Below are positions 1 to 40,835 of a DNA stretch of 40,835 nt, piece by piece; the first letter of the stretch is position 1, and each line of letters begins with the position of its first letter. A program made the position numbers and the translations under genes. The notes below the pieces were generated by a model that saw only the letters and a program-made list of their open reading frames with translations, was not told where the DNA came from and ran no database searches. The DNA comes from Phycisphaerales bacterium. Its GTDB lineage: Bacteria; Planctomycetota; Phycisphaerae; Phycisphaerales; UBA1924. The DNA lies in contig JAFIFZ010000082.1 in assembly GCA_020831775.1 (NCBI GenBank), positions 1 through 40,835 on the forward strand, read 5' to 3'.

Positions 1-100
1 GTGGCGCAGGGTATGGTCTGGGGTGTTCACGCGTCGTGTGCAGCGTGAGTTCTGTTTGATCTGTGGCACTGGCTCGGTTGTCGGTGACGGTTCTGACGCG

Positions 101-217
101 ACCCTTCGCTTTGCTCAGGGATCGGCGTCCTGGTGGCGTGCATCGTGGGGGGTTCGTGCGCCCGGGCGGGACGCCCGGGCCACGGTCGTTTGCGCGCCCA
201 GCGCCCCGCGCCCCGCG
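101..217. repeat. Mosaic palindromic intergenic repeat, block A
   Basis: Non-coding stretch downstream of the P-loop gene, built from modules that recur elsewhere in the window. Positions 101-129 match 22626-22654 at 26 of 29 bases in the same orientation. Positions 152-185 match the reverse complement of 22547-22579 with four differences, one of them a 1-nt indel. Positions 194-217 match 22737-22760 at 22 of 24. Most modules are self-complementary, for example cccgggcg/cgcccggg. The hairpin at 215-231 (GCGAGCC, TGC loop, GGCTCGC) lies directly behind the stop codon of the neighbouring gene but has no T-run. Nothing else is seen in 1-232. Confidence 0.75.
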
Positions 218-232
218 AGCCTGCGGCTCGCT

Positions 233-1366
233 TCAATGCCCAAACAGGTTTCGCTGCCCGAACATGCCCTGCTTTTCGAAGTGTTCCAACGCGTCGTCGA
301 CGGAAGGGAAGATCTTTGTCGCGGTCTCGGTGATGAAAGGGCTGGGGGTTTTCTTGGGCTTCCAGACGACGAAGACATCTTTGGTGTGCTCGAAGGCGTG
401 CTGGAGCTCGCGTTCGACGCCGCTGGAGAGGCCGGGGATTTCCTTGCCGTCCATGCCCATCAGTTCGGGGATGTAGCTGACGATCATGTCGGACTGGTCG
501 ATGAGTTTGAAGTCGCGCATGTAGATCTGGCCGTCGATGTCGCCAGCGATGTCGAGCACCTCGCGCGTGCGCGCCCTGATGGGCCTTGCGGCCTTGCCCC
601 CGCCGAAGCTGTGGGGCAGGTGCTCGAAGAACTCCTCGCCCTCGCGTGCCGCGGCGATCGCACGCTCCAGCAGCAGCTTCTCGTCGACATCGCCGGGGTC
701 GAAGGTGATGAAGTGCTCGGCCAGGCGTGCGCGGAAGTCGTCGATCTCGGCGAGCACATCGGGCATGTCGACCACATGGCTCATCGGGAAGCTTGGGTAG
801 ACCGTCTTCATGTCCGGGCGGCACATCAGGCGGAAGAGCGTCTTGGTCGTTTCCTCGTGGCGCCCGCGGCTCATGATGTAGAACCTGCTGCCGGGCACCG
901 CCTTGGCCATCAGCTCGGTCGCGAGGATCTCTTCTTCGCGCCAGACCATGCAGTCCTTGAGCGTCGCGTCGATCTCGTGCTCGTGGTGCAGGCGGGCGTG
1001 GACGACCTCGATGTTGTCGACGAGGCAGATGAACAGGTCCGGCGCGAGCTTGGTGAGCTGGTCGAAGTCGAACGCCGCGAAGAGCCCGTGGCGCCAGCGG
1101 AAGGTCGCGTGCGTGTTGACGATGAGGTTCTGGTGGTCGCGCGCCTCGGAGATGATGTCCTTGAAGGCGGCCCGGCGGAGGTTGTTCAGGCGGCTCAGCG
1201 GCAGGTCGAGGATCTTGCCCGAGCGGATGTCGGGCGCCTCGCGGTACATCATGTCGCCGACATGGAAGAGCTTGATCTCCTCGCCCTGGTCGCCGGCGAA
1301 GTCGCGCACGGCGTTGAGGTAGGGCTTCTTGTCCATGCCGACCTGGCCTGTGACGATCGCTCGCAT
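233..1366 (-). CDS. P-loop ATPase with nucleoside 2-deoxyribosyltransferase-like C-terminus
   Basis: A 377-residue protein. The N-terminus carries a Walker A-like loop, TGQVGMDKK at residues 6-14 (G-x-x-G-x-x-K-K), as in adenylate kinase-like or AAA-type NTPases. The last ~90 residues contain SDMIVSYIPE followed by SSGVERELQHAFEH, which resembles the nucleoside 2-deoxyribosyltransferase fold, where an Asp and a Glu near an SG/E-x-x-A motif act on nucleosides. The substrate is unknown; a role in nucleotide metabolism or signalling is inference. The start at 1366 has GGAG 9 nt upstream and a TACCCT -10 box at 1408-1413. It is transcribed divergently from the next gene. No signal peptide or membrane segment is seen. 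Confidence 0.7.
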   Translation of the reverse strand: MRAIVTGQVGMDKKPYLNAVRDFAGDQGEEIKLFHVGDMMYREAPDIRSGKILDLPLSRLNNLRRAAFKDIISEARDHQNLIVNTHATFRWRHGLFAAFDFDQLTKLAPDLFICLVDNIEVVHARLHHEHEIDATLKDCMVWREEEILATELMAKAVPGSRFYIMSRGRHEETTKTLFRLMCRPDMKTVYPSFPMSHVVDMPDVLAEIDDFRARLAEHFITFDPGDVDEKLLLERAIAAAREGEEFFEHLPHSFGGGKAARPIRARTREVLDIAGDIDGQIYMRDFKLIDQSDMIVSYIPELMGMDGKEIPGLSSGVERELQHAFEHTKDVFVVWKPKKTPSPFITETATKIFPSVDDALEHFEKQGMFGQRNLFGH

Positions 1367-1407
1367 CGCGAAATCTCCGAGGGCGTCTGCCGAGAAACGG
1401 GGGATGA

Positions 1408-1413
1408 AGGGTA
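1408..1413 (-). promoter_or_regulatory. -10 box of the P-loop ATPase gene
   Basis: TACCCT on the minus strand, about 40 nt before the start codon at 1366. It matches the TAC(A/C)(A/C)T boxes found in front of other genes in this window. No convincing -35 element is visible. Confidence 0.4.
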
Positions 1414-1459
1414 GCCGAGCGGCGGCGACGCCACAGCCTCCGCCAGACTGCTCCCGTGT

Positions 1460-1465
1460 TAAACT
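1460..1465 (+). promoter_or_regulatory. -10 box of the PH-like membrane protein gene
   Basis: TAAACT, followed 9 nt later by the Shine-Dalgarno AAGGGAG (1475-1481), which sits 5 nt before the ATG at 1487. The implied leader is about 15-20 nt. No -35 hexamer is recognisable. Confidence 0.4.
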
Positions 1466-1486
1466 GGGGCCGTCAAGGGAGATCCG

Positions 1487-2818
1487 ATGGCGAACGGGAC
1501 GGCTGCGGCAGAGTTAAAGGACGCGGGGGCGGTCGGCCCTGCAATTGAAGCATGGGCGGCCGAAAGCCTCGACCCCGACGAGACGCTGCTCTGGCATGGC
1601 GGGACGGACACGAGGGCGCTGTTGCTGCTCGCGGCCGAAGCGTTCTCGGCCACCTTTGGGATCGTGCTGGTCGTCGCGAGCCTGCTGCTGACGCATCACG
1701 CGTTTACGACCACGCCGGCGGGGGCTTCGCTGAACGCTCAGTTCACGCCCGGGGGCGCCGTCACCATCGGATACTTTCTGGTCCAGATGTTTCTCCTGCC
1801 GACGCTGATCTCCGGGCTCGGGGTGGTGGCGTTCGGGCGTGTGTATGCGCTGACTGATCGGCGGCTGCTCGTCGCGAGGCGGCATTTCGGGCGATTCCGG
1901 CGGTTCAGCGCGATGTCGCTCGACGGGGCGACGGAGATCGGCCGCACCGTGATGACCGGTGGTGCGTGGAAGTTTGTGCTGTACGGGCAGGCGCGACGCC
2001 CGAAGAGCCCGCTGGGCGGGAGGTTTCGGTATCCGCCGCGGAAGCTCTGCGTCATGCCCGGGGTCGAGCGGGCGGAGGAGCTGGAGCGTGCGCTCATCAC
2101 CGAGTGCGGCCTGCCTCGGATCACCGGCCCCGGCGCAGACGAATCGAACCTCGCGATCAGTGAGTACGCCCGCCTGGGCCGGGACGCCAATCACCCGTCG
2201 TCGCTGACGCCAGGGCAGGAGCGAGAGCTCGGGTCTCTGCTCGTCGAAGGCGAGCGTGTGTTGATGGCGGCCGCGAAGGGCGGGCACAGAGAAAGCCGCG
2301 CGGGGCGAGCGGTCGATCGGCTCTGGGTGTGGGCGTGGGTTATTGTGACCGGATCGCTGCTGCTCGGTGTCGCGTTTGTTGCGGCGGAGTCGGTGAGGAT
2401 GCTGTTCTCGCCGCTGCACGCGGGCGCGGCCCCGTCGGCGTTGTGGGCGTTCGCGACGACCGGCGACATGATCGGGGTCGGCGTTTTCTGGACGCTGCCG
2501 GTGCTCTTTCTCTTGAGGCTGATCCCGGCTTTGGCCTCGGCGCCGACCGTGCCCGTTGTCTCGGCGGTGACGGATCGGCGCTGCATCGCCGCCGACGGTT
2601 GGCGGGTGAGGTCCTACGGCTCCGTTTCCGCGAAGTTCGCGGCGCCGGGGGGACGCTTTTCACCGAAGGTGACCTTCAACGACAACAACGCGATCAACTA
2701 CTTGCTGAATGCGAGGGAGGGCAGCGAGCCGGAATTGCTGCTGAAGGAGCCGCACGCCGTCACGCTTTTCATTCGGCGGGCCTTCGCGGGCGAGGAAGAA
2801 AAAGACCGCCCCGGATAG
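1487..2818 (+). CDS. Duplicated PH-like (bPH2-type) membrane protein
   Basis: A 443-residue membrane protein made of two similar halves. Each half has a 'D(P/G)ERVL'-like opening, two hydrophobic segments (about 47-69 and 94-118, then 279-300 and 328-347) and a soluble stretch that begins with the same motif: YALTDRRLLV (120-129) and SAVTDRRCIA (359-368). The (A/V)TDRR signature followed by beta-rich sequence is typical of bacterial PH-domain membrane proteins (DUF304/bPH2 family), whose roles are poorly defined. The start is fixed by AAGGGAG 5 nt upstream. The stop codon TAG lies in the loop of the downstream terminator hairpin. I cannot assign a function beyond membrane location. Confidence 0.75.
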   Translation: MANGTAAAELKDAGAVGPAIEAWAAESLDPDETLLWHGGTDTRALLLLAAEAFSATFGIVLVVASLLLTHHAFTTTPAGASLNAQFTPGGAVTIGYFLVQMFLLPTLISGLGVVAFGRVYALTDRRLLVARRHFGRFRRFSAMSLDGATEIGRTVMTGGAWKFVLYGQARRPKSPLGGRFRYPPRKLCVMPGVERAEELERALITECGLPRITGPGADESNLAISEYARLGRDANHPSSLTPGQERELGSLLVEGERVLMAAAKGGHRESRAGRAVDRLWVWAWVIVTGSLLLGVAFVAAESVRMLFSPLHAGAAPSALWAFATTGDMIGVGVFWTLPVLFLLRLIPALASAPTVPVVSAVTDRRCIAADGWRVRSYGSVSAKFAAPGGRFSPKVTFNDNNAINYLLNAREGSEPELLLKEPHAVTLFIRRAFAGEEEKDRPG

Positions 2819-2831
2819 CCGGGGCGGTCTT
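2802..2831. terminator. Bidirectional terminator shared by convergent genes
   Basis: Perfect 13-bp inverted repeat (2802-2814 and 2819-2831) with a 4-nt loop ATAG that contains the stop codon of the upstream plus-strand gene. Read on the minus strand the stem is followed by a T-rich run (TTTCTT), so it best terminates the convergent secreted-protein gene ending at 2852. Confidence 0.85.
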
Positions 2832-2851
2832 GGTTGTGGGCGGTCGGGCGC

Positions 2852-3631
2852 TCAGCAGCCCTGGGCGAACAGGTTCAGGAAGAGGAAGAAGTCGTCGGCG
2901 TCGATGACGCCGTCGTTGTTCATGTCGGCCCGGAGATCTCCTGCTGCAAAGAGCTGGAGGAAGAGGAAGAAGTCGTCCGCATCGACGACGCCGTCGCCGT
3001 TGAGGTCGGGGATGCAGACCGGCCCGCCCGGGGCGATTGCCAGGGCGCCGATGGTCCAGCCGAATGCGGTGCCGGCGTCATCGGTCAGCAGAATCGTGAT
3101 GAGGCCGCTGGCGTCGGCGGTCTGGCTGACGGCGTAGGAGTCGAGGGTGCGGCTGCTGTCGCCAACCTCGCCGTTGACAAACAGGATGCCCCCGCTGGCG
3201 ACCTGGTCGAAGATCACGGGCGAGCCGCCGCCCTGGATCTCGACGCGGTTGTTCATGGCGAACGCGCGGAGGCCGAAGACCCACAAGTTATAGGACTCAC
3301 CGGGAGTCAGGCCGCGGATCTCGGCCGTCATCGGGACGGTGCCGTAGTAGTAGTCGTCGACCCCGTCGAGCGGCTGGGTGTGCTGCGGGATGGTGGAGGG
3401 GTTGACAGGCCCCGCGAAGGACAAACCGACATCCATCGAGAACGCGTTGCCGGTCGGGGCGCCGCTTTCGTCGATCATGTTCGGGACAATGTAATCAGAG
3501 CCGACGAGCACATTCCAGTTATTGGGCGAGAACAGGCCGTTGGCGGCGTGCTCGAAATCGATCCCCATCATCTGGGCGCTCGCGCCGCCGGCGCCCATCA
3601 CGATCGCAGCCACGCATGCAATACCACGCAT
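2852..3631 (-). CDS. Secreted protein with Gly-Cys-type dockerin-like C-terminus
   Basis: A 259-residue exported protein. It has an N-terminal signal peptide (MRGIACVAAIVMGAGGASA), a beta-rich body of about 180 residues with no recognised domain, and a C-terminal pair of EF-hand/dockerin-like repeats with loops DLNGDGVVDADD and DMNNDGVIDADD, each followed by an FFLFL helix. The chain ends FAQGC. The same C-terminal module closes two proteins at 33994-36768, and a divergent version closes a third there. Such Gly-Cys-ended dockerin modules are known from planctomycetes and may serve anchoring or assembly; calcium binding is expected from the Asp/Asn-rich loops. The start has AGGAGG about 7 nt upstream. 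Confidence 0.85.
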   Translation of the reverse strand: MRGIACVAAIVMGAGGASAQMMGIDFEHAANGLFSPNNWNVLVGSDYIVPNMIDESGAPTGNAFSMDVGLSFAGPVNPSTIPQHTQPLDGVDDYYYGTVPMTAEIRGLTPGESYNLWVFGLRAFAMNNRVEIQGGGSPVIFDQVASGGILFVNGEVGDSSRTLDSYAVSQTADASGLITILLTDDAGTAFGWTIGALAIAPGGPVCIPDLNGDGVVDADDFFLFLQLFAAGDLRADMNNDGVIDADDFFLFLNLFAQGC

Positions 3632-3725
3632 CGCAAACCTCCTCTTTCAGTTTCTCAACGATCCACCACGAAGCTTGGCTGACGATTCCGGGCGTGTACA
3701 GGGCCCGGTCGCCGGCTCAGCAGCC

Positions 3726-3754
3726 AGCCTAACCGATGGCGAAGCCCGCCACAA
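3726..3754 (-). promoter_or_regulatory. Candidate promoter of the 2852-3631 secreted protein
   Basis: On the minus strand, TTGTGG (3749-3754) and TAGGCT (3726-3731) are separated by 17 nt. This gives a leader of about 90 nt before the start at 3631, similar to the layout of the related genes at 33994-36768. The boxes match consensus only moderately. Confidence 0.35.
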
Positions 3755-3784
3755 TCGAATCTGTGAGTGCCGCAAGGGGACGGC

Positions 3785-3790
3785 TACCCT
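3785..3790 (+). promoter_or_regulatory. Leaderless-type -10 box of the glycosyltransferase gene
   Basis: TACCCT ends 6 nt before the GTG at 3797, so transcription would begin at or next to the start codon. No Shine-Dalgarno is present. Confidence 0.45.
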
Positions 3791-3796
3791 CGACCC

Positions 3797-4726
3797 GTGC
3801 GGTTCCACGCGATCATGCTGGTGCGGGACGAGGCCGATGTGCTCGCCGAGGCGATCGAGGGGGTGCTTGCCTGGGCGGACTCGCTCTGGGTGCTCGACAA
3901 CGGGAGCATCGACGGCTCGTGGGAGATCGTGCAGGAGGCTTCGAAGGCCGACTCACGCGTGAGGGCCTGGGGCCGGGTCAACGCGGTGTTTTCCGACGGG
4001 TTGCGGGCGGCGGTCTTCGACGACGCCAGGGCCTCCTTCGAGCACGGTGACTGGATCGCCCGCGTCGACGCCGACGAGTTTTTTCACGAGCCGCCGCAGG
4101 AGTTTGTCCGCAGGCTCGGGCGCAGTGAGTCGTTCGTCTGCGGGCTGCTGCACGAGTTTGTGCTGCTCAAGCGTGAGGCACAGGCGATCGAGCGGGGCGA
4201 GGAGGATCTGTCGCTGCCGATCAGCGAGCGTCGGCGGTGGTGGACGCCGAACCATTTTCCAGAGCCGCGGCTGTTCCGTTACAGGCGATCGATGCGCTGG
4301 CCGGGCACACGGAGCCACCCGTGGCTGGCGGGTGTCATGGCCGGAGAGCGGATCCAGATCCGCCACTACCGCTGGCGGACGCCGCAGCAAGCGAAAAGGC
4401 GTTGGGCGCTGCGCGAGGCGGTGCGTCCTTCGATGCCCTTCGGCGGGGCGCACTGGTCGATCGACGACTGGCGGGCCGAGGGCCTGCGTACGCGCCGGGA
4501 TCCGGGCGTCTCGTTCTGGAAGCCCGGAACGGCGCTGGAGCCGTTCGCTTCTCCTTCGCCGGTGACCGCGCCCTTGCGCCGCCTCGGGAAGGCGGCGTTG
4601 GCGAGGTGCGGCGTGCAGTCCATCGTCGACAGGGTGTTGCCGGGCTACGCGCCGACAGACCTGCGACCGGAGCCGCCCGAGATCGTCGAGCGCTATCTGG
4701 AACTGCTCAGCAACGAAGCGGTCTGA
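3797..4726 (+). CDS. Family 2-like glycosyltransferase
   Basis: A 309-residue GT-A fold glycosyltransferase, expected to transfer sugar from a nucleotide-sugar donor to a glycan or lipid acceptor. Visible hallmarks are the N-terminal strand with VRDEADVL (9-16), the VLDNGSIDGS loop (32-41) that binds the nucleotide, and the metal-binding DAD at 91-93 in ARVDADEFF. The C-terminal half is rich in Arg, Trp and His and has no membrane segment, so the protein is probably cytoplasmic or peripheral. GTG at 3797 is preferred over the in-frame GTG at 3767, because homologous proteins begin close to this strand and a -10 box lies immediately upstream. The donor and acceptor cannot be read from sequence. 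Confidence 0.8.
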   Translation: MRFHAIMLVRDEADVLAEAIEGVLAWADSLWVLDNGSIDGSWEIVQEASKADSRVRAWGRVNAVFSDGLRAAVFDDARASFEHGDWIARVDADEFFHEPPQEFVRRLGRSESFVCGLLHEFVLLKREAQAIERGEEDLSLPISERRRWWTPNHFPEPRLFRYRRSMRWPGTRSHPWLAGVMAGERIQIRHYRWRTPQQAKRRWALREAVRPSMPFGGAHWSIDDWRAEGLRTRRDPGVSFWKPGTALEPFASPSPVTAPLRRLGKAALARCGVQSIVDRVLPGYAPTDLRPEPPEIVERYLELLSNEAV

Positions 4727-4748
4727 AGCGAGTCGGCCTCAAGACAGT

Positions 4749-6038
4749 TCAGAGGCAGCCCTGCGTGCGCCACTCCATGAGCAGCATGAGGTCTGCGATA
4801 CCGGTCCGCCCGTCGGGCAGGGCCCATGAGCCGTCGGTGGGGTCGATGGAGCCGGAGATGTCGAGCCTCGGGTCGCCCGCCGCGATCAGCGAGAGCATGT
4901 CAAAAAAGTCACTCCCGCCGAGGCCCGAGGCGAGCATCGTCGCCTGCAGGCAGAGCGGGTCGATCCGGAGCATCCAGCCGATGATCTGTCCGTCCTCGGC
5001 CTGTCCCTCGCCGACGATCAGGCTCCCGTCGCCTGACACCCAGCGCGGCACCGGGTGCGAGCAGAGCAGGTCGAGCCCGAGGTCCTCTACAAACTGGTCG
5101 AACCGGCGCAGGCCGGTGGATTCGGTCCAGATGTAGCCGGTGGGGGTCTCCAGATCGCCGCCGCGGAGCTGGCCGACGACCACGCGCAGCCCGTCGCACT
5201 GTCCGTGGACATCGACGCGCCAGTAATCGGAGGGGGCCTCAAAGAGTTGTTCGACGCCCCCGGCGATTGTCCAGCGCCACAGCGCATTGGTCGAGCGTCC
5301 GAGCGCCGTTTCGCCATCGGTGCTGACCGCGAAAGCGCCCGGGAGCGTTCGGTCGCTGTCTTCGAGGACGCGGACCGCCCATGAGCCGTCGTCGAGCGAG
5401 GTGGTCCACATCACGCTGAAGGGCTTGTGCTGCGGGCTGCGCAGCACGCCCACGATGTGTTCTCCGCCCGGAGAGACGCCCTGAGCCCAGCCGGCGGTGG
5501 TGAAGATGTGCCCCGGGCGGGGCAGTTCGTGTCGTTCTCCGTCGATCCACGCCGTCGGCACGATGCGCCAGTCACGGCGCACGACGCGGCTGGTCCAGCC
5601 CGCCATCACGCGTCCGTTGGCCGAGAGCGATGCGATCCGCGAGCGTTCCGGCTCGCGCTCGGCCGTGTCGGGCAGTGCCACGGGCGTCGCGCCCCACGAG
5701 TTCCCGCGAGTTACCGCGGGGGTGTACGCGTCGATGCGTCTGGCCGAGACGGTTCCGTCCCGGCTGATGGCGGTGAACTTGCCCGGCCCGATGTCGTCCA
5801 TCATGTGCACAGAGCCCGGCGCATGCAGCTCCCAGCGTGCGGCGCCCGCATCGCGGTCGAGCACGCGAGTGAGCTCGCCGTTGCGGTCCATCCACTTGCC
5901 GACGACCGTTCTGCCGTCGTCGGCGACGGCCATCGGCATCACCCAGACACCGGGGGGCCCGATCAGGTGTGTGACCTCAGTCGAGTGGACAACAGATGTA
6001 ACAACACCACAAGCCGCGAGGGCGACACACTTTTTCAT
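4749..6038 (-). CDS. Secreted repeat protein ending in Gly-Cys-Leu
   Basis: A 429-residue exported protein with signal peptide (MKKCVALAACGVVTSVVHS) followed by repeated units such as AVADDGRTVVG, SLSANGRVMAG and AVSTDGETALG at intervals of about 40-60 residues. This (S/A)x(D/N)G-x-x-V-x-G pattern is that of HAF-type extracellular repeats and predicts a beta-propeller. The C-terminus has a diverged dockerin-like region (FFDMLSLIAAGDPRLDISGS) and ends in TQGCL, one residue past the Gly-Cys of its relatives. The start at 6038 is chosen for the lysine-rich signal peptide and a GGAG upstream; an in-frame extension to 6194 looks non-coding. Function unknown. Confidence 0.75.
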   Translation of the reverse strand: MKKCVALAACGVVTSVVHSTEVTHLIGPPGVWVMPMAVADDGRTVVGKWMDRNGELTRVLDRDAGAARWELHAPGSVHMMDDIGPGKFTAISRDGTVSARRIDAYTPAVTRGNSWGATPVALPDTAEREPERSRIASLSANGRVMAGWTSRVVRRDWRIVPTAWIDGERHELPRPGHIFTTAGWAQGVSPGGEHIVGVLRSPQHKPFSVMWTTSLDDGSWAVRVLEDSDRTLPGAFAVSTDGETALGRSTNALWRWTIAGGVEQLFEAPSDYWRVDVHGQCDGLRVVVGQLRGGDLETPTGYIWTESTGLRRFDQFVEDLGLDLLCSHPVPRWVSGDGSLIVGEGQAEDGQIIGWMLRIDPLCLQATMLASGLGGSDFFDMLSLIAAGDPRLDISGSIDPTDGSWALPDGRTGIADLMLLMEWRTQGCL

Positions 6039-6283
6039 ACGGAGAACTCCCACAACCAGCCGCGAGGTGGTCTGCGCCGGGCGAGGGGGTCGCCCGGCAG
6101 CGGGCGCTCTGGCCCGCACGAGGAGGAGCAGCATCGGGTGGGAGCGCGCGCTTGTCAAGGGGGAGAAACACCCGAAAGCTGCGTCAGCCTCCACAGCGAA
6201 TCAGGGGGGTGTCTAACACCGCGATCGCCCGAGAAATTACTCTGCGGGCCTGTCGGTAAGCGATGAATCGGCTCGGCAAGCGG

Positions 6284-7042
6284 TCAGCGAACTGCGCGCG
6301 AGAATGACTCGATCATAATCGATTTCATCTGGCGTACGGCTTCTCTCATCCCCACATAGACCGCACGGCTGACGATGGCGTGCCCGATGTGCAGTTCCTC
6401 AACGCCGCGCAGCGCCGCGATCGGCGCAACATTGTGGTAGTTCAGCGCGTGACCCGCGTTAAAACGTATCCCGGCACCCAGAATCGTTTCGCCTGTGGAT
6501 TCGACACGCGCGAGCGCCTCGGAAAGCCGTTTGCGCCGAAAATCGCCGCCGCAGGCGAAGAACGCTTCGGCGTAAGGGCCAGTGTGCACTTCGCAGACAT
6601 CAAAACCGATCTCTGCGGCGGCCTCGGCCTGTGCGGGGTCGGGGTCGATGAACGCCGAGACGATCAGCCCCGCTTCGCGCAGTTTGCGTACATCGCCCCC
6701 GAGCTTGTCGCGCAGCGAAGCGACATCGAGCCCGCCCTCGGTGGTGATCTCCTGGCGGCCCTCGGGCACGAGCATCGCGGTGTGGGGCTTGAGGCGCGAG
6801 GCGATGGCGATCATTTCGTCTGTGGCGGCCATCTCGAGGTTCAGGCGCACATTCACGCCGCCGCAGAGGCGTTCGACATCGTGGTCCTGAATGTGGCGCC
6901 GGTCCTCGCGGAGGTGGACGGTGATGCCGTCGGCCCCGCCCAGCTCGGCCTCGTGGGCGGCCCGGGTTGGGTCGGGCTCGACGCCCCTCCGGGCCTGGCG
7001 GACGGTCGCGACATGATCGATGTTGACGCCGAGCTGGATCAT
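6284..7042 (-). CDS. pdxJ: Pyridoxine 5'-phosphate synthase
   Basis: A 252-residue PdxJ of normal length. It condenses 1-deoxy-D-xylulose 5-phosphate with 3-amino-2-oxopropyl phosphate to form pyridoxine 5'-phosphate, in the DXP-dependent vitamin B6 pathway. Family signatures are clear: GVNIDHVATVRQARRG at the N-terminus, GADGITVHLREDRRHI, the NLEMA strand, SAFIDPD, VEVHTG-like CEVHTGPYA, and the phosphate-binding GAGIRFNAGHALNYHNV segment. The protein is a cytoplasmic TIM barrel. The start at 7042 has AAAGG a few nucleotides upstream. It stands alone, divergent from the coiled-coil protein gene across a 339-nt gap. Confidence 0.97.
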   Translation of the reverse strand: MIQLGVNIDHVATVRQARRGVEPDPTRAAHEAELGGADGITVHLREDRRHIQDHDVERLCGGVNVRLNLEMAATDEMIAIASRLKPHTAMLVPEGRQEITTEGGLDVASLRDKLGGDVRKLREAGLIVSAFIDPDPAQAEAAAEIGFDVCEVHTGPYAEAFFACGGDFRRKRLSEALARVESTGETILGAGIRFNAGHALNYHNVAPIAALRGVEELHIGHAIVSRAVYVGMREAVRQMKSIMIESFSRAVR

Positions 7043-7381
7043 GGCTGCCTTTCAGCGGGGTCGGGTCGGGCGGGCCGCGATGCCGGCCCTTGGGGCGTGA
7101 GCGGGGTTCGGGGCGGGATTGTTCGTCGCGACGGGGCCCCACGAGGGGGCGGGCCCTCCAGGAAAATGGGAGGGGTTCGGGGGCAGGGTTGACGCGGCGG
7201 GCGTTTCAGGCGAGACTCCCCAGCCCCAGCCGGGCGGATCCCGGCGAGGGTTGGGTGCGTACCTACCATTGGAACCCGCGAGAGGTCCTGATAGGGCCGG
7301 CGGGCGGGAACGCCGAACATCGATTGAACACACCGGGGGCCGACGACGGCCTCCGCTGACCACTCTGACTGGAGCGCGGCG
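7043..7381. other. Intergenic region between pdxJ and the coiled-coil protein gene
   Basis: This 339-nt divergent gap holds no convincing gene. A TACCAT box at 7264-7269 could be the -10 of the downstream gene. A short hairpin at about 7340-7361 (CGGGGGCCG, ACGA loop, CGGCCTCCG) lies in the presumed leader shortly before the GGAG ribosome site. The rest is G-rich sequence with small palindromes. Confidence 0.4.
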
Positions 7382-8770
7382 ATGGCATCTCGCGGAAGCA
7401 GCCCTGGGGCGATCATCACCATCGTGATTCTCGGCATCCTGACGGTGACCTTCTTTGTCCTGACGCTGATGTTCTACGCCGAGAAGAACAACCTCGAAGC
7501 CGCGGCGGAAGACGCCGTCCAGTCCCGCGACCGCTTCGTCGCGGGCGGCGAGGTCGACCGGGCGAACGCGATCGCCGATCGGGCGGCTGCGGGCAAGTCG
7601 GTCTTTGCGCACATGGAGGATGTGATCGGGCGTGCCGCCCGCATCGCCGCCGGCTCGCGCGACATCTCGATCAACGATCTCGAGCAGCGCGTGGCGGACC
7701 TGGATCCTGAGCGTGTCGGTCTGCTGCGGATCGCCACCAACCAGCGTGAGCGGATCGCCTCCTTGCAGAGCCAGATCGAAGAGATGCGGGTGCCCGCGGC
7801 CGAAGAGTCCGCACGACTCGCCGCCGCCCGGGCCTTCTTCACCGACGACGCGACCGCTGTCCGTCGCGACGCCGACGGCATCGCCCAGCAGCAGCAGCAG
7901 CTCTCCAGCCAGGTCACCGGCTATTCCGGACGCATCCGCGACGGGATCGAGAGCATCCGGCGCCAGGAAGACGAGACCCGCGTCCGCGTGCAGCAGGTCC
8001 GCGACGAGGCCGAGAACGACAAGGCGACCCTCCGCAACCAGGTCGCCCAGCTCGACGAGCAGATCCTCCGGCTGGAGGACGAGATCCGGCGCCTCCGCGA
8101 CGAGCGCCGCGCCGCGATCATCCGCCCCCGCAACGAGTTCGACCTCGTCGACGGCTCGATCAGTTCCGTCCAGGCCGACCAGCAGGAGGTCACCATCAAC
8201 CTCGGTCGGCGCGACAAGATCGTCCTCGACATGGTCTTCGAGGTCTACGAGAGCGCCGCGGCCATCGCCCCCGACCCCCGCACCGGCGAATACGCCCAGG
8301 GCAAGGCGATGATCCAGGTCATCAATGTCGGCGAGGCCACCTCGACCGCCCGCGTCGTCGAGCGTCGCGGACGCTCCCAGATCTTCAGGGGCGATGTCAT
8401 CGCCAACCCCGTCTACGACCCCCGCAAGCAGTACCGCATGCTGGTCTTCGGCCACTTCGACACCGATGGCGACGGCAGGCCCACCGAGTTCGAGCGCGAC
8501 TCGATCGTCGCCCGCATCCGCGAGTGGGGCGGCGAGGCCATCAACGCCCGCGAGGCCGCAGACCTCACCGGCGACATCGACTTCCTCGTCCTGGGTCAGC
8601 GTCCGACGGTGCCCCCGCAGCCCTCCTCGCAGGCCCCGATCGACATCCAGCTCCAGTGGATCCGCCTGAACGACCAGGCCGACCTCTACGACGAGTTCCA
8701 GCGCAGGGCCGAGGCCGTGGGCATCCCCATCCTCAGCCAGAACCGTCTGAGCACCCTGCTCTACAACTGA
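7382..8770 (+). CDS. Membrane-anchored coiled-coil protein with BRCT-like tail
   Basis: A 462-residue protein with one N-terminal membrane segment (about residues 10-32) and a long, charged, Gln/Arg/Glu-rich coiled coil (about 90-260). Next comes a beta-rich stretch (about 265-345) containing LVDGSISSVQ and INLGRRDKIV, which resembles FlgT C-terminal-like domains. The C-terminal ~110 residues (VFGHFDTDGD, IVARIREWGGEAIN, DIDFLVLGQRP, GIPILSQNRLSTLL) follow the order of conserved blocks in BRCT domains. The orientation suggests an anchor with a large soluble part. GGAG lies upstream of the ATG. No function is established; a structural or envelope role is inference. Confidence 0.7.
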   Translation: MASRGSSPGAIITIVILGILTVTFFVLTLMFYAEKNNLEAAAEDAVQSRDRFVAGGEVDRANAIADRAAAGKSVFAHMEDVIGRAARIAAGSRDISINDLEQRVADLDPERVGLLRIATNQRERIASLQSQIEEMRVPAAEESARLAAARAFFTDDATAVRRDADGIAQQQQQLSSQVTGYSGRIRDGIESIRRQEDETRVRVQQVRDEAENDKATLRNQVAQLDEQILRLEDEIRRLRDERRAAIIRPRNEFDLVDGSISSVQADQQEVTINLGRRDKIVLDMVFEVYESAAAIAPDPRTGEYAQGKAMIQVINVGEATSTARVVERRGRSQIFRGDVIANPVYDPRKQYRMLVFGHFDTDGDGRPTEFERDSIVARIREWGGEAINAREAADLTGDIDFLVLGQRPTVPPQPSSQAPIDIQLQWIRLNDQADLYDEFQRRAEAVGIPILSQNRLSTLLYN

Positions 8771-8799
8771 TCCGATCCAAGACAGACCCGAGCTAAAAG

Positions 8800-8824
8800 G
8801 GGCGGGCCCATCGCGGGCCCGCCC
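8800..8824 (+). terminator. Hairpin between the coiled-coil gene and the acyltransferase gene
   Basis: Perfect 10-bp stem GGGCGGGCCC/GGGCCCGCCC with a 5-nt loop, followed by GTTCT. The T-run is weak and the hairpin ends 5 nt before the next ATG, so it could be a weak terminator or could influence translation of the next gene. Confidence 0.6.
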
Positions 8825-8829
8825 GTTCT

Positions 8830-9966
8830 ATGAAGATCGGAAAGCTCCCATACTGGGCGCAGCTCCCCGCCTATTGGGCGATCCGCGGCGCCATGAGCGC
8901 GCCCCTCCTCGCCGGGCCCGCGCCCTCCCTCCACACCGCAAGGCGCCTCGGTCGCGCCTACGGCGGCGCGAAGTTCAACCGCAAACGCCTCCAGCGAGCT
9001 TCGGACCACCTCGGCATCGCTTTCCCGGAGTGGTCCGTCGACAGGCGCGAGGCCGTCGCCCTCGCGGGCTACGAGCACCTGGCGATGCTCGCGGTCGAGG
9101 TCGCGTTCACCGGGCGACTGCTCACCCCCAGCAACTGGCGGCGCCATGTCGAGTTCGGGGATATCTCTCCCGCCCTGCGCGCCCTCTGCTCGGGCCGCCC
9201 GATGATCCTCATCAGCGGGCACTGCGGCAACTGGGAGGTCCTGGGCTACACCCTCGCCCTGCTCGGCTTCCCCATGCACGCGCTGTACCGGCCCCTTGAC
9301 CTCAAGCCGCTTGACCGCTGGATGCGCGAGACCCGCTCGCGCCGCGGGCTGCGTCTGATCGACAAGTTCGGGGCCGTGCACCTGATGCCGGCGATCATGC
9401 GATCGGGCGAGCCGATCGGCTTCGTCGCCGACCAGAACGGGGGCGACCGGGGGATCTCCGTCCCGTTTTTCGGTCGCCTGGCCAACACCTACAAGTCGAT
9501 CGCGCTGCTGGCGATGCAGTTCGAGGCGGTGGTGATCTGCGGGCAGGCCCGCCGCATCGGCTGGCACGAGCCGGGCGTGCAGGGCCCCGGCGACGGGCTG
9601 GACCACGCCTCCCGTGCACGCGCCCACGACGAGTCGGAGGGCTTCCGCTTCGTCGTCGAGCTCGACGACATCTTCGGCCCCGAGGACTACCTCGCCCAGC
9701 CCGACCCGATCTACTACCTCAGCGCCAGGTACAGAAGATCGATCGAGCGGATGATCCGGCGGGCCCCGAGCGACTACCTTTGGATGCACCGCTCGTGGCG
9801 AAGCCGCCCGGCGCACGAACGCCTGAACAAGCCCTTCCCCGACAAGCTCCGCGAGAAGCTCCGCTCGCTGCCCTGGATGACCGACGCCGAGCTCGAAAGC
9901 CTCGTCGACCGCAGCGACCGCGACCGGGCCCTGCTGGCCGAACTCGGCATGACACGCCTGCCCTGA
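8830..9966 (+). CDS. LpxL/HtrB-like lysophospholipid acyltransferase
   Basis: A 378-residue member of the lipid A biosynthesis acyltransferase family, which transfers an acyl chain from acyl-ACP to lipid A precursors or related lysolipids at the inner membrane. The catalytic H-x4-E motif is seen as HCGNWE at 131-136, followed by the family block FVADQNGGDRG and VPFFGR. An R-rich C-terminal WMHRSWRSRP matches the conserved 'W-x-H-R-W' region. The protein is somewhat longer than E. coli LpxL (306 aa). The ATG at 8830 lies directly behind a stable hairpin with no ribosome site; ATG at 8893 (MSAPLL) is an alternative start. The exact lipid substrate is not known. Confidence 0.85.
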   Translation: MKIGKLPYWAQLPAYWAIRGAMSAPLLAGPAPSLHTARRLGRAYGGAKFNRKRLQRASDHLGIAFPEWSVDRREAVALAGYEHLAMLAVEVAFTGRLLTPSNWRRHVEFGDISPALRALCSGRPMILISGHCGNWEVLGYTLALLGFPMHALYRPLDLKPLDRWMRETRSRRGLRLIDKFGAVHLMPAIMRSGEPIGFVADQNGGDRGISVPFFGRLANTYKSIALLAMQFEAVVICGQARRIGWHEPGVQGPGDGLDHASRARAHDESEGFRFVVELDDIFGPEDYLAQPDPIYYLSARYRRSIERMIRRAPSDYLWMHRSWRSRPAHERLNKPFPDKLREKLRSLPWMTDAELESLVDRSDRDRALLAELGMTRLP

Positions 9967-10062
9967 TCGCCGGACGATGAGCCCCGCGGCTTGCTCGGGC
10001 GGGCCCGGCCGGGTTCAATCCCCCGCAAACGCGGAGCCCCGCAACCAAGGAGACCCAAGACC

Positions 10063-10461
10063 ATGTCCGACAACCAAGGCCGCCTGGCGGGGACCCGTGT
10101 GCTCATCGTCGACGACGACCACGATGTCCAGGAATCGATGAATGTCGCCTTCATGGCCGAGGGCGCCGAGACCATGACCGTCTCGGACGGCAACGCCGCC
10201 GTCGCCGCCTGCCTCGAACACGAGCCCGACCTGGTCATCCTCGATGTGATGCTGCCCGGTCGCAGCGGCTTTCTCGCCCTGGAAAAGATCAAGGGCAGAG
10301 AGAACAGCCCGCTGGTGATCATGGTCACCGCCAACGAGGGCAAGCGCCACAAGGCCTACGCCGAGTCGCTCGGGGTGGACCGGTACCTCTTCAAGCCCGT
10401 GCCCCTCGAAACGCTGCTCAACGCCGCGGTCGAGCTCATCGAGAGCGATTCGTCGGACTGA
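10063..10461 (+). CDS. Single-domain response regulator (CheY-like receiver)
   Basis: A 132-residue receiver domain with no output domain. The acidic pocket is D17-D19 (VDDDH), the phosphoacceptor is D61 (ILDVMLPG), the switch Thr is T89 (MVTANEGK) and the conserved Lys is K111 (FKPVP). It should receive phosphate from a histidine kinase and signal by protein contact; no kinase is encoded nearby. The start has AAGGAG about 10 nt upstream; an in-frame extension to 9991 lacks receiver-fold sequence. The small gene at 10507 follows after 45 nt and may be co-transcribed. Confidence 0.92.
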   Translation: MSDNQGRLAGTRVLIVDDDHDVQESMNVAFMAEGAETMTVSDGNAAVAACLEHEPDLVILDVMLPGRSGFLALEKIKGRENSPLVIMVTANEGKRHKAYAESLGVDRYLFKPVPLETLLNAAVELIESDSSD

Positions 10462-10506
10462 CCACCACGCAACTTGCTCGATCTGTCTAAGGCTCCGGGA
10501 GCACCC

Positions 10507-10824
10507 GTGTCCAGTCGACGCACCCTTGTCCTGCAACGCCCCGGCGACGAGCCCGGCTCGCTGATGTCACTCGGCTCGATGCGCGAGGTCCAAGAGCTCT
10601 TCGCGGGGTTCAACACCGCGACCGACGGCACCGAGCCGAGCTCCGGCATCGTCGTCCTCCACGGCCCCGGCTTTGTCGCCGAGATCGCGACCTTCTCGGA
10701 CCAGATCAATCAGGTGATGATCCATGTGAAAGAGCAGGACATCGCCTTTGCCGTGCTCTGGCGCCTCTGCCAGAAGGCCGGCTGGAAGATGCTCGACCCC
10801 GACACGGGGCAGCTCTTCGGCTGA
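10507..10824 (+). CDS. Conserved-looking small protein of unknown function
   Basis: A 105-residue soluble protein. It shows a basic N-terminus (SSRRTLVLQRPGDEPG), a central helix (MREVQELFAGFN) and a C-terminal half with alternating strands and a helix (QDIAFAVLWRLCQKAGWKML). GTG at 10507 is chosen because GGGAG lies 5 nt upstream; TTG at 10474 in the same frame is less likely. It directly follows the response regulator gene and converges with the small membrane protein gene. I do not recognise the family. Confidence 0.6.
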   Translation: MSSRRTLVLQRPGDEPGSLMSLGSMREVQELFAGFNTATDGTEPSSGIVVLHGPGFVAEIATFSDQINQVMIHVKEQDIAFAVLWRLCQKAGWKMLDPDTGQLFG

Positions 10825-10834
10825 CGCCTGGTTT

Positions 10835-11074
10835 TCAGCAATCTTCGCTGTCGCGGGCCTTGAGCAGGCGTTCGCCCTGTTCGGGCGTCATCGAGCCCTC
10901 GGCGATGTACGCCGCGATCTCACGCCGTGTCCGCTCCCGGGTGATCGAGCGGACGATCGACGAGAGGCATCCCATCACGATCGCGGTGATCGCGATCGTC
11001 CCAACCATCAACCAGAAGAAGATCGACGGCTGCAGCAACTGTTCGATGATGGAGGATTGGGCGATCTCGTTCAT
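10835..11074 (-). CDS. Small membrane protein with SHOCT-like tail
   Basis: A 79-residue protein with one membrane segment (about residues 18-40, IFFWLMVGTIAITAIVMG), a basic linker (RSITRERTRREIAAYIAEG) and a C-terminal helix SMTPEQGERLLKAR. That helix resembles the SHOCT motif, often found at the ends of small membrane or regulatory proteins. It is coded convergently with the preceding gene, 10 nt apart. Codon use fits a real gene. Function unknown. Confidence 0.65.
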   Translation of the reverse strand: MNEIAQSSIIEQLLQPSIFFWLMVGTIAITAIVMGCLSSIVRSITRERTRREIAAYIAEGSMTPEQGERLLKARDSEDC

Positions 11075-11224
11075 GGCTCTGCCCCGCTTGCGGCAATCTC
11101 TCTGACCGGCGTCCGCGTGAACGCCCGGGATCCCGCCGGGCCGCCCCTCTTTGCTGGGAGCCCGGCCGGTCCGATTTCACGCCGGAGACGCGCCGACAGA
11201 GGATCCTGCGCCCAGAATACCCTC

Positions 11225-12028
11225 GTGGAGCACACAGCGGAACCAGATCCGCGGGAAGGCGGCCCAGAGGCTCGGCGGAGCGCCCCGCCTCTGACGCAGG
11301 CCGAACACGACCTGGCCTCCAATCTCCTGAGGCTCTACCAGGGCGGCGCCTTCCCCATGGCCGACCCGGAAACGGGCGAAGTGGGGATCTTCCGCACCCA
11401 CCGGCGGGCCGTGATCCCCGTTCTGCTGGAGGGCGACCCCCCTTCGGCGACCATCCCGGGCCACCACCCCGTCGCCGGCCGCACCCTCCACATCCCAAAG
11501 CGCCTCGCGAGGACCGTCCGATCCGGAAAGTTCCATGTCACGCGCGACGCGGCCTTTCCCAGCGTCGTCGCGGGGTGCGCCGCCCCACGCGTGCCCCGCA
11601 TGGGTTCAGAGTCCGTCAGCGCCGACACATGGATCGACGAGGAACTGGCCGCCTGCTACGAGATCCTCCACCGCGCCGGGCACGCCCACAGCGTCGAGGC
11701 GTGGCTGCCGCCCGACGCCGGCGACGCGCGCAGGGCCGGCGCTTTCGACCCCGAGCGTTGGCGCCTCGTCGCCGGGATCTTCGGCGTCTGCGTCGGCCGT
11801 GTCTTCTGCGCCGAGAGCAAGTTCCACGACACGGCCGTCGGCGCCTCGCGCGACGCGAGCAAGGTCGTCCTCGTCGAGCTCGCCCTGCACCTGCGCCGGC
11901 GCGGCTTCGACCTCATCGACACCCAACTCGTCAACCCGCACCTGGAACAGTTCGGCTGCTTCGAGATCGAAGCCGGCGAGTACGACAGCCTGCTGGCCGA
12001 CAGCCTCCGCAGGCCGGCGAGTTGGTGA
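11225..12028 (+). CDS. aat: Leucyl/phenylalanyl-tRNA--protein transferase
   Basis: A 267-residue Aat. It transfers Leu or Phe from charged tRNA to proteins with N-terminal Arg or Lys, marking them for ClpS/ClpAP degradation (bacterial N-end rule). Recognisable blocks are YQGGAFPM and HRRAVIP near the N-terminus, the central TWIDEELAACYEILH and GHAHSVEAW, then VFCAESKFH, ASKVVLVELALHL and LIDTQLVNPHLEQFG. It is about 30 residues longer than the E. coli enzyme because of an N-terminal extension. GTG at 11225 is the most upstream plausible start; a TACCCT box lies at 11218-11223, so the real start may be further in. thrC begins 39 nt downstream with its own box. Confidence 0.93.
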   Translation: MEHTAEPDPREGGPEARRSAPPLTQAEHDLASNLLRLYQGGAFPMADPETGEVGIFRTHRRAVIPVLLEGDPPSATIPGHHPVAGRTLHIPKRLARTVRSGKFHVTRDAAFPSVVAGCAAPRVPRMGSESVSADTWIDEELAACYEILHRAGHAHSVEAWLPPDAGDARRAGAFDPERWRLVAGIFGVCVGRVFCAESKFHDTAVGASRDASKVVLVELALHLRRRGFDLIDTQLVNPHLEQFGCFEIEAGEYDSLLADSLRRPASW

Positions 12029-12055
12029 AGACCCAACGCGATCGACCACCACGGA

Positions 12056-12061
12056 TACCAT
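12056..12061 (+). promoter_or_regulatory. Leaderless-type -10 box of thrC
   Basis: TACCAT ends 6 nt before the ATG at 12068. There is no Shine-Dalgarno and no clear -35 element. Confidence 0.45.
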
Positions 12062-12067
12062 CGCCCC

Positions 12068-13543
12068 ATGCCGGCAGCCAGCGAACATCCACGCCAGAAA
12101 ACCGAAGCGAGGCAGGAGTGCATCAACCCCGCCTGCCGCGAGGTGTTCGCAGTCGACGAGGTGCTCGTCGCCTGCCCGCGCTGCGGCGAGCAGCTCGATG
12201 TCCGCTACGACTGGTCGGGGCCGCTCTCGTGGGAGACGCTGGGTCAGCGCAGCTCGACGCGGGGTGATCGCCCCGCCGCGGGGGCTCGGGGCCAGACGCC
12301 CGCCGCCCTTGATTTCTCGGGGGTCTGGCGCTTCAGAGACCTTCTGCCCTTTTACAAGGACGAGGGCGACATCGTCACCATCGGCGAGGGGCGGACGAAC
12401 CTGCAGCGGGCCGACGCGATCGCGGAGCTGATCGGCCTGAAGGCTGGCGGGCTGTTTTTGCAGTACGAGGGGTTCAACCCGTCGGGCTCGTTCAAGGACA
12501 ACGGGATGGCCGCGGGGTTTACCCATGCGCGGATGGTCGGGGCTGAGCGGGTCGCCTGCGCCAGCACGGGCAACACATCGGCGAGCCTGGGGATGTTCGC
12601 CGCGCTCACCGGCACGCCCTGCTCCGTCTTCATCGGCTCCGGCAAGATCGCCTACGGCAAGCTGAGCCAGGCCCTCGAACACGGCGCCCGCACGCTCCAG
12701 GTCGCCGGCGACTTCGACGCCTGCCTCGCCCGCGTGCGCGAGATCGCGACCGACCGCCCCGACCTCGGCGTCTACCTGATGAACTCGGTCAACCCCTTCC
12801 GCCTCGAAGGCCAGAAGACGATCATGTACCGCGTGCTGGAGGGGCTCGGCTGGCGCGTGCCCGACTGGGTCGTCGTGCCCGGCGGCAACCTCGGCAACTG
12901 CTCCGCCTTCGCCAAGGCGTTTATGGAGCTGCGCGAGCTGGGCATGGTCGATCGCGTGCCGAGGCTGGCGGTCGTGAATGCGACGGGCGCGCGCACGCTC
13001 GACCGCGTGCACAACGACCTCGGCCTGCGCTGGAACGATGGCGAGTATGACCGCGACGCCGTCCGCGCCGAGTACGCCCGCATGGACGAAGCGGGCGAGC
13101 GGGCGAAGACCGTCGCCAGCGCCATCGAGATCAATCGACCCGTCAACCTGCCCAAGGCGATGCGGGCGCTGGAATACATGAACGGCGTCGTGCTCAGCGT
13201 CGACGACCACTGCATCATGGAGCACAAGGCGCTCGTCGGCCGTCATGGCTTCGGGTGCGAGCCCGCATCGGCCGCGAGTGTCGCCGGGGCACGACGCCTC
13301 ATCGAACGCGGCGTCATCGACCCCGAAGAAACGGTCGCGTGTGTGCTCACCGGTCATCTGCTCAAAGACCCCGACGCGACGGTCGCGTACCACACCGGCG
13401 TCGAGCGCGAGAAGATCCAAGCCGCGACGGCGAAGGTGATGCAAGAGCACGGGCGCTTCGCGATCCCGACGGGCATGGTCAGCAACCGCCCGATCCCCGT
13501 CGCCGATGATCTCGATTCGATCCTCAAGGCGATGGGGCTCTAG
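12068..13543 (+). CDS. thrC: Threonine synthase
   Basis: A 491-residue PLP enzyme that converts O-phospho-L-homoserine to L-threonine. An N-terminal zinc-ribbon-like motif has C18, C23, C36 and C39 (CINPAC, CPRCG). The PLP lysine is K143 in NPSGSFKDNGM, followed by the ASTGNTSAS phosphate/substrate loop (about 165-173) and the glycine-rich PGGNLGN cofactor loop. The C-terminal half includes GFGCEPASAAS and VLTGHLLKDP, typical of threonine synthases. It is cytoplasmic. It lies just behind aat but appears to have its own promoter. Assignment is firm. Confidence 0.95.
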   Translation: MPAASEHPRQKTEARQECINPACREVFAVDEVLVACPRCGEQLDVRYDWSGPLSWETLGQRSSTRGDRPAAGARGQTPAALDFSGVWRFRDLLPFYKDEGDIVTIGEGRTNLQRADAIAELIGLKAGGLFLQYEGFNPSGSFKDNGMAAGFTHARMVGAERVACASTGNTSASLGMFAALTGTPCSVFIGSGKIAYGKLSQALEHGARTLQVAGDFDACLARVREIATDRPDLGVYLMNSVNPFRLEGQKTIMYRVLEGLGWRVPDWVVVPGGNLGNCSAFAKAFMELRELGMVDRVPRLAVVNATGARTLDRVHNDLGLRWNDGEYDRDAVRAEYARMDEAGERAKTVASAIEINRPVNLPKAMRALEYMNGVVLSVDDHCIMEHKALVGRHGFGCEPASAASVAGARRLIERGVIDPEETVACVLTGHLLKDPDATVAYHTGVEREKIQAATAKVMQEHGRFAIPTGMVSNRPIPVADDLDSILKAMGL

Positions 13544-13580
13544 GGGATTTCTGTGCGGCACAGATCTCCTGCAAAAAAAC

Positions 13581-13608
13581 AGCCGGCGACGCTTTCGCGC
13601 CGCCGGCT
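13581..13608 (-). terminator. Terminator of the HAF-repeat protein gene
   Basis: On the minus strand a 12-bp GC-rich stem (AGCCGGCGGCGC/GCGTCGCCGGCT, one G-U pair) is closed by a GAAA tetraloop and followed by a run of seven T. It may also act weakly on thrC transcripts from the other side. Confidence 0.88.
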
Positions 13609-13629
13609 CTGCTCCCGTTCATGGGTTGA

Positions 13630-15039
13630 TCAGTTGTCGCCGTCGCGGCCGAGGAGCTGCAGTGCGATCTCGAGGTCGTTGAGGGTTACCTTGCCGTCGA
13701 GGTCGAGGTCGGCGTCGAGTTCGCCTCTGGTGAACGCCTCGAAGAAGGCCTGGATGTCCAGCTCGCCGTCGGGGCCCCAGACGCCCGTCGCGCCCAGCGA
13801 GCGAGGTCCGGTCCCGAGCGTCGGCCTGCGCATCGGCACGAGGAGGAAGGCCCGGCGCTGCGCCTGCGCCGCGTTGCTTGCGCGATGCAGCCCGTAGCCG
13901 GCGATGTAGCCCCGGTTGTTCACGGCGGTCGCGGCCTGCAGGCGCCAGCCGGCGTTCGGCGCGATCAGGTCGTTCAGGTCGACCATCCGCCCGTTGCGCC
14001 ACAGGAAGGCGCGGGTCGTCATCTCGCCGCTGGCGTGGTCGAGCTCGCCCGAGCGGCCGACCACCATGCCGCGGTCGTTGACGCCCATCGCCTCGGAGAA
14101 GTTGTCGGTGTTGGCCAACCGTCCGAGCTCGCGCACCGTCAGGGCGTTGGGTGACCAGAGCACAGCTTCGACATCGCGCGGCCGAATCACCGGCAGCACC
14201 GATGGGCCCTCTTCAGAGGCGCCGACGATGACATTCGTCTCGCTCACCGCGTTTGCCCACGAGTCGGAGCTCGGCGAGATCCCCGTCAGACGCATCAGCT
14301 CGCCGGTGAAGGCGTGCCCGACGAACCCGATCCGCTGCGGATCACGCGTCGAGTTCGGTGGCTCAGACAGCTCGCTCCAGCCGACGACCGAGCCCCCGCG
14401 GTTGATGTCGTTCGCCTCGCTGTTGCGCCCGCCCAGCGTGCCGAGGTCGCGCAGGCGCCCGTCGAAGAAGACGAACGCGTGCCGATGCTGCGCGTTGCCG
14501 GTCTCGCTCCAGCCGACGACCATGCCCGGCTGGTTCACGCCCAGGGCCGCGTTCTGTCGCCCGCCCAGCGTGGGGATCGTCGAGAGGGGCCTGTCGCCGG
14601 TTCTGGCGAACGCGCGCAGGGGTTGGTCGGGCCCGCGCCTCGCCGCGCCGACGGTCGTGCCCAGGTCATTGATGTCAGAGGCGAAACCCGAGCCAGCAAA
14701 GCGGGGCAGCACGGGCGCGATCCCGTCGCTTCTGGTCCACACGAACGGGACCATCCGCCGATCGGTCGCGCTGGGCGAGGGCGCTTGGGCGGCGCCGACG
14801 ACCATCGCCCGATCGTTCATGCCCATCGCGTGCGAGATGCCCCGCTCCGAGCCCGTCAGCGTGCCAAGGTCGATCACCCGATAGACGACCGAGGGCCCGG
14901 GGTTCGGGCGGTTCGGGCCGGGCCGGTCGGTCAGTGGCTGGGCGGTGGCGGCGGTCGCCGCAACGAGCAGCCCCGCGGCTGCGCACGCAAAGCGCCGCCG
15001 CACCGATCGATGTCCGTGCCGGATCGCTGAAGTCGTCAT
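13630..15039 (-). CDS. Secreted HAF-repeat protein with EF-hand-like C-terminus
   Basis: A 469-residue exported protein. A basic signal peptide (MTTSAIRHGHRSVRRRFACAAAGLL, cleaved near TAATAQ) precedes at least six repeats of the HAF type, such as RDLGTLGGRNSEANDINRGG and GMVVGRSGELDHASG. Each combines a 'DLGTLGG' strand, a 'A-x-x-(I/V)N' strand and an 'VVG-x-(S/A)' strand, consistent with a beta-propeller. The C-terminus carries an EF-hand-like loop (DADLDLDGKVTLND) but ends LLGRDGDN, without the Gly-Cys seen in other secreted proteins here. The start at 15039 has GGAGGA 8 nt upstream. Function unknown. Confidence 0.82.
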   Translation of the reverse strand: MTTSAIRHGHRSVRRRFACAAAGLLVAATAATAQPLTDRPGPNRPNPGPSVVYRVIDLGTLTGSERGISHAMGMNDRAMVVGAAQAPSPSATDRRMVPFVWTRSDGIAPVLPRFAGSGFASDINDLGTTVGAARRGPDQPLRAFARTGDRPLSTIPTLGGRQNAALGVNQPGMVVGWSETGNAQHRHAFVFFDGRLRDLGTLGGRNSEANDINRGGSVVGWSELSEPPNSTRDPQRIGFVGHAFTGELMRLTGISPSSDSWANAVSETNVIVGASEEGPSVLPVIRPRDVEAVLWSPNALTVRELGRLANTDNFSEAMGVNDRGMVVGRSGELDHASGEMTTRAFLWRNGRMVDLNDLIAPNAGWRLQAATAVNNRGYIAGYGLHRASNAAQAQRRAFLLVPMRRPTLGTGPRSLGATGVWGPDGELDIQAFFEAFTRGELDADLDLDGKVTLNDLEIALQLLGRDGDN

Positions 15040-15215
15040 GATGTGTTCCTCCAAAACCGCGCAGCCGCGCCGTCGAGAAGCGACGGGTCGCGTGCGTTTC
15101 CACTCCGGAGCTCGGGTGACGGACCGAGCCCCACCCTTGCCTCCAGTATGACGCAAGGACCGGAAACAGAGTGCACCCAATCCGGAAAAATCCGCACAAT
15201 CAGGGGGTTATTTGG

Positions 15216-15977
15216 TCAGCGATAGGACTCTGGATCGGTCGACCACCCCGCCTCGGCCATCAGCTCGCGCACAAACCCGTCGTTGAGGTAGACCGCCGCG
15301 GCCCCATCGGGCAGGGCGAACTTCTTCTCCGACACCACCTCGTCGGGCCGCTCCTTGCTGAGTTCGGCCGACGAGGCGTGGTAGTTCGATCGCTGATACT
15401 CCAGCGCCCGCTTCACATCCGCGTCGGTGTAGCGCCAGCCCCACGCGTCCCAGATGCGCTTGAAAAACCCCTCCGGGTCGTGGCGCAGGTCTTCGTAGCG
15501 GAGGCGGTGGGGCGAGTCGAGCCAGCGCCGGGCCACCAGCTTGAACCGGTGCAGGTCGTGGTCGGTGCTGATGGCCTTGAACCAACCCCGCGCGTACAGG
15601 CTGTTCAGCCGCAGCAGCGGGTTGCGCAGCAGGAAGACATGGCGGTGGTCCTTCAGCGCGACTTCGAACTCCTCGGGCTTGATCGAGTCGTGCGGGTGCT
15701 TCATCACCACGCGCCCCGCCCGCCCGGCGATCTTGTCGAACACGCGCGTCGCCAGCTTCACCACCTCCGGCGTCAGGTGCTCGCCGACATCCCAGTACAG
15801 CTTGCGAAGCTCATCCTGCTCGGGCGGGTAGTTGTAAGGCGGGCCGGTGCGGTCCCACGGGCCGAAGACCTCGTCGGCCACGGGCACGCTCCAGGGCGCC
15901 GCGGCCCCGTACGCCGCCACGGAAGACCCGCAACGCGCCAGCGAAAAGATCCAGCAGACCTGGGCGTGTCGGGCCAT
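15216..15977 (-). CDS. Sulfotransferase-like P-loop protein, copy 1
   Basis: A 253-residue protein resembling PAPS-dependent sulfotransferases. The candidate 5'-phosphosulfate loop is LARCGSS at 13-19, and the candidate 3'-phosphate-binding segment is LLRNPLLRLNSL in the middle. WDAWGW and the C-terminal YLNDGFVRELMAEAGW are shared with the adjacent paralog. Both copies are exactly 253 residues and lie 55 nt apart. ATG at 15977 is chosen because it aligns with the paralog's start and has AAAGGA 11 nt upstream; ATG at 15989 is possible. The acceptor is unknown; a role in sulfating a surface glycan or small molecule is inference. Confidence 0.72.
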   Translation of the reverse strand: MARHAQVCWIFSLARCGSSVAAYGAAAPWSVPVADEVFGPWDRTGPPYNYPPEQDELRKLYWDVGEHLTPEVVKLATRVFDKIAGRAGRVVMKHPHDSIKPEEFEVALKDHRHVFLLRNPLLRLNSLYARGWFKAISTDHDLHRFKLVARRWLDSPHRLRYEDLRHDPEGFFKRIWDAWGWRYTDADVKRALEYQRSNYHASSAELSKERPDEVVSEKKFALPDGAAAVYLNDGFVRELMAEAGWSTDPESYR

Positions 15978-16032
15978 CGTCGCGATCATCCTTTCAGCGG
16001 GGGCCGGCGCAGATGGCTGGGCCCCGTCAAGG

Positions 16033-16794
16033 TCAGTCGAGGTAGTCCGCGGGATCAACAGACCACCCGCGGGCACGCATGAAATCCGCGATGTACGGGT
16101 CGTTCAAGTACAGATCGACCGCTTCGCGTGGAAGCGCGAACGACGCCTCGGAGAAGATCCCGCCCTCGGGACGCTCGGACTTCTTCAGGCTCGACTCGTG
16201 GTAGTTCTCGCGGCAGTACGCCAGCGCCGTTTCAAGCTCCGCCGGCCCGTGCTCGAAGCCCCACGCGTCCCAGAGCTTCCTGAAAAACGAGGCCGCGTCG
16301 GCTTTGAACTCGTCGAAGGTCGCCCGGTGCTCGCGCGTCTCCCACCACTGCGCGTACTGGCGGTACCTGTCGAGGTCCTGCTTGGGGCCGAAGGCCTTGG
16401 TCCACCCCCGCTTGTGCAGGCTGTTGAGCCGGTGCAGGGGGTTGCGGATCAGGTACACCGACCGGCGCCCCGGGAACGCTCCGTCGAACTCCTCGGGCGA
16501 CGGACGCAGGTGGGGCCACTTGCTGATGACCACCCCCGAAGGCCCCGCCAGCTCGGCGAAGACCCTCTTCGCCAACTCCACCACCGACGGTGTCAGCGCG
16601 TGGCCCTCCGCCTTGAAAAGCTCGACCAGATCCTTCTGCGAGGGCGGGTAGTTGTAAGGGTCGCCCGTCCGGTCCCACGGGCCCATCACCTCGTCGGCGA
16701 CGACATGCCCCCACGGCGCCGCGGCCGCGTACACCGCCACCGATGAACCGGACCTCGCCAGCGCGTGCAACCAGACCACCCGAACATCGCTCAT
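16033..16794 (-). CDS. Sulfotransferase-like P-loop protein, copy 2
   Basis: A 253-residue paralog of the gene just downstream. It has LARSGSS (12-18) as candidate phosphosulfate loop, LIRNPLHRLNSLHKRGW as the 3'-phosphate-binding region, and the same order of blocks (GPWDRTG, YNYPPSQKDL, KLWDAWGF, YLNDPYIADFM). The two share roughly half their residues by eye, so the duplication is not recent. The start at 16794 is supported by a TACGGT -10 box 5 nt upstream on the minus strand and by alignment with copy 1. The gene probably forms an operon with copy 1. Substrate unknown. Confidence 0.75.
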   Translation of the reverse strand: MSDVRVVWLHALARSGSSVAVYAAAAPWGHVVADEVMGPWDRTGDPYNYPPSQKDLVELFKAEGHALTPSVVELAKRVFAELAGPSGVVISKWPHLRPSPEEFDGAFPGRRSVYLIRNPLHRLNSLHKRGWTKAFGPKQDLDRYRQYAQWWETREHRATFDEFKADAASFFRKLWDAWGFEHGPAELETALAYCRENYHESSLKKSERPEGGIFSEASFALPREAVDLYLNDPYIADFMRARGWSVDPADYLD

Positions 16795-16799
16795 GGGCA

Positions 16800-16805
16800 A
16801 CCGTA
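16800..16805 (-). promoter_or_regulatory. Leaderless-type -10 box of sulfotransferase-like copy 2
   Basis: TACGGT on the minus strand ends 5 nt before the ATG at 16794. No Shine-Dalgarno is seen. Confidence 0.4.
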
Positions 16806-16897
16806 GCCCGCCGCCGGCAATACTTTCGGTGTTCGGGCGTCCTGCAGGCGCGGCCGCCGCGATCAACTCCGGACCCCAACACGCCGAGAGAGCACCC

Positions 16898-18328
16898 ATG
16901 CCAAGACACGCCGACCCCCGGACCGTTCTCCCCACCCTCGCGGGCCTCGCGCTGTCGGGGTTCCTTCTCGCCGCCCCCGCGTCCGGCGCGATCACCGAGC
17001 CCGAACCCCCCGAGGCGGCGGGCGCCGAAGAGATCGACGAAGCGGCGGAGGAAACGGTTCTCCCCCGCGAGTGGCGCCTCGTCCGCGCCTACGCCCGCAG
17101 AGCGGTCAACCTCGGCGAGATCCCTGGCGTTGTCACCCTTGTCGTGCACAACGACGAGACCGTCTTCCGCGATGCACAGGGCCACGCCGACCTCGAAGCC
17201 GACCGACTGCTGGACCCCGCCGACCTCGTCGCCATCGCCTCGGTCTCCAAGCCGCTCACCTCGACCGTCCTGCTCCTTCTGGCCGACCAGACCGACTTCG
17301 ACCTCGACGCGCCGGTCTCGAAGTACCTGCCCGAGTTCGAAGGCGTCGGTCTGATCGAGGGCGGGGACCTGGACGCACCGGCCTCGGCGCACCCGCCCGA
17401 GTTGGAGGGCGACGGCATCATCGAGGACGGTCGGGCGTCGAGAGCGCCCACCATCGCCGAGCTGCTCTCCCACACCGGGGGCGTCCCGGGCGGCACCATC
17501 CCCGAGGTCCGCGCCCGCTACCGCACCCGCAACATCGCTGGCCCGCTCGAAGACGCCGCCAGTGCCGCGGCCAAACTCGGGCTGGAATCAGAACCCGGCA
17601 CGGCCTTCGCCTACGGCGGGCTCGGCTACGCCATCGCCGCACGAGCCGCGGAAGTCTCCAGCGGCAAGGACTTCGAGACACTGTGCAAGGAGTTGCTCTT
17701 CGAGCCTCTGGGCATGGAGCGCACCACCTTCCTCCCGTCAGACGAGCAGCTCGAGAACGCAGCGAGAATGTTCCGGCGTGAAGGCGACGAACTCCGCCAG
17801 CAGATGAGACCGATGCGTATCGGTTCGACAGGGAGGCTCCACACGCCGGGCAACGGGATCCCGATGCTCATTACTGGTTCAGGCGAGTTGGAGCACAGGC
17901 CGTTAATCAGCCCGGGCGGCGGGCTCTACTCCACCGCCGACGATCTGGCGAAGTTCGCCCAGTGGCACCTCAACGCCGCGGCTGGCAAGGAAGGGCTCAA
18001 TCCGGCAGCACCCGAAGGGCTCGCCCGTCTCCGCACGCCGATGCCGTCCGCCGAAGGCCCGCGCGGGCGCTACGCCCTGGGCTGGCAGCTCGCCGAGCAC
18101 GAGGGCGACGCGCCGGCGACCCGTGTGCACCACGGGGGCGCGACGGGCACGCTCCTCTGGATCGATTTCGAGCACAATGCCGCGGGCGTTGTCCTGACGC
18201 AACTGCCCGGCAGCGTTCAGTTCCTCGGCCGGATGCACGCGCTGTGCATCGCGGCGGTCACCGGCGAGCGCCCGCAGATCGAGCGCCCGGACCGCCGGCA
18301 GCGCGAGCGCCCCCAGCGCCGGCGTTGA
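16898..18328 (+). CDS. Serine beta-lactamase-family hydrolase
   Basis: A 476-residue exported member of the class C beta-lactamase/DD-peptidase-like family. After a signal peptide (about 1-30) the catalytic SxxK is SVSK at 115-118, the second motif is Y239 in AYGGLGY (usually YxN, here Tyr-Gly-Gly), and the third is HHGG near 411-414. It may be a peptidase or esterase acting outside the cytoplasm rather than a true beta-lactamase. Residues 135-156 and 157-178 are an imperfect 22-residue tandem duplication right after the catalytic helix. The ATG at 16898 follows GAGAG. It is divergent from the sulfotransferase-like pair. Confidence 0.88.
   Translation: MPRHADPRTVLPTLAGLALSGFLLAAPASGAITEPEPPEAAGAEEIDEAAEETVLPREWRLVRAYARRAVNLGEIPGVVTLVVHNDETVFRDAQGHADLEADRLLDPADLVAIASVSKPLTSTVLLLLADQTDFDLDAPVSKYLPEFEGVGLIEGGDLDAPASAHPPELEGDGIIEDGRASRAPTIAELLSHTGGVPGGTIPEVRARYRTRNIAGPLEDAASAAAKLGLESEPGTAFAYGGLGYAIAARAAEVSSGKDFETLCKELLFEPLGMERTTFLPSDEQLENAARMFRREGDELRQQMRPMRIGSTGRLHTPGNGIPMLITGSGELEHRPLISPGGGLYSTADDLAKFAQWHLNAAAGKEGLNPAAPEGLARLRTPMPSAEGPRGRYALGWQLAEHEGDAPATRVHHGGATGTLLWIDFEHNAAGVVLTQLPGSVQFLGRMHALCIAAVTGERPQIERPDRRQRERPQRRR
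17300..17431 (+). repeat. 66-bp imperfect tandem duplication inside the hydrolase gene
   Basis: Units 17300-17365 and 17366-17431 both encode 22 residues beginning DLDAP and ending IE(G/D)G. They keep frame and match at roughly 13 of 22 residues. The second unit carries changes such as KYLP to AHPP. Confidence 0.8.
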
Positions 18329-18347
18329 ACCGGCTGCGAGCAGCGGT

Positions 18348-18548
18348 CTACTCGTCTTCTTCCTCGTCGGCGGAGGTCTGCGAGGCCTTCCTGAACTTCT
18401 CCGCATCTTCGGGCTTGGGGCTGCGGTCTCGGGCGATGTCGGCGTGCTCGTGGTCATCGGGGCCGGCCATCGCGTCACGCTTGTCCGCGGTGGCCTCGGA
18501 CTGTTTCTTGGTCGGTTTGGGCTTTTCGTCTTCGCGGTTCTGGCTCAT
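18348..18548 (-). CDS. Small acidic, probably disordered protein
   Basis: A 66-residue highly charged protein that starts MSQNREDEKPKPTKK and ends in an acidic DEEEDE run. It contains no hydrophobic core, so it is probably disordered. AAGGA lies 7 nt before the start at 18548. It is encoded 43 nt downstream of tRNA-Leu on the same strand and converges with the hydrolase gene. Function unknown. Confidence 0.55.
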   Translation of the reverse strand: MSQNREDEKPKPTKKQSEATADKRDAMAGPDDHEHADIARDRSPKPEDAEKFRKASQTSADEEEDE

Positions 18549-18591
18549 GGCGTCATCCTTGTGGGGTTCTCGGACTTGAAGATGGGTGTAA

Positions 18592-18677
18592 TGCGGGCGA
18601 CAGGACTTGAACCTGCACGGCCTTTTACGGCCACGGGGACCTAAACCCCGCGCGTCTGCCAATTCCGCCACGCCCGC
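18592..18677 (-). tRNA. tRNA-Leu (anticodon UAG)
   Basis: An 86-nt class II tRNA. The 7-bp acceptor stem GCGGGCG/CGCCCGC is perfect with discriminator A. The anticodon arm CGGGG-TTTAGGT-CCCCG gives UAG, which reads CUA/CUN leucine codons. A long variable arm (GTGGCCGTAAAAGGCCGT) and the TTCAAGT T-loop are present. CCA is not encoded. Confidence 0.96.
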
Positions 18678-18736
18678 AACATCGGCCTTACGCATGTCGG
18701 CCGTACTTGAGGGTACGCCCCGTGCCCGCCGCCCCG

Positions 18737-18742
18737 TACAAT
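18737..18742 (+). promoter_or_regulatory. -10 box of the DoxX-like gene
   Basis: TACAAT upstream of the DoxX-like gene, giving a leader of about 80 nt before its SD-led ATG at 18828. No clear -35 element. Confidence 0.4.
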
Positions 18743-18827
18743 GACGCACGCCAAGGACCGGCGTAATCGCCTCGAACGCCCGCCCTCAACGCCGAGGCCC
18801 GGCCGAGACAGCCGGGGGAGGAAGCCC

Positions 18828-19805
18828 ATGAGTCTCCGTCAGAATCTCGCGTGCCATGCCACGCCCGTGTTCCTCCGCGTGGCCCTCGGTGTCACATTTA
18901 TCTGGGCGGGCCTGGGCAAGGTCATGGAACGCTTCCCAGTCCAAGATCAGCAGACCGCCGAGGCCCTCGTCGAAGCCGGCGCCCTCGATGTCGAACGCGC
19001 CCGCCTCCGCGGGCTGATCCCCCCCGCCACACCGGAAGAAGAACCGCCCTTCAAGGATGAATCTCCCGCCGATCCCGCGCCTCCGGCGACCGATCCTGAT
19101 CCCGATCCCGCCGAGGACCCCGGCCAAGACCCGAGTCAGGACCCGGGCGAGGACGAGGGCGCAACCGAGCCGCCCGCCAGCGCCGATCCGCCAAACGGCG
19201 CCTCGGGCCCAGCAACAGGCCCAGAAGGCGGCCCCAACGCCGCGGCTCCTGCGCACGACCACACGATCCTCCTCGCCTCCGACCCCAACGACTCAATCGA
19301 GATGCTCCGCGTCTTCGGGCTCTCGGTGTTGATCGTCTCGATCTCCGAGACGCGAGAAGTCACCGAAGACGACCTCGCCCGCTACAACCTCAGCGATGAA
19401 CGCAAGGCCGAACTTGCGGGCCGGCAGCAGCGCTTCCCCCTCGTGCCCGAGGCCTTGGGCAACAAGCCATGGCCCGTCGCGCTCGCGTGGGCCGCGGCCA
19501 TCACCGAGATCGTCGCCGGCCTCTTCCTGCTCATCGGGTTCATCACCAGGCTTTCGGCCCTCGGCGTCGTGGGCGTCATGGTCGGCGCGATCTGGATGAC
19601 CGAGATCGGCCCGGCCATGCAGGCGGGCGCCACGATGATCGGCTTCCTTCCTGCTTACGAGGTGTTCTCGCCCGACGCGTGGAAGACGCTCTTGTGGCAG
19701 TTCGCCCTGTTGATGATGGGGCTCGGCGTCGCCTTCTCCGGCGCCGGAGGCCTCTCTCTCGACCGCGTCCTCTTCGGGCCCGTCGGCGGCGCCGAAGTCG
19801 ATTGA
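18828..19805 (+). CDS. DoxX-like membrane protein with long acidic insertion
   Basis: A 325-residue inner-membrane protein of the DoxX/TQO small-subunit type. The first segment (FLRVALGVTFIWAGLGKVME, about 15-34) has the family's conserved 'G-x-x-F-x-x-(A/S)G-x-x-K'. The remaining membrane helices cluster after residue 205 (ITEIVAGLFLLIGF, LGVVGVMVGAIWM, LLMMGLGVAFSGAGG). Between them sits about 130 residues rich in Pro, Asp and Glu with DPDPDPAEDPGQDPSQDPG, absent from ordinary DoxX proteins. The start at 18828 has a GGGGGAGGAAG site; an in-frame ATG at 18741 overlaps the -10 box and is unlikely. The vWA gene begins 19 nt downstream. Confidence 0.8.
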   Translation: MSLRQNLACHATPVFLRVALGVTFIWAGLGKVMERFPVQDQQTAEALVEAGALDVERARLRGLIPPATPEEEPPFKDESPADPAPPATDPDPDPAEDPGQDPSQDPGEDEGATEPPASADPPNGASGPATGPEGGPNAAAPAHDHTILLASDPNDSIEMLRVFGLSVLIVSISETREVTEDDLARYNLSDERKAELAGRQQRFPLVPEALGNKPWPVALAWAAAITEIVAGLFLLIGFITRLSALGVVGVMVGAIWMTEIGPAMQAGATMIGFLPAYEVFSPDAWKTLLWQFALLMMGLGVAFSGAGGLSLDRVLFGPVGGAEVD

Positions 19806-19824
19806 CAAGCACCACCCGAGCCTT

Positions 19825-22545
19825 TTGCCCAGCCCCCGCACGACCCAATCCCAGATCTCGCCCCCCGGCCCCGACCGGGGCGGCGTCTTTTCGCGCCTCG
19901 GGAGGCTCACGCTCCCGGTGCTCGTCTCCGTCGGCGTGCACGCCGCGCTGCTTGCCATGATCGCGACCGTCACCTGGACGATCGCCGACAGCGCCCAGCG
20001 CGATCCCGGCCCGATGACGGCGCTCGGTGCTCCTTCGCCAGAGACCGCACAGCCTGAGCGGGCCGACACCTCGCAAGCGGCGTCCGGCGCCGCATCGACC
20101 GAGCCGACGCCGACCGTCCCCGAGCAGACCGGCCCGCCCCCTTCGGCCCCCGGCCCAATCGCAACGCCGACACCCGCGCCCCCGCAGTCGTTCGAGGGTG
20201 TCGAGCGGGCCTCGCCCGTTGCAGAAGTCGCCGCACGCCCCAGGCGAGTCTCGTTCGCCGGGGTCGATGCGCAGTACGCCCGGCGCGTGGTCTTCGTCGT
20301 CGACACCTCGGGCGCGATGGTCTCGTGCCTCCCCTTCGTGCTCGACGAACTCGAACGGGCGCTGGCCCGCCTCGGCCCCAACCAGCGCTTCCAGGTCATC
20401 AGCACCGCCGACCGCACCTCGATGGATCCGGACGCCTCCAACGCCGACATCTACCTCATGCGGGGCGTCCCCCCGGGCATGTACGAGCCGACGCCCGCCA
20501 ACCGGGCAGGGGCTTTGGCGTGGCTGCGCTCGCAGCGTCCGTCGGGGCGCTGGCATCCCGTCGCCGGGCTCGAACGGGCCTTCGCCTTCGAGCCCGATGT
20601 CGTCTTCTTCCTCACCCGCGCCATCGCGCGCACGCAGGAGCGTCCGGGCGCAGACGACCACGCGACCATCCTCGCCCGCCTCAACGACCTGAACCCCATC
20701 GACAGAAGGCTCGGCCGGCGGCGGACCGTCATCCGCTGCGTGCAGATGCTCGAGCCCGACCCCACGGGCCTGCTCGAAGCGATCGCCCGCGAGCACGCCG
20801 ATGGCGACGGGGGCTACGCCGTCCGAACGATCGACCAGCTCAGAGAGATCCCCAGTGGGCGCGACCCGACCATCCTCGCCGAGGGCGCACTCGACGACGC
20901 GGCCGACATCCTCGACAGCATCGCCTCACGGGGCGACGACCTTGCGATCCTCTACGGCTTTCCCACTGCCGACCAGCGCGCCCGCGCCGGGCGTGAGCTG
21001 CAACGCGCCCGCTCGCTGCTCGGCCCCGCGATCGAGCTCGGCGACCCCGGGGGCGAGCGCCTCGCAGAGATCATCGAGACGATCTCACAGATGACCGAAG
21101 CGCCGATCGAGTCGTGGCCGGAGCGGTCGATCGATGGCGGGGCTGTCGCGACCGAAACCGGCTCTGGCGAGATCGACTTGGCCGACGACGCATCGCTCAC
21201 CCCGGCGCTGCACCGGTTCGGCTCGCTCGACGCGTTCGACCGGGCCTCGTGGCTCGGACAGGTGATCGAGGCTCGACCGTCGTGGGCGTTCGCCGCGGCC
21301 GACGCCGCCAGCCGCGCCGCCCTCGAAGAGGCCGCACGCGCCGAAGACCGGCGAGAAGTCACGCGCCTGCGGGCCGAGGCGGTCTCCCATCAGACGGCAT
21401 TGGTGCACAGCGGCCTGCTGGGCGTAGAGCCCCGCGCGGCGCTGGAATCCCTCGTCGTGCGCCTGCAGCGCTTTATCGACGATGGATGGACCAACCCCGA
21501 TCTCCCGCCCGAAGCCATGTTCGCCGCGGCACTCAGCAACGACGACCCGACGCTCCAGGCGAGATTGCTTGAGGAGCTCATCCGCACGCCCGAGGCGGAC
21601 CACTTGCTCGAACCGGTGCTCGAACGGTTCGCCACGCTCGTCACGCCCTCGCCCGACATCCGCGAGCAGCTGCGCCTCGTGCACATGCTGCTCGACTTCT
21701 ACGACCGCAGGCCCGGGCACGCGCGCGCCGACGAGTTCACCCAACGGGCGCTGCACGCGGCGATGAACCACGCGCGAGCGCAGGAGCCGGGCACGACCGC
21801 GCGCCTCGCCGCCGACGAGCTCTACGAGCACGCCCTCCGGCGCGCTCTCGCCCGCGACAACCTCGGGCACCAGGCGTACTGGACGCAGGAGGCCTCGCGC
21901 GTCCGCCTGGCGATCGCCGGGGCGCGCAAGAGGACCGGCGATCTGCAGATGCTCTCGCGCATCGGGCCCGAGCAGGCCCAGACGCCCGCCGCCGTCACGC
22001 TCTACCGCGAGATTCTCGACAGCTCGATCGCCGAGTTTGCGCCCGTCGCCGAATCGGGCGAGGGCGAGCAGGCCGAGATCGCCCGGATCACGATCCAGCG
22101 CCTGCTCAAGGGCGCCATCGGCTACTTCGATGTCCGCCACGCCGGCCACGCGCTGGACGCCCGCGAGATGCTCGTCGAATGGCTCGGTGAGGAAGAGCGA
22201 TCCGAGAAGCTCGAACTGTTGAGGCAGGTCTTTGTCGACAACGCGTCGGACTTCGAGCGCAGGCGGCGCGTCGGGCTGACCCTCGCCGATGCGCACCTCG
22301 CGGCGGGCGAGCTCTCCGAGGCGTTCGCGCTGGTCCGCCCGCTGCTGGACCCGCCCGACGCCGCGGACGAGCCGGACTGGCTCGCGTGGGCGATCGCCCT
22401 GGAAACCCTCAAGCAGCGCGACGCCCCGGGCGTCCGAGCCGACATCCGCGCCCACCTGGCCGCCCTGCGGACCCGAGACCCCGCCCTGGGCGGCGCCGAG
22501 CCGGCCGAACGCCTCGAAGCGCTGGAAGCCCGCCTGGCTCGTTAA
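19825..22545 (+). CDS. Membrane-anchored von Willebrand factor A-domain protein
   Basis: A 906-residue protein. One membrane segment (about 29-53) is followed by a Pro/Ala/Thr-rich linker (about 60-125), then a vWA domain beginning near residue 152. The MIDAS first motif is DTSGA at 160-164, where the usual DxSxS has lost its last Ser, so metal binding may be weakened. The C-terminal ~550 residues are mostly helical and rich in Ala, Arg and Glu, with TPR-like spacing but no named domain. TTG at 19825 is the likely start, since no better codon precedes the membrane segment. It probably shares an operon with the DoxX-like gene. Function unknown. Confidence 0.72.
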   Translation: MPSPRTTQSQISPPGPDRGGVFSRLGRLTLPVLVSVGVHAALLAMIATVTWTIADSAQRDPGPMTALGAPSPETAQPERADTSQAASGAASTEPTPTVPEQTGPPPSAPGPIATPTPAPPQSFEGVERASPVAEVAARPRRVSFAGVDAQYARRVVFVVDTSGAMVSCLPFVLDELERALARLGPNQRFQVISTADRTSMDPDASNADIYLMRGVPPGMYEPTPANRAGALAWLRSQRPSGRWHPVAGLERAFAFEPDVVFFLTRAIARTQERPGADDHATILARLNDLNPIDRRLGRRRTVIRCVQMLEPDPTGLLEAIAREHADGDGGYAVRTIDQLREIPSGRDPTILAEGALDDAADILDSIASRGDDLAILYGFPTADQRARAGRELQRARSLLGPAIELGDPGGERLAEIIETISQMTEAPIESWPERSIDGGAVATETGSGEIDLADDASLTPALHRFGSLDAFDRASWLGQVIEARPSWAFAAADAASRAALEEAARAEDRREVTRLRAEAVSHQTALVHSGLLGVEPRAALESLVVRLQRFIDDGWTNPDLPPEAMFAAALSNDDPTLQARLLEELIRTPEADHLLEPVLERFATLVTPSPDIREQLRLVHMLLDFYDRRPGHARADEFTQRALHAAMNHARAQEPGTTARLAADELYEHALRRALARDNLGHQAYWTQEASRVRLAIAGARKRTGDLQMLSRIGPEQAQTPAAVTLYREILDSSIAEFAPVAESGEGEQAEIARITIQRLLKGAIGYFDVRHAGHALDAREMLVEWLGEEERSEKLELLRQVFVDNASDFERRRRVGLTLADAHLAAGELSEAFALVRPLLDPPDAADEPDWLAWAIALETLKQRDAPGVRADIRAHLAALRTRDPALGGAEPAERLEALEARLAR

Positions 22546-22546
22546 C

Positions 22547-22765
22547 CCGTGGCCGGGCGTCTCACCCGGGCGAACGAACAGCCCGGAACCCCGCATCCCG
22601 CGCCCAGCGCCCTGTCCAACACCCGACCCTTCGCTGCGCTCAGGAATCGGCGTCATTTCCCCCGCGCGATGTCGGGCCCCATTCCCTCGCCTGCTCCCCT
22701 GCTCAACCATCTCGCTCGCCAAAGGCGAGCGCCCCCGCGCCCAGCACCCTGCGCCCCGCGCCCGG
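22547..22765. repeat. Mosaic palindromic intergenic repeat, block B
   Basis: Fills most of the gap between the vWA gene and tmk. Module 22547-22579 is an inverted copy of 152-185. Module 22626-22654 is a direct copy of 101-129. Module 22737-22760 is a copy of 194-217. Module 22677-22732 is an inverted copy of 32499-32561, with 23 identical bases at its outer end. No gene is seen in 22546-22800 apart from these modules and the tmk -10 box. Confidence 0.8.
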
Positions 22766-22786
22766 GCCTGGCGACGCCCGGCCCAC

Positions 22787-22792
22787 TACACT
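22787..22792 (+). promoter_or_regulatory. Leaderless-type -10 box of tmk
   Basis: TACACT ends 8 nt before the tmk ATG at 22801. No Shine-Dalgarno and no -35 element are visible. Confidence 0.45.
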
Positions 22793-22800
22793 CGCGCGGC

Positions 22801-23454
22801 ATGGACGCATGGCTGAACACGCTCGGGGGCAGGTTCATCGTCTTCGACGGGCCCGACGGCTCGGGGAAGACGACCCAGCTCAAACGCTTCGTCGCGGCCT
22901 GCCGCGACGCGGACGCCATGGTCGAGGAACTCCGTGAGCCCGGGGGCACCGCCATCGGTGAGCGGATCCGCGATCTGCTCCTCTCCCACGGGGAGGAGGA
23001 CATCGACCCCGTCTGCGAGATGCTGCTGTACATGGCCAGCCGGGCCCAGCTCGTCGCCTGCCGCATCGAGCCGCTGCTGGAGCAGGGGTTCCTCGTTGTC
23101 GCCGACCGGTTCGTCAGCTCGACCCTGGCCTACCAGGGCGCCGCCGGCGGCGTGCCCGAGGAGCACATCTACCAGGTCGCCGACATCGTCTGCGACAAGA
23201 TCAGGCCCGACCTCGTCGTGCTCTTCGATGTCGACGAGGTCACCGCCGGCCGACGCCTCAGCCCCCTCCTTGACCGCATGGAGGCCAAGGGACGCGCCTT
23301 CCACGCCCGCGTCCGCAAGGGCTACCTCGACCAGGCCCAACGCGACCCCGACCGCCACCTCGTCATCGACGCCTCCCAGCCCCCCGACAAGGTCTTCGAG
23401 GACCTGATGCGCGGCGTCCGCGGACGCCTCATCGAGGACGGGCCGGGGGCATGA
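22801..23454 (+). CDS. tmk: Thymidylate kinase
   Basis: A 217-residue dTMP kinase, phosphorylating dTMP to dTDP with ATP in DNA precursor synthesis. The P-loop is GPDGSGKT at 17-24, the DRF/DR-x motif is ADRFVSSTLAYQG from residue 101, and REPGGT (45-50) and LLYMASRAQL are typical. The lid region RMEAKGRAFHARVRKGY is present. Length is normal. The stop overlaps the plsY start by 4 nt (ATGA), so the two are translationally coupled. The gene lies behind repeat block B with a -10 box next to its ATG. Confidence 0.96.
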   Translation: MDAWLNTLGGRFIVFDGPDGSGKTTQLKRFVAACRDADAMVEELREPGGTAIGERIRDLLLSHGEEDIDPVCEMLLYMASRAQLVACRIEPLLEQGFLVVADRFVSSTLAYQGAAGGVPEEHIYQVADIVCDKIRPDLVVLFDVDEVTAGRRLSPLLDRMEAKGRAFHARVRKGYLDQAQRDPDRHLVIDASQPPDKVFEDLMRGVRGRLIEDGPGA

Positions 23455-24149
23455 TCGCCCACGCCGTCTTTGCCGCCGGCGCTTTCCTCGCCGGGTCAAT
23501 CCCCACGGCCCTGCTCATCGGGCGCGCGTACGGCATCGACATCCGCCAGCACGGCTCGGGCAATGTCGGCGCCACCAACCTCGGACGCGTCCTCGGAACC
23601 AAGGTCGGCGTCGCCTGCTTCGTCTTCGATGTGCTCAAGGGGTTCGTCCCGGTGCTGGCCTACGGCCTCTGGTCCGGGCACGCGGGAAGCCTCGACCTGC
23701 CCGCTCGCGATGCGTGGCTCTGGCTGCTCGTCGCTGGGTGCGCCATCCTCGGGCACATCTTCACCCCGTGGCTGAAGTTCAAGGGGGGCAAGGGCGTGGC
23801 GACCGGGCTGGGCGCGATGCTCGCGATCTACCCGGCGATGACCGTCCCGGCCGTGTGCGCCTTTGCGGTCTGGATCCTGAGCGTGAAGATCTGGCGCATG
23901 ATCGGATTGGCCTCGGTGCTCGCCGCGGCGGCGCTGCCGGTTGCGGCGCTCGGCGCCTTCTGGATCGGTGGTGAACTGGCGAGAGCGACACCGTTTATCG
24001 TTGTCACGGCGTTTCTCTCGTTGGTCGTCATCGTCCGCCACCGAACCAACATCGCCAGAGCCCTGGCGGGGACCGAGCCGAAGATCGGCGAGGGTCGGCC
24101 GGCGAACGCCGAGGCCGAGAACAACACTGGCGCAGATTCGGCCGAATAA
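23451..24149 (+). CDS. plsY: Acyl-phosphate glycerol-3-phosphate acyltransferase
   Basis: A 232-residue integral membrane enzyme that adds an acyl chain from acyl-phosphate to glycerol-3-phosphate, giving lysophosphatidate, the first step of phospholipid synthesis. All three family motifs are seen: GSGNVGATN (35-43), GHIFTPWLKFKGGKGVATGLG (101-121) with the Lys/Gly-rich phosphate site, and a later VVIVRHRTNIARALAGTEPKIG. Five to six hydrophobic helices are present. The start overlaps the tmk stop by 4 nt. A polar tail of about 15 residues follows the last conserved motif. Confidence 0.96.
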   Translation: MIAHAVFAAGAFLAGSIPTALLIGRAYGIDIRQHGSGNVGATNLGRVLGTKVGVACFVFDVLKGFVPVLAYGLWSGHAGSLDLPARDAWLWLLVAGCAILGHIFTPWLKFKGGKGVATGLGAMLAIYPAMTVPAVCAFAVWILSVKIWRMIGLASVLAAAALPVAALGAFWIGGELARATPFIVVTAFLSLVVIVRHRTNIARALAGTEPKIGEGRPANAEAENNTGADSAE

Positions 24150-24286
24150 CGATAATCGGGGCAGGACTTGCCGAGTTTGACGCTTGAAACGGGGGTCGGC
24201 CCTGTCGGATCGTGTCGAAACATGATGATTGTTGTCGGGCGTGCCGATGAGACCCCTGCCCGCATCAGCGGGCTCTGGAGGTTCCC

Positions 24287-24520
24287 ATGGTGCAGTTGCG
24301 ACTGGTCGATGATCGCGAGTTCGAGTACGACGCGATCCCGTTCCCGATCGACCGGGCCAGGAACGCCCCCGGGCGCGACGCGGATGCGCAGGACGCGATC
24401 CGCGCCGCCGAGCGAGCGATCGACGACATCCAGTCCAAGCTGGATGAGCTCGAGGGGCTGATCAGCCCGCTCCCGTTCCGTGCCTACTCCCGAGACGACG
24501 ACGGGCCTTCGGCCGCCTGA
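24287..24520 (+). CDS. Small helical protein of unknown function
   Basis: A 77-residue protein with a strand-like N-terminus (MVQLRLVDDREFEYDAIPFP) and a long amphipathic helix (DAIRAAERAIDDIQSKLDEL). A clear GGAGG lies 6 nt before the ATG, which supports a real gene. It stands alone between plsY and the convergent phosphatase gene. No family is recognised. Confidence 0.6.
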   Translation: MVQLRLVDDREFEYDAIPFPIDRARNAPGRDADAQDAIRAAERAIDDIQSKLDELEGLISPLPFRAYSRDDDGPSAA

Positions 24521-24565
24521 GCCGGGCGCTGTCCTCGCCGGCCTGCGCCGGTGGGGGCGATCGAA

Positions 24566-26233
24566 TCAGCCCTCGCCCACACGGACGACCATCAGCGTCT
24601 CGTCGTCGCGGGTGCTCTGCAGGCCGGCGAACTGGCGGATCGACCAGAACACATGCTCGACGATCTCCGAGGCGGTCGGCGCCGGTTCCTGTCGGACCGC
24701 GCGCTGCACGGCCTCGACCAGGCGCGTCCGCCCGAACGCCCGGCGCTGGAAGTTCTGGCGTTCGGTCAGCCCGTCAGTGAAGGCGACGAGCACATCGCCG
24801 GGCAGGAGCTCGACCTCCGCCGAGTCGTAGTAGTGGGTCGGCTCGACGCCGACGACCATGCCCCCCGCGTCCAGCACGCGCCGGACCGACCCGTCCGCCG
24901 AGAGCAGCACCGGGGGCTCGTGCCCCGCAGAGCAGTAGCGGAGCACGCGCCGGTCGGGATCGACATGGGCGTACCAGAGCGTGGCGAACTCGTTCTGCTG
25001 CGTGTCGCGGCACATCGCCCGGTTCACGCGGCCGACGATCTCGGGGACCGTTCTGCGTCCTGAATCGGCGAACGCGCGGAGCGAGCCCCGCACGCTCGCC
25101 ATCATCAGCGCCGCCGCGATCCCGTGCCCGACCACATCGCCGATCAGGAGCTCGACGCGTCCGGCGTGCCTGACGATGTCGTAGAAGTCGCCCCCGACCA
25201 CCTCGGAGGGGATGTACCTCGCGGCGAACTCGAAGCCGGGCGCCTCGGGCAGGGCCGCGGGCATCATCCGGCGCTGCACATCGGCCGCCAGCGCGAGCTG
25301 GCGCTGCATGCGGCGCTCTTCCTCGCGCAGGGCGAGCAGCCTCGCCTGCTCGACGGCGACCGCCGAGTGCTCGGCGACCGAGCGCAGCAGGCGCTTCTCC
25401 TGCTCTGAGAAGGCGCGTTTGGTGCGGGCGTAGAGCCGGAAGGCGCCGATCGGCCGCCCCCTGAAGACCAGCCCGGCCGAGAGAAAGCTGACCAGGCCCT
25501 CGCGGCGCGCCCGCTCGGGCTGTAGCACGCGCGGATCGGCGGCAAGGTCGGGGACCTCCACCACCTCGCCCGAGAGCACCAGCGTGTCGAACAGGCGTCC
25601 CCGTGAGAGCGGGAGCGGGCTGTAGAGCCACTCCTCGCTGAGGCCCTGCGAGGCCTTGATCACGAGGTTGTCTTCCAGGTCGCCCCCGACGGTCTCCTCT
25701 TCCATCTCGGTGAAGAGGACGACCGACCCCGCGTCGAGGTCGAGCACCTCGATCGCCGAGCGGAGCGACTCGCGCAGAACATCGTCGGCGTCGCCGGTGC
25801 GCACGAGCATCGAGCCGAGCCTGTGCATCAGCTCGACCTCTTCGACCCGTTCGCGGAGGGCGGTTTCCTGTTCGAGCAGCTCGCTGACGACCATCGCGAG
25901 GTAGCCGACGGCGGCGCTGGCGAGGGCCGGCGCGTCGTCGGTGTGTCGGCGCACGAGCTTTCCGACGACGCGGTCGCCGGCGACGATCGGGATCGCCTGG
26001 TCCTGTGGTTCCGGCTCTGGCGTGCGCTCGACAACACGCCAGGGGCGGGAGAGGTCGGCCTCGTTGGGGACGATCTGGCGCCCGTTCTCGTCGTGCAGCT
26101 CGATGGGGCAGGAGGCCAACGCCGACAGCGACTCGCAGAGTCGTGCGAGCGAGCCGTCGGTCAGGAAGTCGTGGATGGAATCGCCCCGGCGCGTCGCGCC
26201 GGCGGGGGCGGGCTCACCGGCCGCTCGGGTCAT
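24566..26233 (-). CDS. SpoIIE-type PP2C serine phosphatase with GAF sensor
   Basis: A 555-residue cytoplasmic signalling protein. The N-terminal ~130 residues form a possible ligand-sensing domain (IHDFLTDGSLARLCESL, as in PocR-like sensors). A GAF-type domain follows (about 150-295, DAGSVVLFTEME, GRPIGAFRLYAR). The C-terminal PP2C/SpoIIE domain starts near 312 with metal-site motifs GGDFYD (347-352), IGDVVGHG (364-371), FTDGLTE (485-491) and DDET (543-546). Such phosphatases reset anti-anti-sigma proteins in partner-switching pathways. Its start overlaps the upstream gene by 20 nt, so it is the last gene of an operon-like series beginning with the ECF sigma factor. The target is unknown. Confidence 0.9.
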   Translation of the reverse strand: MTRAAGEPAPAGATRRGDSIHDFLTDGSLARLCESLSALASCPIELHDENGRQIVPNEADLSRPWRVVERTPEPEPQDQAIPIVAGDRVVGKLVRRHTDDAPALASAAVGYLAMVVSELLEQETALRERVEEVELMHRLGSMLVRTGDADDVLRESLRSAIEVLDLDAGSVVLFTEMEEETVGGDLEDNLVIKASQGLSEEWLYSPLPLSRGRLFDTLVLSGEVVEVPDLAADPRVLQPERARREGLVSFLSAGLVFRGRPIGAFRLYARTKRAFSEQEKRLLRSVAEHSAVAVEQARLLALREEERRMQRQLALAADVQRRMMPAALPEAPGFEFAARYIPSEVVGGDFYDIVRHAGRVELLIGDVVGHGIAAALMMASVRGSLRAFADSGRRTVPEIVGRVNRAMCRDTQQNEFATLWYAHVDPDRRVLRYCSAGHEPPVLLSADGSVRRVLDAGGMVVGVEPTHYYDSAEVELLPGDVLVAFTDGLTERQNFQRRAFGRTRLVEAVQRAVRQEPAPTASEIVEHVFWSIRQFAGLQSTRDDETLMVVRVGEG

Positions 26234-27845
26234 CCTCTTGGGTCTCCGGCTCGCTGAGGTCTTCGGTGTCGCGGAGCCAGAGCCCGCGGAGCAGATCGCC
26301 CATGACCTGATCGCCCCGGCTCACACCCGTGCCGAAGGCGTTCAGCCCTTCGCGGACATCCGTGCGCGAGCCGGTCTGGCGGCCGAGGTAGGCCAACAGC
26401 AGGCCGGACTCGCGGCGTAGATCGGGGTCGGTGCTGGTGAGGTTCCGGCGCAGCGTCTCGCGGACCTCCGCGAGGCGTGACTGGTCGGGCATGAGTGAGG
26501 CGTCGAAGCGCATCAGCGCCATCTCGGGACGGTCGCCCAGGATCGATCGCAGGTTCAGCGAGGCGGAGCGGTACATCCCCGCGCCGAGCTGCGCGTGAAC
26601 CCGGCCGAGCGAAGCGGTCGGATCGTCGGGGCGAGCCGAGAGGGCGCGGGTGAAGCGTTCCTCGGCGTCGAAGTAGCTGCCGCGGGAGATCAGCTCAGCA
26701 CCCCGACGGACCTGCGTCGAGTACGGATCGGTCCCGTCGGGGGCGACCAGCTCGCGCACCGGACGGTCGGCCTCAATCGCTCTGAGCCAGCGCATCGTGT
26801 CTGCGGCGACGGCGGCGGGGTCTTCGGGCCGCTGGTCGCGCAGGTCCTGCAGCTCGCGTTCGAGCTCCTGGATGTGGCGCTGCCAATCGGGCATGTCCGG
26901 GTCGGCCTCCGGTTCGCCCGGCCGGCGCTCGACGCCGGGTCGATCGGGGAGGAATTCGGGGGCGGCGGGACCCTGCTGGAGCTGCTCACGCAGGCGGTCG
27001 TAGACGGTCTTCGGGCGCTCGATGGGCTGCACGAGCGTGTCGGGCTGCTGGCGGGTCTCATCACGACGACGGTCGCGCAGCTCGATGTACTGCAGGCCCT
27101 GGAGGCCCGAGGCGGTCAGCCCGAAGCGGAGGTCGTCCTCGGCCTGCACCGTGCCGACGACCGTCGGGCTGAAGCCGCGGATGGAGGTGTACGCGGAAGT
27201 GGATCGGAGCGTGCCGAGCAGTGCGGCGTCGCGCACCGAGACGCCCGAGGGCGTGACGAGGTCGCCGCGCTGGAGCGGGTCTTCCAGAGGGGTGTCGACG
27301 GGGTCGACACGCCGCACGCCGGTGGCGCCGATCTGCTGGCCGATCGGGGCCGGCGAGCGGACATCGGCGCCGGTCATGCCTGCGCCGTCGCGGCTGAGTG
27401 AGCCGAAGCCGACCAGGCCCGAGGGGGCGCGGGAGCCGGTGGTCATGGCGAACTGGTACTGCAGCGCGTCGGTGCCGCGAAGCCCGTAGCCGCTGAGCCC
27501 GGAGTAGAGCGAATCGCGCCGGAACGAGAACAGGTCGGTGGAGCCGAGGTCGGCGCGGAAGTCGCCCGGGGCGAGGTAGCCGACATCACCCCGGAAGCTC
27601 ATCCCGCCGGGCGCGTTGCCGGTGACGATGGCGTTGCGGAAGCTCATCTCCTGCTGCCAGCGTCGCTGGGGGGCGGCGCGGTCGCGTTCGGCGGTGATCT
27701 CCAGCCGGCTTTCGAGGCCACGGCCGTCGCCCAGCGCGTGCTGCGCGGAGGCGGTCCCCGGCGCGAAGGCGAAAAGTGCGGCCGACGCGATGATGGCGCC
27801 AGCAGACTTCGGGCCAAGGGCGGTGCGTGAACGGTTCGGGGTCAT
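26214..27845 (-). CDS. Exported TPR-like protein
   Basis: A 543-residue exported protein. A signal peptide (AGAIIASAALFAFAPGTASAQ) is followed by a Gly/Ser/Arg-rich region of about 250 residues with repeated outer-surface-like segments (GYLAPGDFRADLG, YSGLSGYGLRGTDALQ). A Gln/Glu/Arg coiled-coil stretch comes next, and then a helical C-terminal part with at least one TPR-like unit (GAELISRGSYFDAEERFTRAL). The ATG at 27845 has an AGAGAGG site; a TACCAT box lies at 27872-27877 on the minus strand. It overlaps the phosphatase gene by 20 nt. Function unknown; an outer-membrane or periplasmic scaffold is inference. Confidence 0.7.
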   Translation of the reverse strand: MTPNRSRTALGPKSAGAIIASAALFAFAPGTASAQHALGDGRGLESRLEITAERDRAAPQRRWQQEMSFRNAIVTGNAPGGMSFRGDVGYLAPGDFRADLGSTDLFSFRRDSLYSGLSGYGLRGTDALQYQFAMTTGSRAPSGLVGFGSLSRDGAGMTGADVRSPAPIGQQIGATGVRRVDPVDTPLEDPLQRGDLVTPSGVSVRDAALLGTLRSTSAYTSIRGFSPTVVGTVQAEDDLRFGLTASGLQGLQYIELRDRRRDETRQQPDTLVQPIERPKTVYDRLREQLQQGPAAPEFLPDRPGVERRPGEPEADPDMPDWQRHIQELERELQDLRDQRPEDPAAVAADTMRWLRAIEADRPVRELVAPDGTDPYSTQVRRGAELISRGSYFDAEERFTRALSARPDDPTASLGRVHAQLGAGMYRSASLNLRSILGDRPEMALMRFDASLMPDQSRLAEVRETLRRNLTSTDPDLRRESGLLLAYLGRQTGSRTDVREGLNAFGTGVSRGDQVMGDLLRGLWLRDTEDLSEPETQEDDPSGR

Positions 27846-27871
27846 GGAAGGCCTCTCTCTGGTGACGGGCG

Positions 27872-27877
27872 ATGGTA
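27872..27877 (-). promoter_or_regulatory. -10 box of the TPR-like protein gene
   Basis: TACCAT on the minus strand, about 26 nt before the start codon, leaving room for the AGAGAGG ribosome site. It suggests that the TPR-phosphatase pair can be transcribed separately from the sigma/anti-sigma genes. Confidence 0.4.
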
Positions 27878-28012
27878 GCCCTACATATAGAGATACCCCC
27901 GCCAGCGGCGAGGGTTCGATCGGGGTTTGTTGGAATCCGAATCGGCCGGTTCTGGTGTCGGTCTGAAGGTCCATGCGCCGTCCTCGGGGAAGTGGGGCGG
28001 CCGGACCGGGTC

Positions 28013-29005
28013 TCAGCGTCGAGCGCCCCGAGAGGCGATCGGCTCGCCGAGGCCCGCGGCTTCACGCAGACGCTCGCAGGCGGTCTGCTCGGAGACGAGG
28101 AAGTACGACATCCCGCCGGCGTGCCAGGCGTAGATCGTCGTCTTCATCCCGTCAGAGCAGCGCATCAGCGCCAGCGGGCGGTCTTCGTCTTCGGGGATCA
28201 CCGGCGCCCGGCCCTGCTGGATGAACAGGCTGACGGAGATGCCCTCGCGGCAGGCGCTCCCGTCGGTCTCCAGACGCACATGCACGCTCCGGCCCTCGCC
28301 GGGGGCATGGCACTCGCCCATGTCGCGGAAGACCATGCCCGCGGCCTGGAAGTCCGGGATGGCGGGGACTCGGCCGAGGATGCTGGCGAACGCGTCGGGG
28401 ACGCGGGAGAGGTCGGCGACGGTGAACTTGTCAGAACGCTGGGGGATCTTGGTGCAGCGGTCGTGCTCGGCGGCGAAGAAGTTGGCCAGCGAGATGCCGT
28501 TGCCGACGCCGGCGGTCTGCGGGCCTGCGGGCGTGGGCGTGCCGGTCACCTGTGAGAACAAGGAAAAGCCGGTGACGACCAGCAGGACAGCCGCGGCGGC
28601 GCCGATGAGCGCGCGACGCTTGCCACCGAAGTAGGAGGCCCGCGCAATGCGCGAACGCTCTTCGATTCTGTCGACGAGGGCGTCATGGTCGGTGTCGTCC
28701 GAGAACCCGCTTTCGGCGTGCTGTTCCGCGCCGGCGGCGATCGAAAGGATCTTCTCGCGGAGGGCGGCGGGGGCGGCGGGGGTCTGCATCACGCCGGCGC
28801 AATGGGTGCGGAGACGGCGCTCGAACTCGATGCGGGCGTCGTCTTCGGGATGCTTGCGGAGGTGGGCGTCGAGGCGGGCGCGGTCTTCGGTCGAGAGCTC
28901 GTCGTCGGCCGCGGCGCGAAGCACGGACGCCATCGGGAGACTGTCAGGGCCCGATCCGGCGTCGGGCATGCCGCTGGACGGATTGTGGCTTGAGGGTTCG
29001 GACAT
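28013..29005 (-). CDS. Membrane anti-sigma factor
   Basis: A 330-residue single-pass membrane protein encoded 86 nt downstream of an ECF sigma gene, the usual place for its antagonist. The cytoplasmic N-terminus has the anti-sigma-like helix pair (DDELSTEDRARLDAHLRKHP, 34-53) without a zinc HxxxCxxC motif. A membrane segment runs about 132-152. The extracytoplasmic domain (~175 residues) contains five cysteines in contexts CTK, ECH, CREG, MRCSDG and TACERL that could form disulfides or sense redox or a ligand. It should hold the sigma factor inactive until a signal releases it. Confidence 0.82.
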   Translation of the reverse strand: MSEPSSHNPSSGMPDAGSGPDSLPMASVLRAAADDELSTEDRARLDAHLRKHPEDDARIEFERRLRTHCAGVMQTPAAPAALREKILSIAAGAEQHAESGFSDDTDHDALVDRIEERSRIARASYFGGKRRALIGAAAAVLLVVTGFSLFSQVTGTPTPAGPQTAGVGNGISLANFFAAEHDRCTKIPQRSDKFTVADLSRVPDAFASILGRVPAIPDFQAAGMVFRDMGECHAPGEGRSVHVRLETDGSACREGISVSLFIQQGRAPVIPEDEDRPLALMRCSDGMKTTIYAWHAGGMSYFLVSEQTACERLREAAGLGEPIASRGARR

Positions 29006-29091
29006 GAGACCGCTGCCTTAGATGAGTCGCCTTGCGACCCCCGATAACTCGGTTGTGTATCCCCAGATGCGGATGGGAGTCCGCCGCGTTC

Positions 29092-29703
29092 TCACCGGTG
29101 TACCCCGCTCTCGCCGTTGTTCTTCCCGGAAAGGCCGTCGAGGCCAAGATTTTCGACCGCCTCGGGGTCGGAGGTCAGTCGGTCTGCGAGGGTTTTGCGT
29201 GCTCTGTGCAACCGGCTCATGACGGTGCCGATCGGGACCCCCAGGATTTCGGCGATCTCTCGGTACTTCAGCCCGTCGACGCCCCACATCAGCAGGACCT
29301 CGCGGAACTCTGGCTTGAGGTCCTCGACGGCTTTCTTCAGGCGGGCGTCGACATGCTCCCAGTCGAACCCGGCCCGGTCCCAGGCGGGCGGGGGCTCGTC
29401 GGGCAGGGGGCCGTCGTTGCTCTCGGCGAAGAACTCGCCGACGGCCTGGGGTTCGCGGGCCTTCTTTTTGATGCGGGTGTAGAAGACATTGTGGGTGATG
29501 GTGAAGAGCCACGCCCGCATGCCTCCCGAACCGTCGCCCGAGCGGTCCTCGAAGGTCTCGATCGCCCTGGGGCGGAAGGCCCGGGCGTAGACATCCTGGA
29601 CGAGGTCGTCGGCCTCTTCGGGGTTGCGGGTCAGGTGCATCGCGAGGCGATAGACCGCGTCGAGATGTTCGAGCGCCAGACGCTCGAATGCTGCTCGCTC
29701 CAT
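29092..29703 (-). CDS. ECF-type RNA polymerase sigma factor
   Basis: A 203-residue sigma-70 family protein of the extracytoplasmic-function group. Region 2 spans about 10-85 (LDAVYRLAMHLTRNPEEADD, LVQDVYARAF, WLFTITHNVFY). Region 4 spans about 122-178 (LKPEFREVLLMWGVDGLKYREIAEILGVPIGT with the helix-turn-helix). An acidic linker of about 30 residues joins them. The start at 29703 is set by alignment to region 2; upstream in-frame sequence lies antisense to the metG start region. The anti-sigma gene follows after 86 nt on the same strand. The regulon is unknown. Confidence 0.93.
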   Translation of the reverse strand: MERAAFERLALEHLDAVYRLAMHLTRNPEEADDLVQDVYARAFRPRAIETFEDRSGDGSGGMRAWLFTITHNVFYTRIKKKAREPQAVGEFFAESNDGPLPDEPPPAWDRAGFDWEHVDARLKKAVEDLKPEFREVLLMWGVDGLKYREIAEILGVPIGTVMSRLHRARKTLADRLTSDPEAVENLGLDGLSGKNNGESGVHR

Positions 29704-29830
29704 GCGGCCTGCTCCCCGCCCCCGCGTCTTCCGCCGTCGGGGCCTCAAAGCCGGTTTGCCCGGCGCGTGAACGACAAGCGTAGGTGGAATCCCGGCCGCT
29801 GGCCGCTGCTGCCGGGTCCGAAGCGATCCG

Positions 29831-29836
29831 TACAAT
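29831..29836 (+). promoter_or_regulatory. Leaderless-type -10 box of metG
   Basis: TACAAT ends 5 nt before the metG ATG at 29842. No Shine-Dalgarno is present. Confidence 0.45.
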
Positions 29837-29841
29837 GGGCC

Positions 29842-31500
29842 ATGCCCGACGACCACCGACCGTACTACATCACCACGCCGATTTACTATGTCAACGGCCG
29901 GCCCCACCTGGGGCACGGCTACACCACGGTGATCGCCGATGTGCTCGCCCGCTTCCAGCGGATGCTGCGGGGGTCGGGGGCCGAGGTGTTTTTCCTCACA
30001 GGTACGGACGAACACGCCGACAAGGTCGTTTCGACCGCCGCTTCAAGGGGGCTGTCCCCCCAAGAGTGGGCGGACCAGAACGCCGAGGCGTTCGAGGCCT
30101 TCTTTCAGGACTTGCGGGTCGGCAACGACGACTTCATCCGCACCAGCCAGGACCGGCACAAGGAGAAGGTCGAGGCGTACATCCGCGCGATGCTCGACTC
30201 GGGCGACATCTACAAGGGCGACTACACCGGCTGGTACGACCCGGGGCAGGAGGAATATGTCACCGAGACCGCCGCCCGAGAGAACGACTTCAAGAGCGCC
30301 GTCTCGGGCGATCCGCTCGAGAAGCGGACCGAGCAGAACTACTTCTTCCGCCTCTCGGCGTACCAGGACCGGCTCGAAGAGCTGATCCGGTCGGAAGGGT
30401 ACCTCGTGCTGCCCGAGGCAAGGCGGAACGAGGTGCTGGGGCGCCTGACGCAGGGGCTGCGGGATGTGCCGGTGAGCCGCGCGGTTGGGGCGGAGAGCGG
30501 CGCGAGCGGCGAGCCGTGGGGCGTCTTGATGCCGGGGGACCCGCAGCACCGGATCTATGTGTGGATCGATGCGCTGTTTAACTACCTCTCGACGGTCGAC
30601 ACCGACGAGCGGCGCCATCTCTGGCCCGCCTCGGTGCACCTGATCGCCAAGGACATCCTCTGGTTCCACGCGGTGATCTGGCCGGCGATGCTGATGGCGC
30701 TGGGGCGTGAGCTGCCGAAGTCGCTCTATGTCCACGCCTACTTCATGATGGGCGAGCGGAAGATGTCCAAGAGCCTGGGCAACTTCGTGACGCCCGAGGA
30801 GATCCACGCCTACGCCGACCGCTACGGCATCGACGCCTTCCGCTGGTACCTCGCGACGCAGGGGCCCTGGGGCGCCAACGACGCGGACTTCACCTATTCC
30901 AAGTTCGTCGAGGTCTACAACGCCGACCTCGCCAACGGCTTCGGCAACTCGACCAGCCGCGTGAGCAACATGATCGCCAAGTACTTCGAGTCATGCCCCG
31001 ATCCTGCCGGGCAGGCCGAGCTGGAAGGGCACGACTGGCCGAAGCTGACGGGCGACGCGGTGCGCTCGGCGATCGACGCGTCGGGCAGGCTCGATGTCGC
31101 GGCGATGCTCAGGGGTGGAACATCGCTGGTGCGCGCCGTCGACGGGTACATCAACACCACCGAGCCCTTCCGCCTGGCCAAGACGATCGAGCAGGATGCG
31201 CACGCGGGCCCGCGCCTGGCGGCGATCCTGTACCACTGCGCCGAAGCGTTGCGGATCGCCTCGCTGCTGCTGTATCCGGCGATGCCCGACAGGGTCGCCG
31301 AGCTGTGGCGCAGGTGGCGGTGCTCGCCGCTCACCGACGCGAACAACGCCGACTCGGGCTTTGTCGCGCCGCTGGAGGAGCTGGCGCAGTGGGGCGGGCC
31401 CCACGCGCTGAAGCCGGGCCAGCACATCGAGAAGGGTGAGCCGTTGTTTATGCGGGCCGACCCCGCCGAGCCCGAGCCGGGCGTCAAGCCCGCGGGCTGA
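29842..31500 (+). CDS. metG: Methionine--tRNA ligase
   Basis: A 552-residue methionyl-tRNA synthetase that charges tRNA-Met with methionine using ATP. The class I signatures are HLGH at 22-25 and KMSKS at 307-311. The connective region lacks a four-cysteine zinc knuckle (GWYDPGQEEYV where other types have GxYCxxCE), so it belongs to the shorter, zinc-free style. An anticodon-binding helical domain fills the C-terminus, and no tRNA-binding appendix is present. The start at 29842 is favoured by the adjacent -10 box. A DUF2007-like gene follows 18 nt downstream and is probably co-transcribed. Confidence 0.96.
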   Translation: MPDDHRPYYITTPIYYVNGRPHLGHGYTTVIADVLARFQRMLRGSGAEVFFLTGTDEHADKVVSTAASRGLSPQEWADQNAEAFEAFFQDLRVGNDDFIRTSQDRHKEKVEAYIRAMLDSGDIYKGDYTGWYDPGQEEYVTETAARENDFKSAVSGDPLEKRTEQNYFFRLSAYQDRLEELIRSEGYLVLPEARRNEVLGRLTQGLRDVPVSRAVGAESGASGEPWGVLMPGDPQHRIYVWIDALFNYLSTVDTDERRHLWPASVHLIAKDILWFHAVIWPAMLMALGRELPKSLYVHAYFMMGERKMSKSLGNFVTPEEIHAYADRYGIDAFRWYLATQGPWGANDADFTYSKFVEVYNADLANGFGNSTSRVSNMIAKYFESCPDPAGQAELEGHDWPKLTGDAVRSAIDASGRLDVAAMLRGGTSLVRAVDGYINTTEPFRLAKTIEQDAHAGPRLAAILYHCAEALRIASLLLYPAMPDRVAELWRRWRCSPLTDANNADSGFVAPLEELAQWGGPHALKPGQHIEKGEPLFMRADPAEPEPGVKPAG

Positions 31501-31518
31501 AGGGGCCGACCGTTTCCC

Positions 31519-31989
31519 ATGCTTGAGCTGTGCCGATACCAGACCCGGTTCGAGGCGGACTCCGCGGCGGAATTGCTGCGCCGCGAGGGCGTCAACGCGA
31601 CGGCGGTCGAGAGCGTCGACACGCTGGCGGTGCTGATGGGCGTGTCGGTCGACACGCGCGGGCGCTTTGCCGTCTACATCGCCGACAAGCGGGACAAGGA
31701 GCTCGCCGAGCTCCTGCTCGAAGACTTCTACGCCGATCCGCCCGAGTTCGAGGATGGGTGGGAGGAGCAGGCCGAGCCCGATCTGTCGATGTTGGACCCG
31801 TCGCTGGCGCCGCAGTGCCCGGCCTGCGGCGTGACGCTGCCGCTCGACGCGGGGGCGAGGGTCTGCCGGGGCTGCCGCACGCCGGTGGATGTGATCGAGC
31901 TCTTGGTCGAGCGTCACGGGCCGGAGGTGCTGGAACGGTGCTATCCGGACGACGACGGGGAAAGCGGGCCCGGCGGACAGCCCGGGTAG
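31519..31989 (+). CDS. DUF2007-like protein with zinc ribbon
   Basis: A 156-residue cytoplasmic protein. The N-terminal ~75 residues match the DUF2007/putative signal-transducing fold (ELCRYQTRFEADSAAELLRR, then a beta strand and a helix), which resembles PII-like proteins. After an acidic linker comes a zinc-ribbon with C100, C103, C116 and C119 (CPAC, CRGC). The gene directly follows metG. The role of this family is not established. Confidence 0.75.
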   Translation: MLELCRYQTRFEADSAAELLRREGVNATAVESVDTLAVLMGVSVDTRGRFAVYIADKRDKELAELLLEDFYADPPEFEDGWEEQAEPDLSMLDPSLAPQCPACGVTLPLDAGARVCRGCRTPVDVIELLVERHGPEVLERCYPDDDGESGPGGQPG

Positions 31990-32233
31990 ACGGGCGGGCG
32001 TATGGCTCGTAATCTAGAATGGTTCTAAACCCGAGCCTGTTGGACCCCGTTTGGGCCCCGCTCAGGACCGTTCAGGGCGGTTTGGGGAGGAAGACGGATC
32101 GGGAGTGGAACGGCCCGTTCGGCTGAGTGCCTCGAGACGCCGCGTATGATCGCTGCCCCGGGGCGGACAACGAGAAGCGACCACCGGCGCAGGGCGAGGG
32201 CCCCGCGGCCGGATCAAGACTGGAGCGAGCCTT
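31990..32233. promoter_or_regulatory. Intergenic region with candidate ferredoxin promoter
   Basis: A 244-nt gap. A TATGAT -10 box lies at 32145-32150 with CTGAGT 16 nt upstream as a weak -35, implying a leader of about 75 nt before the ferredoxin ATG at 32234. A small inverted repeat (TAGAA-TGG-TTCTA, near 32025) is also present. No gene is seen. Confidence 0.4.
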
Positions 32234-32497
32234 ATGCCGCACATCATCGCTGAGCCCTGCATCGGCACCAAGGACACCTCGTGCGTCGAGGTCTGCCCGG
32301 TGGACTGCATCCACCCGACCAAGGACGAGGAAGACTTCGAGACGACGGACATGCTGTACATCGACCCGGACACCTGCATCGACTGCGGCCTGTGCGTCGA
32401 CGAGTGCCCGGTGAAGGCGATCTACCCCGAGGAAGACCTGCCGAGCGAGTGGAACAAGTATGTGCAGATCAATTTGGAGTATTACGAGGGGAAGTGA
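32234..32497 (+). CDS. fdxA: 7Fe-8S ferredoxin (FdxA type)
   Basis: An 87-residue electron-transfer protein with two iron-sulfur clusters. The ligands are C9, C17, C21 and C25 in CIGTKDTSCVEVCPVDC, where the C-x7-C-x3-C spacing typical of a 3Fe-4S site is seen, and C48, C51, C54 and C58 in the classic CIDCGLCVDECP for a 4Fe-4S cluster. Acidic loops surround the clusters, and the C-terminal tail EWNKYVQINLEYYEG is typical of FdxA proteins. GGAG precedes the ATG. Its redox partner is not evident here. Confidence 0.95.
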   Translation: MPHIIAEPCIGTKDTSCVEVCPVDCIHPTKDEEDFETTDMLYIDPDTCIDCGLCVDECPVKAIYPEEDLPSEWNKYVQINLEYYEGK

Positions 32498-32498
32498 G

Positions 32499-32561
32499 GC
32501 GCTCGCCTTTGGCGAGCGAGAGGGTCGAGCGGTAGAGCAGGCGAGCAGGCGAAAGATGGGG
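32499..32561. repeat. Mosaic palindromic intergenic repeat, block C
   Basis: Directly behind the ferredoxin stop. It is an inverted copy of 22677-22732; the first 23 bases are identical and contain the hairpin GCTCGCC-TTT-GGCGAGC. This copy has an extra GAGCAGGC unit relative to block B. Confidence 0.8.
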
Positions 32562-32585
32562 CGAGCACGCTTGGAGGGGTGAGGG

Positions 32586-33656
32586 GTGGTCAAGCGCTGG
32601 TGGACGCCTTCGAGCAAGTCGCCGGCTCGGCTCGGTGAGTGGTTCTATCTGATGGACGGGGGTCCGTCGACCAACGACCTCGTCGCCTCGGGCGTCTTGG
32701 GCCCGCTCGACCCGATCGGCATGTCGCCGACGCTGCTTTCTGAAGACATCGAAGCGTTCACCGGCGCATGCATCGCCTGCGGTTGTTGGGATCCCAAAGG
32801 AGTCGCCGGCCCTTACGACCTTGAGGTCAATCCGCAAACCCTCAAGGGCAATCCGATCGATCGGCGGGTGCTCCGATACAAGACGATGGAACGCCCGATC
32901 GGGTCACCGACGCTCGTGGCCAAGCGGAGCCTGCTCGAAGCGATGGGGCCGGATGTGCCGGACCGGTGGCTGATCGGGCGCGTTCGTGTGCAGGGCGGCG
33001 GCGAGATCGACGAGCTCTGCACGATCATCGATCCCGAGTCTCTGTGGAAGCGTTTGCGGCCGGTGTTCACGCAGGGTTGGTTCAAGTACATCGGAAGTGC
33101 GACTTACGAGGCCTGCCGCGAGTGCGGGAGGCTGCTCGATCGGCCCGGCAGCCAGGCGTGGTATCTGCGTGCGCAGGAGGCCGCGGGCGAGAAGGCGTCG
33201 GCGGATGTCGCGATGCTCCTGGTCCCGTTGTCGGCGGTGGAGCGTGCCGAGCTGCGCGATCGGAAGCGTTGGCCCCGCCTGGACTCGCGCGACATCCCCG
33301 TCCGCGACGCGATCGTCGATCCGTACGGAACCCCGCTGCCGGTGTGGTGGGAGGAGTTCGACCATCATCAGCGGTCCTGCGGCGTCTCGCCGCCGTTCCC
33401 GAAGATTCCGATCGAGCCTGATGAGCCGGTCGGTTCGTGGCTTGAGGCGCAGATCGAAGAGCGCGGGTACCAGGCTTGCGTGCTGCTGGACGGCGAGGAT
33501 CTCGCCGAGCGGTGCGTGGTGTACGCGCACCTGTGGGCGTGCTGGGACGCGAAGGTCGCCCGGCGCATCGAAGGCCTGAACGACGCGAAGCTGGCCGACG
33601 CGATCCGCGTGAAGCTGCGGGATCGTTCGAGGAAAGACTGGCTGCCCGGATCTTGA
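32586..33656 (+). CDS. Unrecognised protein with two CXXCG motifs
   Basis: A 356-residue soluble protein. It contains two CXXCG motifs, C62-I-A-C65-G and C177-R-E-C180-G, about 115 residues apart, which may bind zinc. The arrangement vaguely recalls double-CXXCG immunity proteins described from Myxococcus (SitI6 type), but length and context differ and no toxin gene is adjacent. The tail is basic (KLRDRSRKDWLPG). GTG at 32586 has a GGAGGGG site upstream. It lies just downstream of repeat block C. I do not recognise the family with confidence. Confidence 0.6.
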   Translation: MVKRWWTPSSKSPARLGEWFYLMDGGPSTNDLVASGVLGPLDPIGMSPTLLSEDIEAFTGACIACGCWDPKGVAGPYDLEVNPQTLKGNPIDRRVLRYKTMERPIGSPTLVAKRSLLEAMGPDVPDRWLIGRVRVQGGGEIDELCTIIDPESLWKRLRPVFTQGWFKYIGSATYEACRECGRLLDRPGSQAWYLRAQEAAGEKASADVAMLLVPLSAVERAELRDRKRWPRLDSRDIPVRDAIVDPYGTPLPVWWEEFDHHQRSCGVSPPFPKIPIEPDEPVGSWLEAQIEERGYQACVLLDGEDLAERCVVYAHLWACWDAKVARRIEGLNDAKLADAIRVKLRDRSRKDWLPGS

Positions 33657-33993
33657 TAATCGAGCTCAGCTCCCGTCACCTCGCACAATCGTGCCGTTGT
33701 ACAGCGAATCAAGGCGGCCTGAGGACGGGTCTTTGTTCGGAAGCGGGATCGGGAAGCTGGGCGGCCCCCTCACCGGAGTTTCCGCTTGACTGCCTCGCTG
33801 TTTCCGGTATGTTGGTGCTTTCGTGGGTGGAGCGGGTGTTTTGCCCTTTCGTGGGGCGGCGCTTCAACCCCGGTTTGGCGCCCTCGCGAGATCCGGAGCC
33901 GCGACCTGCGGTTTTCGTCCCTCGTGGGGGTGTCGGTGTGTGCGCTGTGCGTTCTGCGGCCCCAAAGCGGCCGGGACGCGGAAGGAGATGATG
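33657..33993 (+). promoter_or_regulatory. Promoter and long leader of the first Gly-Cys dockerin paralog
   Basis: A 337-nt region. TTGACT (33786-33791) and TATGTT (33808-33813) are spaced 16 nt, a good sigma-70-like match, giving a leader of about 170 nt that is GC-rich and full of potential stems. AAGGAG at 33982-33987 is the ribosome site, followed by three consecutive ATG codons. No gene is seen. Confidence 0.6.
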
Positions 33994-34728
33994 ATGAGCG
34001 GTAAGAGCATTGCGGTTTTGGCGGCGGTCGGCCTGCTCGGGGGTGTCGCCTCCGCCCAGACGGGGTCGCTCACTACGGCCCCGGACAACAACAGCAGCGG
34101 CGGGATCTTCATGGATCTGACGGCGCTCGACGGCGCGCTGGCGATCACCTCGTTCGAGATCCCCTACGCGGGCACCGTCGGCACGCCCGTCGAGGTCGAG
34201 GTCTGGGTGCGCGACGGGAGCTACGAGGGCTTCGACGCCAGTTCCGCCGGCTGGACGCTCCACGAGACGGCCTTCGGCACCCGCCAGGGCGTCGGCGTGT
34301 TCGATCCCCTCGTCCTGGCCAACGAGATCGAGCTGGACACGAACCAGACCCGCGCCGTCTACCTGCACGCGATCACCGCCGGCGCCGGCCAGGGCATCCG
34401 CTACAGCGGGACCAACACCAACCCGCCGCAGACCTTTTGGAGCAATAACGACATCTCGCTGTTCAGCGATGTGTCGCGGACGGGCGGGGTGCCCTTCGCG
34501 GGCTCGCGGTTCACCCCGCGCACCTTCGCCGGCACGATCAACTACAACATCGGCGGCCCGACCTGCCGCCCGGACCTCAACGGCGACGGCGTCGTTGATG
34601 CGGATGACTTCTTCCTCTTCCTGCAGTACTTCGCCGCCGGTGACACGCGAGCCGACTTCAACAACGACGGCGTGATCGACGCGGACGATTTCTTCATCTT
34701 CCTCAATGAGTTTGCGCAGGGCTGCTGA
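33994..34728 (+). CDS. Secreted Gly-Cys dockerin protein, paralog 1
   Basis: A 244-residue exported protein. A signal peptide (MSGKSIAVLAAVGLLGGVASA) is followed by QTGSL, a beta-rich domain of about 165 residues with VEVEVWVRDGSY, AVYLHAITAG and NTNPPQTFW, then two EF-hand loops (DLNGDGVVDADD and DFNNDGVIDADD) each with an FF(L/I)FL helix, ending FAQGC. Three ATG codons occur in a row (33988, 33991, 33994); the third is best spaced from AAGGAG. It is first of three tandem paralogs, each with promoter and, for the first two, a terminator. The domain is unnamed to me; surface or extracellular function is inference. Confidence 0.85.
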   Translation: MSGKSIAVLAAVGLLGGVASAQTGSLTTAPDNNSSGGIFMDLTALDGALAITSFEIPYAGTVGTPVEVEVWVRDGSYEGFDASSAGWTLHETAFGTRQGVGVFDPLVLANEIELDTNQTRAVYLHAITAGAGQGIRYSGTNTNPPQTFWSNNDISLFSDVSRTGGVPFAGSRFTPRTFAGTINYNIGGPTCRPDLNGDGVVDADDFFLFLQYFAAGDTRADFNNDGVIDADDFFIFLNEFAQGC

Positions 34729-34753
34729 GCCCCGCCTGATTGCGACACCAATG

Positions 34754-34789
34754 CACCCCCGCCGGCGTTTCCGGCGGGGGTGTTTGTTT
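34754..34789 (+). terminator. Terminator of paralog 1
   Basis: Perfect 12-bp stem CACCCCCGCCGG/CCGGCGGGGGTG (34754-34765 and 34771-34782) with a CGTTT loop, followed by TTTGTTT. Confidence 0.92.
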
Positions 34790-34862
34790 CCGGTTCGCAT
34801 GACGAGCGTGCAGCGCGGCGCTTTCGCACGCGAATGATTCCGGAAATTCAGGTGGCTTTTTG

Positions 34863-34891
34863 TTGAGTGGGGGACGCTCGCGCGTTAATTT
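34863..34891 (+). promoter_or_regulatory. Promoter of paralog 2
   Basis: TTGAGT (34863-34868), 17-nt spacer, TAATTT (34886-34891). The leader of about 100 nt ends in AAGGAG, 8 nt before the ATG at 34998. Confidence 0.6.
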
Positions 34892-34997
34892 GGGTTGAGG
34901 ACGGCGCGGCAATCCGTTGCGCAAAGCCGAGCCGATGTTCCGCCGGGTTCGCCCCTGTGCGGGCGTCCGGGCATCCTCTGGCTGAAGGAGACAATCC

Positions 34998-35723
34998 ATG
35001 TTCCGCTCAGGTCATCGCTTCGGTGCGTCGATCGTCGGTCTGCTCTGCATCGCAGGGGCCGCGTCGGCTCAGACCGGTTCGCTGCAGACCGCCAACGCCA
35101 ACAACGGAAGCGGGGGGATCTTCCTCGAACTGACCGCGTTGATCGATCCGCTGTCCGTGACCGACTTCGAGTTGGTCTATTCCGGCACGACCGGCACTCC
35201 CGTCCAGGTCGAGGTCTGGACGCGACTGGGGAGCTACGCGGGGTTCGACGACGATCCAACGGCATGGACACTCACGCAGACAGTGCAGGGAACGCGCCAA
35301 GGCCCCAGCACCCTGGACACGCTGACGCTCACTGACCACATCGATCTGCCGGTCGGCCAGACCGTTTCGGTGTATCTGCACGCGGTGACCGCCGGCGGCG
35401 GCATCCGCTACACGGGCACCAACGCGAACCCGCCGCAGGTCCACTGGGACAACGCCGATCTGGCGCTCTTCAGCGATGTGTCGAGGACTGGTTCGGTTGC
35501 GTTCGCGAGCGCTCGCGTCACTCCGCGGACATTCGCCGGGGTGGTGCACTACGACATCGGCGGGCCGTCGATCTGTGACGCTGCCAGCTTCTTCGCCTTT
35601 CTGGCGGCGTTCGCGGCGGGCGATCCGAGAGCGGACTGCAACGCCGATGGAGTGATCGACGCCGACGACTTCTTCACATTCTTGGAGGGGTTTCGCCTTG
35701 GCACAAGTTGCTGCGGCTTCTGA
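34998..35723 (+). CDS. Secreted Gly-Cys dockerin protein, paralog 2 (diverged C-terminus)
   Basis: A 241-residue exported protein, clearly homologous to its two neighbours along the full beta-rich domain (QTGSL, VQVEVWTRLGSYAGFD, VYLHAVTAGGGIRYTGTNAN). The signal peptide is about 1-24. The C-terminal module is altered: the first EF-hand loop is missing its Asp-rich sequence (CDAASFFAFLAAFAAGD), only the second (DCNADGVIDADD) is intact, and the end is GTSCCGF rather than Gly-Cys. The start follows AAGGAG. It may have lost the sorting or calcium function of the module, or carry a variant of it. Confidence 0.83.
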   Translation: MFRSGHRFGASIVGLLCIAGAASAQTGSLQTANANNGSGGIFLELTALIDPLSVTDFELVYSGTTGTPVQVEVWTRLGSYAGFDDDPTAWTLTQTVQGTRQGPSTLDTLTLTDHIDLPVGQTVSVYLHAVTAGGGIRYTGTNANPPQVHWDNADLALFSDVSRTGSVAFASARVTPRTFAGVVHYDIGGPSICDAASFFAFLAAFAAGDPRADCNADGVIDADDFFTFLEGFRLGTSCCGF

Positions 35724-35846
35724 ACGCCGGGCAGCGGCTTGCTCGGCCTTGTTCGACTGGAATGCATGGCCTGCGTGAGCGGCACTCGGCGATCGGTGGG
35801 GTCCGCCTTCGGCTGCTGAGCCACACCCGATCAACGCAAGAACAAC

Positions 35847-35882
35847 CGTCGCCGGTCTCCGTGACCGGCGGCGTTTCTCTTT
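35847..35882 (+). terminator. Terminator of paralog 2
   Basis: 11-bp stem CGTCGCCGGTC/GACCGGCGGCG with one G-U pair and a TCCGT loop, followed by TTTCTCTTT. Confidence 0.9.
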
Positions 35883-35912
35883 GGAATCGAGGCCGAACGC
35901 CCCTGGCGGGCC

Positions 35913-35940
35913 TTGACACATCGGGAGATCCGGTTAGGTT
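35913..35940 (+). promoter_or_regulatory. Promoter of paralog 3
   Basis: Consensus TTGACA (35913-35918), 16-nt spacer, TAGGTT (35935-35940). The leader is about 90 nt and GC-rich. Confidence 0.65.
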
Positions 35941-36033
35941 GGGCAGATCGCGTCGGGCCGCACTGCGGACCGGCCTGTGGTGTGTTGCGCCGCAGCGGAC
36001 GCCCCGGGGTTGGGCCGGTAAGGAGAGTTGATC

Positions 36034-36768
36034 GTGGCTGTTTGTGATCGTTGGTTGAGGATCGGTTGTGTTGTGCTCGCTGGACTTGGCACTGCCGCCT
36101 CGGCGCAGACCGGCTCGCTGGAGACGACGGGCAACAACAACGGCAGCGGCGGGGTCTTCATGGATCTCTCCCCGTTCTCGAATCTGCTTTCGATCACCGA
36201 GTTCGAGGTCGCGTTCTCCGGCACTTCCGGTTCGACGGTCGATGTCGAGGTCTGGGTCCGCCCGGGCAGCTATGTCGGCTTCGACGCGAGCAGAGAGGGA
36301 TGGACGCTCGCCGAAACGGTCCAGGGCGTCAGGCGGGGCACGAACACGCTCTCGTCGCTCACGCTCAACGATCCCGTGGAGGTCGAGCCGGGCGTGACCA
36401 CCGCGATCTACCTGCACGCCGTGACTTCCGGAGGCGGGATCAGATACAACGGCACCAACGCCAACCCGCCCCAGACGACTTGGACCAACGCCGATCTGGA
36501 ACTCTTCTCAGACCGTGCCAGGACGGGTGATATCCCTTTCGGCAGCTCGCTCTTCATGCCCCGGACCTTCTCGGGCGTGATCCACTATCAGCTCGGGGCC
36601 TTCTGCCGCCCGGATCTGAACGGTGACGAGGTGCTCGATGCGGAAGACTTCTTCCTGTTCCTGCAGTACTTTGAGGCGGGCGATCCGCGTGCGGACTTCA
36701 ACAACGATGGTGTGATCGACGCGAACGATTTCTTTATCTTCCTGAACGAGTTCCACTTGGGCTGCTGA
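36034..36768 (+). CDS. Secreted Gly-Cys dockerin protein, paralog 3
   Basis: A 244-residue exported protein, exactly as long as paralog 1. The signal peptide is MAVCDRWLRIGCVVLAGLG-TAASA, then QTGSLETTG, the shared beta-rich domain (VDVEVWVRPGSYVGFD, AIYLHAVTSGGGIRYNGTN, NPPQTTWTNADL) and two EF-hand loops (DLNGDEVLDAED and DFNNDGVIDAND), ending FHLGC. GTG at 36034 is chosen since AAGGAG (36020-36025) is 8 nt upstream; TTG at 36028 would be too close. No clear terminator follows before the promoter of the next regulator gene. Confidence 0.85.
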   Translation: MAVCDRWLRIGCVVLAGLGTAASAQTGSLETTGNNNGSGGVFMDLSPFSNLLSITEFEVAFSGTSGSTVDVEVWVRPGSYVGFDASREGWTLAETVQGVRRGTNTLSSLTLNDPVEVEPGVTTAIYLHAVTSGGGIRYNGTNANPPQTTWTNADLELFSDRARTGDIPFGSSLFMPRTFSGVIHYQLGAFCRPDLNGDEVLDAEDFFLFLQYFEAGDPRADFNNDGVIDANDFFIFLNEFHLGC

Positions 36769-36834
36769 AGCGTCCTGCCGGGATTGAGGGAACTCGCGTC
36801 GGAAGCGGGCGTATCGATTGCGATCGCGGCGCGG

Positions 36835-36862
36835 TTTCCGACCGGCGCATGCCTGCTATACT
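36835..36862 (+). promoter_or_regulatory. Promoter of the first LuxR-type regulator
   Basis: TTTCCG (36835-36840), 16-nt spacer, TATACT (36857-36862) with an extended -10 TG one base upstream (TGCTATACT). The predicted start site near 36869 excludes the in-frame ATG at 36849. Confidence 0.6.
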
Positions 36863-36926
36863 GGGATCGACGGAGTCTGTTTGGTGTCGCTCGGCCCAGG
36901 GCCATCTGACCGCGCGGAGCCATCGA

Positions 36927-37679
36927 TTGGATCCCTCACCGGCGCCAACTGGAATCGATCACGAGAAGATCGGCGGGCTCGCCGGCCTCGATCCTGTCGC
37001 GCTCTGGTCGGCGTTGGTGTCCGACGCTGGCCTGGCGGCCTTTGTCTGCGACGAGCACGGGATCATCCGCTACGCGAACCGGCGTCTGACGCGTCCGCTG
37101 CGCGAGCGGTCGGTGGTGGGGCGCCACTTCGACGCGGTCTTCGGCCCCGAGACGGCGCCGTACATCCGCGAGTGCCTCCACCGGACAGGCCGGACGCCCC
37201 GAGCGGTGGCGTACGAGGGGATGTTCAACGGCGTGGAGGTGCTCGGCGTCTTCCGGCGCGTCAGCCTCGAAGGTGCGAAGCCCAGCCTCACCCTCGGCAT
37301 GTTCCGTCGCCGCCTGGACATGACGCCCGAAGACTGGGCGAGCCACCTGGACAGCTCTTCGATCGTGCGCGGCCACCGCGACCTCGGTCTGCTCGCCAGC
37401 CTCCGCCCGCGCGAGCGGGAGGTGCTGGGGATGATCGGCGACGGGCTCACGGCTTCGGAGATCGGCCAGGGCCTCGGCATCAGCCAAAAGACCGTCGAGT
37501 GGTACCGGGCGCAGATCGGCCACAAGCTCGGTGTCCGTTCGCGGGCTGAGCTGATCCGGGTCGCGATCGGCGCCGGTCTGACCTCCGTCCCGAGGTGGCC
37601 ACCCAAAGAGGTGCCCGAGCAGGACGGCCCCACAATCAGAGATGGGGAGGAAGGCGGCCCGCCGCAGAAACAGGGATAG
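36927..37679 (+). CDS. LuxR-type regulator with PAS-like sensor, 1
   Basis: A 250-residue transcription regulator. Residues about 22-130 look PAS-like (LAAFVCDEHGIIRYANRRL, VGRHFDAVFG), a small-molecule or protein-interaction sensor. The LuxR/GerE helix-turn-helix is at about 158-215 (LRPREREVLGMIGDGLTASE, GLGISQKTVEWYRAQIGHKL). TTG at 36927 is chosen because GGAG lies 7 nt upstream and the promoter at 36835-36862 is upstream of it. It follows the dockerin paralogs and precedes a second regulator of the same kind. Targets are unknown; the neighbouring secreted genes are candidates. Confidence 0.85.
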   Translation: MDPSPAPTGIDHEKIGGLAGLDPVALWSALVSDAGLAAFVCDEHGIIRYANRRLTRPLRERSVVGRHFDAVFGPETAPYIRECLHRTGRTPRAVAYEGMFNGVEVLGVFRRVSLEGAKPSLTLGMFRRRLDMTPEDWASHLDSSSIVRGHRDLGLLASLRPREREVLGMIGDGLTASEIGQGLGISQKTVEWYRAQIGHKLGVRSRAELIRVAIGAGLTSVPRWPPKEVPEQDGPTIRDGEEGGPPQKQG

Positions 37680-37705
37680 TCATTTACCCGGTGTTATCCC
37701 GTGTT

Positions 37706-37735
37706 TTGGCGTTGATCCGGTATATTCCCTATGAT
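37706..37735 (+). promoter_or_regulatory. Promoter of the second LuxR-type regulator
   Basis: TTGGCG (37706-37711), 18-nt spacer, TATGAT (37730-37735). A second A/T-rich box TATATT (37721-37726) lies inside the spacer. The leader is about 80 nt and ends in GGGAG before the ATG. Confidence 0.5.
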
Positions 37736-37821
37736 CGCGTGGACGAAACGGCCGAATCAGAGCGCGCCGGTCGCACGATACGGACGCAGGAGAAGTTGCT
37801 GCGGATTCAGAGGGAGCGACG

Positions 37822-38619
37822 ATGCACTCGGATGATGCTGACGAACCTGCCGCGAACCAACCCGCCGCCGAGCCCCGCTGGTCTCCCCTGGAGCAGCCGG
37901 GTTTGGACAGCGCCTTTATCTGGGACACGCTCTGTGATCTGTACTTTGTCCGCATCACGGTCCTCTCGACCGACGGGCGTGTCGTGTTCGCCGACGATCG
38001 CGTCGAGGCCCGCTACGCCGAGCCCGGCGGATCGGTGGTCGGCAAGCAGTTGAGCGACTTCGTCGAGCCGAAGCTCGCGTTGGAACTCGTCAAGATCGCG
38101 CGCGATGTCGTCCGATCCGAGAAGCCCGTCATCGTCCAGTGGGTCGCCAAAGGTGTCGGCATCTGTTCATCGGTCCGCTCCCTTCCGGGGAGCTGGCGGG
38201 GCCAGCGGCTTGTGCTCGTCGCCTCCCACGACAAGGTTTGCGGCGCCCAGTCGCCGCCCGTCGACGGGGAGCTGCGCGTGATCCGGCCCGTGGCCCGGGA
38301 CCTCGGCCCGCTCGGCGTGCTGACCCGACGCGAGCTGCAGATTCTCGCCCTCATCGCCGACGGGATGACCTCCGCCCAGATCGCAGAGCGCCTGGCGCGG
38401 AGCGTCAAGACGGTCGAGTGGCACCGCATCTCGATCGGGCAGAAGCTCGGCCTGAAGTCCCGCATCGATCTGGCCCACATCGGGCTGATCGCGGGCATCG
38501 GGGGGGACCTGGAGCGGATCCGGGAGGCCGCCGGGTTTTCTACACCCGACGACGCGTCCGACAGCGGCGACCTGCCCGGGAACGCCGGCCGTCCAACGCC
38601 GAGCGGAACGCCCGGCTGA
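37822..38619 (+). CDS. LuxR-type regulator with PAS-like sensor, 2
   Basis: A 265-residue transcription regulator. An N-terminal acidic stretch (1-25) precedes a PAS-like domain at about 33-140 (DLYFVRITVLSTDGRVVFAD, VVGKQLSDFVEP, a common PAS helix). The LuxR/GerE DNA-binding domain is at about 166-222 (LTRRELQILALIADGMTSAQ, LARSVKTVEWHRISIGQKL). Both regulators share the unusual KTVEW(Y/H)R recognition-helix sequence. GGGAG 7 nt upstream sets the start. The HAD phosphatase gene begins 22 nt downstream with its own -10 box. Confidence 0.86.
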   Translation: MHSDDADEPAANQPAAEPRWSPLEQPGLDSAFIWDTLCDLYFVRITVLSTDGRVVFADDRVEARYAEPGGSVVGKQLSDFVEPKLALELVKIARDVVRSEKPVIVQWVAKGVGICSSVRSLPGSWRGQRLVLVASHDKVCGAQSPPVDGELRVIRPVARDLGPLGVLTRRELQILALIADGMTSAQIAERLARSVKTVEWHRISIGQKLGLKSRIDLAHIGLIAGIGGDLERIREAAGFSTPDDASDSGDLPGNAGRPTPSGTPG

Positions 38620-38629
38620 GGCCGGCGCT

Positions 38630-38635
38630 TATCCT
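38630..38635 (+). promoter_or_regulatory. Leaderless-type -10 box of the HAD phosphatase gene
   Basis: TATCCT ends 6 nt before the ATG at 38642. No Shine-Dalgarno is present. Confidence 0.45.
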
Positions 38636-38641
38636 GCTCGT

Positions 38642-39514
38642 ATGCCCACCGGACGCCCCGCGGTCTTTCTCGACCGCGACGACACGCTGATCGCCAACCG
38701 GACGCTGCCCGAGGTCGCGGGTGTCAGGCGTGGCGATCTGTGCGATCCGGACCGGGTCCGGTTGCTGCCGGGGGCGGCGGAGGGCTGCCGTCTGCTCTCG
38801 GAATCGGGCCTTGTGCTTGTGGTCGTGACCAACCAGGGCGTGGTGGCCCGCGGCGGAGGCACGCTCGACGATGTCCGGCGGACCAACGACCGCCTCCGAG
38901 ATCTGCTGAGCGATCCGGCACGCCCCGGTGCATCGATGATCGCTGCGGTCTACGCCTGCCCGTTCCACCCTGAGGGCGCAGTCGAGCGGTTCGCACGCGA
39001 GCACCCGTGGCGCAAGCCCTCGGGGGGCATGGTCCGTGCCGCTTCGATCGAACTGGGAATCGACCTGCCAACCTCGTGGATGATCGGCGACAGCGCACGC
39101 GACATCGAGGCGGCGGTCGACGCGGGTGTTCCCAGAGACAGCACGATCCTCCTCGACGAGCGGGCGCCGGACATTCTTTCCGCGGCGTTGTACGTACTGG
39201 CCGCCCGCGCGGCCGGGGGCGAGCAGTCGACCGTGACGCTGTCGCTCGATCGTCCCGGCGCATTTGAGAACGAGCGCGTCCGTGAGACCGTGATCGCGAC
39301 CGCCAACGCGCTCGCAGAGCGGACCGGGATGGAGCTGGTCGAGGTCTTGCTGGACGCGTCGGGCCTGCGCGCGACGCTGTCCGGGCCGAAAGTGGTCGCG
39401 TTGGGATTCGGCGCAGAGCTCCGACGCCTGACCAACGGGTGGCACAAGGCCAGGCACGGCTCGAACCTCTGGCCCGAGCCGCCGGATGTGCATCGCGGCG
39501 GGGACGACGCGTGA
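38642..39514 (+). CDS. HAD phosphatase related to GmhB, with C-terminal extension
   Basis: A 290-residue HAD-superfamily phosphatase. The nucleophile motif is FLDRDDTL with D11 and D13, the Thr motif is VVTNQG (61-66), and the acidic motif is IGDSARDIEAA with D150 and D154. It resembles heptose-1,7-bisphosphate 7-phosphatase (GmhB), fitting the heptosyltransferase that overlaps it by 4 nt. Of the GmhB zinc site only CPFHP (106-110) is seen; the second cysteine pair before RKP is replaced by HPW. About 100 extra residues (from ~195) follow the HAD fold and match nothing I recognise. The function as heptose phosphatase is likely, not certain. Confidence 0.8.
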   Translation: MPTGRPAVFLDRDDTLIANRTLPEVAGVRRGDLCDPDRVRLLPGAAEGCRLLSESGLVLVVVTNQGVVARGGGTLDDVRRTNDRLRDLLSDPARPGASMIAAVYACPFHPEGAVERFAREHPWRKPSGGMVRAASIELGIDLPTSWMIGDSARDIEAAVDAGVPRDSTILLDERAPDILSAALYVLAARAAGGEQSTVTLSLDRPGAFENERVRETVIATANALAERTGMELVEVLLDASGLRATLSGPKVVALGFGAELRRLTNGWHKARHGSNLWPEPPDVHRGGDDA

Positions 39515-40587
39515 CCCTTCCCGGCGAGAAACCGCTGCGCCTGCTGGTGGTCTGCCCCTCGTGGGTGGGCGACGCGGTGATGGCGACGCCGGCGCTGGAC
39601 CGCTTGCGCAGCGAGCTGCCCGGCGCGTTCATCGGCGCGCTGGTGCGCCCCGGGATCGACCGCGTGCTGGCCGGCGCGGGCTTCTTCGACGAGGTGCATG
39701 TCGAGCGGGCCGCGGGGGTAATGGGGCCGAAGTTCGTCGCCGCGAAGGTCAGGCCGAGGCGCTACGACACGGCGGTGCTGCTGACCAACTCGTTCTCGAC
39801 CGCCCTGATCGCTCGCATAGCGGGCATCCCTCGGCGCATCGGCTACGACCGCGACGGCAGAGGCCTCCTGCTGACCGACCGCCTCAAGCCGGAGAAGCGG
39901 GCCGAAGGTGGGTGGGCGATCGTGCCGGCGGCGAACTACTACTGGCGGCTGATCGACGCCTTGCTCTCGGGCCCGCCGGGCGACGGGACGCTGCCCGACC
40001 ACGCGCAGATGCGACTGGCGACCACACCGGAAGAAGAGGCCGAAGCCGAGGCGATTCTGGAGCGGGCGGGCATCGAGCCGGGCCGTAGGTTCTGCGTGCT
40101 CAACCCGGGCGGGAACAACCCCGCCAAACGCTGGCCCGCCGACCGCTTCGCCGAACTCGGGCGTCGCTTGCGAGAAGAGCATCAGATGGCGGCGCTCGTC
40201 AACGGCTCACCCGGTGAGGCGGAACTCACCGCCGAGATCGCGGGCGCCTGCGGGGGCGTCGATCTCGTCGCGCTGGGCAACACGCTTGGCGCCCTCAAGT
40301 CGATCGTGAAACGGGCCGGGCTAATGGTGACCAACGACACGGGGCCCAGGCACATCGCGGTCGCGTTCGGCGTGCCAACGGTGAGCCTGTTCGGGCCGAC
40401 CGACCACCGCTGGACGATCGTGCCGACAGGAAGCGGGGGGGGTGAGGTTGTGCTGACGGCCGATCCGACCCTGCCGGAAACCGAAACCGCCAACGACCAC
40501 CCCGAGCGCTGCCGGATCGACCGGATCGGGGCCGAGCGGGTCTGGGAGGCGGTGTCGGGGCTTCTTGGGGGCGGTGGGGCGGCTTGA
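39511..40587 (+). CDS. Heptosyltransferase (GT9 family, WaaF-like)
   Basis: A 358-residue glycosyltransferase family 9 protein that transfers heptose from an ADP-heptose donor to the LPS inner core or a similar glycolipid. The N-terminal CPSWVGDAVMATPAL (15-29) holds the catalytic Asp (D21). The C-terminal domain has NPGGNNPAKRWPADRFAEL, LVTNDTGP-like LMVTNDTGPRHIAVAFGVP and SLFGPTDHRWT, all typical. The start GTG at 39511 overlaps the phosphatase stop as GTGA, so the two genes are translationally coupled. The context supports an LPS core or surface glycan pathway. Confidence 0.92.
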   Translation: MTLPGEKPLRLLVVCPSWVGDAVMATPALDRLRSELPGAFIGALVRPGIDRVLAGAGFFDEVHVERAAGVMGPKFVAAKVRPRRYDTAVLLTNSFSTALIARIAGIPRRIGYDRDGRGLLLTDRLKPEKRAEGGWAIVPAANYYWRLIDALLSGPPGDGTLPDHAQMRLATTPEEEAEAEAILERAGIEPGRRFCVLNPGGNNPAKRWPADRFAELGRRLREEHQMAALVNGSPGEAELTAEIAGACGGVDLVALGNTLGALKSIVKRAGLMVTNDTGPRHIAVAFGVPTVSLFGPTDHRWTIVPTGSGGGEVVLTADPTLPETETANDHPERCRIDRIGAERVWEAVSGLLGGGGAA

Positions 40588-40699
40588 GCGGGGGCGTCGC
40601 CGGGCCCGCGGCGTCTTGACCGCGAGCGGGGACGCACTACCATCGCGTCGGCCTGCACGAGTTTCGAGCTCGGCTGGCCGACAATCAGGGAAGCCTGCA

Positions 40700-40774
40700 G
40701 GGGGCGTAGCTCAGTTTTGGTAGAGCGCTTCCATGGCATGGAAGAGGTCGTCGGTTCGAGTCCGGTCGCCTCCA
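40700..40774 (+). tRNA. tRNA-Ala (anticodon GGC)
   Basis: A 75-nt tRNA. Acceptor stem GGGGGCG/CGCCTCC with one G-U pair, discriminator A, D-arm GCTC-AGTTTTGGTA-GAGC, anticodon arm CTTCC-ATGGCAT-GGAAG with GGC, T-loop TTCGAGT. The T-stem has two G-U pairs. CCA is not encoded. Confidence 0.96.
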
Positions 40775-40781
40775 CTGCACA

Positions 40782-40816
40782 AAGCCGCGGACCTTCGGGT
40801 CCTCGGCTTCTTTGTT
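40782..40816 (+). terminator. Terminator downstream of tRNA-Ala
   Basis: 12-bp stem AAGCCGCGGACC/GGTCCTCGGCTT with one mismatch and a stable TTCG tetraloop (40794-40797), followed by CTTTGTT. Confidence 0.88.
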
Positions 40817-40835
40817 ATGCGTAACTTCGGGCCTT

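Follow-up and report, generated by a model that had tools for sequence, protein, structure and literature searches.

We analysed a DNA stretch of 40,835 nucleotides (the window) from a Phycisphaerales bacterium (assembly GCA_020831775.1, contig JAFIFZ010000082.1). As announced by a preliminary description of the sequence, three neighbouring open reading frames on its forward strand encode paralogs of 241-244 residues (Table 1). The full-length identity of copy 1 to copies 2 and 3 is 62% and 63%, respectively. All three proteins follow the same architecture, i.e., a signal peptide, a beta domain of about 165 residues and a tail that matches the NCBIfam model NF041540. The signal peptides were assigned by eye, and the described secretion is backed by sequence signals. 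For copy 3, an alternative TTG start at 36028 would yield 246 residues. The GTG is the better candidate, since it lies 8 nt from the AAGGAG ribosome-binding sequence (2 nt for the TTG) and since the TTG position reads CTG in the congener genome G002.

Table 1. Features of the three-gene locus (positions within the window).
Feature	Position	Strand	Basis
Copy 1 gene (244 aa): signal peptide, PHR-like domain, intact GC-type dockerin tail	33994..34728	+	
Copy 2 gene: PHR-like-domain protein, degenerate dockerin tail, 241 aa	34998..35723	+	
Copy 3 gene: PHR-like-domain protein, intact GC tail, 244 aa from GTG	36034..36768	+	
Copy 1 promoter-like site TTGACT-16-TATGTT-GG	33786..33815	+	sigma-70 scan and trio-leader pattern
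Copy 2 promoter-like site TTGAGT-17-TAATTT-GG	34863..34893	+	trio-leader pattern
Copy 3 promoter-like site TTGACA-16-TAGGTT-GG	35913..35942	+	trio-leader pattern
Copy 1 PHR/lectin-like beta-sandwich domain (~165 aa)	34057..34554	+	predicted
Copy 2 PHR/lectin-like domain	35070..35561	+	predicted
Copy 3 PHR/lectin-like domain	36106..36597	+	predicted
Copy 1 GC-type dockerin, Gly-Cys end	34564..34725	+	NF041540 match
Copy 2 degenerate GC-type dockerin	35571..35702	+	NF041540 match
Copy 3 GC-type dockerin, Gly-Cys end	36604..36765	+	NF041540 match
Intrinsic-terminator-like hairpin 3' of copy 1	34753..34783	+	
Intrinsic-terminator-like hairpin 3' of copy 2	35847..35873	+	
12-bp direct repeat GGCTGCTGAGCC, left edge of segment absent from G001/G002	34720..34731	+	
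12-bp direct repeat GGCTGCTGAGCC, right edge of segment absent from G001/G002	35811..35822	+	
Tract with 1 difference/975 nt vs. G002, with its end in the copy 1 dockerin	33648..34622	+	

Upstream of each gene, we find a promoter-like site of the form TTGA-N18/19-TANNTTGG. Within the window, this pattern occurs exactly three times, once before each gene, and never in shuffled sequences; the three window matches are circular since the pattern was derived from the three leaders themselves. The 3.55-Mb genome holds 7 matches, and 1 of the 4 outside the trio precedes another gene with the same domain (contig C79). A sigma-70 scan reports the copy 1 promoter only (1 found vs. 0.4 expected). In the congener genome G001, the copy 1 site shows a single -35 change, while the copy 3 site has the same -35 element and TAGTTT as -10 element in both G001 and G002.

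Terminator-like hairpins follow the first two genes, as had been described, and no such site is listed 3' of copy 3. The whole region comprises 8 terminator-like sites compared to 2.9 in shuffles. The hairpin after copy 1 is backed by a further scan, controlled by a single mononucleotide shuffle per gene. The stretch matching the copy 2 hairpin comes after copy 1 in G001 and G002. Judged by these sequence signals, the three genes are likely separate transcription units. That is, of the preliminary claim of independently expressed and separately controlled genes with own promoters, the separate units are supported, while a different regulation is not supported since the promoter-like sites before all three genes are of one type. 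One promoter kind for three units implies that the trio is probably expressed together. The idea that the leader of copy 1 is a structured RNA was rejected (folding z-score -0.51, no second genomic copy, no Rfam match); across the window, Rfam identifies two tRNAs only.

Comparing the gene order in two congeners (G001, G002), we find copies 1 and 3 kept at the locus and copy 2 absent, i.e., copy 2 is present in 1 of the 3 genus genomes searched. The absent segment is bounded by a 12-bp direct repeat, and its break falls at the repeat that ends a dockerin gene. In addition, a tract that is nearly identical to G002 ends within the copy 1 dockerin; this could be a mis-assembly, with at least one of the two genomes being metagenome-assembled. 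The tree neither supports nor rejects one local clade for the trio (AU p = 0.316). From the suggested tandem triplication, the tandem order thus remains, while a local triplication as a settled event is weakened by both the congeners' gene content and the tree.

The array might also be a neutral by-product of tag recombination, with copy 2 in decay and a copy number without biological meaning. The restricted occurrence of copy 2, its damaged tag and the breakpoints at or in tag DNA fit such a scenario. On the other hand, the copy 2 domain has an uninterrupted reading frame and shares 62% identity with the copy 1 domain, and the gene retains its promoter-like site as well as a ribosome-binding sequence. 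We consider neutrality doubtful.

Next to their tails, the three proteins are defined by their common domain, for which profile searches return no name in Pfam or NCBIfam, in line with its description as unnamed and beta-rich. The AlphaFold2 model of the domain is a beta-sandwich (pLDDT 93.7); for the three full proteins alone, the model is poor (pLDDT 56). When Foldseek is queried with the domain model, 3 matches with E<=0.001 are obtained (ranks 1-3), all of which are PHR domains. VIA-align relates the model to PHR domains with Z values of 11.6, 9.9 and 9.8 (best match with 140 aligned residues for a target of 157, rmsd 3.0) and to the Cwp84 lectin-like domain with Z 10.1. Since phage and virus structural proteins also reach Z 9.5-10.2 in the same list, the shared fold shows no function.

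On the sequence level, the best PDB profile match of the domain is again a PHR domain, with a weak E-value of 0.02. The A2 profile has no meaningful match in the PDB, and a search for further PHR sequences provided 5 matches with only 3hwj being a PHR domain. The Pfam PHR model (PF08005) matches 1/29 domain members, none from the trio, with at best 15.7 bits (cut-off 23.6). It has no match across 294 genomes of the phylum, which does not establish its absence since the controls gave no match either. The combined check by profile HMMs and structure prediction, as proposed beforehand, thus predicts a PHR/Cwp84-lectin-like beta-sandwich for a domain without Pfam or NCBIfam name.

Among solved structures, PHR domains (known from BTBD2 and MYCBP2) come closest in Foldseek and rank first in VIA-align, and the weak sequence matches agree. 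They differ in that no member of the trio domain reaches the Pfam cut-off and that the trio proteins are bacterial and probably exported; PHR proteins are described as intracellular signalling hubs (PMC4806438). The Clostridioides difficile Cwp84 domain, alike in its fold when compared to the predicted model, is a beta-sandwich of about 170 residues adjoining a surface protease, and its authors give MYCBP2 as structural relative (DALI Z 9.5; PMC4089489). In contrast to Cwp84, the trio proteins have no protease domain in their chain (paralogs have one) and use a different anchor.

With 24 matches in the source genome and no name, the domain also does not answer to the objection that it might be a well-known family with ordinary single copies. 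Its distribution is patchy (11/61 genomes searched, source genome included), such that the tag system can do without it. All long source-genome proteins scanned (4/4) show a trypsin-like domain beside 2-3 matched stretches of the domain each, while 4 long domain proteins scanned from other genomes are without peptidase match. The trio proteins could act with these proteases; in Cwp84, the domain touches both the protease and the propeptide (PMC4089489). However, the trio and the trypsin-like genes sit on different contigs, and we regard a protease partnership as unlikely.

We then turn to the tails, which score 64.2, 43.7 and 62.2 bits for copies 1, 2 and 3, respectively, and are thus all above the curated NF041540 cut-off of 29 bits. 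Like GC-type dockerin-anchored proteins, copies 1 and 3 end with Gly-Cys, and both have two EF-hand-like Ca loops. Unlike such proteins, copy 2 lacks the first loop and ends with TSCCGF, and the N-terminal domain of the trio is one that neither NCBIfam nor Pfam names. EF-hand C-termini had been attributed to all three proteins, which holds in full for copies 1 and 3 but not for copy 2, where the first EF-hand loop and Gly-Cys are missing. The damaged tag of copy 2 counts against an equal anchoring of all three. When using Pfam Dockerin_1 (PF00404, cut-off 22.9), copy 1 reaches 29.5 bits, copy 3 has 22.6 bits as protein and 24.6 bits in the genome search, and copy 2 is without match. No PEP-CTERM tail was matched in the trio by the NCBIfam search.

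Genome-wide, 120 NF041540 matches are listed, 119 of them above the cut-off. For 85/119, another match is less than 4 kb away, compared to 28 expected by chance (omitting the weakest of the 120 matches, which is under the cut-off, and with a random control that ignores contig breaks and gene positions). Furthermore, paralogs also form arrays of three or four elsewhere in the genome, based on 42/45 tags identified by a regular expression (dropping two not ending in GC and one frame below 150 aa). The trio array is hence real but one of many similar gene groups in the genome; judged against this background, it is not unusual, and the case for an exceptional array is weakened.

The 45 tags of the regular expression, which represent a part of the source genome and do not include copies 2 and 3, show GC as exact end in 43/45 cases, while the remaining two end one residue later. 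Such precision would fit a covalent sorting signal, i.e., a dedicated enzyme attaching the terminal Cys to lipid, polymer or protein, in analogy to exosortase/PEP-CTERM and not to dockerin-cohesin binding. PEP-CTERM single-domain proteins from Armatimonadota and Planctomycetota combine a signal peptide with the same domain and differ from the trio by a PEP-CTERM tail in place of the GC dockerin; the PEP-CTERM model TIGR02595 recognises 4/5 short domain relatives scanned. The source genome itself has 5 PEP-CTERM and 2 exosortase matches, and one of its domain genes has a PEP-CTERM tail barely above the cut-off (16.3 vs. 16 bits). The domain is joined to GC tails in this genome and to PEP-CTERM tails in other lineages, which suggests similar roles for both types of tail. 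The GC tag, however, is without transmembrane helix or basic cluster (read from the regular-expression tag sequences), and most tags also start with Cys, so a simple disulfide is possible. We give little credence to such a covalent attachment of the terminal Cys.

It is very improbable that the tails are true dockerins plugging the proteins into a cohesin scaffold beside secreted enzymes: the Dockerin_1 score of copy 1, the 'planctosome' of cohesin/dockerin proteins without cellulases proposed for freshwater Planctomycetes (PMC6461901) and the GC-tag matches in 4/5 cohesin-bearing genomes speak for it, but Pfam cohesin (PF00963) has no match in the source genome (95% complete, E<=1) or in the two congeners (E<=0.01), and it is found in only 5/61 genomes vs. 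46/61 for the GC tag (over the cut-off in 42). A more remote cohesin could escape the Pfam model. With cellulosomal type I dockerins, the tails share EF-hand repeats, and they differ by the terminal Gly-Cys.

Our preferred reading, held with somewhat more confidence than doubt, is that the trio represents small exported binding modules which a shared tag displays at the cell surface, within an array changed by recombination. Here, the proteins would be exported by Sec via their N-terminal signal peptide with cleavage near ASA-Q. The predicted beta-sandwich may bind a ligand, as its fold class and its place beside a trypsin-like catalytic domain in proteins of the same genome suggest. The tail, highly conserved over dozens of cargos, would fold on Ca2+ and keep the proteins at the cell surface through a shared receptor, probably other than a recognisable Pfam cohesin. 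Every gene would form its own transcription unit with the same kind of promoter. Recombination, aided by the similar tag DNA, may enlarge or reduce such arrays and swap their cargo. Copy 2, given the damage to its tag, is probably released or only weakly attached.

Among titles and abstract openings of the open-licence literature, we found no paper on 'GC-type dockerin', on the domain or on its tandem arrays. A bacterial unnamed domain with the predicted fold of eukaryotic PHR domains is a testable lead, and the genome offers a tag with about 120 matches whose receptor is probably no cohesin. More speculatively, and in our view rather doubtful, the GC-dockerin coding DNA would be a shared recombination handle, resulting in a surface cassette system with a constant anchor. 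If true, about 120 similar tags let cargo genes and their promoters duplicate, be deleted or swap between lineages, and two of these events would be visible in the trio, namely copy 2 being lost or gained between the ends of two genes and the copy 1 cargo being replaced through a breakpoint that falls within the tag. The surface repertoire of the organism may change through recombination in tag DNA.

Three consecutive genes in the window (copies 1, 2 and 3) encode paralogous proteins that share a signal peptide ending in ASA-Q (judged by eye), a predicted beta-sandwich domain (hereafter the domain) and a dockerin-like tail (the tag). Over the full length, copy 1 is 62% identical to copy 2 and 63% to copy 3, while the respective values for the domain only are 62% and 56%. 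For copy 3, the GTG start at 36034 is likelier than the TTG at 36028. All tails exceed the cut-off (29 bits) of the NCBIfam model NF041540, 'GC-type dockerin domain-anchored protein', with 64.2, 43.7 and 62.2 bits for copies 1, 2 and 3. Coordinates, identities and model matches thus establish the three neighbouring paralogs of the preliminary description as real. Its EF-hand C-termini hold only partly, since the first EF-hand loop is missing from copy 2, whose C-terminus reads TSCCGF instead of Gly-Cys. Here, the open frame persists for 31 codons past the stop, in frame, up to a Gly-Cys-stop at 35811-35819, as if the original tail end had been placed further downstream.

Features of the locus and related elements of the window
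Feature	Position	Strand	Description
Copy 1	33994-34728	+	signal peptide, ~165-aa domain, dockerin-like tail
Copy 2	34998-35723	+	signal peptide, ~165-aa domain, dockerin-like tail
Copy 3	36034-36768	+	signal peptide, ~165-aa domain, dockerin-like tail
Frame past copy 2 stop	35724-35819	+	open for 31 codons, ends in Gly-Cys-stop
12-bp direct repeat GGCTGCTGAGCC	34720-34731 and 35811-35822		flanks the segment missing in congeners; left one is the end of copy 1
Third GGCTGCTGAGCC	3714-3725	-	upstream of the fourth GC-type dockerin gene
Fourth GC-type dockerin protein	2852-3631	-	different N-terminal part, 64.9 bits
HAF-repeat protein	13630-15180	-	degenerate dockerin tail, below cut-off (16.9 vs. 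29 bits)
LuxR/GerE-type regulator	36849-37679	+	directly downstream of copy 3
LuxR/GerE-type regulator	37822-38619	+	adjacent to the former; weak PAS match

The domain has no name in any Pfam or NCBIfam model. It is matched 24 times in the organism's own genome (3.55 Mb) and is present in 11/61 genomes, own included. Scanning named genomes yielded 18 domain loci, in records titled Phycisphaerales, other Planctomycetota, Armatimonadota, Acidobacteria, one Bacteroidales and one Vicinamibacteraceae. The latter (WYBR01000096.1) is probably a wrongly titled planctomycete, as its contig seems to belong to a genome placed in the window's own order. A trypsin-like peptidase domain is over cut-off in 4/4 long domain proteins scanned from the own genome and in 0/4 from other genomes. 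Short relatives carry PEP-CTERM-like tails, where 4/5 scanned pass TIGR02595; the own-genome one on contig C42 is barely over (16.3 vs. 16 bits).

An AlphaFold2 model of the domain (29 sequences; pLDDT 93.7, pTM 0.90) consists of strands only. Its three Foldseek matches at E<=0.001 are all PHR domains of BTBD2 and MYCBP2, i.e., the closest fold, with VIA-align Z-scores of 11.6, 9.9 and 9.8. The Cwp84 lectin-like domain of C. difficile shares the predicted fold (10.1), and similar scores are obtained with structural proteins of a phage (baseplate, 10.2) and of a virus (capsid, 9.5). Lower down, at about 6-7.7, come carbohydrate esterases and carbohydrate-binding modules, in the range flagged by the tool for common arrangements. 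On the sequence level, the best PDB match of the domain profile is a PHR domain (E 0.02), and 1/29 members matches Pfam PHR along most of its sequence (E 0.022) with none of the 29 reaching the cut-off. This signal is weak by itself, because another member matches an unrelated family at E 0.0037. We read the modelled domain as a PHR/Cwp84-like fold, for which common descent with PHR is plausible. The Cwp84 report notes MYCBP2 among the structural relatives and leaves the function open (PMC4089489).

The tag is widespread. NF041540 has 120 matches in the own genome, 119 over cut-off, and 43/45 tags found by regular expression in the examined stretches end exactly in Gly-Cys. Among the 61 genomes searched, own included, 46 show the tag (42 over cut-off); about 81 candidates were scored per genome such that high counts are lower bounds. 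As an array, the trio is not exceptional: 85/119 matches have another within 4 kb (for 82 of them also on the same strand), while random placement yields 28 (sd 6; largest 58 in 2000 draws). Further paralog arrays are found on contigs C39 (four genes, 52-74% identical), C66 (four genes, 44-78%) and C81 (75500-83500). The C81 triplet (tandem frames of 274, 274 and 283 aa that share 75-84% identity) carries a distant version of the trio's domain and a terminator-like hairpin for each gene. On contig C17 (112000-129000), seven GC-dockerin matches, in frames of 567-697 aa, follow each other on one strand at a spacing of 1.7-2.0 kb. The mean DNA identity among 42 tags is 82.7%, and only 72/861 cargo pairs have a BLAST match. 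Codons at shared tag residues agree in 72% vs. 58.5% expected from cargo codon usage, which points either to a recently shared ancestry of the tags or to their exchange at the DNA level.

Of the proposed tandem triplication, the three tandem paralogs stand, but their history is less simple. Two congener genomes (G001, G002), whose contigs run across the site (that of G001 starting inside copy 1), hold copies 1 and 3 only and lack about 1.09 kb containing copy 2. In the window, this segment is flanked by GGCTGCTGAGCC (3 matches vs. 0.01 expected), from which the G001/G002 junction is one base off. The stretch with the terminator 3' of copy 2 in the window has its counterpart 3' of copy 1 in the congeners. 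Both a loss in the ancestor of G001/G002 and a gain in the own genome are possible. The third GGCTGCTGAGCC may be what is left of a lost neighbour. In a tree of 53 domains, a trio clade is neither supported nor rejected, and copy 3 falls together with paralogs on contigs C79 and C80 (95/86).

Copy 1 and its G002 counterpart agree in all but one of 975 positions (33648-34622), compared to identities of 71-98% in the other 250-nt windows of the shared region. Within its tag, full identity extends over the first 59 nt (59/59), but the last 106 nt of the G002 tag agree better with G001 (101/106) than with the own genome (91/106). This switch suggests that the copy 1 cargo was replaced, with a breakpoint in the tag. 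Mis-assembly is a possible source of the near-identical tract, given that G002 is metagenome-assembled.

We also considered whether the genes are independently expressed and separately controlled, as previously described. A hairpin followed by a T-run is found 3' of copies 1 and 2, as within 150 nt of 25/45 GC-dockerin genes compared to 0 in shuffles (one mononucleotide shuffle per gene). A general sigma-70 scan reports the copy 1 promoter only. The pattern TTGANN-16/17-TANNTTGG, read off the trio's leaders, has exactly 3 matches in the window, one 5' of each trio gene, which is circular since the pattern derives from them. This does not apply to C79 and C80: the former provides one of the four non-trio matches (C79:6921), 5' of another gene with the domain, and the latter a similar promoter-like site without the final GG, 5' of a further one. 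The whole genome has 7 matches (5 and 2 by strand; backwards pattern 1 and 1). A looser pattern precedes only 4/39 GC-dockerin genes checked, three in the C39 array (opposite strand: 0 of 39); thus, the majority of GC-dockerin genes lack this exact site. Promoter-like sites and two terminators make separate transcription units likely. Separate control in the sense of different regulation is not borne out, as the promoter-like sites are of one kind, and the trio is therefore probably expressed in parallel. The stretch with the LuxR/GerE-type regulator pair is also present in G001 and G002.

A cellulosome-like partner is unlikely in the own genome, because Pfam cohesin is absent there (E<=1) and rare overall (5/61 genomes, 4 of which also match the tag); a cohesin too distant for Pfam may exist. 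In our best reading, the trio proteins would be surface-displayed binding modules without catalysis, held by the common tag that the model matches; the fold is predicted, and export, ligand, receptor and expression are putative. There is some evidence of recombination at the tag of the locus, and the trio, with its unnamed PHR-like domain, is nothing out of the ordinary within the large surface-protein system that this lineage has.
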